A stretch of DNA of 64,000 bases, from contig NZ_NESK01000018.1 in the NCBI RefSeq assembly GCF_003063415.1, positions 1 to 64,000 of the forward strand, read 5' to 3'. This DNA comes from Limnohabitans sp. 2KL-17 (GTDB lineage Bacteria; Pseudomonadota; Gammaproteobacteria; Burkholderiales; Burkholderiaceae_C). Positions 1 through 64,000 of the stretch are shown here, one piece after another (position 1 is the first letter of the stretch; each line of letters begins with the position of its first letter). The notes beneath the pieces are model-generated. The model was not told the DNA's origin. It searched no databases and saw nothing but the letters and a program-made list of their open reading frames with translations. A program made the translations under genes and the position numbers.

Positions 1-2
1 GG

Positions 3-127
3 CTTACAAGTGGGCCAAGGCGAACAAAAAACGAAGGGAATATCAGAATGCGAAAGGAAAATCAAAAAAATCAAAACCATGCGGGGCGAAATTGCGCTCG
101 CGAATGGGGTATTTCAGCAGCCTGTTA
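3..127 (+). other. Possible 3' tail of a gene entering from the left edge
   Basis: One frame stays open from the window edge to a TAA at 125-127, four bases before an intrinsic terminator. That spacing is what a gene end would look like. The translated tail is polar and Lys/Asn/Arg-rich and I do not recognise it. A second frame from base 2 is also open and also basic, running through the terminator to about base 180, so the frame is not certain. Confidence 0.2.
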
Positions 128-130
128 AGA

Positions 131-160
131 AAAAAACCGCTCCTTGTGAGCGGTTTTTTT
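131..160. terminator. Bidirectional intrinsic terminator
   Basis: The stem AACCGCTC/GAGCGGTT has a CTTGT-like loop, with an A-run on the left and a T-run on the right, so it can work on both strands. It lies between the left-edge sequence (plus) and the convergent yqaA-like gene (minus). Confidence 0.85.
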
Positions 161-193
161 GTGGGTGCCCGGTGACAGTAAGGCGGGTGTGGG

Positions 194-667
194 TCAGCTG
201 GAAGGAAAGAACCACAGCAGGGCGGCGGTCATGACCGCATATCGGCCGAATTTGCCAATGGCCATGTAAATGGCACAAGGCCAAAACGGCAGTTTGAGCC
301 AACCGGCCACGGCGCAGATCGGGTCGCCCACCACGGGCAGCCATGACAACAGACAGGCTTTGGGTCCGAGTTTTTCAAGCCATTTCAAGGCCCGCCTGTC
401 CGTGCTTGATTGCCGCCAGCGGTCCACCGCTTGGTGCGTGCCCCAACCCATCCACCAACTGAGCATGCCGCCCAGGGTGTTGCCCACGGTGGCCACCCCT
501 ATGGCCGACCAAAACAACTCCGGGTTGATTTTGACCAGGCCAAAGACTGCCGGCTCGGAGCCCATGGGCAGCAAGGTGGCTGAAATGAAGGACACCACAA
601 ACACGGTGCTCAGCCCGTGCTGTGGCAAGGCCAGCCATTGGAGCAATTGATTGAGCCAAATTTCCAT
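194..667 (-). CDS. YqaA-family (DedA/SNARE-associated-like) inner membrane protein
   Basis: This 157-residue protein is strongly hydrophobic, with about four predicted membrane segments. It carries the small-family DedA-like pattern: an N-terminal hydrophobic stretch with LLPMGSEPAVFG, a central GNTLGGMLSWWMG segment and a C-terminal SWLPVVGDPICAVAGWL segment. The family (COG1238, YqaA) is an inner-membrane relative of DedA transporters. DedA proteins are linked to membrane homeostasis and undecaprenyl-phosphate recycling, but the YqaA branch itself is poorly characterised. The ATG at 667 opens into an AT-rich region shared with the divergent TonB receptor gene. The gene stands alone and ends against the terminator at 131-160. 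The family call is confident; the exact role is unknown. Confidence 0.8.
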   Translation of the reverse strand: MEIWLNQLLQWLALPQHGLSTVFVVSFISATLLPMGSEPAVFGLVKINPELFWSAIGVATVGNTLGGMLSWWMGWGTHQAVDRWRQSSTDRRALKWLEKLGPKACLLSWLPVVGDPICAVAGWLKLPFWPCAIYMAIGKFGRYAVMTAALLWFFPSS

Positions 668-858
668 TCAGGCAGTGTAATGACGGGCGCAGCGCGGATG
701 ACCGAAAAAAATGGCTGACCAACAGTTTTATTTGAAAGAAAATAATTTTGTTAAATTTATTAATTTATTGCAAAGTAAAAAATAAAACAAAGTAAATATT
801 TTTATGATATAAAGAATTTCAAAATATTTATTGATTTCCAACCAAATTAGGCAATCCA
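668..858. promoter_or_regulatory. AT-rich divergent intergenic region
   Basis: This 191-base region separates the minus-strand YqaA-like gene from the plus-strand TonB receptor. Bases 721-845 are almost all A/T, unlike the GC-rich surroundings, and contain several TATAAT-like hexamers (for example TATGAT and GATATAAAG near 803-815). Promoters for both genes are expected here, but no single -35/-10 pair stands out. Confidence 0.5.
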
Positions 859-3078
859 ATGACAAGCGCGGCACCAAGGCAACTGAGGCGGTGGAGATGG
901 GCACTGTTGGCATTGACCATTCATGGCACTTATGCCAGCGCTGCGGGTATTGATGACTTTCTGGACATGTCCCTGGAGGAGTTGGTGGATTACCGCATGA
1001 TGTCCATGTCGCGCAAAGAGCAGCGGGTGGCTGACATGGCTGCTGCGGCCTACGTGATTTCGTCTGAAGAGATCCGCCGCTCGGGGGCGCAGTCGATTCC
1101 TGAGGCGCTTCGCTTGGTTCCCGGCCTGAATGTGGCGCAAATTTCGGGCGACCGCTGGGCGGTCAGTTCGCGGGGCTTCAACGAGCGTCTGTCCAACAAA
1201 CTTTTAATCCAGGTGGATGGCCGTAGCATTTATTCGCCGATTTTTTCAGGCGTGCTGTGGGAAACCCAGGACACCGTGATGGAGGACATCGAGCGCATTG
1301 AGGTGATTCGAGGACCGGGTGCCGCTTTGTGGGGCACCAACGCCATGAATGGTGTGATTAACATCGTCACGCGTTCGGCTGCAGCTAGCCAAGGCAGTGT
1401 TTTGAATGTCGCTGCTACCAATGGGGGAGGGGCTTTTGCGTCCCTCACCCATGGCGGAATTTTGGCGCAGGGCGGGCACTTCAAAATTTTTGGCAAAAGC
1501 AGCCGCACCGGAGCCTCACCCGAAAGGGATACGGGTGTGGTCGGCTCCGATGCTGCCCGGCAAAACCGTTTGGGCATTCGTGTGGAGCCGGATCTGGACC
1601 GCGGCGAGCTCAGCTTCAAGGCGGAGGCTTACCAAAGCAAATCCAGCGATGTGTGGGGTTTTCCTTCTTTGCCCGCATTCAGCGACAAGCCTTTTCCAAA
1701 GTTTACTCAGCCTTCGTACCGCCGTGATGCCTCGCTGTCGCAAGCCAGCGAGGGACTGGTCTTGCAGGGGCGATACAGCTGGCGGGGATCGCATGAGTTG
1801 GACAATACATTGCATGTCTCGATGGACCAAGAGAAAACCAGCCACACCGGGTTGTGGGGCACTGGCACTGGGCCGGGTTTACCGCTAGGCGAAGCGCCTC
1901 GTGTTCAGCGAGCTGGGGGCTCCAAAACTGAAATTGATTTGGACTTTCAGCAGCGTCGCAAGGGCCAGGTGCACGACATCATCTGGGGCCTTAACCTGCG
2001 TCACATCATTGATGATTTGTACCTACCTGCCACGCCTTATGTGTTGACCGAAGGCAAAAGCCAGCGCGTGAACTACAGCGCTTTCGTGCACGATGAAATC
2101 AATGTGGTGCCAGACCGTTTCAAGCTGATTGTGGGCTCCAAGTTTGAAAAAGATGGCTTGACGGGTCATAACATTCAACCCAATGTGCGCGCGCTTTACA
2201 CGCCCAGTGCGAACGAGGCGTTTTGGGGTGCTATTTCGAACAGTGCACGTTCTTTGCGGCGTTTCGAGAGCTTCGCCATGGTGGATGTGCTGGCGCGAGA
2301 TGCTCACGACTTCATTCCGTTCATACCACCCAATCAGTTGACGGCCGTGACGCAGATATCCCCGTTGGCGAATGCTCGCCCAGTGGCTGAAAAAGCGTGG
2401 AGTCTGGAGGCGGGTTGGCGCAAGCAATTTTCCAATTTCTTGAGTGTCGATATGGCTGTTTTTGTCACCGACTACAGCCAGTTGCGGGGTGCTCGTCTGG
2501 CCGGCAACTTGGCGGATGTCATGCCGCCTTTGGGGCCTTTGATGGAGTGCATTGGCAACCCACAAAACCTGCCAGGCACATGCTATTTTACCATAAAGGG
2601 CTACAACAGCAACCAAGACAAGGCACGCTCCTATGGTGGCGAGTGGTCGCTGGAGTGGCACCCCAAGCCCTGGTGGACTGTGCAGACATCCTACAGCTAC
2701 TTGCGCGTAAAAGGGCAGCGTTCAGGTGATGACCTGGGTGACTTACTGGTCAGGGTGTTTGAAAACTCAGCACCACGTCATCAGTTGTCCCTGGTCAACA
2801 ACTTTAGCTTGCGCAGCGATTTGAACCTAAATGTGCGTTTGCGTCACAATTCGGACACAAGGCACTTGGAGCAAATCAGCGGTGACTTGACACGCTTACC
2901 CCCCTATACCGGGCTGGACATGCGCTTGGCGTGGAAGGCGGGACGACAAACCGAGGTTTCCTTGTTGGGGCGCAATTTGCTGAAGGATCGACACTCCGAA
3001 TTCATCAGCAGCTTTCCTGTTTCGCGGGCCTACGATGTGCAACGCAGCTTGACGCTGCAGTTGGTCAGTCGTTTTTGA
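859..3078 (+). CDS. TonB-dependent outer membrane receptor
   Basis: This 739-residue protein has an N-terminal signal peptide (Arg-rich start, hydrophobic core, cleavage near TYASA|AG). A plug domain follows at about residues 55-165, with the hallmarks IPEALRLVPGL, QVDGRSIYSPIFSG, IERIEVIRGPGAALWG and NAMNGVINIVTR. The rest is a beta-barrel ending in the aromatic-terminal pattern LQLVSRF. It would sit in the outer membrane and import or sense a ligand using TonB energy. The ligand cannot be read from sequence. The next genes are a YfiR-family protein (6 bases downstream) and a hybrid histidine kinase. That arrangement recurs in proteobacteria and suggests signalling rather than plain nutrient uptake. 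Confidence 0.9.
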   Translation: MTSAAPRQLRRWRWALLALTIHGTYASAAGIDDFLDMSLEELVDYRMMSMSRKEQRVADMAAAAYVISSEEIRRSGAQSIPEALRLVPGLNVAQISGDRWAVSSRGFNERLSNKLLIQVDGRSIYSPIFSGVLWETQDTVMEDIERIEVIRGPGAALWGTNAMNGVINIVTRSAAASQGSVLNVAATNGGGAFASLTHGGILAQGGHFKIFGKSSRTGASPERDTGVVGSDAARQNRLGIRVEPDLDRGELSFKAEAYQSKSSDVWGFPSLPAFSDKPFPKFTQPSYRRDASLSQASEGLVLQGRYSWRGSHELDNTLHVSMDQEKTSHTGLWGTGTGPGLPLGEAPRVQRAGGSKTEIDLDFQQRRKGQVHDIIWGLNLRHIIDDLYLPATPYVLTEGKSQRVNYSAFVHDEINVVPDRFKLIVGSKFEKDGLTGHNIQPNVRALYTPSANEAFWGAISNSARSLRRFESFAMVDVLARDAHDFIPFIPPNQLTAVTQISPLANARPVAEKAWSLEAGWRKQFSNFLSVDMAVFVTDYSQLRGARLAGNLADVMPPLGPLMECIGNPQNLPGTCYFTIKGYNSNQDKARSYGGEWSLEWHPKPWWTVQTSYSYLRVKGQRSGDDLGDLLVRVFENSAPRHQLSLVNNFSLRSDLNLNVRLRHNSDTRHLEQISGDLTRLPPYTGLDMRLAWKAGRQTEVSLLGRNLLKDRHSEFISSFPVSRAYDVQRSLTLQLVSRF

Positions 3079-3083
3079 AGGAC

Positions 3084-3677
3084 ATGAGCATGCGCATGTC
3101 CCTTTCATCTTTGACGGTTTGGCTCAAAAATTTGAGCCTAAAGGCGCGTGCTGGCGTCGCTCGCTCGCTGGCCTCGTGCGTTGCACTCTCTGTCGGCGTA
3201 GCCTTGCCCGCTGCGGCTCAAGGCACCAGCCCAACGGTGGACCGAGTCAAGGCGGCCTATGTGTACAACTTTGCCAAATTTGTAGAGTTGCCTGGGGCGG
3301 AGGAAATGCCCATCCGGCTTTGTGTGGTGGGTAAAGACGATCCGAATGGCCGCATGGTCAGCTTGAACCAGCGTATCGCCCAAAAGCGTGAAATCCAGGT
3401 GCGCAAAGATGTGGCACTGGATCAACTCAAGGATTGCGCCATGGTTTTTGTCGGGGCTGCCGACAACCGCCTGCTGCCTGCGGTGGTCAAGCAACTGGGC
3501 AATGCATCGGTTTTGTTGATCAGCGATGATCGCCAAGCGGTCGACCGAGGCGCGCATTTGGGCCTGTTGTACAACGACGACCGGGTCGAATTTGAAGTGA
3601 ACCTGCTTAGTTTGCAAAGATCCAATTTGCGCGCCAGCAGCCAAATGCTTAAGTTGGCGCGTACTGTGGTCCGTTAA
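3084..3677 (+). CDS. YfiR-family periplasmic protein (DUF4154)
   Basis: I chose the ATG at 3084, just after the TonB receptor stop; an open frame extends further upstream but overlaps that gene. The 197-residue product has a long basic N-region, then a hydrophobic stretch ending ALPAAAQG, which fits a signal peptide of about 48 residues. The mature part has the family signature [15 protein letters not shown] and the core Asp/Cys pattern around [11 protein letters not shown] and [12 protein letters not shown]. In Pseudomonas, YfiR is a periplasmic repressor of the diguanylate cyclase YfiN. Here the downstream partner is a hybrid kinase instead, so I infer that it gates that kinase's periplasmic sensor. 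It is translated in an operon with both neighbours. Confidence 0.85.
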
Positions 3678-3688
3678 AAGGTTGTCGT

Positions 3689-5662
3689 ATGCTGCCATTT
3701 ATGAATTGGCGTCGTGAAATACTGCAAGACGTACCGCTGAGAGAAAAGCTCAACCAAATTCTGGCGCTAGGCATTTGGAGCGTGCTGTTGCTGTTTTTCT
3801 TGGTGACCACCTTGTGGCATGCCTCGCAAACCTTATATGCCATCCAAGCCGAGGCCAAAAGCCTTGCCGAGTTGGCCGCTGAAAGCAATGCTGCAGCGCT
3901 GAGTTTTGACGACCGTGCAGGCGCTCAAAAACAGCTGGAGATTTTCCGCCATATCCAAAAAGTTGAAACGGTGAACATTTACACCGGTGCAGCCCGTCCT
4001 ACGGATTTTGCCTATTACTCCGTGCGTACAGACGGTGTGAGAGACCCCGCGCCGCCCAGCGACATGCTGCTGGGACACTCAAGGGGACAACTAAGTTGGA
4101 ACAGTTTTGCAATCGGCATGCCCATTTTGCAAGACGGTGAAAAAATTGGTTTCGTGTTGGTGCAGACCCGACTCGACTCTTTTTGGTGGGGCATTGCCAT
4201 TAATTTGCTGGTGGCCGCACTGGCCATGTGGCTAGCCTATGTCTTGGTGCGCCAGTTCATGGGTCAGCTGATCTCGGTGATCATCCACCCTGTATTGGAT
4301 TTAGCCGAGGTGATGCGCCGAATCACCAGCGTACACGACTACAGTCAACGAGCCGAGCGGCGAAGCCATGATGAGATTGGTGAACTGGTGGCGGGCTTTA
4401 ACAGCATGCTGGACCAGATTGAGCAAAAGGACAGAGCGCTGGAGCAATATAGCCAGCAGTTGGAGACCGAGGTGCAAGCCCGCACAGCCGAGTTGCAGTT
4501 GGCTAAAGAGCACGCCGATGCCGCCAACCAAGCCAAGAGCCAGTTCCTGGCGAACATGAGCCATGAAATTCGCACACCGCTCAATGGCTTGATTGGGGTG
4601 TCTGAGTTGCTTGACTCCACCCAACCGACCGAGCAACAGAAAAAACTCATCAGCATGATCACGACGTCTTCGTCCACGCTGATGCACCTGATCAACGATA
4701 TTCTCGACTTTTCCAAGATTGAGGCGGGCATGCTGCATCTGGAAAAAGTGCCCTTCAGCCCAGAGCACGCCGTGCGCCAAGTGTGCGCCCTGTTTGCCAG
4801 TCATGCGCAAGACAAAGGTTTGAAGTTGGTGCTCGCGCCGTGTCCTGAAACGCTGCCATGGATGCTGGTGGGCGACCCACACCGTTTCATTCAGGTGAGC
4901 AGCAACCTGATCTCGAATGCCATCAAGTTCACCAGTCATGGGCAAATCAGTGTGCGCCTGAGTTCTACCTTCCAAGCTGACGGCAAGGCACGTTTGCGCT
5001 GCACCGTGCGTGACACAGGTATCGGCATCAGCGCTGAGGAGGGTCAGCGCCTGTTCAGCGCCTTTGCCCAAGCCGATGTGTCCATGGCCAGACGCTATGG
5101 TGGCAGTGGTTTGGGTTTGGTCATTTCGCGGCAATTGGCCACGCTTATGGGGGGGCAGATGGGTTTCAGCAGCGAACCTGGTCAAGGTTCTAGCTTTTGG
5201 TTTGAGATCTGTGGTGAGCCACTCAAAGACTTGCCCATGCACAAAAGCGCCAATGCGTCCACCTTGCCCTTGGACTTGGCTTGCACGGTTCTCGTCGCAG
5301 AGGACAATGATGTGAATCGTGAAATTTTGGTCACCATTTTGCGCAATGCAGGTTGCCAAGTTTTGCAGGCACGAAATGGCTTGGAAGCGGTGGCCATGAG
5401 CGCCAACGAGCCACACGATATTGTACTAATGGATGTGCAAATGCCAGAGCTGGACGGCATTGCCGCCACGAGCCAGATTCGTGCCCGTGAGCAGTCCCTG
5501 GGGCAAGCCCGCAAACCTATCTTGGCGCTGACGGCCAACGCCGTGACCGACGACAAAGTCAATTGTCTGGCCGCTGGCATGGACGACTACCTCACTAAAC
5601 CCTTCATGCGCCGACAAATTCTGGATTTGATAGGCAAGTGGTTGCAGCGCCAACCTGCCTGA
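3689..5662 (+). CDS. Hybrid sensor histidine kinase with periplasmic sensor, HAMP, HisKA, HATPase and REC
   Basis: This 657-residue membrane kinase has TM1 at about residues 28-48, a periplasmic segment of about 120 residues resembling CHASE8-type sensors, and TM2 near 170-190. HAMP and a coiled coil follow. The phospho-acceptor H292 lies in the HisKA motif [11 protein letters not shown]. The ATPase N/G boxes are [18 protein letters not shown] and [12 protein letters not shown]-terminal receiver has D582 ([12 protein letters not shown]) and the conserved Lys of LTKPF. There is no HPt domain, so phosphate must pass to a separate HPt or stay on the receiver. It starts 11 bases after the YfiR-like gene, and the receptor-YfiR-kinase order suggests one signalling unit. 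The output gene is not in the window. Confidence 0.92.
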
Positions 5663-5669
5663 TCAGTTC

Positions 5670-5705
5670 AGGTGGCTTGCTTAAAGCCTGCTAAAACAGC
5701 CACCT
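5670..5705. terminator. Weak hairpin after the hybrid kinase gene
   Basis: An 8-bp perfect stem AGGTGGCT/AGCCACCT with a 20-base loop lies just after the kinase stop. No T-run follows, so it is either a Rho-dependent end or an mRNA-stabilising hairpin. The rest of 5706-5864 holds nothing I recognise apart from the dusB leader. Confidence 0.35.
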
Positions 5706-5864
5706 CAGTTGGGATAGCCAAGATCCTCGAATGCTCGCTCCACAAGGGCTTGTGCTCAGTGGCCTTAGCAGTAGTAGCGTGCTTCCATCCCAGGTGCTGA
5801 AATTTTAAGCAACTACAATTGTTCATCCTTTTAGTTCAACCTCTCCGCACCCCTTCCGACTAAC

Positions 5865-6899
5865 ATGCAGATTGGCCCTCACCTTTTGCCCAACAACTTG
5901 TTTGTTGCCCCCATGGCGGGGGTGACAGACCGGCCTTTCCGCCAGCTGTGCAGACAGTTTGGGGCAGGCTATGCTGTGAGCGAGATGGTGACCTCGCGCC
6001 CGGACCTGTGGGATTCACTCAAAACATCGCGGCGTGCCAACCACGATGGTGAGCCTGGCCCGATTGCGGTGCAAATCGCGGGCACTGAGGCGCAGATGAT
6101 GGCCGATGCGGCGCGTTACAACATCGACCGGGGTGCCCAGATCATCGACATCAACATGGGTTGCCCGGCCAAGAAGGTTTGCAACAAATGGGCCGGATCG
6201 GCCCTGATGCAAGACGAACCCCTGGCGCTGCAGATCATTCAGGCGGTGGTCGATGCCGCCTTACCGCACGGGGTGCCCGTCACCCTGAAAATGCGCACCG
6301 GCTGGTGCGAGACCGAAAAAAACGCCTTGAGCTTGGCCCGCGCTGCAGAGTCTGCCGGGGTGCAGATGGTCACGGTGCATGGCCGCACCCGCGAGCAGGG
6401 TTACAAAGGCCTGGCCGAATACGACACCGTTGCCGCCGTCAAAGCCGCTTTGAGCATCCCGGTGGTGGCCAATGGCGACATCGATTCCCCCGAAAAAGCC
6501 CGCGACGTGTTGAGGTTCACGGGGGCTGATGCCGTGATGATCGGCCGTGCTGCACAAGGCAGCCCCTGGATCTTTCGCGAGATCGGCCATTTTTTAGCCA
6601 CAGGCGAACACTTGGCCCCGCCTTTGGTGGCTGAAGTGCTCCGAGCTCTGCTGGAACACCTGCAAGACCACTACGGCCTTTATGGCGAATTCACCGGTGT
6701 GCGTTCGGCGCGCAAACACATCGGCTGGTATGTGCGCACGCTGTCTGGCGGTGATGCATTCAGAGAACACATGAACACGCTGGAGACGGCCAATCAGCAA
6801 CTGACTGCTGTGGCCACTTACCTGGACGGCCTGGCCAGCCAGATGGACCGATTGCCGCAGCGCGTTGAAGCCTGCACAGATTTAGAGACCATGCCATGA
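5865..6899 (+). CDS. dusB: tRNA-dihydrouridine synthase B
   Basis: This 344-residue FMN enzyme reduces specific uridines in the tRNA D-loop to dihydrouridine. The TIM-barrel domain opens with LFVAPMAGVTDRPFR. The catalytic Cys lies in NMGCPAKKVCNKWAGSAL. Substrate and FMN residues appear in TLKMRTGW, VTVHGRTREQGYKG, VANGDIDSP and MIGRAAQGSPWIF, and a helical tRNA-binding domain covers about residues 245-330. It overlaps fis by 4 bases (ATGA at 6896), the classic dusB-fis operon. Length and motifs are normal for DusB. Confidence 0.96.
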   Translation: MQIGPHLLPNNLFVAPMAGVTDRPFRQLCRQFGAGYAVSEMVTSRPDLWDSLKTSRRANHDGEPGPIAVQIAGTEAQMMADAARYNIDRGAQIIDINMGCPAKKVCNKWAGSALMQDEPLALQIIQAVVDAALPHGVPVTLKMRTGWCETEKNALSLARAAESAGVQMVTVHGRTREQGYKGLAEYDTVAAVKAALSIPVVANGDIDSPEKARDVLRFTGADAVMIGRAAQGSPWIFREIGHFLATGEHLAPPLVAEVLRALLEHLQDHYGLYGEFTGVRSARKHIGWYVRTLSGGDAFREHMNTLETANQQLTAVATYLDGLASQMDRLPQRVEACTDLETMP

Positions 6900-7135
6900 G
6901 CGAACCCCAATCCATTGAAAACTGCATCCGTGACAACCTGGAAATTTATTTCCGCGACCTGGATGGCACCGACCCGACAGGCTTGTACGACATGCTGGTC
7001 AAGCTGGTTGAAAAACCGCTGCTCGATGTGGTGATGAGCCAATCGGGCCAAAACCAGTCGCGTGCCGCAGAATGGCTGGGCCTGAACCGCAACACCTTGC
7101 GCAAGAAGTTGCTGGAACACGAGCTGTTGAAATGA
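6896..7135 (+). CDS. fis: Fis-family DNA-binding protein
   Basis: This 79-residue nucleoid-associated protein is translationally coupled to dusB. The C-terminal helix-turn-helix is clear (QNQSRAAEWLGLNRNTLRKK). The N-terminal dimerisation helices are shortened compared with the 98-residue enterobacterial Fis, which is normal for betaproteobacteria. It is expected to bind and bend AT-rich sites and to influence rRNA promoters, supercoiling and recombination. The 100 bases between it and purH show no obvious terminator. Confidence 0.95.
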   Translation: MSEPQSIENCIRDNLEIYFRDLDGTDPTGLYDMLVKLVEKPLLDVVMSQSGQNQSRAAEWLGLNRNTLRKKLLEHELLK

Positions 7136-7235
7136 AAATTGAGCGGCCATGCCTTGTCTGACCCCCATGAATACCTGCCGGAACTGTGAACCCCGGCCAG
7201 CCTTGAATACCCCTGAATTTTGAAGAAAGCTTTTT

Positions 7236-8822
7236 ATGCGCGCCCTCATCTCCGTCTCCGACAAAACCGGCATTGTCGATCTGGCCAAAGAACTGCATGC
7301 CCTGGGCGTGGGCCTGATCTCCACTGGCGGCACGGCCAAACTGCTGGCCGAGCAAGGCCTGCCCGTGACCGAGGTGACCGAAGTCACCGGTTTCCCGGAA
7401 ATGCTGGACGGCCGTGTCAAAACCTTGCACCCCAAAGTACACGGTGGCCTGTTGGCGCGCCGCGACACGCCAGAGCACATGGCGGCTTTGAAGGCACATG
7501 GCATTGACACCATCGATTTGTTGATCGTGAATTTGTACCCGTTTGAAGCCACCGTGGCCAAGCCCGGCTGTACCCTGGCCGACGCGATCGAGAACATCGA
7601 CATTGGCGGACCCGCCATGGTGCGCTCTGCCGCCAAGAACTGGCAAGACGTGGGCATCGTCACCGACGCCAGCCAATACCCAGCCGTGATCGCCGAACTG
7701 AAAGCCAGCGGCAAGTTGAGCGACAAGCTGCGCTTTGCCCTGTCGGTGGCTGCCTTCAACCGCATCGGCCAATACGACGGCGCGATCAGCAACTACCTCT
7801 CCAGCGTCAACTTCGAAGCCGAGAAGCTGAGCGAAAGCTATGTGCCTGAGCGTGCCCAATTCAGTGGTCAGTTCAATGAGCAATACGTGAAAGTGCAAGA
7901 CCTGCGCTACGGCGAAAACAGCCACCAGCAAGCCGCTTGGTACCGCGACTTGGCTCCTGCTGCAGGCTCGCTTGCCACCGGTGTTCAGCTGCAAGGCAAA
8001 GAGTTGAGCTACAACAACATTGCCGATGCCGACGCGGCGTGGGAATGCGTGAAGAGCTTTGACGGCACAGCTTGTGTGATCGTCAAACACGCCAACCCCT
8101 GCGGCGTGGCCGTGGGCATTACCGCTTTGGAGGCTTACAGCAAAGCCTTTCAGACCGACCCCACCAGCGCTTTCGGCGGCATCATCGCCTTCAACCGCCC
8201 CGTGGACAAAGCCGCAGCCGAAGCCGTGAGCAAGCAATTCGTCGAAGTGCTGATGGCCCCCGACTTCAGCGCCGAAGCGCTGGAAGTGTTCAAGAGCAAA
8301 GTGAATGTGCGCTTGATGAAAATCGCACTGCCCGCCCATTACGGTCAGGTGCGCAACGCGCTGGAAACCAAACGCGTCGGCTCGGGCCTGTTGCTGCAAA
8401 GCGCCGACAACCACGAACTGGCGCTGACCGATCTGAAGATCGTCACCGTCAAACAACCCACGCCTGAAGAGTTGAACGATTTGCTTTTCGCCTGGAAAGT
8501 GGCCAAGTTCGTCAAATCCAACGCCATTGTGTTCTGCAAAAACGGCATGACCATGGGTGTGGGCGCAGGGCAGATGAGCCGCCTCGATTCAGCCCGCATC
8601 GCCAGCATCAAGGCCGAAGCGGCCAAGCTCAGCCTGAAAAACACCGTGGTCGCCAGCGACGCCTTTTTCCCCTTCCGCGATGGCCTGGATGTGGTGGTCG
8701 ATGCGGGTGCCAATTGCGTCATCCAACCAGGTGGCTCCATGCGTGATCAAGAGGTGATCGATGCCGCCAACGAACATGGCGTGGCCATGGTCTTTTCTGG
8801 CGTGCGCCACTTTCGTCATTGA
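7236..8822 (+). CDS. purH: Bifunctional AICAR transformylase / IMP cyclohydrolase
   Basis: This 528-residue enzyme catalyses the last two steps of de novo IMP synthesis. The N-terminal MGS-like IMP cyclohydrolase domain (about 1-145) begins [15 protein letters not shown] and has STGGTAKLL and [15 protein letters not shown]. The C-terminal AICAR formyltransferase domain carries the catalytic KHANPCG motif, the [12 protein letters not shown] segment and the terminal [10 protein letters not shown] and DQEVIDAA blocks. A GAAG-type ribosome site precedes the ATG. It follows dusB-fis, as in other Burkholderiales. The usual next gene, ruvC, is absent and a helicase gene lies there instead. Confidence 0.97.
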
Positions 8823-8844
8823 TGACCTGTTTGATAGGACTGTT

Positions 8845-10095
8845 TTGAACTTTGAAACCCTCGGCCTGACCCCCGCGCTGTTACGCGCCGTGGGTGACAT
8901 GGGCTTGTACGCCCCCACCCCCATCCAGGCGGAGGCGATTCCTGCTGCCTTGAAATCTGCCGATGTGTGGGCGACCGCCCCCACCGGCTCGGGCAAAACG
9001 CTGGCCTTTGCACTGCCGTTGTTGCAGCAATTGCTGGCTGCGCCGCGTCAGACCAACTTTCGCCGCCCGGTGCGCACGCTGGTGCTGGTTCCCACGCGTG
9101 AGCTGGCGGTACAAGTGGGTAATGTATTAGCCAATCTGGCTTACCAATTGCCGCAGTCCCTCAAGGTGATCACTGTGTTTGGCGGCGTCTCGGTCAACCC
9201 GCAAATGATGGCGTTGCGTGGCGGTGCCGACATCGTGGTGGCCACGCCCGGCCGCTTGCTCGACTTGCTCGACCAGAACGCCGTGCGCCTGGTCGATGTG
9301 CAGCACTTGGTGCTGGACGAGGCCGACCGCCTGCTGGACCTGGGCTTTGCCGACGAGTTGCAGCGTGTGCTGGCGCTGTTGCCGCCCAAGCGCCAGACCT
9401 TGCTTTTTTCGGCCACTTTTGCCCCCGAGGTGGAAGCCCTGGCGGCCAAACTGCTGCACAACCTGATGCGCATCACCGTCGAGGCCTTTGAGGGCCACAA
9501 ACCCGACATCACCCAGCGCGCCATCGCCGTAGACGAGAAAAGCCGCACGGCCCTGTTGCGTCACTTGATCAAAGAGAACGGCTGGAAGCAGGTTTTGGTG
9601 TTCGTGGCCACGCGCTATGCGTGCGAGCATGTGGCGGACAAACTCTACAAAGCGGGCGTGTTCGCCACGCCCTTCCATGGCGAGATGAGCCAAGGCGCAC
9701 GCCAAGAAGTCTTGAGTGAGTTCAAAGCCGGTCGCTGGGACGTCGTGGTCACCACCGACTTGGCCTCACGCGGCATCGACATTGCCATGTTGCCCGTGGT
9801 CGTCAACTACGATCTGCCACGTTCGGCCACCGATTACACACACCGTATTGGACGAACTGGCCGTGCCGGTGCGCATGGCGATGCAGTGAGTTTCGTCACC
9901 GCCGCTGCATTGGCACACTGGCAGCTGATCCAAAAACGCGAAAGCCTGGAACTCGCTTTGGAGCAAATCCTGGGCTTTGAGCCAACCGAAACCCCGCCAC
10001 CCCCGTCGCCTGGCAACGGCGGCGTCAAGGGCTCAAGGCTCAGCAAGAAAGACAAGTTGCGGGCTTTGACTGCGGCACAAACCACGCCAAAGTGA
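8845..10095 (+). CDS. DEAD-box RNA helicase (RhlE-like)
   Basis: An ATP-dependent RNA helicase with all motifs: Q-motif (FETLGLTPALLRAV...PTPIQ), Walker A APTGSGKT, PTRELA, VATPGRLLDLL, DEAD box VLDEADRLLDLGF, SAT, and motif VI HRIGRTGRAG. The C-terminal tail is short and basic (SRLSKKDKLR). The start is uncertain. ATG codons at 8761 and 8776 lie inside purH and would add residues unlike helicase N-termini. I prefer the TTG at 8845, 23 bases after the purH stop, which puts the protein directly at the Q-motif (416 residues). RhlE-type helicases act in ribosome maturation and mRNA decay; the subfamily is inferred from overall layout only. Confidence 0.9.
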   Translation: MNFETLGLTPALLRAVGDMGLYAPTPIQAEAIPAALKSADVWATAPTGSGKTLAFALPLLQQLLAAPRQTNFRRPVRTLVLVPTRELAVQVGNVLANLAYQLPQSLKVITVFGGVSVNPQMMALRGGADIVVATPGRLLDLLDQNAVRLVDVQHLVLDEADRLLDLGFADELQRVLALLPPKRQTLLFSATFAPEVEALAAKLLHNLMRITVEAFEGHKPDITQRAIAVDEKSRTALLRHLIKENGWKQVLVFVATRYACEHVADKLYKAGVFATPFHGEMSQGARQEVLSEFKAGRWDVVVTTDLASRGIDIAMLPVVVNYDLPRSATDYTHRIGRTGRAGAHGDAVSFVTAAALAHWQLIQKRESLELALEQILGFEPTETPPPPSPGNGGVKGSRLSKKDKLRALTAAQTTPK

Positions 10096-10118
10096 AGGCT
10101 GCAGAGGGTGTTGAAATC

Positions 10119-10139
10119 ACGCCCGACGTGATCGGGCGT
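10119..10139. terminator. Hairpin between convergent genes
   Basis: A perfect 8-bp stem ACGCCCGA/TCGGGCGT with a CGTGA loop lies between the helicase gene (plus) and the DUF6172-like gene (minus). Flanking T/A tracts are poor, so termination strength is uncertain. Confidence 0.5.
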
Positions 10140-10184
10140 TCATTGCGGATTGCCAGAGTGGCCAACACCTCAGGCGGTTGAAAA

Positions 10185-10520
10185 TCAGTTGTGTTCGGGA
10201 TCTTCGAAGTGGTCTTCAGCACCACTTGGGTCTTGCGCCTTGAGCACGCGCACGCCGTGCTTGCTCATGATTTCCACATACACCGAGGGGGCGCTTGTCT
10301 TGGCCACAGCGTCCACGGCTTCCACGACGCCACTCACGCGCACCACTTCGGCGGTGTCTGCGCTCAGGCCCACTTTGCAATCAAAGTCCCAAAAGTCCAC
10401 GCCTTTGGGCAAGGCGCGGTTGCGTTCACGCTTGAAGTATTTGCGGATCTCATGCTTGACGGCTTCAAGCACACGGTCGTTGTGCTTGCCTTCGGCTTGC
10501 AGGAGGAAGTTCTTTTTCAT
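10185..10520 (-). CDS. DUF6172-like small conserved protein
   Basis: I place the start at the ATG at 10520 because an AAGGA ribosome site precedes it and the upstream extension is low-quality sequence. The 111-residue product begins MKKNFLLQAEGKHNDRVLEA and contains HEIRKYFKRERNR and GVDFWDFDCKVG, which match a small soluble family common in betaproteobacteria. It then reads AEVVRVSGVVEAVDAVA and ends in an acidic tail. No signal peptide or membrane segment is seen. The function is unknown. The family number is recalled from memory of this signature and should be treated as tentative. Confidence 0.7.
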   Translation of the reverse strand: MKKNFLLQAEGKHNDRVLEAVKHEIRKYFKRERNRALPKGVDFWDFDCKVGLSADTAEVVRVSGVVEAVDAVAKTSAPSVYVEIMSKHGVRVLKAQDPSGAEDHFEDPEHN

Positions 10521-10712
10521 GGGGGTCCTTGGGGATCGGGCAAGCGCCCGGTCCGGACGTGAATGCAGGTGCGCATTATCGCCGGTTTGGCCAATGCCTT
10601 TTGGGCCGCCGGGGTGAAATTTCCCCACTGGCGCAGGCTCGTTTGTCTTGCTGTTTTCTGCCAATCAAGCTGGAGGTGCTGGCCAATGACCGGCGGGTTT
10701 GCCGTAAGGGTT

Positions 10713-11195
10713 TCAGTCCTTGAAGCGAAACTTGAGCTGAAAACTGACGGCGCCATAAAGCCTGTCTTTGAGAGGAGGCACCAATGCCACGTTGAGTCCC
10801 CATTGCCCATTTTCGAGGCTCGCCGTCGGAATGAGCGCAGGAAACCAGCCACCGTTGAATGCTTTGGGGTAACCGTTGAAGGCCCCGCCCACGACCCCGA
10901 TTTTTACCGGGCCCAAGTGCCAGGGCTGGTAATAGGCGCCCACATAGCTGGAATGGGCGTTGTCGCTGTTGATGAAGCGCCCAGCGGTGGCGCTCCAGGC
11001 GTCATCCAGTTTGTATTCAAAGCCCAGCCCCGGGTTGGCATTGCGCAGGCCTTTGTGGGTGTCAAAGTGGGCCGAATAAAACCCGGCGTTGACCCACAAC
11101 CGGCTGGCATCCCACTCTGCACTGGCGGGCATGCTCAGGCAGGCCAGACTGGTGCAGACCAGGCGGTTCCAGATCTGAAAAGTCAGGCGTTTCAT
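10713..11195 (-). CDS. Small outer membrane beta-barrel protein, PagP-like
   Basis: This 160-residue protein has a signal peptide (basic start, hydrophobic core, cleavage near MPASA|EW). The mature part is built of alternating aromatic/hydrophobic strands: LWVNAGFYSAHF, NPGLGFEYKLDDAWSATAGRF, SSYVGAYYQPWHL, VKIGVVGGAFNGYP, YGAVSFQLKFRF. The strand pattern and the C-terminal aromatic residue fit an eight-stranded outer membrane barrel such as the lipid A palmitoyltransferase PagP, but I cannot place PagP's catalytic His/Asp/Ser with confidence. It begins 8 bases after the hemL stop on the same strand, so it may be co-transcribed with hemL. Function is inferred from topology only. Confidence 0.55.
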   Translation of the reverse strand: MKRLTFQIWNRLVCTSLACLSMPASAEWDASRLWVNAGFYSAHFDTHKGLRNANPGLGFEYKLDDAWSATAGRFINSDNAHSSYVGAYYQPWHLGPVKIGVVGGAFNGYPKAFNGGWFPALIPTASLENGQWGLNVALVPPLKDRLYGAVSFQLKFRFKD

Positions 11196-11203
11196 GCGTC
11201 AGG

Positions 11204-12499
11204 TCAGAGGGTTTTGAGCACGCCAGCCGCCACACGCACCGTCTCGGCGATGTCGGCTTCGGTGTGGGCGGCACTCACGAAACCGGCTTCGTACAAGGCG
11301 GGTGCGATGTAGACGCCGCCGTCCAGCAGGCCGTGAAACAGCTTGTTGAATTTGGGGCTGTCGCTGGTCATGACCTTGGCGTAGTTTTGCGGTAACTCGG
11401 GCAGCAAAAAGAAGCCGAACATGCCGCCTTGGCAATCGCCCACAAAGGGCACGCCCGCCGCAGCGGCAGCGCCAGTCAGGCCATCGACCAGGCTTTGGGT
11501 GCGGGCGCTCAGGGCATCCCAAAAACCGGGTTTGGCGATTTCGCGCAGGGTGGCCAAGCCGCAAGCCGTGGCGACCGGGTTGCCACTCAAGGTGCCTGCC
11601 TGGTAAACCGGGCCGGTGGGTGCCAACTGGGTCATGATGGCGCGGGGGCCACCAAAGGCGGCCAGTGGCATGCCGCCGCCGATGACCTTGCCCAGCACCG
11701 TCATGTCCGGCTTGAAGCCGGGAATCAAGCCTGCATAGACGCTTTGGGCGCTGCCCAAAGCGACACGGAAACCGGACATGACTTCGTCAAACACCAGCAA
11801 GGCGCCGTGTTGGCTGCACAGTTCGCGGCAGCGTTTCATGAAGGGCACGCTGGCCCGGACAAAGTTCATGTTGCCCGCGATCGGTTCGATCATGACGCAG
11901 GCCAGTTCCTTGCCGTGCAAGGCAAAGGTTTCTTCCAGTTGAGCGATGTTGTTGTACTCGAGTACCAGGGTGTCACGCACCACCTCGGGTGGCACGCCTG
12001 CGCTGGTGGGGTTGCCAAAGGTGGCCAGGCCAGATCCGGCCTTGACCAGCAGGGCATCGGCGTGGCCGTGGTAACAGCCTTCAAATTTGATGAACTTGCT
12101 ACGGCCTGTGGCACCGCGTGCCAGGCGCAGCGCACTCATGCCCGCTTCGGTGCCTGAGCTGACCAGGCGCACCATCTCCATGGAGGGCACATGCTTCAGA
12201 ATTTCTTCAGCCAGTTCGATTTCGCGCTCGGTTGGGGCGCCGAAAGAGAAGCCGTCCAGGGCGGCTTTTTGCACCGCTTCGAGCACGGCAGGATGGCCGT
12301 GTCCCAGGATCATTGGGCCCCAGGAGCCGATGTAGTCGATGTATTTCTGGCCGTTGGCGTCCCAGAAATAAGCGCCCTGTGCACGCTGTACAAAGCGGGG
12401 TGTGCCACCGACGGCGCGAAAAGCGCGAACGGGGGAATTCACACCACCAGGGATCACTTGGGCTGCGCGGTCAAAGAGGGTTTGGTTGCGGTCTGTCAT
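11204..12499 (-). CDS. hemL: Glutamate-1-semialdehyde 2,1-aminomutase
   Basis: This 431-residue PLP enzyme converts glutamate-1-semialdehyde to 5-aminolevulinate in the C5 pathway of tetrapyrrole synthesis. Family motifs are [75 protein letters not shown] and [14 protein letters not shown]. The PLP-binding Lys lies in [13 protein letters not shown] take the ATG at 12499; a TTG at 12520 would overlap thiD and adds no conserved residues. It follows thiD on the same strand. The hemL-thiD adjacency is common in Burkholderiales. Confidence 0.96.
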
Positions 12500-12516
12500 G
12501 GGTGTTGTCTCGGGCT

Positions 12517-13461
12517 TCAATGCTTGGTTTCGTTGAAAGGCACTTCAAAGTAGTCAGCGCCGGGGTGCACTTCCGGGCCTGCATCAGCGTCGGTGTCTTC
12601 GTCGTCAGGCAGCGCCCAGAAAAGGCGGTCCGGAATGACCTGGCCCATGCCGGGACGAAAGCCTTCGTCCAGACAACGGTCCAGGTAATGGAGGGCTTCG
12701 TTGGCGGCTTCGGGCAGGTCCATCCCCGTGGCCAGCAAGGCGGCAAGCGCAGCGGTGAGGGTGTCTCCCGCGCCTGCAAATACGGCTTCTATGCGTTCAA
12801 ATTTTTCGTGGCTGAGCACGGTCTCTGGTGAGGCCAGCGCATTGTCAATGTGCTGATCGGGCAAAGGCAGGCCGGTCACCAGGGTGTAGGGCACACCCAG
12901 CTCAGCGGCGGCTTTGGCGATGTCGCGTGGGCCGGGGTTGCGCTCGCCCGTCCATTCAGGCAGCAACCAGCGGCGCAAGGTGCTGTGATGCCCCACCAGC
13001 ACGCTGGTTTGGGGCAACAGCAGTTCCCTGAAAGCGTCCAGATAAGCGTCGATCTTGTCGTCTTCCCACCAGGACAGGTTGGGCATGTAGGCCACCAGGG
13101 GTACGCCGTCGTAATCGTCGGCCAGCTCGGCAATGGTGGCCAGGCTTTCGGGACTTCCGACAAACCCGACCTTGATGACCTGGACGGGCACATCTTCGGC
13201 TACGGCCCGGGCTTGGTCATTCACCGCCTCTTCGTCGAGGGGGTAGAAGTCGGTGATGCCGCTGGTGTCCCGCACATAGGCGCCCGTGCAAACGGGCAAG
13301 CAATGAGCACCCACCGAGGCCATGGCGGTGGCATCACACGTCAATCCACCAGCACCGCTGGGGTCGTTGGCATTGAAGGAAAGCACGCAGGCCAGGCCCG
13401 CAAATTCTTCGGCCTCAAGGGCGTCGGTTTCAGTCAGGGATTCGGGGTGATGGTCGGTCAT
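12517..13461 (-). CDS. thiD: Hydroxymethylpyrimidine/phosphomethylpyrimidine kinase
   Basis: This 314-residue ribokinase-fold enzyme phosphorylates HMP and then HMP-P for thiamine synthesis. The N-terminal signature is [20 protein letters not shown] and the ATP/anion-hole motif is [18 protein letters not shown]. It is longer than the usual ~265 residues, with an acidic N-terminal leader ([11 protein letters not shown]) and an acidic C-terminal tail ([11 protein letters not shown]); such extensions recur in Burkholderiales homologues. The ATG at 13461 faces the divergent rubredoxin gene across 116 bases. No thiamine riboswitch is visible upstream. Confidence 0.9.
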
Positions 13462-13577
13462 GGGATGCGAATTGCAGGGGGCTTCAGAAGGTCTTCAGCG
13501 GGGCGCAAAATCTGTCGAAGTTTTGCAGCACGATACAATCATTTCATTCTATTCGACTCTCTGATTGCGACAATGTG

Positions 13578-13748
13578 ATGGAACATAAAACCTGGATGTG
13601 CCTGATTTGCGGCTGGATTTACGACGAAGCCACAGGCGACCCCGAGCATGGCATTGCGCCCGGCACCAAGTGGGAAGACGTGCCCATGAACTGGACTTGC
13701 CCGGAGTGCGCAGCCCGCAAGGAAGACTTCGAGATGGTGGCGATCTGA
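13578..13748 (+). CDS. Rubredoxin
   Basis: This short gene encodes 56 residues. It begins with the ATG at 13578 and ends at the TGA at 13746-13748. The four iron ligands are C8 and C11 (MCLICGWIYDEATG) and C41 and C44 (WTCPECAARKEDF). The rubredoxin-typical GI.PGT.WEDVP..W segment lies between them. It is a one-electron Fe(SCys)4 carrier, often a partner of alkane hydroxylases, rubrerythrin or oxidative-stress reductases. None of those is adjacent; it lies between divergent thiD and convergent phrB, the usual placement in this order. It is followed directly by a strong terminator. Confidence 0.96.
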   Translation: MEHKTWMCLICGWIYDEATGDPEHGIAPGTKWEDVPMNWTCPECAARKEDFEMVAI

Positions 13749-13774
13749 TCCGGATGCACACCGGATGTCGCCCG

Positions 13775-13799
13775 AGCCGTCTTATTCAGACGGCTTTTT
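13775..13799. terminator. Intrinsic terminator after rubredoxin
   Basis: The stem GCCGTCT/AGACGGC has loop TATTC and is followed by TTTTT. It ends the rubredoxin transcript. The stop codon of the convergent phrB gene (TAA, 13782-13784) lies inside the hairpin. Confidence 0.9.
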
Positions 13800-15260
13800 C
13801 TTGACCACCGCATACCGGGCCAGGGTTTTGTCGCGGGCTTCTGCGTGGTCAACGATGGGTGCGGGATAGGTTTTGCCGATCACCACGGATGCTGCCTGCA
13901 ACTCTAGGGGTTTGGCCAACCAGGGGGCGTGCAGGCCTTTGTCGGACAGTCCCGCCAGCTCGGGGGCATAGCGGCGAATGAACTTGCCTTCGGGGTCAAA
14001 TCGTTCGCTTTGGCTGATGGGGTTAAAGATCCGGAAATAAGGCTGGGCGTCACAACCGCTGGAGCTGGCCCATTGCCACCCGCCATTGTTGGCCGACAGG
14101 TCAAAATCGTTCAGATGCTCGGCAAAGTAGCGCTCGCCCCAGCGCCAGTCAATGCCCAGGTCTTTCACCAAAAAGCTCGCCACAACCATCCGCAGACGAT
14201 TGTGCATGTATCCCGTCTGGTTGATCTGCCGCATGGCCGCATCCACCAAGGGGTAGCCCGTGCGGGCCTGGCACCATGCATCAAACAGTTTGTGGGCATG
14301 CGGGCCATGCTCCCAACGGATGGCGTCGTAATCGGGCTTGAAGCTTTGCCCTTGGCCCACATGCGCAAAATTGTGCAGCACCTGCACATAAAAGTCGCGC
14401 CAGATCAGCTCGGACAGCCAGACACTTGCGCCAGGGCTGCCTGCCAGCATGCGGGGGTAGGCTGCTCGTGCCAGTTCTCGGATAGAGACCGTACCAAAGC
14501 GCAAATGCACGCTCAAGTAGCTCGGGCCTTTGACCGCCGGGAAGTTGCGGGTTTCTTCGTACTGGTCAATTCGGGTCAAAAATTCTTGCAGCAGGGCCTG
14601 GCCACCCGATTCTCCGGTTGGAATTTTGAGGGTTTGGAGGTTGGTGGGCTCAAAACCAATGTCTTGCAGGCTCGGGACCGGGTGGGCCAAATCGTCAGGT
14701 CGGGGGGCCAGGCGTGAGGCCAGGTGGGCCACCGGGTGGGCCTGCAAGTCCTCAGGGGTGACTTTTTTCAGCCAGGCATTTTTGTAAGGCGTGAACACGC
14801 TGAAGGGCTTGGCCATTTGGGTCAGCACTTCGTTGCGCTCGAACACCACATGGTCCTTGAAGGTGTGCAACACGATGCCATGGTCGGCCAGATGTCCGCG
14901 CACCTGAATGTCACGCGCCAGCGCCAGTGGTTCGTCATCGTGGTTGGCAAATACCGCCTGGGCCTGGACGTGCTGAGCCAATTTGACGATCTTGTCTTTG
15001 GCCACGCCGTGGCGCACGATCAGGCCCCCCTGTGGGTGGCCTGCCAGTTCGCGCAATTGGGCATCCACTTCGACCAGGGATTCGCGAATGAACTCAACCC
15101 GGCGATCGGCTCGGGGCAGTTTGTCCAGAATGTCGGTGTCAAACACGAACGCCACATGCACCCGCTGGCAGTGTTTCAGGGCTTGGTGCAGGGCCGCATG
15201 GTCGCTCACGCGCAGATCGCGTCGGAGCCAGACCAGGCCACAAGAAAAAGGGGTTTCCAT
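13782..15260 (-). CDS. phrB: Deoxyribodipyrimidine photolyase, class I CPD type
   Basis: This 492-residue FAD enzyme splits cyclobutane pyrimidine dimers using blue light. The N-terminal Rossmann antenna domain begins LVWLRRDLRVSDHAALHQAL. The FAD domain has the full class I set: LIWRDFYVQVL, ARTGYPLVDAAMRQINQTGY, MHNRLRMVVASFLVKDLGI, DWRWGERYFAEHLNDFDLSA and the canonical ANNGGWQWASSSGCDAQPYF, so the N5-contacting Asn and the first Trp of the electron relay are present. The ATG at 15260 is preferred over a codon at 15287. It diverges from the yqgE operon. The other two photolyase-family genes (57-60 kb) are clearly different types. Confidence 0.95.
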   Translation of the reverse strand: METPFSCGLVWLRRDLRVSDHAALHQALKHCQRVHVAFVFDTDILDKLPRADRRVEFIRESLVEVDAQLRELAGHPQGGLIVRHGVAKDKIVKLAQHVQAQAVFANHDDEPLALARDIQVRGHLADHGIVLHTFKDHVVFERNEVLTQMAKPFSVFTPYKNAWLKKVTPEDLQAHPVAHLASRLAPRPDDLAHPVPSLQDIGFEPTNLQTLKIPTGESGGQALLQEFLTRIDQYEETRNFPAVKGPSYLSVHLRFGTVSIRELARAAYPRMLAGSPGASVWLSELIWRDFYVQVLHNFAHVGQGQSFKPDYDAIRWEHGPHAHKLFDAWCQARTGYPLVDAAMRQINQTGYMHNRLRMVVASFLVKDLGIDWRWGERYFAEHLNDFDLSANNGGWQWASSSGCDAQPYFRIFNPISQSERFDPEGKFIRRYAPELAGLSDKGLHAPWLAKPLELQAASVVIGKTYPAPIVDHAEARDKTLARYAVVKKKPSE

Positions 15261-15334
15261 CAAGGTTTGCCGGGTTGGATCAATCAATGCACTCTTGGAC
15301 TCGCCCGCAGGGACGGGGCCGCTAAAATCGGGGG

Positions 15335-15934
15335 ATGACAGATTGTGACTCCATTGACCTCAAGCATCATTTTCTGATTGCCATGCCCGGGTTGGAAGAT
15401 GAGACATTCGCTGGCAGCGTCATTTATATGTGTGAGCACGGACCTCGCGGCGCCATGGGCTTGATCATCAACAAACCGGCAGACATCAGCATGCGTCTGT
15501 TGTTTGACAAGGTGGATTTGCGCCTGCGCCGGGAAGATCTGGTGGAAAACCTGGTGGGCCAGGGTGGCCCGATACAAACCGAACGCGGCTTTGTCTTGCA
15601 CGATCCGCTGCGCATGGACAAGCCTGAACAGGATGGGGGCTCAATTTACGCTTCTACCCTCATTGTGCCGGGTGGGCTGGAAATGACCACCTCCCGCGAT
15701 GTGCTGGAAGCCCTGTCTTCCGGGGCGGGGCCGCGCCGGGTACTGGTTACTTTGGGGTACTCGTCCTGGGGTGAAGGGCAGCTTGAATCCGAATTGAGTG
15801 AAAACACCTGGCTCACGGTGCCGGCTTCTGTCGATGTGATTTTTGACGTGCCCATGGCCGAGCGCTATGAGCGTGCGCTGGATTTGTTGGGGCTCAAAAG
15901 CTGGATGCTTTCCCCAGATGCGGGGCACGCATGA
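15335..15934 (+). CDS. YqgE/AlgH family protein
   Basis: This 199-residue soluble protein has the family hallmarks LKHHFLIAMPGLEDETFAGSV, YMCEHGPRGAMGLIINKPA, GGPIQTERGFVLH and VLVTLGYSSWGEGQLE. The biochemical role is unknown; the name AlgH comes from an effect on alginate regulation in Pseudomonas. It is the first gene of a tightly packed operon, overlapping ruvX by 4 bases. A TAAAAT hexamer at about 15323-15328 could be its -10 element, giving a nearly leaderless message. The family is certain; the function is not. Confidence 0.92.
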   Translation: MTDCDSIDLKHHFLIAMPGLEDETFAGSVIYMCEHGPRGAMGLIINKPADISMRLLFDKVDLRLRREDLVENLVGQGGPIQTERGFVLHDPLRMDKPEQDGGSIYASTLIVPGGLEMTTSRDVLEALSSGAGPRRVLVTLGYSSWGEGQLESELSENTWLTVPASVDVIFDVPMAERYERALDLLGLKSWMLSPDAGHA

Positions 15935-16347
15935 GCGCAGGGCCTGTCGAGGTGGTGCCGGTATCGCAGCAAACCTTCCTGGCTTTTGACTACGGCCTCA
16001 AGCGAACAGGCGTGGCCATGGGCAATCGTTTGCTGAAATCCGCCACCCCGCAAGGGACGATTGCTGCCGAAGGCGATGCCCGGTTTGAGCTGATCGCCAA
16101 ACGCATCAAGGAGTGGCAGCCCGATGCGCTGGTGATCGGCGTGCCCACCCATCCCGACGGCGGCGAACACGAAAACACCCTGCGTGCCCGCAAGTTTGGC
16201 CGCCAGTTGCGAGGCCGCTTTGGTCTTGCCGTGTACGAGGTGGACGAGCGCTACACCACGACCGAAGCCCTTTCCAATGGCGCCAAAGACGCCGATGCGG
16301 CAGCAGCAGCGATCATTCTTGACCAATTTTTGAGGAGCCTGCCATGA
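15931..16347 (+). CDS. ruvX: Putative pre-16S rRNA nuclease / Holliday junction resolvase-like YqgF
   Basis: This 138-residue RNase H-fold nuclease has the conserved acidic triad visible in FLAFDYGLKRTGVAMGN, VDERYTTTEA and the C-terminal DADAAAAAIILDQF. YqgF trims the 5' end of 16S rRNA in E. coli and was earlier proposed as a Holliday junction resolvase. It overlaps the genes on both sides by 4 bases (ATGA), so translation is coupled with yqgE and pyrR. This matches the common yqgE-yqgF-pyrR order. Confidence 0.94.
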   Translation: MSAGPVEVVPVSQQTFLAFDYGLKRTGVAMGNRLLKSATPQGTIAAEGDARFELIAKRIKEWQPDALVIGVPTHPDGGEHENTLRARKFGRQLRGRFGLAVYEVDERYTTTEALSNGAKDADAAAAAIILDQFLRSLP

Positions 16348-16844
16348 GTGCTTTGGCGTTGGATGCAGAAGCCCTGTACAAGGAGCTTTTGCGTGGCGTG
16401 CGCAGTTTATGCAAAGCCGATACCCGTTTGGTGGGCATCACCTCCGGGGGGGCCTGGTTGGCTGAGCGACTGCATCGCGACCTCGGCCTGCCGGGTGAAT
16501 CAGGCCGTGTGTCTTCGGTCATGCACCGCGACGATTACGCCCAGCGCGGTCTGTCGGCAGGCGGTCAGACCCACTTGCCCTTTGAGGTCGATGGGGCTGA
16601 CATTGTGCTGCTGGACGATGTGCTCTACACCGGGCGAACCATCCGGGCAGTGATCAATGAGATTTTTGACTACGGCCGCCCCGCCCGCGTGCAGTTGGCT
16701 GTTCTGGTGGACCGGGGCGGGCGCCAGTTGCCGGTGGAGGCAGACTTTGCCGCTGCCCGAGTAGCCCTGCCTGAAACCCAATCGCTGGCGCTGGCCCGCG
16801 ATGCATCGGGTACTTTCAGTTTTGAAGTGGAGAACAAGGCCTGA
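16344..16844 (+). CDS. pyrR: PyrR-type uracil phosphoribosyltransferase / pyr regulator
   Basis: This 166-residue type I phosphoribosyltransferase has the PRPP-binding loop [16 protein letters not shown] and a PyrR-like [16 protein letters not shown] segment. In Bacillus, PyrR binds pyr mRNA to control attenuation. In proteobacteria, its homologues in pyr operons are of uncertain regulatory activity and may be mainly UPRTases. No clear attenuator hairpin with T-run is seen in the 16 bases before pyrB, so RNA-based control is unproven here. It is co-transcribed with pyrB. Confidence 0.92.
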
Positions 16845-16860
16845 ACCGGGCGAGGACACC

Positions 16861-17826
16861 ATGCTCTACAAACGCAACAACCCCCAACTCAACAAGAACG
16901 GTGAACTGATTCACCTGCTGTCCACGGAAGGCCTGTCCAAAGACATCCTCACGCACATCCTCGACACGGCGGCCAGCTTCGTCAGCGTGCAGGAGCGAGA
17001 GGTGAAAAAAGTCCCTCTTTTGCGCGGCAAGAGCGTCTTTAACCTGTTCTTTGAAAACAGCACCCGCACCCGCACCACCTTTGACATCGCTGCCACCCGC
17101 TTGTCGGCCGATGTGTACACCCTCGACATCGCTCGGTCTTCGGCCAGCAAAGGGGAGTCGCTGCTCGACACGATCGCCAACTTGTCGGCCATGGCGGCGG
17201 ATATTTTTGTGGTTCGTCACAGCGAGTCGGGCGCACCGTATTTGATCGCGCAACATGTAGCGCCCCATGTCCATGTCGTCAACGCCGGTGACGGACGCCA
17301 CGCACATCCCACCCAGGGGCTGCTGGACATGTACACCATCCGGCACTACAAAAAAGACTTTTCCAACCTCACGGTGGCCATTGTGGGCGACGTGCTTCAC
17401 TCCCGCGTGGCCCGCTCGGACATCCATGCGCTGACCACGCTGGGTTGTGCCGAAGTTCGCGTGGTCGGCCCCAAGACCTTGGTGCCTGCCGACATGGGAC
17501 AAATGGGCGTACGGGTCTTCAACAACCTGGAAGAAGGCATCAAGGGCTGTGATGTGGTGATCATGTTGCGTCTGCAAAATGAACGCATGACGGGCGCGCT
17601 GTTGCCATCCAGCCAGGAATACTTCAAGAGCTTTGGCCTGACGCCCGAAAAACTGCAGCTGGCCAAGCCCGATGCCATCGTGATGCACCCCGGCCCAATC
17701 AACCGGGGCGTGGAGATTGACTCTGCTGTTGTCGATGGGCAGCAAAGCGTGATCTTGCCGCAGGTGACTTTTGGCATCGCTGTGCGCATGGCGGTGATGA
17801 GCATCGTCGCAGGCAACGAGGCATAA
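16861..17826 (+). CDS. pyrB: Aspartate carbamoyltransferase catalytic subunit
   Basis: This 321-residue enzyme condenses carbamoyl phosphate and aspartate, the first committed pyrimidine step. The carbamoyl-phosphate loop is [19 protein letters not shown]. Other family blocks are [44 protein letters not shown] and [12 protein letters not shown]. Start: the ATG at 16861, 16 bases after pyrR. No pyrI regulatory subunit follows; instead there is a micro-ORF and then a dihydroorotase-like gene without metal ligands. That fits the Pseudomonas-type class A ATCase in which PyrB assembles with an inactive PyrC'. Confidence 0.96.
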
Positions 17827-17835
17827 GGAAAAAAC

Positions 17836-17934
17836 ATGAACCCCCACGCCCCCCTCTTTGTTTATTCACTGCTCCGCAAAATGGCCCTGAGCGCCCTGAG
17901 CGCCCTGAGTCAGCCTGGTGGAGTGCAGCCATGA
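17836..17934 (+). CDS. 32-codon ORF coupling pyrB to pyrC'
   Basis: The ATG at 17836 is preceded at ideal spacing by AAGGAA (17825-17830). The frame ends at a TGA at 17932-17934 that overlaps the pyrC' start as ATGA. The product starts MNPHAPLFVYSLLRKM and contains three ALS repeats encoded by three nine-base units (17884-17910). I do not recognise it. It may be a real small protein, or a coupling ORF that carries ribosomes to pyrC'. Support is the ribosome site and the exact stop/start overlap only. Confidence 0.45.
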   Translation: MNPHAPLFVYSLLRKMALSALSALSQPGGVQP

Positions 17935-19226
17935 AAATCCTCATTCAAAACGGCAGGGTGATTGACCCCGCAAATGGCATTGACCAAACAGCGGATGTGG
18001 CGATTGCCGCCGGACGCATTGTGGCGGTGGGCCAGGTGCCTGTCGACTTCACACCCAACCGCACAATCGATGCGACAGGTGCCATCGTGGCCCCTGGCCT
18101 GGTGGACTTGGCGACTCGCCTGCGCGAGCCTGGTCAGGAGCACGCCGGCATGCTGGAAAGCGAAATGGCCGCTGCCGTGGCGGGCGGTGTGACCAGCCTG
18201 GTCTGCTCGCCCGACACAGAGCCGGTGCTTGACGAGCCGGGCTTGGTCGAAATGCTGCGCCACCGCGCCGAAAAGTTGCACCTGGCACGCGTGCTGCCTT
18301 TGGGCGCACTCACCTTGGGCTTGCGTGGAGAAGTGCTGACCGAAATGGGGCAGCTCACCGCCGCCGGTTGCGTGGGTTTTAGCCAAGCCGAAGTGCCGAT
18401 TCCCAGTACACAGGTGCTGCAGCGCGCTTTGCAATACGCCAGCACCTTTGGCTACACCGTCTGGTTGCGTCCGCAAGAGCTCCATCTGGGCAAAGGCGTG
18501 GCAGCCAGCGGCCCGCTGGCCACGCGCATGGGCTTGTCCAGCGTGTCGGTGGCCGCCGAGACAATTGCGCTGCACACCATTTTTGAGCTGGTGCGCAGCA
18601 CCCGCGCCCGTGTACACCTTTGCCGCATCAGCAGTGCTCAGGGGGTGGATCTGGTACGCCAGGCCAAAGCCGAAGACTTGCCGGTGACCGCCGATGTGAG
18701 CATCAATTCGCTGCACTTGACAGACGCCGACATGGGCTATTTCGACAGCCGCGCCCGTCTTCTGCCCGTGCTTCGTCAGCAGCGCGACCGCGACGCCCTG
18801 CGTGCCGGTCTGGCCGATGGCACGCTGGACGCCCTGGTGTCTGACCATACCCCGGTCGATGCCGATGCCAAGGCTTTGCCGTTTGCCGAAGCCGAGCCTG
18901 GTGCCACGGGCATGGAACTGCTCTGGAGCCTGGCCCTCAAGTGGGGGCAGGATGCCGGGTTGCCTTTGACGCAAGTGATTTCACGCGTCACCGCAGCCCC
19001 GGTCCGGGTGCTGGGCACCGCTCTGGGCAGCTTGCAAGGCTCGGCGGGGCAATTGGCGGTGGGTGGTTTGGCCGATGTGTGCGTACTGTCCGATCAAGGC
19101 CATTGGCTCGTCACCGACGCGTCTTTGCGCAGTCAGGGCAAAAGCACGCCGTTTTCGGGCTACGAGTTGCCAGGACGTGTGCTGGCCACGGTCGTCGGTG
19201 GCAACGTGGCATTTGAAGCGCGCTGA
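17931..19226 (+). CDS. Non-catalytic dihydroorotase-like protein PyrC' (PyrX)
   Basis: This 431-residue amidohydrolase-fold protein aligns with type I dihydroorotases (ILIQNGRVIDPANGIDQTAD start, GLVDLATRLREPGQEH, SDHTPVDADAKALPF). The metal-binding HxH of active enzymes (normally DxHxHLREPG) is replaced by A61 and R63, and the usual SDHAPH becomes SDHTPV. It therefore probably lacks dihydroorotase activity. In Pseudomonas such PyrC' subunits are structural partners needed for ATCase assembly, and its position after pyrB supports the same role. An active dihydroorotase must be encoded elsewhere. Automatic pipelines would likely label it plain dihydroorotase. Confidence 0.88.
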   Translation: MKILIQNGRVIDPANGIDQTADVAIAAGRIVAVGQVPVDFTPNRTIDATGAIVAPGLVDLATRLREPGQEHAGMLESEMAAAVAGGVTSLVCSPDTEPVLDEPGLVEMLRHRAEKLHLARVLPLGALTLGLRGEVLTEMGQLTAAGCVGFSQAEVPIPSTQVLQRALQYASTFGYTVWLRPQELHLGKGVAASGPLATRMGLSSVSVAAETIALHTIFELVRSTRARVHLCRISSAQGVDLVRQAKAEDLPVTADVSINSLHLTDADMGYFDSRARLLPVLRQQRDRDALRAGLADGTLDALVSDHTPVDADAKALPFAEAEPGATGMELLWSLALKWGQDAGLPLTQVISRVTAAPVRVLGTALGSLQGSAGQLAVGGLADVCVLSDQGHWLVTDASLRSQGKSTPFSGYELPGRVLATVVGGNVAFEAR

Positions 19227-19330
19227 CCGGTGGTTATTTTGACTTTTTGTGAGCGTGGACACCCTGCGCGCAATCAGCTGGTGAGCCGGATGGGCTTGTC
19301 ATTTGGTTGCAGGGTGGCCTGCGAGACGAC

Positions 19331-20074
19331 ATGCGCACACTGATCGCTCTGTGGAAATTGCTGCGCGGACTATGGCATATCCTCATCGGCATGTGGACGA
19401 TTTATGCCAGGTTTCCCCGGTGGTCCCCTGAGCAACGCGAGATGCGCGTGCAGGCCTGGGCCTTGCAGTTTTTGGCCTTATGGGACATCCACCTCAAGGT
19501 GCTGGGAAGGCCTGTTTCCAATGGCCCGGCCCTCATCGTGGCCAACCACATTTCATGGCTGGATATTTCGGTGATTCATGCGGCGCGGCATTGCCGTTTT
19601 GTCTCCAAGTCCGATATCCGTGACTGGCCGTTGGTGGGCATGCTGGCCACGGGCGCTGGCACCCTCTACATTGAACGCACCAGCCGCAAAGACGCCCTTC
19701 GCATGGTCAAGGACATGGCAGACGCCATGAAGAATGGCGATGTGGTGGCAGTGTTCCCTGAAGGCACCACCAGCGATGGGCGAGACTTGCTGCCCTTTCA
19801 CGCCAATCTGATCCAGTCGGCTATTCAAGCCGAGGCGCCCGTGCAGCCCATGTCGCTTCAATTCCTGGATGCCCGAAGTGGTGAGCCGAGTTTTGCGCCT
19901 TGCTATATTGGTGAGGACACATTGGTCGGCTCCATCTGGCGCACCCTCACTGCGCCCAGGATCACGGCCGTGGTTCATTTTGGGGTGCCGCAACTCGCCC
20001 AAGGGAGGGATCGCCGAGTTTGGGCGCATGATTTGCGTGAGGCTGTGATCCGCCTTCGCGACGACAAGAACTGA
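19331..20074 (+). CDS. 1-acyl-sn-glycerol-3-phosphate acyltransferase (PlsC family)
   Basis: This 247-residue membrane-associated acyltransferase makes phosphatidic acid from lysophosphatidic acid. The catalytic motif is NHISWLD (HxxxxD), and the glycerophosphate-binding motif is VFPEGTTSDG. An N-terminal amphipathic/TM segment (LLRGLWHILIGMWTIYARF) anchors it. I chose the ATG at 19331 over a TTG at 19307. It follows pyrC' by about 100 bases and is probably the last gene of the operon. Confidence 0.9.
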   Translation: MRTLIALWKLLRGLWHILIGMWTIYARFPRWSPEQREMRVQAWALQFLALWDIHLKVLGRPVSNGPALIVANHISWLDISVIHAARHCRFVSKSDIRDWPLVGMLATGAGTLYIERTSRKDALRMVKDMADAMKNGDVVAVFPEGTTSDGRDLLPFHANLIQSAIQAEAPVQPMSLQFLDARSGEPSFAPCYIGEDTLVGSIWRTLTAPRITAVVHFGVPQLAQGRDRRVWAHDLREAVIRLRDDKN

Positions 20075-20140
20075 GTGGCGGCAACTGATTCCAGCGTTGC
20101 GGGGCTGGGTTTCGAATTGCCCTTCAGGCCAATCACTCCT

Positions 20141-20542
20141 TCAGCAAATACGACGGGCAATTTTCTGGATGGGTGAAGTCGCTTCAATGTTCAGCCACTC
20201 ATGCAACATGCCTTGGCGACTCACAACCTGACCAGTGAGCATCGGACCTGTGTAGTAAGTCAAATGCATCACCCGAGCCATCTTCAATTTGCAGTTGAGT
20301 TGAATCTGGGAATGGGTGGACAAGTACGCCTTGCCATCGCCCGTACTTTGGGGTTTCTTGTAATCCAGGGCGGTCCAGACCCATTTCCGGCCGTCTTCTT
20401 CAGTGATGGATTTGGGGTCAATGTAAAACAAACCCAAGTCGTTGAGCGTGACGGCCTCCCACTTGGTGCTGGCATTGGCCACTGAGCACATGACACAGAT
20501 CAAGCCAATGAAAGCACAAAGGGCTGTTTTTCGCAGTTTCAT
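20141..20542 (-). CDS. Surface-adhesin protein E-like secreted protein
   Basis: Using the ATG at 20542, the 133-residue product has a signal peptide (MKLRKTALCAFIGLICVMCS, cleavage near VANA|ST). The mature domain reads KWEAVTLNDLGLFYIDPKSI, then VWTALDYKKPQ and QIQLNCKLKMARVMHLTYYT. This W-x-D-x-x-YID...VW...DY...C pattern is typical of the small surface-adhesin E-like family (Pfam Adhesin_E), widespread in Burkholderiales. Adhesion is an inherited name and not shown for these short proteins. It stands alone between plsC (convergent) and ispB. Confidence 0.75.
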   Translation of the reverse strand: MKLRKTALCAFIGLICVMCSVANASTKWEAVTLNDLGLFYIDPKSITEEDGRKWVWTALDYKKPQSTGDGKAYLSTHSQIQLNCKLKMARVMHLTYYTGPMLTGQVVSRQGMLHEWLNIEATSPIQKIARRIC

Positions 20543-20636
20543 GGCGCTCAATCTGATTTGTCGAATGAAACAGGGGGCAACGTCAAATGCATGTGGGGCG
20601 CTTGAGCACGCATGAGCAAATTGATATGAAGAGTTG

Positions 20637-21683
20637 TCAGGTTCTGCGATTGAGCAGTTCTGAGGCCAGCACCACCATGGCTTGCCTGTATGCATTGTCT
20701 GGCAGTTGCATGGCCGCATCGATGGCGCGTTGGGCCTCAGAGGCTGCTGCGTTTCGGGTGGCCTCCAGTGCGCCTGTGTCGCGCACGATGGTTACGATGT
20801 CGGCCAATCGGGTGATGCTGCCAGTTTCTATGGCTTCACGCACGGTCTGCCTTTGTGCCTCGCTGCCCAGTTGCATGGCCAAAATCAAGGGCAGGGTGGC
20901 TTTGCCCTCGCGCAAGTCATCACCCAGGTTCTTGCCCATTTCAACGGCATTGCCATCGTAATCGAGCACATCGTCGATCACCTGAAAAGCTGTGCCCAAG
21001 GCCTGACCGTAGTCGGCGCAAGCGTTTTGAATGGAGGCAGGACTGCCTGCCAAAATTGCACCCAGGCGTGCACTAGCCTCAAAAAGTTTGGCTGTTTTGG
21101 AGCGGATCACACGCAAATAGCCGTCTTCGTCAAGCGAGGCATCGTGCATGTTCATCAACTGCAGTACTTCGCCTTCGGCAATCACGTTCGTGGCATCGGC
21201 CAAGGTTTGCATGACCTGCATGTTGTCAGCATCAACCATCATCTGGAAAGCGCGCGAGTACATGAAATCACCGACAAGCACGCTGGCCGGGTTGCCAAAA
21301 CTTTCGTTGGCAGTGGGTTTGCCGCGCCTGAGGGTCGACTCGTCCACCACATCGTCGTGCAGCAAGGTCGCAGTGTGTATGAATTCGACCACGGCAGCGA
21401 GATTGTGCTTTTGTGCACCCTTGTAGCCCAGAGCCCCACAAGTTAAAAGCAACAAGACCGGGCGCAGACGTTTGCCGCCGGCCGAAATGATGTATTTGGC
21501 CACCTCACCCACCAAAGGGACGCCCGAATCGAGTCGCTTGGCGATGACGCGGTCTACCTCGGCCATATCGGGCGACACGAGTTCAAGAACGGCGGCGGTG
21601 CTGTTTTCGTAAGCAGACAACTTGATGTATCCGGCTGGGTGGCCGGCCAGGGCCGAGTCGAAAGAAGGCAATATTGGGCGCAT
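20637..21683 (-). CDS. ispB: All-trans-polyprenyl (octaprenyl) diphosphate synthase
   Basis: This 348-residue trans-prenyltransferase makes the ubiquinone side chain. The first aspartate-rich motif is HTATLLHDDVVDES, followed by RRGKPTANESFGN and VLVGDFMYSRAFQ. The second motif is FQVIDDVLDYDGN with KNLGDDLREGKATLP. The N-terminus is about 20 residues longer than in E. coli and is not conserved-looking, so a start downstream is possible. A TATAAT-like hexamer on its strand lies at 21698-21703. It is divergent from rplU-rpmA, the standard arrangement. Confidence 0.95.
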   Translation of the reverse strand: MRPILPSFDSALAGHPAGYIKLSAYENSTAAVLELVSPDMAEVDRVIAKRLDSGVPLVGEVAKYIISAGGKRLRPVLLLLTCGALGYKGAQKHNLAAVVEFIHTATLLHDDVVDESTLRRGKPTANESFGNPASVLVGDFMYSRAFQMMVDADNMQVMQTLADATNVIAEGEVLQLMNMHDASLDEDGYLRVIRSKTAKLFEASARLGAILAGSPASIQNACADYGQALGTAFQVIDDVLDYDGNAVEMGKNLGDDLREGKATLPLILAMQLGSEAQRQTVREAIETGSITRLADIVTIVRDTGALEATRNAAASEAQRAIDAAMQLPDNAYRQAMVVLASELLNRRT

Positions 21684-21763
21684 TGCGGTGCGGGCTCATT
21701 ATAGTGACCGCATAACAAGCACCCCTGTCGCCCCCCTTTAAGGCTGCTGTTGGCTGCAGCCAA

Positions 21764-21792
21764 TTGCCTGGCAGGGCATGTCGTGCTAAAAT
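21764..21792 (+). promoter_or_regulatory. Sigma70-type promoter for rplU-rpmA
   Basis: TTGCCT (21764-21769), a 17-base spacer, then TAAAAT (21787-21792). This leaves a leader of about 45 bases before the rplU ATG at 21846. The position and spacing are ideal for a housekeeping promoter. Confidence 0.7.
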
Positions 21793-21845
21793 TTCAGGCT
21801 CCTTGGGGATTAGCCCTTGGAAACTTCCATCCAAAGAGGTCATTT

Positions 21846-22157
21846 ATGTACGCGGTCATAAAAACCGGCGGCAAACAGTATCGTGTTGTCGCTGGCGAAA
21901 AAATTAAAGTAGAACAGATTGCTGCGGACGTTGGCCAGGAAATCGTGATTGATCAGGTTTTAGCTGTCGGTATCGGCGCTGAACTCAAGATTGGCACGCC
22001 CCTGGTGTCCGGCGCCACAGTCAAAGCCACAGTTTTGGCGCATGGCAAGCACGACAAAGTGCACATCTTCAAGATGCGCCGTCGCAAGCACTATCAGAAA
22101 CGTCAGGGTCACCGCCAGCAGTTCACCGAACTGCAAATCGGCGCGATCTCTGCCTGA
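21846..22157 (+). CDS. rplU: 50S ribosomal protein L21
   Basis: A 103-residue ribosomal protein that begins [20 protein letters not shown] and has the C-terminal signature [20 protein letters not shown]. It binds 23S rRNA in the large subunit. The ATG at 21846 follows an AAGAGG ribosome site. It is first in an rplU-rpmA operon, 12 bases upstream of rpmA. Confidence 0.98.
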
Positions 22158-22169
22158 GGAGAATAGGTC

Positions 22170-22430
22170 ATGGCACAGAAAAAAGGCGGCGGCTCTACGC
22201 GCAACGGTCGTGATTCCAAGCCAAAGATGCTTGGCGTTAAGGCTTTCGGTGGTGAATTGATCAGCGCTGGCTCGATCATCGTTCGTCAACGTGGTACCAA
22301 GTTCCATGCTGGCAACAATGTCGGCATCGGCAAAGACCACACTTTGTTTGCCCTGGTTGACGGCCATGTGTCGTTTTCCACCAAAGGCGAGCTCAGCAAG
22401 CACATGGTGAACGTGACCAAGGCTGTCTAA
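22170..22430 (+). CDS. rpmA: 50S ribosomal protein L27
   Basis: An 86-residue protein that begins [20 protein letters not shown], with the conserved [26 protein letters not shown] core. Its N-terminal tail reaches the peptidyl transferase centre. There is no Firmicutes-type cleavable leader. A GAGGAG ribosome site precedes it, and a strong terminator follows 25 bases after the stop. Confidence 0.98.
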
Positions 22431-22455
22431 GCCTGTCTCGTCCATGGCGAAGAGG

Positions 22456-22479
22456 AGCCCCGCAAGACGGGGCTTTTTG
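22456..22479 (+). terminator. Intrinsic terminator after rpmA
   Basis: The stem AGCCCCG/CGGGGCT has loop CAAGA and is followed by TTTTT. It separates the ribosomal protein operon from obgE. Confidence 0.93.
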
Positions 22480-22503
22480 CATTTTGGCCCGCTTGTGTTT
22501 TGA

Positions 22504-23664
<1,161 letters not shown>

Positions 23665-23712
23665 CATCCACCCCTGCGACTTGCTGTCCAACAGCAAAGT
23701 AAACCCCCAAGC

Positions 23713-24849
23713 ATGACCACCCCTGCCGTTTCCAATCTCTTGCGTGACGCCCGCCGCATCGTTGTCAAAGTGGGTTCCAGCCTGGTGACCAACGAAGGTC
23801 GCGGTCTGGATGAAGAAGCGATCGGCGAATGGTGCCGACAGATGGCCTTGCTCAGCGCTGAAGGCAAAGAGGTGGTCATGGTGTCCAGTGGTGCCATTGC
23901 CGAAGGCATGAAACGCCTGGGATGGGCCACGCGTCCCAGTGAGGTGCCAGCCTTGCAAGCTGCGGCCGCCGTGGGCCAGATGGGCTTGGCACAAGTGTAC
24001 GAAACCAAGCTGCGTGAAAACGGCATGGGCAGCGCCCAGGTGTTGCTGACACATGCCGATCTGGCTGATCGCGAGCGTTACCTCAATGCCCGGTCCACCT
24101 TGCTGACCTTGCTGCAACACCGCGTTTTACCGGTCATCAACGAAAACGATACGGTCGTCAACGACGAGATCAAGTTCGGTGACAACGACACATTGGGTGC
24201 CCTAGTGGCCAACTTGATCGAGGCAGACCTGCTGATCATCCTCACCGATCAAAAAGGTCTCTACACCGCGGATCCCCGCAAAGACCCCTCAGCCACGTTT
24301 GTGCACGAAGCCCGCGCAGGCGATGTGGCACTTGAAGCCATGGCCGGTGGGGCTGGTTCCAGCATTGGCAAGGGCGGCATGATCACAAAAATCCTCGCGG
24401 CCAAACGGGCCGCGGGCTCGGGCGCTTCCACTGTGATCGCCTGGGGCCGTGAGCCGGATGCGCTGCTGCGCTTGAGTCAGGGTGACAACATGGGCACCTT
24501 GCTGGTGGCCCAAACGGCTAAACAGCAAGCCCGCAAGCAATGGATGGCCGATCACCTTCAGTTGCGTGGGTCGGTCACGGTCGATGCCGGGGCTGCACAT
24601 AAAGTGTTGACTGAAGGCAAGAGCTTGCTGCCCATTGGCATGAACGGTGTAGCCGGGGATTTTTCACGCGGGGATGTCATCGCCATTCGGGATGAACAAG
24701 GGGCAGAAATCGCTCGCGGCTTGGCCAATTACGCCAGCGCCGAAGCCCGATTGTTATGCCGAAAGCCCTCGCACGAATACGAAGCTTTGCTGGGCTACAC
24801 CGCCGAGCCCGAAATGGTGCATCGGGACAACCTGATTTTGACCCGCTGA
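23713..24849 (+). CDS. proB: Glutamate 5-kinase
   Basis: This 378-residue enzyme phosphorylates glutamate as the first step of proline synthesis. The amino-acid kinase domain has [49 protein letters not shown] and [14 protein letters not shown]-terminal PUA domain (about residues 280-375) contains [14 protein letters not shown] and YASAEARLL. It is 48 bases downstream of obgE and is followed by a hairpin shared with convergent rppH. Confidence 0.97.
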
Positions 24850-24853
24850 CCGC

Positions 24854-24875
24854 CAGGCTTGCACGCACAAGCCTG
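24854..24875. terminator. Hairpin between convergent proB and rppH
   Basis: A perfect 8-bp stem CAGGCTTG/CAAGCCTG with loop CACGCA lies 5 bases after the proB stop and just before the rppH stop. No clear U-tract follows on either strand. Confidence 0.45.
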
Positions 24876-24882
24876 ACTGGCT

Positions 24883-25500
24883 TCAGCCTTGTGGATTCGG
24901 ATCGAAGCTGGCCCCGGGCGGAAGCTCCATGTGCAAGGGGGGCTCCATTTCCAAGGACCCGTTGTCAGGGTCTAGGCCTTCGCGAAGGCTTCGACTGCCA
25001 CCGCGCAAATAGCGGTTTTGCCTTTCTTGGCGCGGCAAAAACCTGGCCAACTCGGTCAGTGCCATTTCGTACACACCGCGTTTGAACTCGACCACCACAT
25101 CGAGTGGCACCCAGTAGTCGTTCCAACGCCAAGCGTCGAACTCGGGGTGGTCAGTGGCGCGCAAGTTCAGATGGTGGTCGTGCCCCATCAATTGCAGCAG
25201 ATACCAGATCTGTTTCTGGCCTTTGTAAAAACCCCGAGCATCCCTGCGGATGAAGCGGTCTGGCACTTCATAGCGCAACCAGTCACGGGTTCGGGCCACG
25301 ATGCGCACATGCTCCGGTTGGAGACCCACTTCTTCATGCAGTTCACGGAACATAGCTTGCTCAGGACTTTCGCCCCGGTCAATGCCACCTTGCGGAAACT
25401 GCCAGCTGTGGGTTCGTATGCGTTTGCCCCAGAAAACCTGGTTTCTCTGGTTGAGCAGAATGATGCCGACGTTCGGCCTAAAGCCTTCACGGTCAAGCAT
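24883..25500 (-). CDS. rppH: RNA pyrophosphohydrolase (Nudix)
   Basis: This 205-residue enzyme removes pyrophosphate from 5'-triphosphate RNA to start 5'-end-dependent decay. The Nudix box is [20 protein letters not shown] followed by VGL. The N-terminal [18 protein letters not shown] and the W..F.QGG and [11 protein letters not shown] segments are RppH-specific. The C-terminal tail after residue ~165 is Pro/Gly-rich and probably disordered. The ATG at 25500 is used; a TTG at 25512 is less likely. It is divergent from proS, a conserved pairing. Confidence 0.94.
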
Positions 25501-25599
25501 AATCAACCCCAAATTTTTAAATTGTGTTCATTATGCACGCCACATTGGCGCTCGCTCTTGGATGTTTCCCTGATTCCCCTGTTTTGTTAGCGTGCCGCG

Positions 25600-27345
25600 A
25601 TGAAAGCTTCCCAATTCCTCATTTCCACCCTCAAAGAAGCGCCGGCTGATGCCGAAGTCGCCAGCCACAAATTGATGACGCGTGCAGGGCTGATCAAGAA
25701 GTTGGGCGCTGGCATTTACAACTACATGCCGATGGGTTTGCGCGTGATTCGCAAGGTCGAAGCCATCGTGCGCGAAGAGATGAACCGCGCTGGCGCCATC
25801 GAGATGACCATGCCCGTGGTTCAGCCCGCGGAGCTGTGGCAGGAAACAGGGCGTTTTGAAAAGATGGGCCCTGAGTTGTTGCGCATCAAAGACCGTCATG
25901 GCCGCGATTTTGTGATCCAGCCGACCAGCGAGGAAGTGGTCACCGACGTGGTGCGCCAGGAAGTGCGCAGCTACAAGCAACTGCCTAAGAATTTTTACCA
26001 GATTCAGACCAAATTCCGGGATGAACGACGGCCCCGTTTTGGCCTGATGCGAGGCCGTGAATTCACCATGAAAGACGCGTACAGCTTTGACCGCGACATG
26101 CTCAGTGCCAAGGCAAGCTACCAGGTGATGGCAGGTGCATACCGCAAAATTTTTGATCGCTTCGGCTTGACCTACCGTGCCGTAGCTGCCGACAGCGGTG
26201 CTATCGGGGGGGACCTGAGCGAAGAATTTCAGGTGATCGCCGCGACCGGCGAAGACGCCATCGTGTATTGCCCCAGCAGCAACTATGCCGCCAACATGGA
26301 AAAGGCTGAGGCTCTTGCCCCCAGCCAGCGAAGGGGTGCTGCAACCCAGGCACTGACAAAAACAGCGACCCCCGGTAAAAGCACCTGCGAAGACGTTGCC
26401 ACCTTGCTCAACGTGCCGCTGTCCTCCACTGTCAAGTCGCTGGTGCTGGCCACCGATCAGCTGAACGCGCAGGGCGAGATCGTCAAATCTCAAGTGTGGC
26501 TGCTGCTGCTGCGCGGTGACCACGACATGAACGAAGTCAAGGTCGGCAAGCTGCCTGGCATGGAGGGGGGCTTTCGCTTTGCCACCCTGACCGAGATCGA
26601 AGACCACTTTGGCTGTAAGCCCGGCTACCTGGGTCCGCTGGATTTGAAAAAACCCGTCCACACCGTGGCTGATCGTGATGTGGCCGTCATGGCCGACTGG
26701 ATTTGCGGTGCCAACGAAGAAGGCTTCCACACCACGGGCGTGAACTGGGGCCGGGACTTGCCCGAACCGGCGTTGGTCGTCGACCTGCGCAACGTGGTGG
26801 CGGGTGACCAATCGCCAGACGGTCAAGGTGAGCTGGCGATTGAGCGCGGCATTGAAGTGGGCCATGTCTTTTACCTGGGCACCAAATACTCCAAGGCCAT
26901 GAACGCTACCTTCTTGGACGAGAACGGCAAACCCCAGTTCTTGGAGATGGGTTGCTATGGCATCGGCATCACCCGCTTGCCCGCCGCTGCCATTGAGCAA
27001 AATCACGACGAACGCGGCATCATCTGGCCCGATGCGATTGCGCCATTCACAGCTGTGATCTGCCCCATCGGCATGGACCGCAGCGAAGCCGTGAAGGCCG
27101 AGGCCGAACGCATTTACGCCGCCTTGCTGGCCGATGGCGTGGACGTCATCCTGGATGACCGGGGTGAGCGCCCTGGCGCGATGTTTGCTGATTGGGAATT
27201 GATCGGGGTACCGCACCGCATCACTATCGGAGACAAGGGGCTCAAGGATGGCCTGATCGAATACCAGCACCGGCGCGATTCAGAAGCGACCAAGGTGGCT
27301 GTTTCGGCCATTCTGGCGCACATCAAAACCCGCATGGCCGCCTGA
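25600..27345 (+). CDS. proS: Prolyl-tRNA synthetase (bacterial type with editing domain)
   Basis: This 581-residue class II synthetase starts [20 protein letters not shown]. Motif 1 lies near [20 protein letters not shown], motif 2 around [17 protein letters not shown], and motif 3 at [15 protein letters not shown]. The bacterial INS editing domain, which clears Ala-tRNA-Pro, is inserted between motifs 2 and 3 (about residues 225-405, with the [14 protein letters not shown] start). The C-terminal anticodon-binding domain begins near AVICPIG. Length is normal. A lytic transglycosylase gene follows 13 bases later. Confidence 0.97.
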
Positions 27346-27358
27346 TTCGCGTTGGGGC

Positions 27359-28024
27359 ATGTCGGCTTTCGTCGCCCTTCATTTTGAACCGATTACCCGC
27401 CGCCAAGCGTTGCAGCGACTGGCAAAAAGCGCCTTGCTGGGCACAGGCCTCAGCGTTTTGCCTTTCACGTCAGTTCATGCGGGCACACAAGTCGAAGAGC
27501 AATTGTCAACTGCTGTGCGCACCGCCCTCAGCGCGGCAGTCGCTGGTGACGCACCGCCAGAGCCGGTGCTGACCACCCCCTCCGATCAGCAGGCCTATGC
27601 CCGATGGCTTGCAGCCACTGGCCAGGGGCTGGTTCGTTTTCAGCGGAACCCCGTTGAGCGGCAAGAGTTCTTGCAAACCCTTTGGTACGAGGCACGCCGG
27701 GCAGGTCTGTCTTTGTCACTGGTGTTAGGTTTGGTTCAGGTTGAAAGCGCGTTTCGCAAACACGCTGTGTCGTCTGCAGGGGCTATGGGTTTCATGCAGG
27801 TCATGCCATTTTGGGCGCGCTCCATTGGTGATGGCGATCAGAGCCGACTGTTTCACATGCAAACCAATTTGCGTTTCGGGTGCGTGATCTTGCGGCATTA
27901 CCTTGACCGTGAGCGCGGTGATCTGTTTCTTGGGCTTGGGCGTTACAACGGCTCCCGGGGCCAAGCCGCGTATCCCGATGCCGTGCTGAAGGCGCAGCGG
28001 GCTTGGCTACACGGGGTGGATTGA
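27359..28024 (+). CDS. Lytic transglycosylase (SLT domain) with Tat-like leader
   Basis: This 221-residue protein has an SLT/lysozyme-like domain (about 105-210). The catalytic Glu lies in LGLVQVESAFRKHAVSS, followed by GAMGFMQVMPFWA and a C-terminal GLGRYNGSRGQAAYPDAV. It would cleave peptidoglycan, forming 1,6-anhydro ends, in the periplasm. The N-terminus has TRRQALQRLAKSALLGTG followed by a hydrophobic run and an A-x-A-like site (SVHAG). That resembles a twin-arginine signal more than a Sec one. It is probably co-transcribed with proS. Confidence 0.85.
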   Translation: MSAFVALHFEPITRRQALQRLAKSALLGTGLSVLPFTSVHAGTQVEEQLSTAVRTALSAAVAGDAPPEPVLTTPSDQQAYARWLAATGQGLVRFQRNPVERQEFLQTLWYEARRAGLSLSLVLGLVQVESAFRKHAVSSAGAMGFMQVMPFWARSIGDGDQSRLFHMQTNLRFGCVILRHYLDRERGDLFLGLGRYNGSRGQAAYPDAVLKAQRAWLHGVD

Positions 28025-28025
28025 G

Positions 28026-28463
28026 TCAGTCTCGGGTGGCGTGGCGTTGCACGCACGCGATGTAGGCCTCGCCATCGGGCATGCGGCCGGCGCGTTGGCT
28101 TTCGTGAACCATTCGGCCCAGACATTCCATGGTCTGGTGGTGTGCATCGTGCAGTGAGTTGAGTTTGTGGGTGAGCAACTCCACCGCTTGGCGAATGCCA
28201 CGGGGTTGGTCAATGCTGCATTGCTCGCTGATGGACAGGTGCATCGACAAGTGCAGAAAAGGGTTTTCCTGGTTCGGATCGGCTTTGTGCATGCTGGCCA
28301 GAGCGGCATCGACATCGGCCAGTTCAGCGTGGTATTCGGGGTGCTCGTTGATCCATTGGCTGACGAGCATTTCCATGGGTTCCAGAGTGGCTTCCGTGCG
28401 GGCTTTGGCGTAGACACCGCAAAAAAAACGCCGCACATCGGCTTGGGAGGGTTGAATCAGCAT
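28026..28463 (-). CDS. DUF1841 family protein
   Basis: This 145-residue soluble protein has the family signature PSQADVRRFFCGVYAK, then HPEYHAEL, NPFLHLSMHLSISEQCSIDQ and a C-terminal helical HDAHHQTMECLGRMVHE segment. It is rich in His and Cys, but no defined metal site is known. The function is unknown. It is convergent with the lytic transglycosylase gene, with one base between the stops. Confidence 0.85.
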   Translation of the reverse strand: MLIQPSQADVRRFFCGVYAKARTEATLEPMEMLVSQWINEHPEYHAELADVDAALASMHKADPNQENPFLHLSMHLSISEQCSIDQPRGIRQAVELLTHKLNSLHDAHHQTMECLGRMVHESQRAGRMPDGEAYIACVQRHATRD

Positions 28464-28500
28464 GGGGTGGATTGTCTCTTAAGTACAGCTGTTTTAAGCA

Positions 28501-28582
28501 GTGAGAGGCCGGGGTCTGGGGCCAAGGCTCAGAGGCGCTTCGCTTTGCCACATCGCCCTGGCCCCAGACCCCGGTCCTTCAC
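28501..28582. repeat. Large imperfect inverted repeat (28-base arms)
   Basis: The arms 28501-28528 and 28555-28582 match at 24 of 28 positions. A 16-base perfect core CCGGGGTCTGGGGCCA (28509-28524) pairs with 28559-28574. The 26-base centre contains a small GCG-CTT-CGC hairpin. It lies in the 282-base gap between the DUF1841 gene and the thiolase, and no T-run follows. It could be a dispersed palindromic element, a structured RNA or a strong hairpin; the rest of the gap shows nothing else. Confidence 0.8.
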
Positions 28583-28702
28583 ATGGTTTGATGGATGGCG
28601 CCGCCGTCACGCCTTGCTGCCAGACGCCATGCTCTGAATTCAGAAGCAGGCGTACTTCAACTTCAATGCTGGCCCTAGAATACAAAAGAGCACCTAAATT
28701 TC

Positions 28703-28718
28703 ATGCAATATAATGCAT
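28703..28718 (+). promoter_or_regulatory. Probable -10 region with small dyad before the thiolase
   Basis: TATAAT at 28709-28714 lies inside the dyad ATGCA-N6-TGCAT (28703-28718), 28 bases before the thiolase ATG. No convincing -35 hexamer is present at 16-18 bases, so an activator or a weak promoter is likely. Confidence 0.4.
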
Positions 28719-28745
28719 AAAGACAACCTTCACGAAACGACCAAC

Positions 28746-29948
28746 ATGAACCAAGCCTACATTTGCGACGCGATCCGTACCCCTTTTGGCCGTTACGGCG
28801 GTGCTTTGAGCAGCGTTCGCACCGACGATCTGGGCGCGGTGCCCTTGCGCGCACTGATGGCCCGCAACCCGAAAGTGGACTGGGCCGCCGTGACCGATGT
28901 GCTGTATGGCTGCGCCAACCAGGCCGGTGAAGACAACCGCAATGTGGCGCACATGAGCAGCCTGCTGGCAGGTTTGCCCATCGATGTGCCGGGCGGCACC
29001 ATCAACCGACTTTGCGGTTCGGGCCTGGACGCCATTGGCACCGCCGCCCGCGCCATCAAGGCGGGGGAAGCCGGGCTGATGATTGCCGGTGGCGTGGAAA
29101 GCATGAGCCGCGCCCCGTTTGTCATGCCCAAAGCCGAAAGCGCCTTCAGCCGCGCCAATGCGGTCTACGACACCACCATCGGCTGGCGTTTTGTCAACAA
29201 GTTGATGAAGGCGCAATACGGCGTGGACTCGATGCCCGAGACCGCAGAAAACGTGGCAACCGACTACAAGATCGAGCGCGAAGCGCAAGACCTGATGGCC
29301 TACAACAGCCAATTGCGCGCCGTCGCCGCGATCAAGGCGGGTCACCTGGCGCGCGAAATCGTGGGTGTGAGCATTCCCCAGAAAAAGGGCGACGCCGTCC
29401 TCGTGGACACCGACGAACACCCGCGTGAAACCAGCCTCGAAGCGCTGGCCAAGCTCAAAGGTGTGGTGCGCCCTGATGGCACCGTGACCGCAGGCAATGC
29501 CTCGGGTGTGAACGATGGCGCGTGTGCCTTGCTGCTGGCAAGTGAAACCGAAGCGGCGAAAAACGGCCTCACGCCCAAAGCGCGTGTGGTGGGCATGGCC
29601 ACTGCGGGTGTGGCCCCGCGTGTCATGGGCATTGGCCCTGCACCGGCCACGCTCAAGGTGCTGGCCCAAACAGGCTTGACCATCGACCACATGGACGTGA
29701 TCGAGCTGAACGAAGCCTTTGCGGCACAAGGCCTGGCCGTGATGCGCATGCTGGGACTGAAAGACGACGACGCCCGTGTGAACGCCTGGGGCGGCGCCAT
29801 CGCCTTGGGGCACCCGTTGGGTGCCTCGGGTGCCCGCTTGGTCACCACCGCCATCAACCGCCTGCAACAAACATCCGGCCGCTACGCACTGTGCACCATG
29901 TGCATTGGTGTGGGTCAGGGCATTGCACTGATCATCGAGCGCGTTTGA
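28746..29948 (+). CDS. pcaF: 3-oxoadipyl-CoA/acetyl-CoA thiolase
   Basis: This 400-residue thiolase cleaves a 3-oxoacyl-CoA to acetyl-CoA plus a shorter acyl-CoA. The nucleophilic Cys is in INRLCGSGLDAIG. The His of the GHPLGASGAR block and the C-terminal Cys of CTMCIGVGQGIAL complete the active site. The AYICDAIRTPFGRYGGALSS start and VNKLMKAQYGVDSMPETAE region resemble PcaF/PaaE-type 3-oxoadipyl-CoA thiolases, but no other beta-ketoadipate or phenylacetate gene is nearby. The substrate is therefore uncertain and it may serve the adjacent acyl-CoA pathway. Start: ATG at 28746. Confidence 0.85.
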   Translation: MNQAYICDAIRTPFGRYGGALSSVRTDDLGAVPLRALMARNPKVDWAAVTDVLYGCANQAGEDNRNVAHMSSLLAGLPIDVPGGTINRLCGSGLDAIGTAARAIKAGEAGLMIAGGVESMSRAPFVMPKAESAFSRANAVYDTTIGWRFVNKLMKAQYGVDSMPETAENVATDYKIEREAQDLMAYNSQLRAVAAIKAGHLAREIVGVSIPQKKGDAVLVDTDEHPRETSLEALAKLKGVVRPDGTVTAGNASGVNDGACALLLASETEAAKNGLTPKARVVGMATAGVAPRVMGIGPAPATLKVLAQTGLTIDHMDVIELNEAFAAQGLAVMRMLGLKDDDARVNAWGGAIALGHPLGASGARLVTTAINRLQQTSGRYALCTMCIGVGQGIALIIERV

Positions 29949-29963
29949 CGCATGCCCCCGTGA

Positions 29964-30374
29964 TCAAGCCCAGGGTGACAAAGGCTCTGGCCACCAGCCC
30001 CTTCGGGGGCTTTTTTGTGCCTGCTGCCATTCTTGCGCGCTGACTTCGATGTCCATGCGCAGCAGTGCAGCACCCATGGCTTTGCCCAGGTTGTCCAGCC
30101 GCAGATTGCGTGCGCCGCCACCTTGAAGAGCGCCTTCCAGCACGAATTTCATGGCCAGGATGTTGGGCAACGCCCAGGCTTGCACCTTGCCCGGCAGCCA
30201 GGGGTCAAAGTGGGCTTGTACTTTGTCTGCTGTGACTTCGCGTTCAATGATCCGATAGCCGTCTTCGTTCCAGGCGAACAGGCCAAAGTCCACCCAGTCG
30301 GCTTTGTCACCGCTGCGGGCGTGGGCCAGGTGGGCCAGGGGCATGCGCAAGAGGCTTGGGTTTAGGGTGTTCAT
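29964..30374 (-). CDS. AtuA-related C-terminal domain protein
   Basis: This 136-residue protein matches the C-terminal domain that is fused to DUF1446 in long AtuA proteins: LLRMPLAHLAHARSGDKADW, KVQAHFDPWLPGKVQAWALP, ARNLRLDNLGKAMGAALLRM. Here it is a separate gene overlapping the AtuA-like gene by 4 bases, so the two are translationally coupled and probably form a complex. The last ~15 residues are encoded across the terminator of the convergent thiolase gene and are probably non-essential. The biochemical role in terpene catabolism is unknown. Confidence 0.82.
   Translation of the reverse strand: MNTLNPSLLRMPLAHLAHARSGDKADWVDFGLFAWNEDGYRIIEREVTADKVQAHFDPWLPGKVQAWALPNILAMKFVLEGALQGGGARNLRLDNLGKAMGAALLRMDIEVSAQEWQQAQKSPRRGWWPEPLSPWA
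29996..30016 (+). terminator. Intrinsic terminator of the thiolase gene
   Basis: The stem AGCCCC/GGGGCT has loop TTCG and is followed by TTTTTT. It lies inside the 3' coding end of the opposite-strand AtuA-related gene, 48 bases after the thiolase stop. Confidence 0.9.
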
Positions 30375-31762
30375 GTGTTGAGTTCCAGAATTTCAAGGCG
30401 GGCCTGAACCCTGTTGCGAGGAATCAGTGTGGGCCAGATACCCAGCAATTCGCTGCTGCTGTTCATGCCCTGAAAGCCACAGGTGTAGGCCGGCCCGCTC
30501 AGGGCCATCCAGGGAAAGAGGCGACCAAAACCATCGGCCGCCGCTTTGACTTGTGTGCGCAAGGCCATGCGAACCCAGATCTCTGCGCGCTCATTCAGTT
30601 CTGTGGCTGAAGGCAATTGGGCCAGCGGGCCGTGCGCCGAATTGAGGCCCGGATACTCCACAAAAAGTTCGTCAAAAGGCAACTTTCGCTCCTTGAGTTG
30701 GCAGCGGATCATGGCCTCCGCGGCGTGCACTTTGTCCCAGGCGTCGGGCCATGAAAAGCCCCAACTGACCTCCGCCTTGAAGCCATCTTTGAAGCCCGCC
30801 ACCGCCTTCAACTGGTCGCCAGGGCGCGCGCCTTTGGCCCCAGTCAAGCGCACCCGGTGATGGCCTTCATCGGTCAATGCGATTTGGCCCATGTCCAGCA
30901 CCACGTCGGGCGACAGGTAAGCGTGTGGGTTGTGCACCTCGTAGAGAAGTTGCTGGCGGACCGTGTCAAAGTTAACCAGGCCACCCGTGTCCGGTGCTTT
31001 GGTCAGGATGGCCGTGCCATCGGCCTGTACCTCGGCAATCGGGTAGCCAATGTGGGCCAGATCGGGGATGGCTTGCCAGCTGCCCTGGCTGCCAAAATTG
31101 CCACCGCTGCCCTGGCCCGAGCATTCCAGCAAGTGGCCCACCGCCAGACCTTGGGCCAAGCGGTTGAAATCTTCAGACGTGCTGGCATCGCCCAGCTTCC
31201 AGCCCAGGCCGTGCACCAGCGGCCCCAAAAACAGCGCTGCATCGGCCACTCGCCCGGTGATCACGATGTCAGCCCCCTGGTCCAACGCATCCACGATGGG
31301 TTGCGCCCCCAAGTAGGCGTTGCCAAACACCAGACGCTCGCGCACGCTGCTCATGTCTGCACCGTTCATCATGTGGTCAAACCGTGTGCCTGCGTCTTGT
31401 AAAAGGGGTAGTACGTCATCTCCCGACACCACCGCGATGTGCGGGTGCCAGCCAGCGCCTGCCAGAGCATTGCGCACCGCCAAGGCGGCGCCCATCGAGT
31501 TCAGGCCGCCTGCGTTGCACACAAACCGAACGCCGCGTGGCTGCATCAGCGGCCACAGGCGCAAGAGCATGGGCACCACATCGCGGGCATAGCCCAGCGA
31601 CGGGTCGCGTTGGCGGTCTTTTTGAAGAATGGCCAGCGTGAGCTCGGCCAGGTGGTCGCTGGCGATGAACTGGACTTGGCCGCGCTCGATGCTGGCGACC
31701 ACGGGCTCCCAGTTATCGCCGTAAAAACCGAGGCCGGAACCGATGCGAATGGCATTTGTCAT
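30371..31762 (-). CDS. atuA: AtuA-like protein (DUF1446), acyclic terpene utilisation family
   Basis: This 463-residue soluble protein starts with the ATG at 31762. DUF1446 landmarks are RIGSGLGFYGDNWEPV, FIASDHLAELTLAIL, VRFVCNAGGLNSMGAALAVR, VITGRVADAALFLGPL and GGLVNFDTVRQQLLYEVHNP. In P. aeruginosa, atuA is the first gene of the citronellol/geraniol (atu) cluster and is needed for growth on terpenes, but its reaction is not established. Here it is split from its C-terminal domain, lies 10 kb from the other atu-like genes and is divergent from a liv-type transporter operon. The family is confident; the function is open. Confidence 0.85.
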   Translation of the reverse strand: MTNAIRIGSGLGFYGDNWEPVVASIERGQVQFIASDHLAELTLAILQKDRQRDPSLGYARDVVPMLLRLWPLMQPRGVRFVCNAGGLNSMGAALAVRNALAGAGWHPHIAVVSGDDVLPLLQDAGTRFDHMMNGADMSSVRERLVFGNAYLGAQPIVDALDQGADIVITGRVADAALFLGPLVHGLGWKLGDASTSEDFNRLAQGLAVGHLLECSGQGSGGNFGSQGSWQAIPDLAHIGYPIAEVQADGTAILTKAPDTGGLVNFDTVRQQLLYEVHNPHAYLSPDVVLDMGQIALTDEGHHRVRLTGAKGARPGDQLKAVAGFKDGFKAEVSWGFSWPDAWDKVHAAEAMIRCQLKERKLPFDELFVEYPGLNSAHGPLAQLPSATELNERAEIWVRMALRTQVKAAADGFGRLFPWMALSGPAYTCGFQGMNSSSELLGIWPTLIPRNRVQARLEILELNT

Positions 31763-31843
31763 GCGGGGATATTGAAGCCTTGTGTTTGAGTTTGAATGGG
31801 GGACAACCCCTAGGGAAAGTCTCGTGTAAGACATACATAATCG

Positions 31844-31868
31844 CACGGTCGTTCGCAAATGCTTTTGC
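31844..31868. promoter_or_regulatory. Candidate operator between atuA-like and liv operons
   Basis: This divergent gap (31763-31938) contains CGGTCGTTCG, a CG-spaced partial dyad, next to GCAAA-N4-TTTGC (31855-31868). Both look like binding sites for TetR-type acyl-CoA-pathway regulators. A related GCAAA-N3-TTTGC lies in the control region at 52 kb. Only the pattern supports this. Confidence 0.3.
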
Positions 31869-31938
31869 CCAGGCTCGAAGCCCATGGCAAAGCCAATGCG
31901 GACTTTGGCAAGACAATAAAAACACAGAGGAGACGGGC

Positions 31939-32814
31939 GTGCAATTGCTGCAACTGCTGATCAGCGGTGTGGCCCAGGGCTGTATTTACGGACTCATTGC
32001 CCTGGGTTTCGTGCTGATTTACAAGGCCACCGAAACGGTGAGCTTTGCCCAGGGTGACCTGATGATGGTGGGGGCCTTTTCGGGTCTGGCCGCCATGATG
32101 CTGCTGGGCTTTCCTTTTTGGTTGTCAGTGCCTGCCGCCATCGTGGCCATGGGCGTTTTCGGTGTCTTGCTGGAGCGCATGGTGATTCGCCCCATACTCG
32201 GGCAGCCTGCGTTTTCCATTGTCATGCTGACTATTGGCGTGGGGTATGTACTGCGCGGCCTGATCACCATGATCCCCGATGTCGGAACCGACACCCACAC
32301 CATGCCTGTGCCTTATGCAGGACAGGTTTTGCGCTTGGGTAGTCTGGTGATTGCTGCCGAGCAAATGGTGGTGATCGGCGCCACTGGCATTTTGTGTCTG
32401 GGTTTGTTTGCCATGTTCAAGTACAGCAAGTTGGGCGTTGCCATGCAAGCCGCATCGCAAAACCAGCTGGCCGCTTATTACATGGGCATTCCGGTCAAGC
32501 AAATCAATGGCTTGGTCTGGGGCTTGGCGGCGGGTGTGGCTGCGGTAGCAGGTCTGCTGCTGGCGCCCATCACCTTTGTGCACGCCAACATGGGCTTTAT
32601 TGGACTTAAGGCTTTTCCGGCCGCTGTGGTCGGCGGTTTTGGAAGCTTGCTTGGCGCCATCGTGGGCGGTCTGGTGATTGGCATTGTCGAGTCGTTTTCG
32701 GGCTTTTACTTGCCCGAAGGTTTTAAAGACATTGCGCCCTACATCGTGGTGTTGCTCATGCTGGTGCTCAAGCCCAATGGCTTGTTCGGCGAGCAACTGC
32801 GCAAGAAAGTCTGA
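31939..32814 (+). CDS. livH: Branched-chain amino acid-type ABC transporter permease (LivH family)
   Basis: This 291-residue inner-membrane permease has eight or so TM segments. The start is the GTG at 31939 with a GAGGAGA ribosome site; upstream in-frame ATGs lie in non-coding sequence. Family signatures are SGVAQGCIYGLIALGFVLIY, VSFAQGDLMMVGAF, GVAMQAASQNQLAAYYMGIP and a C-terminal GGFGSLLGAIVGGLVIG. It pairs with LivM. Because an acyl-CoA ligase is embedded in the operon, the substrate is more likely a carboxylic acid than an amino acid. Confidence 0.92.
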   Translation: MQLLQLLISGVAQGCIYGLIALGFVLIYKATETVSFAQGDLMMVGAFSGLAAMMLLGFPFWLSVPAAIVAMGVFGVLLERMVIRPILGQPAFSIVMLTIGVGYVLRGLITMIPDVGTDTHTMPVPYAGQVLRLGSLVIAAEQMVVIGATGILCLGLFAMFKYSKLGVAMQAASQNQLAAYYMGIPVKQINGLVWGLAAGVAAVAGLLLAPITFVHANMGFIGLKAFPAAVVGGFGSLLGAIVGGLVIGIVESFSGFYLPEGFKDIAPYIVVLLMLVLKPNGLFGEQLRKKV

Positions 32815-32823
32815 GGCCCCGAC

Positions 32824-33896
32824 ATGCGTTTCATTTTCAAGACCGAATACAACCAGGACATTATCCTGGCCAAGCACGGTGGCCATGTGTTCTGGTACAG
32901 CTTGCTGGGGCTTTTCCTGGTGGCCGCACCCTGGGTTGTTGCGGAATACTGGCTGGCCCAACTGACCTTCGTGCTGATTTATGCGGTGGTGGGCCTGGGC
33001 CTCATGCTGCTGGCCGGCTTTACCGGTTTATTCTCCTTGGGCCATGCCGCCTTTTTGGGTGTGGGGGCTTACACCCAAGGCGTTATGGTGAACGCTGGTG
33101 TGCCGTTTCCGCTGGCCTTGTTGTGTGCGGGCTTGTTCTCGGCCATTGCGGGGGTCATCGTCGGTTTGCCTGCACTGCGTGTCAAAGGCATTTACCTGGG
33201 CATGGCCACGCTGGCCTTTGGCTTCATTGTCGAAGAGGGCATGGCCCGCTGGGAGCATGTCACGGGTGGCAATGCGGGCCTGATGGTCGGCTACCCCAAA
33301 CTGGGTGGCTGGACCCTGGACACCACCGAAGAGTTCTATTTTCTTTGCCTTGTTGTCGCAGTGGGTGCCACATTGGCCATCGTGAATTTGCTGCGTTCGT
33401 CCACCGGGCGGGCATTTGTGGCGATCCGCGATTCCGAAATCTCGGCCCAGAGCATGGGCATCCACCTGGCACGCTATAAGACGCTGTCTTTTGCCTTGTC
33501 GGCTGCTTTGGCCGGCATTGGCGGGGCGCTCTATGCCCACAAGATCCAGTTTCTTTCACCTGAGCAGTTCAGCATCATCCAGTCGATCGACTTGTTGCTG
33601 ATGGTGGTGATCGGTGGTCTGGGGTCCATCCATGGGGCTTTCCTGGGGGCCATTTTCCTGATCGTCATGCCCCAACTTATTTCCATGGGCAAAGACTTTT
33701 TGCCCGCAGCCATTGGCGGAGCCGCCGGTTTGCAGGGCACGGTTTACGGCATGGTGTTGATCGCCTTTGTGTTGTTTGAACCGATGGGCTTGTACGGGCG
33801 TTGGCTCAAGGTGCGCACCTGGTTCCAGCTCTTCCCGTTCTATCGCCGTGGCCTGTTCAAGCGCCAGAAATCATTCCAGAAATCGGACCGTCTGAA

Positions 33897-33900
<4 letters not shown>
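32824..33900 (+). CDS. livM: Branched-chain amino acid-type ABC transporter permease (LivM family)
   Basis: This 358-residue inner-membrane permease has LVFIY-type TM segments, GLMLLAGFTGLFSLGHAAFLG, LRVKGIYLGMATLAFGFIVE, IRDSEISAQSMGI and VIGGLGSIHGAFLGAIF, the EAA-like cytoplasmic loops and pore motifs of LivM. The soluble C-terminal tail is basic. It overlaps livG by 4 bases (ATGA at 33897). Confidence 0.93.
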
Positions 33901-34726
<826 letters not shown>

Positions 34727-34730
<4 letters not shown>

Positions 34731-35563
34731 GCGCCGCCACACAAAATTTGAACGACAGCCCGGCAGGGGCGGCAGAAGTGTCTGGGGCAACAGATAGCGT
34801 GATGCTGAAATTGCTCAACGTGGAAAGCGCTTACGGTCCGATCAAAGCGATTCGAGGTGTCAGCCTGCAGGTTCGCAAGGGTGAAATCGCCACGGTGCTG
34901 GGTTCCAACGGGGCGGGCAAAACCACCATCCTCAAAACCATCAGCGGCATCATCGACCCGCGCAAGGGCTCGATCGAGTTCAAGGGCAAAAGCATCACCG
35001 CGCAAGACCCCGCCATCATTGTGCAAAGTGGCCTGATGCACGTGCCTGAAGGCCGCGAGGTGTTTCCTTTGCTGTCGATTCGCGACAACCTGCTCATGGG
35101 CGCCTTCACGCGCGACGACCGCGATGGCGTGGCGCGTGACATGGAAGCCGTGTTCAATTACTTCCCCATCCTGCGTGAGCGCACGGCCCAAGACGCCGGT
35201 TTACTCTCGGGTGGCCAGCAACAAATGCTGGCCATCAGCCGGGCCTTGATGGCCAACCCGGACCTGATCTTGTTGGACGAGCCCAGCTTGGGCCTCAGCC
35301 CCAAGCTCACCAAGGAAATCTTCGAGATCGTGGTGCGCATCAACCGCGAGCGTGGCACCACCATCTTGCTGGTTGAGCAAAACGCCAACATGGCACTCAA
35401 TGCTTCGGACTACGGCTACGTGCTCGAAAACGGCCGCATCGTGATGGAAGACATCTGTGCCCGTTTGCGTGAAAAAGAGGACATCAAGGAGTTCTACCTG
35501 GGGCTCAAGGAAGAGGGCGTGCGTGCCGATCGCCGCTGGAAAAAGAAGAAAACCTGGAGATAA
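34727..35563 (+). CDS. livF: ABC transporter ATP-binding protein (LivF family)
   Basis: This 278-residue ATPase has Walker A GSNGAGKTT, signature LLSGGQQQMLAISRAL, Walker B LILLDEPSLGLSP and LLVEQNANMAL. It carries about 25 extra N-terminal residues before MLKLLNVESAYGPIKAI, so translation could begin later at the ATG at 34802. The C-terminal tail is basic (RRWKKKKTWR). The ligase gene begins 3 bases after its stop. Confidence 0.93.
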
Positions 35564-35566
35564 GAC

Positions 35567-37423
35567 ATGAGCCAACTCTGGGACACCTCCGGCATTGCGC
35601 CGCAAAAAAACATCGTCATGGCGGGCGAGACCATCCCCGCCATCTTCTGGAATGCTGTGGCCGTCCGTGGCCCGAATGTATGGATGCGCCAAAAAGACTT
35701 TGGCATCTGGCGCAGTTGGACCTGGGACCAAACCGCCCAGGCCGTGCGCGAGATCGGCCATGGGCTGATGGCGCTGGGCTTTGAGGCCCGACACACCGCC
35801 TCGATTCTGGCCAATACCAACATCGAGTGGGTGCTGTGCGACCTGGCCGTGCTGAGCGCTGGTGGTGTATCCAACGGCATTTACCCGACCGATGCCGCAG
35901 AGCAAGTGCATTACCTCTGCGAAGACTCGGCCACCCGGGTTCTTTTTGTCGAAGACGATGAGCAACTCGACAAGGCCTTGGCCGTTCGCGACAGCTTGCC
36001 CTTGCTGAGCAAGATCGTTGTGTTTGACATGGACGGCTTGCGCGACTTTCACGACCCACAGGTCATCAGCCTGAAAGACCTGCGCGCCCTGGGGCGCGAA
36101 CACGCCAAGGCCCATCCCCACCTGCTGGCGCAGCGCGTAGCCCAATGCAAGCCCGAAGATCTGGCCATCCTGGTCTACACCTCGGGCACGACCGGCAGAC
36201 CCAAGGGTGGCATGCACAGCCACCATGGCCTGGTTTACACCGTGCGCGGTTACAACACCCTTATCGCCCGAGACGAACGCGACGAATGCATGTGCTTTTT
36301 GCCCCTGTGCCACATCGCAGAGCGCATGGGGGGTGAGTATTTTTCCCTGTACACCGGTGCCAAACTCAACTTTGTCGAGAACCCCGAAACCGTGCCTGAA
36401 AACGTTCGCGAGATCGCGCCCACTGTTTTCACGGCGGTGCCCCGCGTCTGGGAAAAGTTTTACTCGGGCGTCATGATCGCCCTTAAAGAAGCGGGCGGCC
36501 TGCAGCAAGCCATTTATGGCTGGTCCATCGGTGTGGGCCATCAGGTGGCCGAGTTGGTGCTCAAAGGCCAGCCCGTGCCTGCCAGCCTCAAGCTTCGCTT
36601 TTATCTGGCACGTTTGCTGGCGCTGAACAATGTCCGAAAGATGATCGGCATCCACCGTGCGAGGTTTCTGGTCACGGGTGCCGCGCCCATCTCGCCCGAG
36701 TTGGTGCGTTGGTACTTGGCACTGGGCCTGCCCATGCTGGAAGTGTGGGGCATGACCGAGACCTGTGGTGCCGCCACAGGTGTTCCCGCTGACCGCATCA
36801 AACCCGGATCGATCGGACCTGCCGCCGAATTCAACGAAGTGCGCCTGGACCCGGTGACCGGCGAAATTCTGGTGCGGGGCCCCAATGTTTTCATGGGCTA
36901 TCTGAACTTGCCTGAAAAGACCGCCGAAACAATTGATGCCGACGGCTGGTTGCACACGGGGGATGTGGGCGTGGTGGACGAGGAAGGGTTTTTCCGCATC
37001 ACCGATCGCATGAAAGACATCATCATCACGGCTGGGGGAAAGAACATTACCCCGAGCGAACTCGAAAACGAATTGAAATTCTCGCCTTACATCACCGATG
37101 CGGTGGTCATTGGCGACAAAAGGGCGTATCTGACCGTGATCATCATGATCGACCAGGAAAACGTGGAGAAATACGCACAGGACAACGATGTGCCTTTTTC
37201 CAACTACGCCAGCCTGACTCACAGCGCCGAGGTGCAAAACTTGATACAGGCCGAGATCGACCGTGTCAACAAGAAATTTGCACGGGTTGAGCAGATCAAG
37301 AAATTTTGGCTGCTCGATACACAATTGACAGCCGAAGACGAAGAACTGACACCGACCATGAAGCTCAAGCGCAAATTGGTCGAAAACAAATACGCGCCTC
37401 AGATTGAGGCCATGTACCGCTGA
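35567..37423 (+). CDS. Long-chain-type acyl-CoA ligase (AMP-binding)
   Basis: This 618-residue adenylate-forming enzyme activates a carboxylic acid to its CoA thioester. The AMP motifs are LVYTSGTTGRPKGGMHSH, GMTETCGAATG, GWLHTGDVG and ITDRMKDIIITAGGKNITPS. The COG1022-like insert and length suggest long-chain or bulky substrates. It lies within the liv operon between livF and the binding-protein gene, which suggests coupled import and activation of the same acid. In P. aeruginosa, atuH encodes a comparable ligase; whether this is its counterpart is not shown. Confidence 0.88.
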   Translation: MSQLWDTSGIAPQKNIVMAGETIPAIFWNAVAVRGPNVWMRQKDFGIWRSWTWDQTAQAVREIGHGLMALGFEARHTASILANTNIEWVLCDLAVLSAGGVSNGIYPTDAAEQVHYLCEDSATRVLFVEDDEQLDKALAVRDSLPLLSKIVVFDMDGLRDFHDPQVISLKDLRALGREHAKAHPHLLAQRVAQCKPEDLAILVYTSGTTGRPKGGMHSHHGLVYTVRGYNTLIARDERDECMCFLPLCHIAERMGGEYFSLYTGAKLNFVENPETVPENVREIAPTVFTAVPRVWEKFYSGVMIALKEAGGLQQAIYGWSIGVGHQVAELVLKGQPVPASLKLRFYLARLLALNNVRKMIGIHRARFLVTGAAPISPELVRWYLALGLPMLEVWGMTETCGAATGVPADRIKPGSIGPAAEFNEVRLDPVTGEILVRGPNVFMGYLNLPEKTAETIDADGWLHTGDVGVVDEEGFFRITDRMKDIIITAGGKNITPSELENELKFSPYITDAVVIGDKRAYLTVIIMIDQENVEKYAQDNDVPFSNYASLTHSAEVQNLIQAEIDRVNKKFARVEQIKKFWLLDTQLTAEDEELTPTMKLKRKLVENKYAPQIEAMYR

Positions 37424-37458
37424 ACCATTACCCTTTACTACAACAGGAGACCTGCAAC

Positions 37459-38628
37459 ATGAAAATCAAACTCAGCCTCGTCGCTGCTGCTTTGGCCTTG
37501 ACCGCTGGCGCGGTCATGGCCCAAACGCAAGGCGTGACCAAAAACGAAGTCGTGCTCGGCTCCATCCAAGATTTGTCTGGCCCTCTGGCCGGATTTGGCA
37601 AGCAAGTTCGCCTGGGCATGATGCTGCGTGTGGACGAAGCCAACGAGCAAGGTGGCATCAATGGCCGCAAGTTCAAGTTGCTGGTCGAAGATTCGGCTTA
37701 TGACCCGCGCCGCGCCGTCTTGGCCGCGCAAAAATTGGTCAACCAAGACAAAATTTTTGCCATGATTGGTCATATCGGCACGGCACAAAATATGGCGGCC
37801 ATGCCTGTCCAGTTCCAGAAGAACGTGATCAACTTCTTCCCGGTGACGGCAGCGCGCGAAATGTACGACCCTTTTCACAAGCTCAAGTACTCATTTGCGG
37901 CCACCTACTTTGACCAGATGCGCGTGGGCGTGCCCATGCTCGTCAAGGAAAAAAATGCCAAACAAATTTGCGCGATGTACCAGGACGATGAATTCGGTCT
38001 GGAAGTCTTCCGGGGCGCCGAGGCGGGCCTGAAAGCAGCAGGACTGCAGTTCGCTGAAGTCACCACCTACAAGCGCGGCGCGACCGACTTCTCATCGCAA
38101 ATGCAAAAACTGGCATCGTCCAAGTGCGATTTCGTGGTGATGGGCACCATCATCCGTGAAACCATTGGCGGCATTGGCACCGCTCGTCGCTTGGGATTCA
38201 ACCCAACCTTCATTGGATCGAGCGCGTCCTACACCGACCTGATCCACAAGCTTGGTGGCCCTGCCATGAACGGCTTTTACGCCACCATGTCGGTGCAGCA
38301 CCCCTACCTGGACGAAGCAGCGCAGCCGATCCGTTTCTGGGCCAACAAATACAAGACCAAGTTCAACGAAGACCCTACAGTGTTCTCGGTATATGGCTAC
38401 AACGCCATCGATGCTTTCTTGCGTGCCATCGAAAAATCAGGTGCAAATCTGACCACCGAGAGCATCATCAAGGCCATGGACACCATGGTCATTCCGCCCG
38501 ACATGTTTGGCAGCGCTGAAATGACTTTCAGCCCCACCAAGCGTTTGGGCAGCAATGCCTCGCGCATGTCGCAGATTACCGATGGTCGCTGGAAGGTGAC
38601 ATCGGCTTACTTCACCGACACCAAGTAA
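37459..38628 (+). CDS. ABC transporter periplasmic binding protein (LivK-like)
   Basis: This 389-residue type I periplasmic binding protein has a signal peptide cleaved near AVMA|QTQG. The mature protein reads LGSIQDLSGPLAGFGKQVRL and GGINGRKFKLLVEDSAYDPR, then KSGANLTTESIIKAM near the C-terminus, a Peripla_BP_6 fold. A strong AGGAGA ribosome site precedes it, as expected for an abundant binding protein. It is the last gene of the operon, before a clear terminator. The ligand is unknown; an organic acid or acyl compound is inferred from the adjacent ligase. Confidence 0.9.
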   Translation: MKIKLSLVAAALALTAGAVMAQTQGVTKNEVVLGSIQDLSGPLAGFGKQVRLGMMLRVDEANEQGGINGRKFKLLVEDSAYDPRRAVLAAQKLVNQDKIFAMIGHIGTAQNMAAMPVQFQKNVINFFPVTAAREMYDPFHKLKYSFAATYFDQMRVGVPMLVKEKNAKQICAMYQDDEFGLEVFRGAEAGLKAAGLQFAEVTTYKRGATDFSSQMQKLASSKCDFVVMGTIIRETIGGIGTARRLGFNPTFIGSSASYTDLIHKLGGPAMNGFYATMSVQHPYLDEAAQPIRFWANKYKTKFNEDPTVFSVYGYNAIDAFLRAIEKSGANLTTESIIKAMDTMVIPPDMFGSAEMTFSPTKRLGSNASRMSQITDGRWKVTSAYFTDTK

Positions 38629-38654
38629 AGCCTGCAACGCAAGCTGCTTGAATC

Positions 38655-38690
38655 AAACCGCCAGCACCTGCAAAGGTCTGGCGGTTTTTT
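38655..38690 (+). terminator. Intrinsic terminator of the liv-type operon
   Basis: The stem AAACCGCCAG/CTGGCGGTTT has a 13-base loop and is followed by a T-run. It ends the livH-to-binding-protein operon. Confidence 0.9.
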
Positions 38691-39094
38691 CATGGTTATC
38701 TGAACCTCTTTACAAGGGCGTTTCGGCATGGAACCATTGGGCACTTGAGGCGGCTCGGCCGTCGTTGCGTCACTGGCGATGGCCATGCCGCACACGACTC
38801 ATATTCAAGCTTGGGCCATGTACTTCGCAACATTACCTGCCAGAGCGAGAAGCACCACAGGATGCCGTCAGTTCACCTATGACTGCTTCGCAGCGCCTTG
38901 CCCAGACGCATCGAATATTCCGTAAATCCAGTTTAAAACTCTTGTTTTTCGAGAATGAAACTAGGTTTAATTCAGTAAAAATAGAGGTCATTAAGCCCTG
39001 CTGATTGTGAAATCTTAAAAAAAAGGCTTGTGTGCTGGCTTCTGAAAAGTCTGGCTTGTCCCCTGTTATTGATTGATTTGAAAAGAGGTATTTC
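38691..39094. other. 404-base intergenic region with no recognised gene
   Basis: Short open frames here lack ribosome sites and family resemblance. The last ~150 bases are AT-richer and end in GAAAAGAGG, the ribosome site of the TerC gene. I looked for a yybP-ykoY (Mn) riboswitch, known upstream of some TerC/Alx genes, and found no convincing core. Confidence 0.4.
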
Positions 39095-40042
39095 ATGGAA
39101 ACCATTGCGCCCCTGTGGCTCTGGCTTACTTTTGTGGTGATTGTTCTGGTGTCGCTGTTCGTCGATTTCGTGGTGCTCAAAAAGCAGGGTGCCCACGATA
39201 TCGGGGTCAAGGAGGCCTTGAACTGGTCATTGATCTGGATTGCTTTGAGCTTTTTGTTCAATGGCCTCTTCTGGTGGGCCATCAAGGACGCCACGGGTTC
39301 TGTCGACATGGCGAACACCAAGGCACTGGAGTTTCTGACGGGCTATCTGATCGAAAAATCTCTGGCGGTGGACAACATCTTTGTTTTCCTGATGATCTTC
39401 ACGTATTTTGCCGTCCCGACGAATTTCCAGAAGCGGGTTCTGATGATCGGCATCATTGGTGCGATCGTTTTGCGCACCCTGATGATCCTGGTGGGTGGGT
39501 GGCTGTTGGCCGAATTCCACTGGGTGTTGTATGTGTTTGGTGCCTTCCTGATCCTCACCGGTGTGAAGATGTGGTGGGCGGCCGGCAAGGAGCCTGATTT
39601 GGATGACAACCCGGCGCTCAAACTGCTGCGCAGGCTCTTACCAGTGAGTAAGAATTACGATGGCGAGAAGTTCTGGACCATCGAAAACGGCCAGAAAATC
39701 GCCACGCCCCTGTTCATGGTGATTTGTCTGATCGCACTGACCGATGTGATTTTTGCGGTCGACTCGATTCCAGCGATTTTCGCCATCACCAACGATCCGT
39801 TCATTGTTCTGACCAGCAACGTGTTTGCCATCCTGGGCTTGCGAGCCATGTACTTTTTGTTGGCTGCAGTGGCCAACAAGTTTCACCTGTTGAACTATGG
39901 CCTGGCTGTGATCTTGGTGTTCATTGGAACCAAGATGTGTCTGATCGATGTCTTCAAAATTCCTGTAGGCATCTCTTTGGGTGTGGTGGTCGGCATCCTG
40001 GCTGCGACCATGTTGCTGAGTGTGCGGTCTGCCAAGGCCTGA
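39095..40042 (+). CDS. TerC/Alx family integral membrane protein
   Basis: This 315-residue protein has about nine TM segments. The TerC signatures are EKSLAVDNIFVFLMIF and ALTDVIFAVDSIPAIFAIT, whose intramembrane Asp residues are thought to handle metal ions. The long N-terminal half and length match the Alx/YgjT subgroup, linked to manganese export and, in E. coli, alkaline induction. It is a single gene, convergent with a NhaR-like regulator. Confidence 0.9.
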   Translation: METIAPLWLWLTFVVIVLVSLFVDFVVLKKQGAHDIGVKEALNWSLIWIALSFLFNGLFWWAIKDATGSVDMANTKALEFLTGYLIEKSLAVDNIFVFLMIFTYFAVPTNFQKRVLMIGIIGAIVLRTLMILVGGWLLAEFHWVLYVFGAFLILTGVKMWWAAGKEPDLDDNPALKLLRRLLPVSKNYDGEKFWTIENGQKIATPLFMVICLIALTDVIFAVDSIPAIFAITNDPFIVLTSNVFAILGLRAMYFLLAAVANKFHLLNYGLAVILVFIGTKMCLIDVFKIPVGISLGVVVGILAATMLLSVRSAKA

Positions 40043-40096
40043 GGCGCTGGCCCAAGGACACCTCTCTGGCTTGCCGCCAGGGAGACTGCCCTGCTT

Positions 40097-40990
40097 TCAG
40101 CCTCCTGTGTCAGAGGCCTGCAGCAGCCGCTGCACCAGCGGGTGTTGCACTTTCTTTTCGGTGCCGATGGCGAAGAAACTTTCCTTCACACCCTCGCAGG
40201 GGCCCAGTCGCTGAACATCGTAGTGCGCCAGCAGCTCGTCGTGCACCCATTCGGCAGCCGGGAACACGCCCATGCCGCTTTCGCCAAAAGTCTTGAGCAA
40301 GGCGCTGTCTTCAAACTCGCCCACGATGCGCGGGCGGATGCCGTGCTGTTCAAACCAGTGGTCAATTCGAATGCGCACTGAGGTGTGGGCCGTGGGCAAA
40401 AGGACAGGCACATCGGCCAGACTGGCGGGAAACTTCTTTTTGGCCAATTTGACCAGTGCTGCGCTGCCATACCAGGACACGGCAGACGAGCCCAGTGCAT
40501 GGTTGTAGAGCTTGATATTGGCATGGCTTGGCGCAGGACGATCGGACAACACCACATCCAGGCGGTGTAAGGCCAGGTCGCCCAGCAGGTCGTCGAACTC
40601 GCCCTCATGACACAGCAAGCGCAAGTTGGGCTCGGCCATCACGGGCTGCATCAGGCGGCGCACCACCAGTTTGGGCAGACCATCGGAAATGCCGGTCGCC
40701 AGCCGGACCGTAGGCGAACTCGCGGCATCGCGCACTTTGGACGGCAAGTCCTCACCGAGCTGAAAGATCTGATCGGCCTGCTGCATGGCAGCCAGCCCTG
40801 CATCGGTCAACACCAGCCCCCGGCCGGCGGGTTTTAGCAAGGCGTATCCCAGCGAGCGCTCCAGTTCACGCACCTGCGCACTCACCGTCTGCACCGCCAT
40901 GTCCAGTTTGTCGGCCGCCCGGGTAATGCCGCCTTCCTTGGCCACAACCCAAAAATAGTAGAGGTGTTTGTAATTAAAGGTGGTTCTCAT
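40097..40990 (-). CDS. nhaR: LysR-family regulator, NhaR-like
   Basis: This 297-residue protein has an N-terminal winged HTH with the NhaR-type start NYKHLYYFWVVAKEGGITRA and VQTVSAQVRELERSLGYALL, then a periplasmic-binding-like effector domain (about 95-290). NhaR activates the Na+/H+ antiporter gene nhaA in E. coli and responds to Na+. No nhaA is present in the window. The divergent neighbours are a zinc-ribbon protein and an SbtA-type permease, which are possible targets. Confidence 0.85.
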   Translation of the reverse strand: MRTTFNYKHLYYFWVVAKEGGITRAADKLDMAVQTVSAQVRELERSLGYALLKPAGRGLVLTDAGLAAMQQADQIFQLGEDLPSKVRDAASSPTVRLATGISDGLPKLVVRRLMQPVMAEPNLRLLCHEGEFDDLLGDLALHRLDVVLSDRPAPSHANIKLYNHALGSSAVSWYGSAALVKLAKKKFPASLADVPVLLPTAHTSVRIRIDHWFEQHGIRPRIVGEFEDSALLKTFGESGMGVFPAAEWVHDELLAHYDVQRLGPCEGVKESFFAIGTEKKVQHPLVQRLLQASDTGG

Positions 40991-41114
40991 GATCGATTTT
41001 TAGGGATGGTTAATCCGAAATTATCTGCTTTTTCAGAAGATCAAGGGGATGTATCTTTGCATCTCATTTCAATTGAAACCCATGTTGCGTCTGTCCAAAA
41101 TCAAAGGAAACACC

Positions 41115-41396
41115 ATGAAGTGCCCTACCTGCAACGATGCCCCCCTGGTCATGGCCGAGCGCCAAGGGGTTGAAATCGATTACTGCCCCGCTTGCCGAGG
41201 CATCTGGCTCGACCGCGGTGAGCTGGACAAACTGCTCGACCGCGCTGCAGCGGCTGCAAGCGTTCAGCCTGTTCAGGCTGTGCGGCCCGGACAAGGCACA
41301 ACGCGCTCATCGGGCCAGGGTGAGGGGCACTACGGCTACAGCGATCGTGACGCTTACAAACGCAAAAAATCCTGGCTGCATGAAATTTTTGACTGA
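41115..41396 (+). CDS. TFIIB-type zinc-ribbon protein
   Basis: This 93-residue protein has one zinc ribbon at residues 1-41 (MKCPTCNDAPLVMAERQG ... DYCPACRGIWLDRGELD), the zf-TFIIB family. A low-complexity Ala/Gln/Gly linker and a C-terminal tail YKRKKSWLHEIFD follow. The tail is conserved in such proteins and may be a docking peptide. The ATG at 41115 follows AAGGAAAC. The function is unknown. It lies 15 bases upstream of the SbtA-type gene, so it is probably co-transcribed. Confidence 0.88.
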   Translation: MKCPTCNDAPLVMAERQGVEIDYCPACRGIWLDRGELDKLLDRAAAAASVQPVQAVRPGQGTTRSSGQGEGHYGYSDRDAYKRKKSWLHEIFD

Positions 41397-41411
41397 TGTT
41401 TTGACACCCCC

Positions 41412-42407
41412 ATGACGAGCTTCACCGATCCCGCCATATTGTTCTTTGTTTTTGGCATGCTGGCCGGATCGTTGAAGTCCAATCTGGAAATTCCCCAGCC
41501 CATTTCCCGTTTTTTGTCACTTTATTTGCTGATGACGCTGGGCCTCAAGGGCGGCTTTGCACTCGCGCAATCTGGCTTGACCAGTGATGTGGTCATCAGT
41601 CTGGCTGCCGCTCTGGGCATGGCTTGCATCGTGCCCTTGATCGGCTATGGGGTGTTGTGCCGATTTTTGTCCGGTTTTGACGCCGCAGCCATTGCCGCAA
41701 CCTATGGCTCAGTGAGTGCTGTGACCTTCATCACGGCTTCCCAGCACCTGGACAACCAGGGCGTAGCGTTTGGCGGGCACATGGCCGCCGCCATGGCCCT
41801 CATGGAATCACCCGCCATCGTTTTCGCAGTGGTCATGGCCAACCATGTGCGCCGGCGCATCAACTTGAACGGCAACCTGACGGATGCCAGTGTGGGTGCC
41901 CACGTTACCGGCAACCCACCTTTGAGCCGAATCCTGCATGAGGCACTGACCGATGGCGCACAGTTACTTTTGCTGGGCGCCATGCTGATCGGTCTTTTGA
42001 CGGGTGAATCGGGTCGGGCAGCGATGAAGCCGTTTTCTGTTGACCTTTTCAAAGGCATGCTGGCTTTCTTTCTGCTCGACATGGGCCTGCTGGCGGCACG
42101 CAACATGGGCCAACTCAAGGGCCAATCGCCTTGGCTGGTGGTCTATGCCGTGCTGGGGCCCTTGGTGCATGCGGGCCTGGCCTTGTTGTTGGCGTGGCTC
42201 TTGGGCATGGCGGCAGGTGATGCGGCCTTGCTGATGGTGTTGTCGGCCAGTGCGTCTTACATCGCGGTGCCCGCTGTCATTCGCCACGCCATTCCCGAAG
42301 CCAGCCCGTCTCTTTACTTTGGCATGTCGCTGGGGCTGACGTTCCCCTTCAACATCTTGTTGGGAATACCGCTTTATTTGCATTTTGCGCAAAAGTTTTT
42401 GGGATGA
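41412..42407 (+). CDS. SbtA-family sodium-dependent bicarbonate transporter
   Basis: This 331-residue membrane protein has about ten TM segments in two inverted halves. Family landmarks are PAILFFVFGMLAGSLKSNLE, LMTLGLKGGFALAQSG, TYGSVSAVTFITASQHL, AAMALMESPAIVFAVVMA and SASYIAVPAVIRHAIPEASP. SbtA imports HCO3- with Na+ in cyanobacteria; homologues occur in many heterotrophs, where the role is less clear. No PII-like SbtB gene is adjacent. It ends 4 bases from the convergent acyl-CoA dehydrogenase gene. Confidence 0.87.
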   Translation: MTSFTDPAILFFVFGMLAGSLKSNLEIPQPISRFLSLYLLMTLGLKGGFALAQSGLTSDVVISLAAALGMACIVPLIGYGVLCRFLSGFDAAAIAATYGSVSAVTFITASQHLDNQGVAFGGHMAAAMALMESPAIVFAVVMANHVRRRINLNGNLTDASVGAHVTGNPPLSRILHEALTDGAQLLLLGAMLIGLLTGESGRAAMKPFSVDLFKGMLAFFLLDMGLLAARNMGQLKGQSPWLVVYAVLGPLVHAGLALLLAWLLGMAAGDAALLMVLSASASYIAVPAVIRHAIPEASPSLYFGMSLGLTFPFNILLGIPLYLHFAQKFLG

Positions 42408-42411
42408 TTTG

Positions 42412-43581
42412 TCAGATCCCCAGTTGTTTGGCGGCCAGCTCTTTCATGATCTCTTCTGCCCCACCACCGATCATCATCACCTTGACCTCGCGGTAAATCC
42501 GTTCGCTCACCGTGCCACGCATGAAACCCATGCCGCCCAAAATTTGTACGGCGGCATCGGCACAAAACTGCATGGTTTGTGTGGCGTGATTCTTCAGAAG
42601 ACAAACTTCAGCCACCCAGGCGGCGCCGCATTGGTTAGCGTCGGCTTGTCGAGTCACGGCATCGACCCAAGCCTGGGTCGATGAGATGCGCATCTGCATG
42701 TCCATCATCTTGTGGCGAATTACCTGGCGATCGATCAGGGCGGCGCCAAAGGTCTGGCGTTGACGGCTCCAAGACAAGGCTTCGTCGAAGCAGGCTTGGG
42801 CAAAGCCCAGCGCCATGGCAGACATGGCCAGCCGCTCGCCATTGAAGTTGCCCGTGATCATTTTGAAACCTGAGCCCTCGTCGCCGATGCGCCAGCGCTG
42901 TGGGACACGCACGTTGTCAAAATGCAGGTGCGCGGTGTCCGAACTGTGCCAGCCCATTTTGTGAAGTCGCGTGCGGGAGATGCCAGGGGTGTTTCCGGGC
43001 ACAACGACCATCGAAATGCCGCTGGCCCCTTTGCTGGCTGGGTCGGTGCGTACCGCCAGGGTGATCCAGTCGGCGCGCAGCCCCGAGGTGATGAAAATTT
43101 TCTCGCCGTTGATCACGTAGTCTGATCCGTCGGCGACGGCCGTGGTGCGCAGGCTGGCGACGTCGGAGCCACCGCCCGGCTCGGTAATGGCCAGCGCCGC
43201 AATGCTTTCGCCGCGCAACACTGGGGGCACCACTTCGGCTTGCAGTTCGGTACTGCCATGCGCCATGACGGGCGGCAGGCCGATGTTGTGTGAAAACAGG
43301 CTGGCCATCACGCCGCCGCTGCCGCCATAGCGCGCCATGCTTTGCGACATGGCGTTGCGTGCGCGCCAGGGAGCGGGTGTGCCGCCCAGGTGTTCGGGGT
43401 AGCCCAGACCCAGCAGGCCCAAACTGGCGGCCTGGGTGTACAAGCTGCGGTCGATCTCGCCAGCTGCTTCCCAGGCAGACACGTTAGGCGCGATGGCCTG
43501 CCGTGCAAAGCGCTCGACGGTGGTCTGCAGGCTTTGCAGGTCTTCGGCTGTGAATGCGGTGGAAATATCAGGGGTTTTCAT
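42412..43581 (-). CDS. Acyl-CoA dehydrogenase (first paralogue of the cluster)
   Basis: This 389-residue FAD flavoenzyme introduces an alpha,beta double bond into an acyl-CoA. It has the ACAD signatures ALAITEPGGGSDVASLRTTA and VINGEKIFITSGLRADWITL, the C-terminal ILGGMGFMRGTVSERIYREV, and the catalytic-base region near KVMMIGGGAEEIM. The ATG at 43581 overlaps the biotin carboxylase stop by 4 bases. It is the last gene of the minus-strand operon. The substrate is not readable; short branched or terpenoid acyl-CoA is inferred from the operon. Confidence 0.88.
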   Translation of the reverse strand: MKTPDISTAFTAEDLQSLQTTVERFARQAIAPNVSAWEAAGEIDRSLYTQAASLGLLGLGYPEHLGGTPAPWRARNAMSQSMARYGGSGGVMASLFSHNIGLPPVMAHGSTELQAEVVPPVLRGESIAALAITEPGGGSDVASLRTTAVADGSDYVINGEKIFITSGLRADWITLAVRTDPASKGASGISMVVVPGNTPGISRTRLHKMGWHSSDTAHLHFDNVRVPQRWRIGDEGSGFKMITGNFNGERLAMSAMALGFAQACFDEALSWSRQRQTFGAALIDRQVIRHKMMDMQMRISSTQAWVDAVTRQADANQCGAAWVAEVCLLKNHATQTMQFCADAAVQILGGMGFMRGTVSERIYREVKVMMIGGGAEEIMKELAAKQLGI

Positions 43582-45611
43582 TCGGCGTCCTGCCATTTCA
43601 CCAATACCTGACCGGGGCCCACTTGCTGGCCTGCCGATACCAGAACGCTTTGCACCACGGCATCGCGGGGCGCTGTCAGGGTGTGTTCGAGTTTCATGGA
43701 TTCGATGACCAGCAAGGCATCGCCTTGCTTCACACAGTCGCCTTCGCGCACATGCAGCGCGATCAGTTTGCCGTTGAACGGGGCACGCAGCAGGGTCGCC
43801 GTTTGCGCGTTGGGGCCGGTGTCGGGGGCGCTGTGTGTTTGGTCGGTCAACCACAGTTCACAGCTTTGAACACCTTCCAGCTGAACATGCCAGCGGTCTG
43901 GCGATCTGCTTGTGCGGGCCGCACGGGTTTGCCAGCGCAAGCCGTTCAGGGTGATGTTCAAAGCGTGTTCCGCCACAGCTGTGTGAAATTCGGGCGGGTG
44001 ATTTTTGGCAATTGGTGTGACGGGCACCTGTTCAATCCGTGCCAGATGCGTGGCATCCGCCTGGCGCACCTGTACCTGAGCTTGTCCCAGCTCCAGCACC
44101 ACCGCTTGCCAAGTCTGAGTCTGCCCTGCAAAGCCCATGCGAAGCGGGCGTTCAAATGGGCTGGCCATGTGCTGTGCGGGGGGGTGTTGTGCGTACAGCA
44201 CCGCCAGCGCAGCCGCAGTCTGTGCATCAGGGGTGGCTGGCAATCGCGCACGAATGGCGTCAGCGTGATCGGCCAGAAAAGGGATCAAGGCCTCACCCGC
44301 CACAAACACCGGGTGCTGCAAACACGCGGCCAAAAATGCCCGGTTGGTGGGCAAGCCCAGCACGGCTGTCTGCTGCAGGCCGGCACTCAGGCGGTCAATG
44401 GCTTCGCCACGAGTGGGCGCATGAGCGATCAGCTTGCCCAGCATGGCGTCGTAATGTGGCGTGACTTCGGCACCGGTGTGCAAGGCATGGTCAAAGCGCA
44501 GTTCTTCATCTAGCGCAGGCGGCGCAAAGTGCTTGACCGTACCGGTTTGCGGTGTGAAGTGTTCGTCTTCGGCACACAGGCGCACCTCAATGGCGTGGCC
44601 TTGCAGGCGCACATCGGCTTGCACCAGTGGCAGTGGCTCGCCGCGGGCAATTCGCAGTTGCCACTCGACCAGATCGAGCCCCGTGCACATTTCAGTCACC
44701 GGGTGTTCCACCTGCAACCGCGTGTTCACCTCCATCAGGTAAAAAGCTGAGCCTTCTGATGTGTTGTCCAGCAGAAATTCCACCGTGCCTGCGCCCACAT
44801 AGCCCGCTGACCGGGTCAGCGCGATAGCAGCTTGCCCGAGTTGTTCGCGCAGCGCGGGCGACACAGCCGGGCTGGGCGACTCTTCGATGATTTTCTGATG
44901 GCGTCGCTGCGCCGAGCAATCGCGCTCACCCAGGTGAATGCAATGCCCATGGGCATCGGCCATGATCTGCACCTCGATGTGTCGGGGGCGCAGCAAGGCG
45001 CGTTCCAGCAGCAAGTCACCATGGCCAAAGCCAGCCAGTGCTTCTGACCTGGCACTGTGCAATGCAGGCAACAACTGCAGCATGTCGGTGACCAGTCGCA
45101 TGCCTCGGCCGCCGCCACCGGCCACCGCTTTCACCATGAGCGGCAGACCCAGTTGCTGCGCTTGTGCGCTAAAGGCTGCATCGCTCTGGTCAGCGCCTAA
45201 ATAGCCTGGCAGACAAGGTACACCTTGGGCCAGTGCCAGCGCCTTCGCAGCCGATTTGTTGCCCAGCGTCCTAATGGACTGGGGCGGCGGGCCCACCCAG
45301 GTCAGGCCCGCATCCAGCACCGCTTGGGCAAAGTCGGCGTTCTCACTCAAGAAACCGTAGCCCGGGTGTACCGCATCGGCCCCTGTGGCGTGTGCGGCCT
45401 GCAGTAATTTTTCGATGCGTAAATACGAGTCGGCTGACAAGGCCCCGCCCAGGGCGTAGGCGGTATCTGCCTCTTGCACATGCAGGGCGTGGCGGTCAAT
45501 GTCTGAATACACCGCCACCGTTTGAATGCCCATGTCTCGGGCGGTGCGCACCACGCGGCGGGCAATCTCGCCACGGTTGGCGATCAGCAGGCGGGTCAGT
45601 GGGCGGCTCAT
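43578..45611 (-). CDS. atuF: Acyl-CoA carboxylase alpha (biotin) subunit, AtuF/LiuD-like
   Basis: This 677-residue protein joins a biotin carboxylase domain (about 1-450: RLLIANRGEIARRVVRTARD, VKAVAGGGGRGMRL, YLMEVNTRLQVEHPVTE) to a BT-like linker and a C-terminal biotinyl domain with the biotinylated Lys in VIESMKLEHTL. It supplies carboxybiotin to the beta subunit encoded 2 kb upstream. The ESMK sequence and domain order fit methylcrotonyl-/geranyl-CoA carboxylases. The geranyl assignment comes from context (no HMG-CoA lyase; AtuA, several dehydrogenases) and not from the sequence alone. It overlaps both neighbours by 4 bases. Confidence 0.85.
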   Translation of the reverse strand: MSRPLTRLLIANRGEIARRVVRTARDMGIQTVAVYSDIDRHALHVQEADTAYALGGALSADSYLRIEKLLQAAHATGADAVHPGYGFLSENADFAQAVLDAGLTWVGPPPQSIRTLGNKSAAKALALAQGVPCLPGYLGADQSDAAFSAQAQQLGLPLMVKAVAGGGGRGMRLVTDMLQLLPALHSARSEALAGFGHGDLLLERALLRPRHIEVQIMADAHGHCIHLGERDCSAQRRHQKIIEESPSPAVSPALREQLGQAAIALTRSAGYVGAGTVEFLLDNTSEGSAFYLMEVNTRLQVEHPVTEMCTGLDLVEWQLRIARGEPLPLVQADVRLQGHAIEVRLCAEDEHFTPQTGTVKHFAPPALDEELRFDHALHTGAEVTPHYDAMLGKLIAHAPTRGEAIDRLSAGLQQTAVLGLPTNRAFLAACLQHPVFVAGEALIPFLADHADAIRARLPATPDAQTAAALAVLYAQHPPAQHMASPFERPLRMGFAGQTQTWQAVVLELGQAQVQVRQADATHLARIEQVPVTPIAKNHPPEFHTAVAEHALNITLNGLRWQTRAARTSRSPDRWHVQLEGVQSCELWLTDQTHSAPDTGPNAQTATLLRAPFNGKLIALHVREGDCVKQGDALLVIESMKLEHTLTAPRDAVVQSVLVSAGQQVGPGQVLVKWQDAE

Positions 45612-46417
45612 ATTTGTCCCTTGGGGCGTTGGCCCCATGGCGCAGGCTGTTTGCTGGCAAACGCGGACAGTCCTTGCGCCGCTTCAGTGCTGCGCAAACT
45701 TTGGGAAAAAGCTTGAGCCGCCGCATCGCGCAAATCAGGCATGGGACTGCGCAACATGCGCAGAAGTTTTTTGGTGTTGGCCACCGCACCGGGGGCTGCA
45801 CGCAGCAGCCGCTGCAAAGTGGCTTGCCAGGCAGTTTCGTTGCTCAGCTCGATCACTTCGTGCACCAAGCCCATGGCATGTGCTTGCTCAGCGCTGTAGC
45901 TCAAACCTTGCAACAGGCATTGGCGTGCAGCGTTCTCGCCCAGGCGTTGCCACACAAAGGGTGCAATCTGGGCAGGGGGAAGACCCAGTGTGACTTCGGG
46001 TGTGCCCAGTACCGACCGCGCTGTGGCCACCACATGGTCGGCGCAACACACCAGACCGAATCCGCCGCCCATCGCTGCACCATCGACACGGCAAACCAGC
46101 AACTGGGGCAGGGCGCAAAGGGCGTGCAGCAAGTCACCAAAGCTTCTGTTCATGGCCAGCAGCGGATCGGTTTGCCCCGCTTGCAGGGGTTGGCCGATCA
46201 GCTTGGCAAAGCCACCCAGACTGCCCCCTGCGCAAAAGGCACCCCCCGCACCGGTCAGCACCACGATGCGCAAAGAGGCGTCTTGCCCAGCCCGCACACA
46301 GGCCTGCAGCAGACTGTCCACCATGGCATCGTTCAGGGCATTGCGCGAGGCTGGCTCGTTCAAGGTCCAGGTCTCGACGGCCCCTTGGCGGTCGATCAGC
46401 AAATGCGTCGGGCTCAT
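45608..46417 (-). CDS. atuE: Enoyl-CoA hydratase/isomerase family, AtuE-like
   Basis: This 269-residue crotonase-fold enzyme has an oxyanion-hole motif in GAGGAFCAGGSLGGFAKLI, with the second block DGAAMGGGFGLVCCADHVVA and LGLPPAQIAPFVWQRLGENA. In the atu pathway the corresponding enzyme hydrates isohexenylglutaconyl-CoA, and in liu it hydrates methylglutaconyl-CoA. Its place between carboxylase alpha and an acyl-CoA dehydrogenase is that of AtuE. It overlaps both flanking genes by 4 bases. Confidence 0.82.
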   Translation of the reverse strand: MSPTHLLIDRQGAVETWTLNEPASRNALNDAMVDSLLQACVRAGQDASLRIVVLTGAGGAFCAGGSLGGFAKLIGQPLQAGQTDPLLAMNRSFGDLLHALCALPQLLVCRVDGAAMGGGFGLVCCADHVVATARSVLGTPEVTLGLPPAQIAPFVWQRLGENAARQCLLQGLSYSAEQAHAMGLVHEVIELSNETAWQATLQRLLRAAPGAVANTKKLLRMLRSPMPDLRDAAAQAFSQSLRSTEAAQGLSAFASKQPAPWGQRPKGQI

Positions 46418-47586
46418 TTCAAAGGCCGTTTGGCAATGCCCATGGTCTTGGCCAGGATGCCCAGCATCACTTCGTCGGCACCGCCGCCAATCGAGGCCAG
46501 ACGCCCATCGCGGTACATGCGCGATACCTTGTTCTCCCAGGTGAAGCCCATGCCGCCCCAGAACTGCAGGCAGGTATCAGGCACCACGCGGTTCAGCCGA
46601 CCGGCCTTGAGTTTGGCCATGGTGGCCCATTCGGTCACGTCTTCGCCTGCAATGTAGTGTTCGCACGCCATGTAGGTCAGGGCGCGCAGGCTCTCCACAT
46701 CCGCCTTCAATTCGGCCAACTTGAACTGCACCCATTGCTGGTCGGCCAGGGTCGATCCGAAGAGCTTGCGCTCTTGCGCCCATTCCACCGTCCACTGGAT
46801 GCAGTTGCTCAGGCTTTGCAGGCAGCTGGCCGCGCACCACAAGCGTTCTTCTTGAAACTGCTGCATCTGGTAGATGAAGCCCTGGCCTTCAGCACCGATG
46901 CGGTAACGCTGGGGCACCCGCACCTCGTCAAAATAAATCAGCCCAGTGTCGCTGCTGTTCATGCCGATCTTCCGGATCTTTTTGCCCACCTCAATGCCCG
47001 GCAGCAGTTTGCCGTTTTCTCGCATGGGCACCATGACCAGGCTTTTGTTTTTATGGATGGGGCCCTCACCCGTATTGACCAACATGCACATCCAGTCGGC
47101 TTGCAAGCTGTTGGTGATCCACATCTTCTGACCACTGATGACATAGTCGTCACCGTTCTTGCGGGCCACCGTCTTGATGCCTGCGACATCGCTGCCCGCT
47201 CCCGGTTCGCTCACGCCGATACAGCCCACCATGTCGCCGGCAATGGCCGGGGCCAGAAACTGCGCCCGCAATTCATCGCTGCCAAAGCGGGCCAGTGCGG
47301 GTGTGGCCATGTCGGTTTGCACGCCAATGGCCATGGGCACACCACCGCAGTCAATGTGCCCCAGCGCCTCGGCCATGGCCAGGCTGTACGAATAATCCAG
47401 CCCCGCACCGCCAAAGGCTTCGGGCTTGGTCAAACCCAGCAGGCCTAGTTGGCCCATTTTTTTGAAGACCTCGTGCGCCGGGAAGATCTCAGCTGCTTCC
47501 CACTCGTCCACATGCGGATTGATCTCGGATTCGATGAAGCGTTTGAGTGTGTTCTGGATTTCGCGGTGTTCGTGGGTGAATTGCAT
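46414..47586 (-). CDS. atuD: Acyl-CoA dehydrogenase, citronellyl-CoA dehydrogenase-like (AtuD)
   Basis: This 390-residue flavoenzyme has the ACAD signatures CIGVSEPGAGSDVAGIKTVA, VISGQKMWITNSLQADWMCM and LQFWGGMGFTWENKVSRMYR, with a terminal SIGGGADEVMLGILA. The N-terminal QFTHEHREIQNTLKRFIESE matches the AtuD type that oxidises citronellyl-CoA to geranoyl-CoA. It immediately follows the carboxyltransferase gene, as expected if it supplies the carboxylase substrate. Substrate assignment is by resemblance and context. Confidence 0.82.
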   Translation of the reverse strand: MQFTHEHREIQNTLKRFIESEINPHVDEWEAAEIFPAHEVFKKMGQLGLLGLTKPEAFGGAGLDYSYSLAMAEALGHIDCGGVPMAIGVQTDMATPALARFGSDELRAQFLAPAIAGDMVGCIGVSEPGAGSDVAGIKTVARKNGDDYVISGQKMWITNSLQADWMCMLVNTGEGPIHKNKSLVMVPMRENGKLLPGIEVGKKIRKIGMNSSDTGLIYFDEVRVPQRYRIGAEGQGFIYQMQQFQEERLWCAASCLQSLSNCIQWTVEWAQERKLFGSTLADQQWVQFKLAELKADVESLRALTYMACEHYIAGEDVTEWATMAKLKAGRLNRVVPDTCLQFWGGMGFTWENKVSRMYRDGRLASIGGGADEVMLGILAKTMGIAKRPLK

Positions 47587-47609
47587 GGCTTGTCTCCTTG
47601 GGGTTGGCG

Positions 47610-49232
47610 TTACATGCGTGCCACGCCAAACGGCATGGCACGGGGCTTGCGGGTGGCGCTTTCAGCGCAGGTGTCCAGGCAAAAAGACAGCACAGCGCGG
47701 GTTTCGCGTGGATCGATCACGCCATCGTCCAGCCCCAGACCGCTGCTGTAAAACGCATCGGCTTGCGCTTCAAACAAGGCCACGATCTTGTCGAACTGGG
47801 CCTGCATTTTTTCGGGGTCAGGCGTGATGCCTTTGCGTGCCATGCCCGCTTCGGCCACGATCTGCATGGTTTGGGCAGCTTGCTCGCCACCCATCACGGC
47901 TGTTTTGGCACCCGGCCAGCTGAACAAAAATCGCGGTGCGTAGCCCCGGCCGCACATGCCGTAGTTGCCCGCACCAAACGATGCGCCGCATTGAATGGTG
48001 ATTTGCGGCACGGTGGCGTGGGTCACCGCCTGGATCATCTTGGCGCCGTGTTTGATCATGCCGCCTTGCTCGCTGTCTTTGCCCACCATGTAGCCAGTGG
48101 TGTTTTGCAAATACACGATTGGGTGGCCCAACTGGCACATCCACTGGATGAAGTGCGTGGCCTTGTTGGCCCCGGCCACATCAATCGGTCCGTTGTTGCT
48201 GATGAGGCCCACCGCATGCCCGCCGATGCGGGCTTGCGCGCAAACCGTGGCTGCGCCATACAGGGATTTGAATTCCAGAAAGTCCGAGTCGTCGACCAGC
48301 CGCAACATGACCTCGCGCATGTCGATGGGTTCGCGGTGGTGGGCAGGCATCAGGCCCAGCAGTTCTTCGGGGTCGTGGCGTGGCGGTTTGGCGTCTCTTT
48401 CCGCGCCGGATGCGAAAGTGTTGACCGCCCAGTTCCAGCGTGCCACCACATCGCGCGCGGTGCCCAGTGCGTGGCGATCGTCTTCGCACAGGTATTCGCC
48501 CAAGCCCGACAGGCTGGTGTGCATCTCGGCGCCACCCAGCTCTTCTTCGCTGGCGATCTCGCCTGTGGCAGCCTTCAACAAGGGTGGGCCAGCCAGAAAC
48601 GCGCGGGATCTGCCGCGCACCATGATGACGGTGTCGCTCAGGCCTGGCATGTAGGCCCCGCCAGCGGTGCCCGAGCCGTGTTGCACCGTGAGCACGGGCA
48701 GGCCCGCTGCTGACAAGCGTGCCAGATTGCGAAAAATGGCACCCCCCAGTACAAAACCTTCGACCTTGTACTGCATCAGGTTGGCTCCGGCGCTTTCAAC
48801 CAGGTGCACAAAGGGCAGTTTGTTTTCCAGGGCGATTTCCTGCACACGCAGGATTTTTTCGAGGCCTCGGGCCTGTATGGCGCCGGCCTCAATGCCCGAA
48901 TCACTGGCCACCACCATGCAGCGCACGCCTTCGACAAAGCCGATGCCCGCGATCATGCCGCCGCCTGGAATTGAATGGGCCAGGTCTGGCGTGTCTTGCA
49001 AAAACCCCGCCAGTGCGCACAGCGGCAAAAACGGTGCACCAGGGTCCAGCAACAAGGCCACGCGTTCATGTGGCAGCAATTGCCCACGCTTGTCAAACAC
49101 CGGTTTGGAGCGGGCAGAGGCCTCTGCGGCACGCGCTTGCAGCGCTTGCCACTGCGCCAGACGGGCCAGTCCCGCCTCGCGCCTTTGCACGGCCAAAGTG
49201 CTGTGGGTGTTCCAGGTGGATTCAAATTTCAT
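47610..49232 (-). CDS. atuC: Acyl-CoA carboxyltransferase beta subunit, AtuC/LiuB-like
   Basis: This 540-residue crotonase-type carboxyltransferase transfers CO2 from carboxybiotin to the gamma carbon of an enoyl-CoA. The N-half (RVALLLDPGAPFLPLCALAG, LPFVHLVESAGANL, GSGTAGGAYMPGLSDTVIMV) binds acyl-CoA. The C-half (IGGHAVGLISNNGPIDVAGA, TTGYMVGKDSEQGGMIKHGA, GASFGAGNYGMCGRGYAPRF) binds biotin. A single residue near the acyl pocket distinguishes geranyl- from methylcrotonyl-CoA carboxylases, but alignment would be needed to read it. The stop of the SDR gene overlaps its start. Confidence 0.87.
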   Translation of the reverse strand: MKFESTWNTHSTLAVQRREAGLARLAQWQALQARAAEASARSKPVFDKRGQLLPHERVALLLDPGAPFLPLCALAGFLQDTPDLAHSIPGGGMIAGIGFVEGVRCMVVASDSGIEAGAIQARGLEKILRVQEIALENKLPFVHLVESAGANLMQYKVEGFVLGGAIFRNLARLSAAGLPVLTVQHGSGTAGGAYMPGLSDTVIMVRGRSRAFLAGPPLLKAATGEIASEEELGGAEMHTSLSGLGEYLCEDDRHALGTARDVVARWNWAVNTFASGAERDAKPPRHDPEELLGLMPAHHREPIDMREVMLRLVDDSDFLEFKSLYGAATVCAQARIGGHAVGLISNNGPIDVAGANKATHFIQWMCQLGHPIVYLQNTTGYMVGKDSEQGGMIKHGAKMIQAVTHATVPQITIQCGASFGAGNYGMCGRGYAPRFLFSWPGAKTAVMGGEQAAQTMQIVAEAGMARKGITPDPEKMQAQFDKIVALFEAQADAFYSSGLGLDDGVIDPRETRAVLSFCLDTCAESATRKPRAMPFGVARM

Positions 49233-50137
49233 TGGAAAACCTTGGGTGTGACGGCGCGGTGAAAGCCGTCAAAGGGCTTGACCGCATCGCGTTGTTGCAC
49301 ATCGGTCTTGGCCACCGCTTGCTGCCAGCCCATGCGCATCTGGGGACGGGCACCGTCCACACGCAGCACGCTGCCACTGATGAAACTGGCCGCAGGCGAG
49401 AGTAAAAAAACGATGGCTGCCGAGGTTTCAGCCTCGTTGCCGAATCGGCCTTGAGGCACGGTTTGGCGCATCTCGCGCAGCATGGGCCCTGCCTCAGGTG
49501 GGTAATGGTCCATGCCGCTGCTGGCGATGTAGCCCGGCGCCACGGCGTTCACGCGCACGCCGTGGGTGGCCCACTCCAGTGCGGCAGTTTCTGTGAAGCT
49601 GACCATGCCTGCTCGTGCTGCACCGCTGTGGCCCATGCCAGGCATCGAGCCCCACATGTCGGCCACGATGCTGACCACCACGCCGCCGTGTGCATTCATG
49701 CTTTGGTTGAAGCACTCACGCGCCACCAGAAAACCACCAGTGAGGTTGGTGTCGATGACGGCCTGCCAGCCTTTGGCGCTGGTGCTGGCCAGCGGCGAGA
49801 TGTATTGCCCACCTGCGTTGTTGACCAAGCCGTGGATGCGGCCGTGTTGCTGCACCACTTCGGCGACCATGGCTTTGACATCCTCTTCGCGTCGGATGTC
49901 GGTACTGTGCCAGCTGGCCAGCCCCCCGTCGCTGGTGATCTCCTGCGCGGTGGTGTTCAGTTTGTCGGGGTTGCGGCCCACCAGCACCACGTGCGCACCC
50001 AGGCTGGCCAGTTCGTGCGCGGTGCAGCGGCCAATGCCCGAGCCGCCACCTGTGACCATGAGCACTTGTCCGCTCAGCAGTGCAGGGGCGAATGCTGAGC
50101 GGTAATGCGTTTTCGGGGTGGTGGTGGTGGTGCTCAT
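49229..50137 (-). CDS. Short-chain dehydrogenase/reductase, AtuB/AtuG-like
   Basis: This 302-residue classical SDR has the Rossmann motif TGGGSGIGRCTAHELASLGA, NNAGGQY, and a conserved Tyr-x-x-x-Lys position that is atypical: the usual YxxxK region reads GHSGAARAGMVSFTETAALE, so the catalytic Tyr is not obvious. This is common in 2,4-dienoyl-CoA reductase (DECR)-like SDRs. The C-terminus extends to KVFQ. P. aeruginosa atu clusters carry two SDRs of uncertain role (AtuB, AtuG); this could be either, or a dienoyl-CoA reductase. It overlaps neighbours by 4 bases. Confidence 0.8.
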   Translation of the reverse strand: MSTTTTTPKTHYRSAFAPALLSGQVLMVTGGGSGIGRCTAHELASLGAHVVLVGRNPDKLNTTAQEITSDGGLASWHSTDIRREEDVKAMVAEVVQQHGRIHGLVNNAGGQYISPLASTSAKGWQAVIDTNLTGGFLVARECFNQSMNAHGGVVVSIVADMWGSMPGMGHSGAARAGMVSFTETAALEWATHGVRVNAVAPGYIASSGMDHYPPEAGPMLREMRQTVPQGRFGNEAETSAAIVFLLSPAASFISGSVLRVDGARPQMRMGWQQAVAKTDVQQRDAVKPFDGFHRAVTPKVFQ

Positions 50138-50799
50138 GGGGTGTCTCTCAAAAACAAGGCCAGTGCAGCCTCGGTCAATTCGTCAAGCGATGCACGTCGG
50201 GATTTTTGGCCTGCCCTGCTCGGGGAAGGTGGTGCGTACCACTGCACTGCCCAATTCAAAGCCCCAAAAATCATCAGTCGTGCCAGACCCACCGGAGCCT
50301 GCAGCTGGCCGCTGTCGTGCAGGGCTTGCAGCACGGGCGTCCAGGCGGCTTCGTAATCGTCCTTGATTTGTGTGATGGTCTGGCGCTGCGCGTCGTTGAG
50401 CGAGCGCCATTCGTACAGCATCACCGGGATGAAATCGCTGTCGGGGCCCAGCAGCACATCGAACTGGTTGCGGATCAGCACGCGCAGACGGTCGCGGTCA
50501 GTTTGTTGCGTGCTCAACATGCCGCAGGCTGTGCGCTGGCGTTCAGTGGCCTGTTTCATGCCCTCCACCATCACAGCCAGCAGCAGGTCTTGTTTGTTGC
50601 CAAAGTGGTAGAAGGGCGAGCCTGGTTGCATGCTCACCCGTGCTGCAATTTCTCGGGTGCTGGTGGCGTCGTAGCCCTTGCGGTGAAACAACTCTGCTGC
50701 AGCCGAAATCAGCGCCTGTCGACGATTGCCATCGTCACGCTCGTTTTCTGTCTTTTTGGGGCGTCCGCGCGCGCGTTTGGGTTCTGCCAGTTCAGTCAT
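50134..50799 (-). CDS. TetR/AcrR-family transcriptional regulator
   Basis: This 221-residue protein has an N-terminal basic arm (KRARGRPKKTENERDDGNRR) and a TetR HTH (ALISAAAELFHRKGYDATST followed by REIAARVSMQPGSPFYHFGNK). The all-helical ligand domain lies at about 85-215. It is encoded within the operon it probably represses, like AtuR in Pseudomonas, which binds near its own promoter and responds to pathway acyl-CoAs. A dyad at 52004-52016 is a candidate operator. It is 4-base-coupled to the SDR gene. Confidence 0.85.
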   Translation of the reverse strand: MTELAEPKRARGRPKKTENERDDGNRRQALISAAAELFHRKGYDATSTREIAARVSMQPGSPFYHFGNKQDLLLAVMVEGMKQATERQRTACGMLSTQQTDRDRLRVLIRNQFDVLLGPDSDFIPVMLYEWRSLNDAQRQTITQIKDDYEAAWTPVLQALHDSGQLQAPVGLARLMIFGALNWAVQWYAPPSPSRAGQKSRRASLDELTEAALALFLRDTP

Positions 50800-50805
50800 G
50801 TCTGC

Positions 50806-51969
50806 TCATCGCCCTGTCAGCCCCATGTCACGCGAAATCACTTCTTTCATGATCTCGTTGGTGCCGCCATAGATGCGTTGCACGCGGGCGTCGGCATAGG
50901 CGCGGGTGATGGGGTATTCCCACATGTAGCCGTAGCCACCGTGCAGCTGCACGCATTCGTCCATCACCTTGCATTGCAGGTCCGAGCACCAGTACTTGGC
51001 CATGCTGGCCGTGGCCGTGTCGAGTTGGTTGCCAAGGATCAGCTCACAGCATTTGTCGACAAACACGCGGGCTACTTGCACCTCGGTCTGCAATTCGGCC
51101 AGGGTGTAGCGTGTGTTTTGGTAATTGGCGACCGACTGTCCAAAAACCTTGCGGTCTTTCACGTACTGCACCGTCCAGTCGATAGCCGCTTGCGCAGCGG
51201 CAATGCCGCCAATGGCGATTTGCAGGCGCTCCCAGGGCAGTTGCTCCATCAGGCAGATGAAGCCCTTGCCCTGCATGGCCGTGCCGCCCAGCAGTTGGTC
51301 GGCACTGACTTGGACGTTGTCAAAGAACAGCTCCGAGGTGTCTTGCGCCTTCAGCCCCAACTTCTTCAATCGTTTGCCCTTTTCAAAGCCGGGCGTGCCG
51401 CGCTCGATCAAAAACAGGCTGGTGCCTTTGGCCCCTGCAGCTGGGTCGGTTTTGGCCACCAAGATCACCAGGTCGGCATGCCAGCCGTTGGTGATGAAGG
51501 TCTTGCTGCCGTTGATGAGGTAAGTGCCATCGGGCTGCAGCAAAGCGCTGGTCTTCACGCCTTGCAGATCAGAGCCTGCTGCCGGTTCACTCATGGCAAT
51601 CGCGCCCACCATTTCGCCACTGACCAGCTTGGGCAGGTACTTTTTCTTTTGCGCGTCGGTGCCGTAATGCAGGATGTAAGGCGCCACGATCTCACTGTGC
51701 AAGCCGTAGCCAATGCCGGTGAATCCAGCGCGTGAAAGCTCTTCCATCTGCACCACCGAGTACAGCTTGTCGGCGCCCGATCCCCCATAGGCCTCAGGTA
51801 GGGTCATGCACAAAAAGCCGTTCTCACCAGCTTTGTTCCAGACGGCGCGATCGACATAGCCTTGCTCTTCCCAGGCTTCGTGGTGGGGGGCGATTTCCTT
51901 GTCCATGAAGCGGCGAAAGCTGTCGCGAAACGCTTCGTGGTCGGTGGAGAAAAGTGTGCGTTCAATCAT
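50806..51969 (-). CDS. Acyl-CoA dehydrogenase (first gene of the minus-strand operon)
   Basis: Starting at the ATG at 51969, the 387-residue product has the ACAD motifs AIAMSEPAAGSDLQGVKTSA, LINGSKTFITNGWHADLVIL and LHGGYGYMWEYPITRAYADA, with VQRIYGGTNEIMKEVISRD containing the catalytic-base region. It resembles long- or medium-chain ACADs. It would handle the beta-oxidation rounds after the carboxylase steps, or an early oxidation. It is divergent from the thiolase-FadB pair across the 52.0 kb control region. Confidence 0.88.
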   Translation of the reverse strand: MIERTLFSTDHEAFRDSFRRFMDKEIAPHHEAWEEQGYVDRAVWNKAGENGFLCMTLPEAYGGSGADKLYSVVQMEELSRAGFTGIGYGLHSEIVAPYILHYGTDAQKKKYLPKLVSGEMVGAIAMSEPAAGSDLQGVKTSALLQPDGTYLINGSKTFITNGWHADLVILVAKTDPAAGAKGTSLFLIERGTPGFEKGKRLKKLGLKAQDTSELFFDNVQVSADQLLGGTAMQGKGFICLMEQLPWERLQIAIGGIAAAQAAIDWTVQYVKDRKVFGQSVANYQNTRYTLAELQTEVQVARVFVDKCCELILGNQLDTATASMAKYWCSDLQCKVMDECVQLHGGYGYMWEYPITRAYADARVQRIYGGTNEIMKEVISRDMGLTGR

Positions 51970-52003
51970 GGGTGTCACCTTCAAGACTTGGGGGTTTATT
52001 TAT

Positions 52004-52016
52004 GCAAAGCGTTTGC
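52004..52016. promoter_or_regulatory. Candidate TetR operator in the divergent control region
   Basis: GCAAAGCGTTTGC is a dyad with 5-base arms and 3-base centre. It lies 13 bases upstream of TATACT (52029-52034), a likely -10 for the thiolase-FadB operon, so it would overlap the -35 zone. It sits 35 bases upstream of the divergent dehydrogenase ATG, in position to control both operons. Confidence 0.45.
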
Positions 52017-52090
52017 TTGGTAAAAGTCTATACTGAATGCCGAATCCCGCAACACAGGGCAAACCCCCTGATGACCCCCAGGAGACATTC

Positions 52091-53296
52091 ATGAGCGAAG
52101 CATTTGTATACGACGCTATCCGGACACCGCGTGGCAAGGGCAAAAAAGACGGCAGCCTGCACGAGGTCAAACCCATCAGTCTGCTGGCAGGTGTGTTGCA
52201 TGAATTGCAAAGCCGCAACCAACTGGACACCGCCGCGGTGGACGATGTGGTCATGGGCGTGGTTTCGCCGATTGGTGAGCAAGGCTCGGTGATCCCGAAA
52301 GTGGCCGCACTGGCTGCGGGCTGGGACTGGCGCTGTTCGGGTGTTCAGATCAACCGCTTTTGTGCCTCAGGCTTGGAGGCGGTCAACATGGCTGCCATGA
52401 AGGTGCGCAGCGGCTGGGAAGACTTGGTGGTGGCCGGGGGCCTGGAGAGCATGAGCCGCGTGCCGATCGGATCGGACGGCGGTGCCTGGGCGCAAGACCC
52501 CGAGACCCACAGCGCCACGCTGTTCGTGCCGCAAGGCATCGGGGCCGACCTGATCGCTACGATGAGCGGCTTCTGCCGCCGCGATGTGGACGCCTTTGCG
52601 GTGGAATCTCAAAAACGCGCCACAGCCGCGCGTGCAGCAGGCTACTTTGACGGCTCTGTGGTGCCGGTCAGAGACAAACTGGGACAGATCATTCTGGCGC
52701 AAGACGAATTCATAAAACCCGCCACCACGGTGGAAACCTTGGGCGGCCTCAAGCCCTCGTTTGAACAGCTCGGTGCCATGGGCTTTGACGCGGTGGCCTT
52801 GCAGCGCTACCCGCAGGTCGAGCGCATCCACCATGTGCACCACGCAGGCAACTCGTCGGGCATTGTGGACGGCGCTGCGGCGGTGTTGATCGGCAGCGAA
52901 GCCGCCGGAAAAATCCACGGCCTGAAACCCCGCGCACGCATCGTGGCGGCGGCCTTGTCGGGGGCAGACCCGACCATCATGCTCACAGGCCCCATGCCGG
53001 CAGCGCGCAAGGCTTTGGCCAAAGCCGGGCTGACGATTGACCAGATTGACCTGTTCGAGATCAACGAAGCTTTTGCAGCTGTGCCCATGAAATTCATGCA
53101 GGAGATGCATGTGCCGCACGACAAGGTCAATGTGAACGGCGGCGCGATCGCCATGGGCCACCCCTTGGGCGCTACAGGCGCGATGATTTTGGGCATCCTG
53201 ATTGACGAGTTGCACCGTCGAAAGTTGCGCTACGGCCTGGCCACTTTGTGTGTGGGCGGCGGCATGGGCATTGCCACCATCGTTGAACGCGTTTGA
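52091..53296 (+). CDS. Acetyl-CoA C-acyltransferase (FadA-like thiolase)
   Basis: This 401-residue thiolase begins with the ATG at 52091 after a CAGGAG ribosome site. The active-site Cys is in [19 protein letters not shown]. The His of [13 protein letters not shown] and the C-terminal [15 protein letters not shown] complete the triad. It removes acetyl-CoA units from 3-oxoacyl-CoA. It is followed 15 bases later by the FadB-like multifunctional enzyme, so the two form a beta-oxidation pair. It differs from the thiolase at 28.7 kb, which is PcaF-like. Confidence 0.92.
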
Positions 53297-53311
53297 CCAG
53301 GGAGACACCCA

Positions 53312-55471
53312 ATGATTTTGAAAACACTGCGCTACGAACTGGCCGACGGCATCGCCACCATCACCTTTGACGAGCAGGGCTCGCCCGTCAACACCATGTG
53401 TCTGCAATGGCAGGGCGATCTGGCCCAAGCTGCCGAGCAAGCGGCCAAAGACAAAGCTGCTTTGACAGGCATCGTGTTGGCCTCGGCCAAAACCTCTTTC
53501 TTTGCAGGGGCTAATCTGAAGGGCGTGATGCGCTCGCAAGCTTCGGATGGCCCACGCATTTTTGCCGAGATCGAACGCATCAAGAAAAGCTTTCGAACCC
53601 TCGAAACACTGGGCGTTCCTGTGGTCAGCTGCCTGAATGGCTCGGCGCTGGGCGGTGGTTGGGAAGTGGCACTGATCGGACACCACCTCATCGCCACCCG
53701 AAACCCCAAAACCCAGTTTGGTTTGCCCGAAGTCACGCTGGGTTTGATTCCGGGTGGTGGCGGCATCACCAAGATGACCCGCGTGCTGGGCCTTCTGGCA
53801 GCACAGCCCTATGTGCTCGAGAGCCAATTGTTTGGCCCCGAAGAAGCCGTCAAGTTGGGCCTGGTGCATGAGTTGGTCGACAGCGATGAGCAGCTTCGAA
53901 CCCGTGCGTTGGCTTACATCGCTGCAGCGCAAGGCCAGCCTGAAGCGTCCCAGCATGTGTGGGACCGCAAGGACTACAAGATGCCCGGCGGCACACCCAG
54001 CAACCCGAAATTAGCGGGCATGCTGAGCGTGGCCCCGGCAGTGCTCAAGCAAAAAACACGCGGCTTGTATCCCGCAACTGAAGCAGCACTGGCTGCCATG
54101 GTCGAAGGTGCGATGGTGGACTTCGACACTGCCATGCGCATCGAAAGCCGTTACCTGGCGGGTCTGATGACCAGTCAGGTGGCGCGCAACATGATCAACA
54201 CCTTTTTCTTCAACATGAACAGCATCAAGGGTGGTCACAGCCGCCCCCAAGCTGTGCCACGGTACAAGCCAAAAAAGGTCGGTATTTTGGGCGCGGGCAT
54301 GATGGGCTCGGGCATCGCCTACTCACAAGCCAGCAGGGGCATTGCCTCTGTGTTGAAAGACGTGAGTCTGGAAGCTGCGGAAAAAGGCAAAGCCTACAGC
54401 CAGAAACTCACTCAAAAGCGCGTGGACAAAGGCCGCATGGCCGCAGACAAGCAGCAGGCGCTGTTGTCGCTCATTCAGCCCACGGCGAGTGCTGCTGACC
54501 TAAAGGGCTGCGACCTGATCATCGAGGCCGTTTTTGAAAACCGCGAACTCAAGGCCAAGGTCACGCAAGAGGCCGAGCCCATGCTGGCTGAGGGCGGGTT
54601 TTTTGCCAGCAACACCTCTACCTTGCCCATCGGTGGTTTGGCCCAAGCCAGTACCAGGCCCGACAAATTTGTGGGCATCCATTTCTTCAGCCCGGTCGAC
54701 AAGATGAAGCTGGTGGAGATCATTCGCGGTGCACAGACCGATGACGAGACCATCGCCCGTGCGTACGACTATGTGCAGGCGCTGGGCAAGCTGCCGATCG
54801 TGGTGAACGACTCGCGAGGCTTCTACACCAGCCGCACCTTTGGTACTTTTGTCATGGAAGGCGCGGCCATGCTGGGCGAAGGCATCCCTGCGCCTGTGAT
54901 CGAGAACCTGGCCATGCAAGTGGGCATGCCCGTAGGGCCGCTGGCCGTGCTGGATGAAACCGCCTTGTCTTTGTCGGTGCATGTGCTGGACCAGACCCGG
55001 GACGACTTTGCCAAGGAGGGCAAAACATACCAGGCCACGCCAGGCGAATTGTTGGTGGAGCGCATGGTCAAAGAAATCAAACGCGCGGGCCGTGCCGCAG
55101 GCGGCGGTTTTTATGACTATCCCGCTGGCCAGAAAAAACAGTTGTGGCCAGAACTCAAAACCCGTTTCGAGAAAGCAGATGCGCATTACAAGCTGCAAGA
55201 CATCAAGGACCGACTGTTGTATCGACAGGCCGTGGAGACCGCACGTTGCCTGCAAGAAGGTGTGCTGACCTCGGTCCACGACGGCAACATTGGCTCGATC
55301 TTCGGCATTGGTTTTCCGGCGTGGACAGGTGGCGCCTTGCAATTCATCTACGCCCAGGGGGTGGATGCTTTCGCCAAACGCTGCGCTGAACTGGCGGCGC
55401 AATATGGTGCGGGGTTTGCACTGACGGCGGATGTTATTGCGAGCTTGAAGCAGCATCAGCCCGTGTATTGA
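53312..55471 (+). CDS. FadB-like enoyl-CoA hydratase / 3-hydroxyacyl-CoA dehydrogenase
   Basis: This 719-residue fusion has an N-terminal crotonase domain (about 1-200: AKTSFFAGANLKGVMRS, LNGSALGGGWEVALIGHH, FGLPEVTLGLIPGGGGITKM) and a linker. The NAD-binding 3-hydroxyacyl-CoA dehydrogenase domain (about 320-500) has VGILGAGMMGSGIAYSQA, DLIIEAVFEN and the catalytic-His block GIHFFSPVDKMKLVEIIRG. Two C-terminal 3HCDH domains follow. It hydrates enoyl-CoA and oxidises the 3-hydroxyacyl-CoA. It is translated right after the thiolase gene. Confidence 0.93.
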   Translation: MILKTLRYELADGIATITFDEQGSPVNTMCLQWQGDLAQAAEQAAKDKAALTGIVLASAKTSFFAGANLKGVMRSQASDGPRIFAEIERIKKSFRTLETLGVPVVSCLNGSALGGGWEVALIGHHLIATRNPKTQFGLPEVTLGLIPGGGGITKMTRVLGLLAAQPYVLESQLFGPEEAVKLGLVHELVDSDEQLRTRALAYIAAAQGQPEASQHVWDRKDYKMPGGTPSNPKLAGMLSVAPAVLKQKTRGLYPATEAALAAMVEGAMVDFDTAMRIESRYLAGLMTSQVARNMINTFFFNMNSIKGGHSRPQAVPRYKPKKVGILGAGMMGSGIAYSQASRGIASVLKDVSLEAAEKGKAYSQKLTQKRVDKGRMAADKQQALLSLIQPTASAADLKGCDLIIEAVFENRELKAKVTQEAEPMLAEGGFFASNTSTLPIGGLAQASTRPDKFVGIHFFSPVDKMKLVEIIRGAQTDDETIARAYDYVQALGKLPIVVNDSRGFYTSRTFGTFVMEGAAMLGEGIPAPVIENLAMQVGMPVGPLAVLDETALSLSVHVLDQTRDDFAKEGKTYQATPGELLVERMVKEIKRAGRAAGGGFYDYPAGQKKQLWPELKTRFEKADAHYKLQDIKDRLLYRQAVETARCLQEGVLTSVHDGNIGSIFGIGFPAWTGGALQFIYAQGVDAFAKRCAELAAQYGAGFALTADVIASLKQHQPVY

Positions 55472-55650
55472 AGCCAGTGCAAGGAGCGAGCACCCATAAC
55501 GCACTCAAATTCATCAGCCTGTTGTTTTGTGTGCTTTCGCACAGCGTCACAGCATCGAATGGCGTGAAAATTCATGCGTGATTCTGAGAAATTGGTGTAG
55601 CCATCCGAAATGTGATGGGCGCGCACCTTGTCATGAATGGTGGCGTGGCG

Positions 55651-56007
55651 ATGAAATCATTTTGTGTGGTGCTGCTTTGCGGGTTCATGGGCACATGCCA
55701 AGCCAATGATGGTTGGAGCAGCGAGTTGAGCCACGCCACGGGTGGCGCATTGTTGGCGGGCGCGATCACGCGCGTTTACGATGATTCTGAAAATCGTGCT
55801 TGGATCGGTTTTGCCGTCAGCAGCGCAGGCATTGTGCTTTCAGAAAGCTACCAGATCTCACAGGGTGCCAAACGCTCGAGCTCTTACCTGGACATGGCAT
55901 CCCACATTGCAGGGGCCGCTTTGGGCGCATGGTGGATGGACAAATACGGGCTCACGCCTGTCATTGGCCGCCATTCCGTGGGCTTGGTGATGCGCCGGCA
56001 GTTTTAG
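55651..56007 (+). CDS. Small exported protein, YfiM-like (tentative)
   Basis: This 118-residue product starts at the ATG at 55651; in-frame alternatives exist at 55633 (ATG) and 55612 (GTG). A signal peptide runs MKSFCVVLLCGFMGTC, and cleavage could give a lipoprotein (GTC|QAND is lipobox-like) or follow CQA. The rest, HATGGALLAGAITRVYDD and ASHIAGAALGAWWMDKYG, has two weakly hydrophobic helices with His residues, reminiscent of YfiM/DUF2279 proteins. No function is known. It lies between FadB and a convergent DMT exporter, unrelated to either by context. Confidence 0.55.
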   Translation: MKSFCVVLLCGFMGTCQANDGWSSELSHATGGALLAGAITRVYDDSENRAWIGFAVSSAGIVLSESYQISQGAKRSSSYLDMASHIAGAALGAWWMDKYGLTPVIGRHSVGLVMRRQF

Positions 56008-56037
56008 CTGCTGTGATGGCCCGGCTTCAAACCGCCG

Positions 56038-57000
56038 TCAAACAGCCTTGACCCGCACCCCACCGATCACCCCGCCCACCAGCAGCGCAATGCCTGCAAG
56101 GGTGAGTGGTTCCGGCCATTGGCCGCGTAGCCAAAAAGCGTAGCCCAGCGCAGCCAGGGTTTCAAACACGATGAGTTGCCCGGCCAGAGCAGTGGGTAAG
56201 CGCTGGCTGGCGGCGTTCCAGCACAGCGTGCCCAGCCAGGATGCGAACAGGCCGATGGCCACCATGAGGCCGATGAATTCGAGCGGCCGTGGGCCCAGCG
56301 GCATGGGCAGCGGGTCGTTGGTTGCGCTCGTCCACAACCAGAAAGCGGCATAGCCCAGCAGGGCCAGCGGCAAGGTGGCCAGGCCTTGCGCCGTGGCCCA
56401 CACGCGGGGGTTGCGGTCGGGGTGGCCGCGCAGCCAGTCGGCATTTTTAAGCGGATACCAAGTCCAGCAAACCACAGCGCCTATGGCCAGCACCGCGCCC
56501 GTGATGTATCGCGTGGTATCGGCATGGGGGTTTTGCAGCAACGCCGTCCACTCCACGTGGTTGACGCAGGCAATGCCCAGCAAAATGAGTGCAAGCGGTG
56601 GTGCGAGTTTCAGCCAAGGAAAACGCCCGTCGCGCTGATGGTTGAGCAAGTTGGCTGCTATGGCGATCACCACCGGCAGCGTGCCAATGATCATGGTGGG
56701 CAAGGCGCCTCCGGCACGCTGGATGGCACTGGCCAGAAACAGGTAATAAAGCACGTTGCCAATCGCTGCCAGCTTGAGTGCCGCCAGCCAGTCTGAACGG
56801 GTCAGGCGCAGGATGTCGGCGCGATCCACAAAGGCCAGTGGCAAGGCGATGAGGCCAAAAGCAAGGTATCGGCCAAATGTGTGCAGCGCAGCGGGGTATT
56901 CGGGCAGCATCAGCGGACCGACAAACACCAGTCCCCACATCATCCCGGCGGCCAGGGAAAAGAAGACGCCGCCCCACATGGCGGTTGCGTTTTTGGGCAT
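56038..57000 (-). CDS. EamA/DMT-family transporter
   Basis: This 320-residue inner-membrane protein has ten predicted TM segments in two EamA repeats: FFSLAAGMMWGLVFVGPLML, TMIIGTLPVVIAIAANLL, ITGAVLAIGAVVCWTWYPL and GLFASWLGTLCWNAASQRLP. DMT proteins export metabolites such as amino acids or nucleosides; the substrate is unknown. The start is the ATG at 57000. It lies downstream of the cryptochrome operon on the same strand across a 143-base gap, so it may be separately transcribed. Confidence 0.88.
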   Translation of the reverse strand: MPKNATAMWGGVFFSLAAGMMWGLVFVGPLMLPEYPAALHTFGRYLAFGLIALPLAFVDRADILRLTRSDWLAALKLAAIGNVLYYLFLASAIQRAGGALPTMIIGTLPVVIAIAANLLNHQRDGRFPWLKLAPPLALILLGIACVNHVEWTALLQNPHADTTRYITGAVLAIGAVVCWTWYPLKNADWLRGHPDRNPRVWATAQGLATLPLALLGYAAFWLWTSATNDPLPMPLGPRPLEFIGLMVAIGLFASWLGTLCWNAASQRLPTALAGQLIVFETLAALGYAFWLRGQWPEPLTLAGIALLVGGVIGGVRVKAV

Positions 57001-57143
57001 AGGGTTTGTAGGCGCAGTTATGTGGCTTGAGACGCGGGCAACTGCCAGTTGCGCCAAATCGCCAGGGGATGCAGGAGCAAGTTATCGCCCCAGGATTGAA
57101 TCAGGTACATGCTAGGGATTATAAGTGGTGTCTCGGCCGTCGC

Positions 57144-58457
57144 TCATCTGGCCAGCCAGACCTTTTGGTAACGCCCCTGCGGATCGTGGTCCTGGGTTTG
57201 TTTGGCAGGGTTGAATCGCCGGCCCTGACGCGGGTCGGTGCCACGGCCAGAGACATACAGCCAGTTGCCCTGGTTGCTGTACACATCAAAGTCCACCAGC
57301 TGCGATTCAAACCAGGCTGCGCCGGAGCGCCAGTCGCATGCCAGGTCGTGCACCAAATAGCTGGCCACTATCTGACGCATGCGGTTGGAGGTATAGCCCG
57401 TGCTGGCCAGCTCTCGCATGCCAGCATCCACGATGGGCTCGCCGGTGTTGCCATCGCACCAGCGTTGAAAGTCTTTGGGAAAGTGCGAGGGTCGGGCAAG
57501 CTCTGACAAGCCCCGGGCCGCGTAAAGCTGGCGGCCGTGTTGCAGGTGTAAAAATCTGAAGTTGTCACGCCAAAGCAACTCAAACCAAAGCCAATAAGTG
57601 CCGTCGTTGGCGCCGTGTTGCTGCTCATACGCCTGCAATGCCGCCCAGATCGTGCGCACTGACAATGCACCCGTGGCCAGCCATGGCGACCAGTGGGTGC
57701 TGGTGTACCGGCCTTGCAAGGCATTGCGGGTTTGCTTGTACCGATCGGGCCAGGGGGGCGTCAGGTAGCTTTGCAAATGGGCCAAAGCGCTGGTTTCGCC
57801 GCCTTGGCAACGGGGGAGGTGGTAGGGGAAATTTGACCGATCATCCGAGCCCAAGGTCTGGTCCACCTGGAGCAGGGCCCGGGGGTTGTCGGTCCATCCT
57901 GGCAGGGCGTTGAGCGGGGCCAGTTCAGGCGGGGGCGGCAAAAGGCTGGGCGCTGCCAGCGGTGCCAGGGGCAGCACACCTGCCGCTTCAATGCGCTGGC
58001 GAAACGCAGTGAAGACTTGCGGCATATCGAGCACGCTGAAGGGCAGTTTTTCGGGTTCCAGCAAGCTCGACTGCCACACGGTGTTTACCGTGAAGCCTGA
58101 GGCCCGCAAGGCTTGCACCTGGGCTTGTTCTGCGGGGGCGGCAATGTCTTCGCAAAAGATGGCTTGCGCCTGCACCCGCCTGGCGCACTCGGCCAAAGCC
58201 TCATGGGCAGGGCCATGCAGCAAGACCAATTGTTGGCCCAGGGCTTGCAGCGATGCGATCAGGTCTTGCAGGCTGTCGGCCACAAATCGTCTGCGGTGTG
58301 CACCCATGCGCCGAAAGCCCCAGGCCGTGGGTTCGTCTTGCACGGGGTCGTGGTTGTACACCAGCAGCAAGCGATCTGCTTGTTGCGCCGCTTGCAGCAA
58401 TGCGCGTGGGTCATGCAGGCGCAAGTCGCTTCGAAACCAGAAAATCGTGGTGCGCAT
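57144..58457 (-). CDS. Cryptochrome-DASH / DASH photolyase
   Basis: This 437-residue FAD and antenna-binding protein of the photolyase superfamily starts TTIFWFRSDLRLHDPRALLQ. It has WFELLWRDNFRFL and GEPIVDAGMRELASTGYTSN, then DFDVYSNQGNWLYVSGRGTD and DPRQGRRFNPAKQTQDHDPQ, the GxGxDPR/RxFNxxKQ pattern diagnostic of the DASH clade. DASH enzymes repair CPDs mainly in single-stranded or looped DNA and may signal. The ATG at 58457 lies 4 bases after the stop of the upstream photolyase-like gene, so both are in one operon. Confidence 0.92.
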   Translation of the reverse strand: MRTTIFWFRSDLRLHDPRALLQAAQQADRLLLVYNHDPVQDEPTAWGFRRMGAHRRRFVADSLQDLIASLQALGQQLVLLHGPAHEALAECARRVQAQAIFCEDIAAPAEQAQVQALRASGFTVNTVWQSSLLEPEKLPFSVLDMPQVFTAFRQRIEAAGVLPLAPLAAPSLLPPPPELAPLNALPGWTDNPRALLQVDQTLGSDDRSNFPYHLPRCQGGETSALAHLQSYLTPPWPDRYKQTRNALQGRYTSTHWSPWLATGALSVRTIWAALQAYEQQHGANDGTYWLWFELLWRDNFRFLHLQHGRQLYAARGLSELARPSHFPKDFQRWCDGNTGEPIVDAGMRELASTGYTSNRMRQIVASYLVHDLACDWRSGAAWFESQLVDFDVYSNQGNWLYVSGRGTDPRQGRRFNPAKQTQDHDPQGRYQKVWLAR

Positions 58458-58461
58458 GGTA

Positions 58462-60060
58462 TTAAAAATCAAAGCCCAGTTGCTGGCTGGTTGGGGTGTT
58501 GGATGCAGAGGACTTGATCGCTTTTTTGCGGCTGGTTTGGGGGGCGTCGCTGTCGCGTGTGAATACGTCGCGTTGGTGCCCGCTGCCGTGTTTGCGAGAG
58601 GCGTGTTTCTCGACAATGGCTTTTTTGCCGGCTTTCACACCAGGTTCAGCCCGGCGCGCATGCAGTGTGGCTTTGGAGGTGCGGGTGGCCTGGGCCAAAT
58701 CCACTACGGGCATGGGAACGTCGGCATCCGGCTCACAGCCCACGGTCAGTCCGCACTGGCGCTGCACTTCGGTGGGCATGCGCCAGGGCTCAAACAGCCA
58801 GGCATCGGGTACGCGCCGCATGTGCGGTAACCAGCGGCGCACAAAGATTCCTTTGGGGTCATGGTCTTGCGCTTGCTTGACTGGGTTGTACACCCGGGTG
58901 GTGTTGATGCCAGTGGTGCCCGATTGCATTTGAAGCTGGCTCCAGTGGATGCCGGGTTCGTAGTCTAGAAACTGGGTGGCCAGCCACTGGCCCACGGGCC
59001 GCCAGTCGAGCCACAACGGGTAAGCCGCCACCGACACCAGCATGGCCCGCATGCGAAAGTTGAGCCAGCCCGTTTCGCGCAGCATGACCACACAGGCGTC
59101 CACCATGGGCCAGCCTGTGCGTGCCGAGATCAGGGCTTCAAAGTGCGCATCGTTCCAGCCGTCTTCTCGCAGGCCGTCATAGCCCCGGTGCATGTTGCGC
59201 CATTCGATTTCAGGCTCGCTTTCAAGTTTCTGAATGAAGTGGCAGTGCCAATACAAACGACTCATGAATCCGGTCAGCCCCGCCCTGTGCCGGTGGGCTT
59301 GTGGCGGCAACACATCCAGGGTGGCCCGAGTGCTTTGCACAACTTCGCGCAGGCTGATGCAGCCCCAAGCCAGATACGCCGAAAGGCGTGAACACGCATC
59401 GGGTGAAGACAGGGGCGACGAAATCCCGCCCCGGTACCCCAGAGCCCGCGCATTCAAAAAACTGTGCAGGGTTTCGAGTGCCAGACTTCTTCCACCATGT
59501 TGGCGCTGTGCCGGGTTGTGTTTGAGCGCATCAGGTACGGTCATGACCTCGGGGCCGCTGGGCTCAGGGGCATCGAAGAATTTCAGCGCTGGCAAAACCT
59601 CTTGCGGCTTGGCCATTTGGGCTTCCCATCGGCCTTGCCAGGTGTTGCGGTTTTTCAGGCGGCGCACCACACCAAATGGCGCGAACTCGGCCCATGTCAG
59701 CCCCACGCTTTGGCACCATGCGCCCACTTGCAGATCGCGCTCGTAGGTGAAAGCGTTGCCAGTTTCCATGTGCGAGACCAGTTCGGCAAAAGGTGCATCC
59801 AGATGCAGCGATGCCAGCACTTCTAGGGCTGACCCTGTGCGCACCTGCAAGCTGCCACCCAAGGCGCGCAATTCGGTGTGCAGTTCAGCCAACGATTCGC
59901 TCACAAATTCAAAGTGCTGCAAAGCCGCATCGGGCTGCGCCCACAGACCTGGCTCAACAATGTAGAGGCACAGCACTGGCCCCTGGTTGGCAGCATGCAC
60001 CAGCGCCGCGTGGTCGTGCAGGCGCAGGTCGCGTTTGAACCAGACCACTCTGTAAGTCAC
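58462..60060 (-). CDS. Atypical photolyase/cryptochrome-family FAD protein
   Basis: This 532-residue protein has the superfamily N-domain (TYRVVWFKRDLRLHDHAALV) and FAD domain (ARTGWPMVDACVVMLRETGW and NFRMRAMLVSVAAYPLWLDW). The block that reads ANNGGWQW in class I enzymes is LDYEPGIHWSQLQMQSGTTG here (about residues 366-373), so the Asn that contacts flavin N5 is missing. This marks a separate clade whose activity I cannot assign. The last ~60 residues are basic (KATLHARRAEPGVKAGKKAI onward) and end QQLGFDF. The ATG at 60060 overlaps the preceding unknown gene by 4 bases. Confidence 0.88.
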   Translation of the reverse strand: MTYRVVWFKRDLRLHDHAALVHAANQGPVLCLYIVEPGLWAQPDAALQHFEFVSESLAELHTELRALGGSLQVRTGSALEVLASLHLDAPFAELVSHMETGNAFTYERDLQVGAWCQSVGLTWAEFAPFGVVRRLKNRNTWQGRWEAQMAKPQEVLPALKFFDAPEPSGPEVMTVPDALKHNPAQRQHGGRSLALETLHSFLNARALGYRGGISSPLSSPDACSRLSAYLAWGCISLREVVQSTRATLDVLPPQAHRHRAGLTGFMSRLYWHCHFIQKLESEPEIEWRNMHRGYDGLREDGWNDAHFEALISARTGWPMVDACVVMLRETGWLNFRMRAMLVSVAAYPLWLDWRPVGQWLATQFLDYEPGIHWSQLQMQSGTTGINTTRVYNPVKQAQDHDPKGIFVRRWLPHMRRVPDAWLFEPWRMPTEVQRQCGLTVGCEPDADVPMPVVDLAQATRTSKATLHARRAEPGVKAGKKAIVEKHASRKHGSGHQRDVFTRDSDAPQTSRKKAIKSSASNTPTSQQLGFDF

Positions 60061-60596
60061 AACCCTGTCCTTGATGCGGTGAATGCGTAGCGGTTGCCTT
60101 CAATGGGCACGCAATGCAACAAAGCCCGGGGCAGATCCGGCGCCTGTTGGCGCAGATACCTGCGAACAAAGTCAGCGGCTAGCCAAGGCGCTGTAGAACC
60201 ACTCCAAACGGCATTTTCCTGAATATTCCAATCGCCATGCGTCTGGCGTAACACCACGATGCTGGGGTTCAAGGTTTTGAAAGCCACTTCGGCAATGGCC
60301 CATTCGGCTTGCGTGTGCAGTTCAAGCAATGTGGCTTCCAAGGAGTCAGGCAGGCTGTGTTGTTGGATGGTGTGCAGAATTGCCGTGGCCTTGGTGGGTG
60401 TGGCGATGTCGTCGTGCACCGGGCGGCAGTCTTGGTGGAGTTGCCGCCAGTGCTCGGCTATCCAGCCTTTGGGGTCAAACTGCTGCCCGTTGACCTCCAG
60501 CAGGGTTCCGTTGTCGTGTCCAACCCAGTCGAAGTGGCTGTCGATGATCAGGACGCCGAGCACCCCCAGCAGGGTGGCGGCAACATGGCGTTTCAT
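60057..60596 (-). CDS. Unrecognised 179-residue membrane-anchored or secreted protein
   Basis: The N-terminus MKRHVAATLLGVLGVLIIDS is a signal peptide or single TM anchor. The rest is a mostly polar domain with LEVNGQQFDPKGWIAEHWRQ, CRPVHDDIATPTKATAILHT, ATLLELHTQAEWAIAEVAFK and a C-terminal LLHCVPIEGNRYAFTASRTG, including two Cys (about C57 and C162). I recognise no family. Its stop overlaps the photolyase-like start by 4 bases and it follows the MerR gene by 24 bases, so it belongs to the light-related operon. Codon use looks like its neighbours. Confidence 0.75.
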   Translation of the reverse strand: MKRHVAATLLGVLGVLIIDSHFDWVGHDNGTLLEVNGQQFDPKGWIAEHWRQLHQDCRPVHDDIATPTKATAILHTIQQHSLPDSLEATLLELHTQAEWAIAEVAFKTLNPSIVVLRQTHGDWNIQENAVWSGSTAPWLAADFVRRYLRQQAPDLPRALLHCVPIEGNRYAFTASRTGL

Positions 60597-60620
60597 GTGC
60601 TGATTTTTTTGTTGAAAGAA

Positions 60621-61619
60621 TCAAACACTTTCTGCCAATGAAATGCCTTCGTGGGTGGCAACCATGAGCAGTGCCTTTTCAAACAAGGCTCTGGCTGAAG
60701 CGGCCATGGTGTTCAGCTGCCGGTGCAGTTCGGCATCCTTGGGGCTTTCGTTCAGGCAATCGCGGCTGTAGTCTTCAAATTGAGCCAGTTGACCAATGAG
60801 TTCGGCCACGTGTCGAGGGCATTCGCACATCACCTGGCTCGGGATGTTGGCCACTCGCTGCAGAACGACATCTGAAAATTGGCGGGAGGGAATCGGCGTG
60901 GCTAAACTCTCCACCACCCACGTTGGGGCATAAAGCGAAGGCCGTGCACTCTGAATGATGGTTGTCAGGCCCAGGTCGTTCAGGGGTTCACGGTGCACCA
61001 AAAAAGATGCACGGCCCAGCCTGGCGATGGCGTTCAATTGCCCAAAGCTGTAAAGCACCACGGTTTGGCGCGCGGCCAACTGTTGAGACAAGGCCAAAAT
61101 CTGATCAGCGATGCTGTCGTTCAAGCCATTCACCGACACCATCAATACATCAGGGGCTTGGTCCAGTTGCGCGCCACTCGCTTCGGCAAGATCGGGCCAG
61201 ACCCGCTGGATGTGCAGGGCTTGCCCGAGTCTTGCCGAGCTGAATGTTTCAGACTGCAGGCGACTGGCCAGACTGGCCAGACTGGCACCGATCACCACCC
61301 ATGCGCCATTGGCCAGAGCCGGCTGCTGAGCTGGCGAGCTCGCAATGCTTGTGACTGTGTTCAGAAGTTGTTTCAATTGCGCGGCGGACAAACCCGCAAT
61401 CAGACTGATGCCATGTCCTTGGCCCGTGAGTGACTTCAGCAAAGTGGCTTTTTGCAAATCATCTTCGTTGTACAGCCTGTGATGCCCTTGGGTGGTGGTG
61501 GGCGAAAAAGCGTTGTAGCGCGTTTGCCAGACGCGCAGGGTAGGCACTGGCACGCCGCTGAGCTTGGAAACCACGCCGATGCGATAAAGCACCTGACTTT
61601 TTAAGAGGGTATTTGTCAT
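60621..61619 (-). CDS. MerR-family regulator with LitR/CarH-like layout
   Basis: This 332-residue protein has an N-terminal MerR HTH (RIGVVSKLSGVPVPTLRVWQ, then QTRYNAFSPTTTQGHHRLYN) and a helical linker. An alpha/beta region of about 150 residues (WVVIGASLASLASRL, APDVLMVSVNGLNDSIADQI, RQTVVLYSFGQLNAIARLG) resembles a B12-binding Rossmann fold, and a helical tail follows. Light-sensing LitR/CarH proteins share this layout and control photolyase genes, but their cobalamin-ligand His motifs (ExxxH, DxHxxG) are not visible here. It heads the unknown/photolyase-like/DASH operon and diverges from an Rrf2-type gene. Confidence 0.8.
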   Translation of the reverse strand: MTNTLLKSQVLYRIGVVSKLSGVPVPTLRVWQTRYNAFSPTTTQGHHRLYNEDDLQKATLLKSLTGQGHGISLIAGLSAAQLKQLLNTVTSIASSPAQQPALANGAWVVIGASLASLASRLQSETFSSARLGQALHIQRVWPDLAEASGAQLDQAPDVLMVSVNGLNDSIADQILALSQQLAARQTVVLYSFGQLNAIARLGRASFLVHREPLNDLGLTTIIQSARPSLYAPTWVVESLATPIPSRQFSDVVLQRVANIPSQVMCECPRHVAELIGQLAQFEDYSRDCLNESPKDAELHRQLNTMAASARALFEKALLMVATHEGISLAESV

Positions 61620-61743
61620 TGTCTTGTTTATGTATTGAGTAGATATTTTACGGTATAAATAGAAATTTTAAGAAAATAAATAGGTTATGAATGGATTTTT
61701 ATGGTTTAAACCATACAATGTCCATTCAAATGTGGAGCAAATA
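61620..61743. promoter_or_regulatory. AT-rich divergent control region (MerR / Rrf2)
   Basis: This 124-base region is strongly AT-rich. It must hold promoters for the MerR-led operon (minus) and the Rrf2-type gene (plus). It contains the 16-bp palindrome at 61700-61715. TAAAAT and TATAAAT hexamers occur on both strands near 61650-61670. Confidence 0.55.
61700..61715. promoter_or_regulatory. Perfect 16-bp palindrome, candidate operator
   Basis: TATGGTTTAAACCATA is identical to its reverse complement. It lies 28 bases upstream of the Rrf2-type ATG (61744). A homodimeric regulator, either the Rrf2-type or the MerR protein, is the likely binder. Confidence 0.65.
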
Positions 61744-62238
61744 ATGATCCTGAAGAAAACAGCCAAGGCCGTCGATATTGCGGTTTTCATTACTTCACGC
61801 TCAGCGATAGAGCCTGTGACGACAGAAGAGATTGCTTCGGGTTTGGGGCTGTCATCCTCATACACCGAGTCAATACTCAAAGAGCTACGCGAAGCAGGTT
61901 TGATCCGTGCCCACCGCGGTCCGGGTGGGGGCTATCAAATTCGTGGCAACCCTGAAGACATCAGCTTGTGGGATGTGGTGAAACACTTTGAAGTGGTGCA
62001 CAGCTTTGACGAGGTGTACCCTGACAACTCACACCCTATGAAAGTGCTGGAGTCTGAAATTCAGCGTCACCTCCAAGAAGCCTTGGCATCGCAAACCCTG
62101 GACGATGTGGCTGTTCCCTTCATGCCACGTGGCGCCAGCGTGTCGTCCATGCTGGGCCAATTTCGCCTTAAACCGATGCCTGCACTCTTCATACCGAAGG
62201 CGCCAAACTCTGTTTTCCAACTGAGCATGATGCTTTAA
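61744..62238 (+). CDS. Rrf2-family transcriptional regulator lacking Fe-S cysteines
   Basis: Starting at the ATG at 61744, the 164-residue protein has the Rrf2 winged helix: ILKKTAKAVDIAVFITSRSA, TTEEIASGLGLSSSYTESIL, KELREAGLIRAHRGPGGGYQ, IRGNPEDISLWDVVKHFEVV. The usual three-cysteine cluster site of IscR/NsrR-type members is absent; no Cys occurs in the protein. It must therefore sense something else or act constitutively. The C-terminal 80 residues are longer than in IscR and not recognised. It is divergent from the MerR-led operon and upstream of a PHA synthase gene. Confidence 0.85.
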   Translation: MILKKTAKAVDIAVFITSRSAIEPVTTEEIASGLGLSSSYTESILKELREAGLIRAHRGPGGGYQIRGNPEDISLWDVVKHFEVVHSFDEVYPDNSHPMKVLESEIQRHLQEALASQTLDDVAVPFMPRGASVSSMLGQFRLKPMPALFIPKAPNSVFQLSMML

Positions 62239-62326
62239 CCATGCCGATGGGCAGATACCCATCGGTGGACGCAAACACACCTTAAGGTCAGTGTTCATGG
62301 GCCACAGTCCGGTCTAGCATCACCGG

Positions 62327-64000
62327 GTGACTATTTTTCGCCACACCTTTCCCGTTGATACCCCACGGCCAGGCCCCATGCTGGACCGCTGGGCCCATAC
62401 ACAGTTATCGCCGTTCACGAGAGGGGTATCGACAGCGTCCTTGCGCATGGCGTTTGACGATTGGATCACCCATTTGTCACTGAATCCTGCTGAACAACTC
62501 AAGTTGCTTCAGTTGGCTGTGCAAAGCATGCAGCAGCTTTCCAACTACGCGTTCCAAGCCAAAAAAAAAGATTGCAAACCGTGCATAGAACCGATGGTGC
62601 ACGACACCCGTTTTTCGCACCCGAGCTGGCAAGCTTGGCCATTCAATGCCATCAGCCAGTCGTTTTTGTTGACACAGCAATGGTGGCATGAGGCCACCAC
62701 CGGGGTGCGAGGCGTATCGCCGCACCACGAGTCAGTGGTCAATTTCACAGCCAGGCAATGCCTTGACATGTTGTCTCCAGCCAATTTTGTGATGACGAAT
62801 CCCGAGGTGCTGGAACGTACGGAAAAAACCATGGGGGGCAACTTGCGTCAGGGCTTTGTGAATTGGCTTGAAGACACTCAACGCTGGCAGTCAGGTCAGC
62901 CTCCCAAAGGTGCTGAAGCCTTTCAGGTGGGGCGCAACGTGGCCATCACGCCGGGTCAAGTGATTTACCGCAACCACTTGATCGAGTTGATTCAGTTCAC
63001 CCCCGTCACCCCTCAGGTGAGACCCGAGCCTGTGCTGATCGTGCCGTCGTGGATCATGAAATACTACATTCTTGATTTATCACCTCACAACTCGTTGATC
63101 AAGTACCTGGTGGATAACGGGCATACCGTGTTTGCCATGTCCTGGGCCAACCCAGATGCCGATGACCGTGACCTGGACATGGACGATTATTTGCGAATGG
63201 GTGTGATGGACGCGTTAGAGGTGGTGTGCGCTGTGGTGCCCAGACACAAAGTGCATGCGGTTGGGTATTGTCTGGGCGGTACGCTGCTGGCCATCGCTGC
63301 AGCAGCCATGGGCAGAGATGCTGACGACCGATTGGCCAGCATGACTTTGCTGGCTGCACAAACCGATTTCTCCGAGCCCGGTGAGCTTGAATTGTTCATT
63401 GACGACAGCCAGGTGGCACATCTTGAGGACATCATGTGGGATCGGGGTTATCTGGACAGCACCCAGTTGGCGGGTGCATTCCAGTGGATGAATTCAAACG
63501 ACCTGATCTGGTCGCGCTTGCTCAAGGATTATTTGCTGGGTGAGCGAACGCCCATGACTGACCTGATGGCCTGGAACGCCGACGGCACCCGCTTGCCCTA
63601 CCGCATGCATGCTGAGTATTTAAGGCGAATGTTTTTAAAAAATGACCTGGCCAGTGGGCGTTACCGTGCATGCGGCAAACCAGTGGCATTGACCGCGATT
63701 CAATGTCCGATTTATGGCATTGGCACGGTGCGCGACCATGTGTCGCCTTGGCGGTCGGTGCACAAGTTGCACCTGCTGACGAATGTGGACACCACCTTTT
63801 TATTGACGTCTGGTGGCCACAACGTGGGCATCGTCAACCCGCCAGGTGTGCCTGGGCGAAGCTACCAAGTGCTGACCCGTTTGCACGATGGCCCCTATCT
63901 GGAACCCGATGCCTGGTTGCAGGCTGCAGCCCAATACGAAGGCTCCTGGTGGACGCATTGGCTGGCTTGGCTGCAAGCCCACTCGGGTGAGTCCGGTCCT
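62327..64000 (+). CDS. phaC: Poly(3-hydroxyalkanoate) synthase, 3' end outside the window
   Basis: The frame is open from the GTG at 62327 (or ATG at 62378) to the last base, giving at least 558 residues without a stop. The PhaC N-domain has PFNAISQSFLLTQQWW, TNPEVLERTEKTMGGNLRQG and GRNVAITPGQVIYRNHLIEL. The alpha/beta hydrolase domain has the nucleophile Cys in AVGYCLGGTLLA, the Asp in GTVRDHVSPWRS and the His in SGGHNVGIVNPPG. It polymerises hydroxyacyl-CoA on storage granules. An A9 run (62561-62569) encodes KKK and is a possible slippage site. The class is I-like by length. Confidence 0.93.
   Translation, partial: MTIFRHTFPVDTPRPGPMLDRWAHTQLSPFTRGVSTASLRMAFDDWITHLSLNPAEQLKLLQLAVQSMQQLSNYAFQAKKKDCKPCIEPMVHDTRFSHPSWQAWPFNAISQSFLLTQQWWHEATTGVRGVSPHHESVVNFTARQCLDMLSPANFVMTNPEVLERTEKTMGGNLRQGFVNWLEDTQRWQSGQPPKGAEAFQVGRNVAITPGQVIYRNHLIELIQFTPVTPQVRPEPVLIVPSWIMKYYILDLSPHNSLIKYLVDNGHTVFAMSWANPDADDRDLDMDDYLRMGVMDALEVVCAVVPRHKVHAVGYCLGGTLLAIAAAAMGRDADDRLASMTLLAAQTDFSEPGELELFIDDSQVAHLEDIMWDRGYLDSTQLAGAFQWMNSNDLIWSRLLKDYLLGERTPMTDLMAWNADGTRLPYRMHAEYLRRMFLKNDLASGRYRACGKPVALTAIQCPIYGIGTVRDHVSPWRSVHKLHLLTNVDTTFLLTSGGHNVGIVNPPGVPGRSYQVLTRLHDGPYLEPDAWLQAAAQYEGSWWTHWLAWLQAHSGESGP

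Follow-up and report, generated by a model that had tools for sequence, protein, structure and literature searches.

Regulated photolyase operons are already known in bacteria, whereas parts of light defence that lie beyond DNA repair are less so. For example, the class II LitR clusters of Pseudomonas place a MerR-type regulator beside genes for a photolyase or cryptochrome, a short-chain dehydrogenase and proteins of unknown function (PMC9758184), and expression of Vibrio cholerae VCA0056-0058, which encode a MerR-like protein, a photolyase (phr) and a hypothetical protein, is raised under blue light (PMC5241685). Proteins of the NewPHL or short photolyase-like type, in which the domain order is inverted, have also been described (PMC13274461, PMC9426592), and DUF2237 has been connected with an effect on phototaxis in Synechocystis (PMC5932025).

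The window analyzed here is a stretch of 64,000 nt from Limnohabitans sp. 2KL-17. Limnohabitans is a genus of sunlit fresh water, and the window carries a four-gene operon on the minus strand whose layout, first proposed by a sequence-only reading, was confirmed when start and stop codons were checked. In the order of transcription, with gaps of 24, -4 and 4 nt, the genes encode a MerR-family regulator with a CarH/LitR-like N-terminal HTH (60621..61619; 332 aa), a member of an unnamed protein family, called U179 here, with a predicted N-terminal signal anchor and a probably periplasmic domain (60057..60596; 179 aa), PHL, an atypical photolyase-family flavoprotein with a basic C-terminal tail (58462..60060; 532 aa), and a DASH-family cryptochrome (57144..58457; 437 aa; TIGR02765). 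PHL starts at a GTG inside the U179 stop, giving a 4-nt GTGA overlap that suggests translational coupling of the two genes. For DASH, the ATG at 58457 is the more likely start; the alternative, a 490-codon ORF beginning at TTG, would run into PHL. The earlier gene set was correct as far as it went, and the module extends beyond MerR to a divergent Rrf2-family gene that it did not include (61744..62238, plus strand; PF02082), across an intergenic region of 124 bp. The Rrf2 ORF as listed begins at 61687, and its likely start is the conserved one (MILKKTAKAVDI) at 61744, where the orthologues begin. The main reading, to which a probability of roughly 0.6 is given, is that the four genes and the divergent Rrf2 gene form a light/UV-stress module in which U179 would be the envelope arm.

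U179 is a real gene, as 18 columns are invariant across 101 aligned sequences, the window's included. Homologues at E <= 0.001 numbered 241 in one search and 363 in another. The view that this protein is unrecognized has held, since a search against protein families gave no convincing known family: there was no match to Pfam or NCBIfam at E up to 1, PHROGs gave three marginal matches only (the best, to an endolysin family at E 0.011, is taken as chance), and when the 101 members were compared with Pfam (E up to 0.1), 10 families appeared, each hit by a single member and none common to the set. A profile of the family found no convincing match among PDB sequences (best E 0.25), a search of plasmid and phage records (E up to 0.01) brought up no U179, and literature searches showed no publication on the protein among the papers listed. 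Relatives were found almost exclusively in Burkholderiales, with a majority in Limnohabitans, and U179 was found in 2/399 genomes of an order draw, 14/399 of a family draw and 1/369 of a class draw, this one being the window's own genome; one weak match outside the family (G038, with an internal stop) was unconfirmed on re-examination.

The earlier description of U179 as exported or anchored can be narrowed, as prediction backs the N-terminal hydrophobic helix and makes anchoring the probable outcome. The AF2 model (pLDDT 86.7) has a helix at residues 3-21, a predicted membrane helix acting as signal anchor (60534..60590, minus strand), followed at residues 22-171 by a folded domain (60084..60533, minus strand) that contains invariant C57 and C162, a pair that may form a disulfide. 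The membrane segment is short, with a median KD(17) of 1.95 across the 101 sequences and values under 1.6 in 9/101, while the net charge is +1 to +3 on the N-terminal side of the helix in 101/101 and 0 or negative on the C-terminal side in 97/101. This computed combination of a hydrophobic N-terminal helix and positive-inside charge is that of an N-in, single-span signal anchor, a topology predicted to leave about four residues in the cytoplasm and to place the domain probably in the periplasm. The domain bears a weak Foldseek resemblance to cystatin/NTF2-like folds (no E under 1e-3), and no sequence relation to cystatin-like or NTF2-like proteins was found among PDB chains.

A non-random tie between the U179 family and photolyase-family genes is supported by the neighborhoods of its members. 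Across 90 genomes of the genus, 75 carry U179, in 77 copies, and 67 of these copies have a photolyase-family gene within 3 kb; the adjoining gene is PHL in 56 of the 67, and the remaining 11 have a different photolyase type next to them, except for one that adjoins a PHL fragment where a contig ends. Among the named loci (80 of 138 confirmed loci, from a scan of named genomes with a single peptide pattern that misses relatives without it), 56/80 have a photolyase-family gene within 3 kb. Homologues are thus mostly found beside photolyase genes in both samples, and the objection that they might lie mostly elsewhere, which fails there, would hold better outside the genus, where a photolyase adjoins U179 in only 1/8 U179 genomes of an even family draw. 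When presence is scored over the 90 genomes, 67 have both U179 and PHL, 8 have U179 only, 5 have PHL only and 10 have neither, a count that ignores shared ancestry and in which G1197, with a PHL fragment at a contig end, is PHL-negative because PHL presence was cut at E 1e-60. The photolyase neighbors comprise at least four types (PHL, DASH, FeS-BCP-like and short inverted-type) in several arrangements. Neighbors were called by phmmer searches with reference proteins drawn from the loci themselves, at E 1e-5 (also 1e-6 and 1e-8 in parts), so unusual photolyases may have escaped. At some loci without a photolyase, U179 stands beside MerR/Rrf2, DUF2237, a dehydrogenase or HiPIP. Neither a photolyase nor MerR/Rrf2 lies within 3 kb at 21/80 named loci and 7/77 genus copies, some of them at contig ends, and the same is true of 12 of the 50 named loci that have 3 kb on both sides.

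The two photolyase-family proteins of the operon differ in how well known classes describe them. DASH passes TIGR02765 with 441.7 bits (cut-off 317.05). PHL belongs to the photolyase/cryptochrome superfamily by PF03441 (191.3 bits) and PF00875 (80.2 bits), both above cut-off. It matched five NCBIfam photolyase/cryptochrome models and reached the cut-off of none, scoring 141.1 bits against TIGR02765 (cut-off 317.05) and 138.4 bits against NF007955, the class I CPD photolyase model (cut-off 506). Active-site segments that read HNR and NNGGWQW in the canonical photolyase of the window read NFR and IHWSQ[LM]QM in PHL (5/5 aligned PHL), so the Asn and FAD-proximal Trp positions of a class I CPD photolyase, which we take to be N341, W382 and W384 of E. 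coli, are altered. Assignment of PHL to the bifunctional PhrSph98 type was considered and set aside, as its Tyr/Trp spacing, compared by eye, does not match the spacing described for that protein (PMC9649867). In L054/L135, U179 adjoins a 388-aa photolyase with the FAD domain on the N-terminal side, an inverted order, and in L135 PF03441 covers residues 67-194 with no PF00875; the names NewPHL and FeS-BCP are applied to proteins of relatives on the basis of domain order and Pfam. In four plasmid records with PHL relatives, from a collection whose gene tables are incomplete, DUF2256 follows PHL in two.

The regulatory genes and the region between them carry signatures of their own. The Rrf2 protein (PF02082, 79.9 bits, cut-off 30) contains no cysteine, as is the case for 30/34 orthologues, the other 4 having one, and two Rrf2 proteins from other clades have 6 and 1; the window protein therefore lacks the cysteine ligands that presumably characterize Fe-S-sensing Rrf2 proteins of the IscR/NsrR type. 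Upstream of its gene lies a 16-bp perfect palindrome, TATGGTTTAAACCATA (61700..61715, no strand assigned), which is a candidate operator in the window. At the same position TATGAC-N6-GTCAYA is present in 23/23 MerR-less relatives searched; the window's exact 16-mer was dropped as a conserved operator, because relatives do not share it, those of the MerR-less clade having just a dyad at this position. A repeat just upstream of merR, TCTACTCA (61636..61643, minus strand), is a candidate MerR site, and a second, TCCATTCA (61688..61695, minus strand), lies 52 bp from the first. Their consensus, TCYAYTCA, occurs in 11/11 loci with MerR (the window and L060-L069), in two copies in 7 and one copy in 4, and in 0/23 without it (L071-L093), a comparison that sets two clades against each other rather than independent events and that leaves out L070, whose Rrf2 start was not usable, and L094, which lacked upstream sequence. 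The MerR HTH (PF13411, 8.1e-12) is CarH-like, with a CarH match over residues 8-64 (E 1.6e-4). The AF2 model (pLDDT 88.7, pTM 0.52) predicts a Rossmann-like middle and C-terminal helices, and Foldseek places CarH 5c8d first (E 5e-5) with a poor superposition (TM 0.20-0.25, rmsd 14-18). The protein has no B12-binding Pfam match at E up to 1, scores 25.1 bits against the NCBIfam CarH model NF052513 (cut-off 400), and carries in its C-terminal helices a CECPxH...C motif in which C265, E266, C267, P268, H270 and C288 are invariant in 65 sequences. A further LitR class, the Burkholderia-type class III, is marked by a divergent C-terminus and by light-dependent absorbance.

Several other roles for U179 can be weighed against this evidence. 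The sequence-only reading had suggested an anchor, chaperone or output partner of the flavoprotein, and a direct physical partnership would suit the GTGA overlap, matched by the same overlap of ORFs in eight further loci (L063, L065, L068, L076, L077, L084, L085 and L094), the 52/77 genus copies that lie within 100 nt of PHL, and the two genomes (G1186 and G1207) that carry U179 in duplicate, each copy paired with a PHL of its own. This suggestion is not borne out and is judged improbable, as the neighbor varies among PHL, DASH, short inverted-type and FeS-BCP-like proteins, in L069/L172 U179 adjoins DASH directly, PHL being absent from between them, some homologues lack a photolyase neighbor, and PHL relatives are present on plasmid records while U179 was found on none; together with a predicted cytoplasmic part of some four residues, these changing partners argue against a role tied to one flavoprotein.

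The same short tail bears on the proposal, which is unlikely though less so, that U179 is a regulator-side sensor of an envelope or photo-oxidative signal that feeds back on Rrf2 or MerR and does not itself protect the envelope. It would explain why U179 stands beside MerR and/or Rrf2 with no photolyase seen in L047, L056, L098, L122, L138 and L178, and why in the MerR-less clade no other gene comes between it and the divergent Rrf2, but U179 also stands without either regulator and its predicted tail is too short to reach one, which would call for an additional protein. Slightly harder to credit is the idea that U179 is a generic envelope protein that came to share the operon by chance and has been kept there by common descent. 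A solitary-looking clade of nine rows (L099, L100, L101, L103, L111, L127, L129, L131 and L133) and the low linkage outside the genus agree with such hitch-hiking; against it, the photolyase-neighbor state needs at least 14 changes on a U179 tree built from 72 chosen rows, several arrangements involve different photolyase classes, the orientation is opposite in L123 and L137, and in a synteny control the window's downstream EamA gene was found in 0/45 divergent loci, compared with photolyases within 3 kb in 21/45.

In the preferred reading, with U179 as the envelope arm of a light/UV-stress module, U179 would be an N-in signal-anchor protein of the inner membrane with a small cystatin/NTF2-like domain, probably held by a disulfide, on the periplasmic side, and it would be made together with DNA photolyases and act in parallel to them without being bound to one. 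Rrf2, probably a repressor, would act at the dyad that precedes the rrf2 gene and the CarH/LitR-like MerR, where present, at the TCYAYTCA repeats, and the two would induce the operon in response to light or photo-oxidative stress. U179 is probably an unstudied part of sunlight defence, because its gene adjoins photodamage-repair genes in many related species; at a guess, its biochemical act is perhaps the binding of a photosensitizer, lipid or small metabolite. A more far-reaching proposal, which is doubtful, is that membrane-anchored periplasmic photoprotection proteins form a family of their own with U179 as its first member, so that the sunlight response would extend beyond the cytoplasm, that their domain binds a photosensitizer or redox partner (HiPIP adjoins some relatives), and that the cysteine-free Rrf2 and the CarH-like, B12-less MerR with its CECPxH...C motif form a new light/redox switch for photolyase genes. 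As a probably envelope-bound, recurrent neighbor of several photolyase types in Limnohabitans, U179 offers a concrete gene for testing a separate envelope arm of the sunlight response. The locus also points to Rrf2 as a candidate regulator of photolyases, a subject on which a literature search listed no publication.

Like the Pseudomonas LitR/CarH clusters, this locus has a MerR-type regulator adjoining photolyase/cryptochrome genes, but the LitR sites reported there are TGTACA repeats whereas the window's candidates are TCYAYTCA, and the window has an Rrf2 gene where none is named in that report's account of the clusters (PMC9758184). VCA0056-0058 likewise unites MerR, a photolyase and an uncharacterized gene in one predicted operon, with one photolyase where the window operon has PHL and DASH (PMC5241685). 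With respect to both Pseudomonas and V. cholerae, U179 appeared in the class draw only in the window's own genome, and the NewPHL-like domain order is found in the L054/L135 relatives and absent from the window. As in the YbgA system, a photolyase shares its operon with an unrelated, uncharacterized protein; YbgA, which we take to be the name of a photolyase operon partner, is presumably cytoplasmic and unrelated to U179, which is instead predicted to be anchored in the membrane.

As the sequence-only reading had described it, the block at 57144-61619 is a minus-strand cluster of MerR, U179, photolyase-like and DASH genes with gaps of 24, -4 and 4 nt. Its first gene encodes the MerR regulator (60621-61619; 332 aa), and the second encodes U179 (179 aa), which has a predicted N-terminal membrane anchor and a probably periplasmic domain. 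The third, with a GTG start, encodes PHL, an atypical photolyase-like flavoprotein (532 aa), and the fourth encodes the cryptochrome-DASH protein (DASH, 437 aa), which scores 441.7 against a curated cut-off of 317. A GTGA is common to the U179 and PHL reading frames, so translational coupling of these two genes is likely. A divergent Rrf2-family gene (likely start 61744) lies opposite MerR, with 124 bp between them.

U179 has no Pfam or NCBIfam match, no Pfam match was common to the 101 family sequences scanned, and on these searches the family appears to be unnamed. Homologues at E <= 0.001 numbered 241 by sequence search and 363 by profile search. The protein is present in 75 of 90 genus genomes, in 14/399 genomes of a family draw, in 2/399 of an order draw and in 1/369 of a class draw, namely the window's own. 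Most named loci come from assemblies of Limnohabitans, Comamonadaceae or Burkholderiales, and a few have other sources, among them Rubrivivax, Polaromonas and Polynucleobacter bins; two loci titled Akkermansia or Singulisphaera are probably mis-binned.

The proposed association of U179 with photolyase genes was upheld in the genus and at most of the named loci. Among 77 copies in the 75 genomes, PHL lies within 3 kb of 56 and within 100 nt of 52. Another photolyase-family gene or (once) a contig-end PHL fragment adjoins 11 of the other 21, MerR and/or Rrf2 adjoins 3 more, and 7, some at contig ends, have neither kind of neighbour. Overall, 67/77 copies have a photolyase-family gene within 3 kb (the G1220 copy was taken, from its coordinates, to be on the same contig as L118). 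Two genomes (G1186 and G1207) carry two U179 genes apiece, each adjoining its own PHL. For the 80 named loci counted, of 138 found, the neighbours were a photolyase at 56, MerR/Rrf2 only at 3 and neither at 21; the corresponding numbers were 35, 3 and 12 for the 50 loci with 3 kb on both sides, and 21, 3 and 21 for the 45 divergent loci. The EamA gene located downstream of DASH in the window and its close relatives was found at 0/45 divergent loci, which means that the linkage cannot be put down to synteny alone. Across 90 genus genomes, 67 have both U179 and PHL, 8 U179 only, 5 PHL only and 10 neither (Fisher 1.4e-5); in 56 good assemblies the counts are 47, 1, 2 and 6 (Fisher 5.8e-6), neither test being corrected for shared ancestry.

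ARRANGEMENTS vary among U179 loci, and include U179-PHL-DASH, MerR-U179-PHL-FeS-BCP-like, PHL-U179, U179 beside a short photolyase carrying its FAD domain on the N-terminal side, Rrf2-U179 pointing away from MerR-PHL, and U179 and PHL in opposite orientations. At L069/L172, U179 and DASH are 51 nt apart with no PHL between them, and a PHL is on another contig of the genome (G1221). In Limnohabitans planktonicus (L033/L065), DASH is split into two overlapping ORFs, reflecting a broken gene or a sequencing error. On a U179 tree of 72 chosen rows, the state 'photolyase within 3 kb' changed at least 14 times. A photolyase neighbour is absent from a five-row outer group (L153, L154, L157, L160, L162) and from a nine-row solitary clade (L099, L100, L101, L103, L111, L127, L129, L131, L133), for which no recognised light-related neighbour was seen, some flanks being incomplete; it is present in the remaining large branches. 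At L100, L101 and L103, the solitary homologue is convergent with a ferredoxin-like gene in what appears by eye to be an isc-like cluster.

Other neighbours recur. In eight non-genus genomes of the family draw, some with short flanks, U179 has a photolyase neighbour in one, a short-chain dehydrogenase no more than about 15 nt away in five, an overlapping DUF2237 gene in one and nothing recognised in one. DUF2237 lies beyond Rrf2 at 24/24 MerR-less loci (L070-L093) and within 6 kb at 0/10 MerR loci (L060-L069); in the window's genome it is on another contig. Knockout of DUF2237 in Synechocystis is reported to change phototaxis, and the gene is biased to phototrophs (PMC5932025). HiPIP (high-potential iron-sulfur protein) genes are recurrent neighbours: at L047 and L055 no more than 40 nt separates them from U179, and at L107, L114 and L138 they are within 3 kb. 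An unnamed protein of ~106 aa, whose L122 copy has no Pfam match, lies between Rrf2 and a DCC1-like gene (L122 803-1123, L138 1107-1430).

PF03441 is matched three times in the window's genome. Besides PHL and DASH there is a canonical photolyase, which lies on the same contig inside the window at 13782-15287 (minus strand; FAD domain 13809-14420) and retains the complete Trp motif NNGGWQW, so that PHL and DASH come on top of a standard member of the family. PHL has photolyase domains and does not reach the cut-off of any of the five NCBIfam photolyase/cryptochrome models that it matched. Aligned to the canonical protein and to chains 1dnp and 2e0i, the E. coli and Sulfolobus photolyases, PHL has F in place of the active-site Asn, and the FAD-proximal and neighbouring Trp positions hold L or M. 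These changes recur in each of the five aligned PHL proteins, which come from different clades. Plasmid-borne relatives with 38-49% identity, among 25 of 190 plasmid records listed, are annotated as photo-lyase or FAD-binding proteins, and thus PHL belongs to a broad existing group.

Two upstream designs are split by the presence of MerR. TATGAC-N6-GTCAYA precedes Rrf2 at 23/23 MerR-less and 0/11 MerR loci, and TCYAYTCA is found at 11/11 MerR loci (window included) and 0/23 MerR-less loci; in MerR loci the dyad position is occupied differently, for example by TATGGTTTAAACCATA in the window. This contrast is only suggestive of MerR-linked designs, because the MerR and MerR-less loci form two clades. 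Fe-S sensing is known for some Rrf2 proteins, and is unlikely here since 30/34 orthologues have no cysteine; in two other clades, the Rrf2 protein adjoining U179 contains 6 cysteines in one case and 1 in the other, so the cysteine-free state is not general to the whole family. The MerR HTH is CarH-like, no B12-binding Pfam match was found in the protein, and Foldseek placed CarH first (E 5e-5), yet with a TM of 0.20-0.25. Its predicted domain order is unlike that of CarH, and an invariant CECPxH...C motif in the C-terminal helices, after a Rossmann-like domain, may bind metal, heme or a cluster.

We propose that U179 is the envelope arm of a shared light-stress response (probability about 0.6), in which the module would raise photolyases and the envelope protein together. 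A common process of this kind (light stress at the envelope) is a better fit than physical pairing of two proteins, because U179 accompanies different photolyases, persists at L069/L172 without an adjoining PHL and is predicted to have hardly any cytoplasmic portion. The same observations count against the earlier suggestion that U179 partners the flavoprotein, and direct partnership is now improbable. A signalling role for U179 is unlikely, and hitch-hiking of its gene is rated as improbable.

Neither a recurrent membrane-anchored partner family nor a divergent cysteine-free Rrf2 gene was found in the literature searched on photolyases with LitR, Rrf2 or Limnohabitans and on translational coupling, and what is already known is the MerR/LitR-controlled photolyase operon itself.
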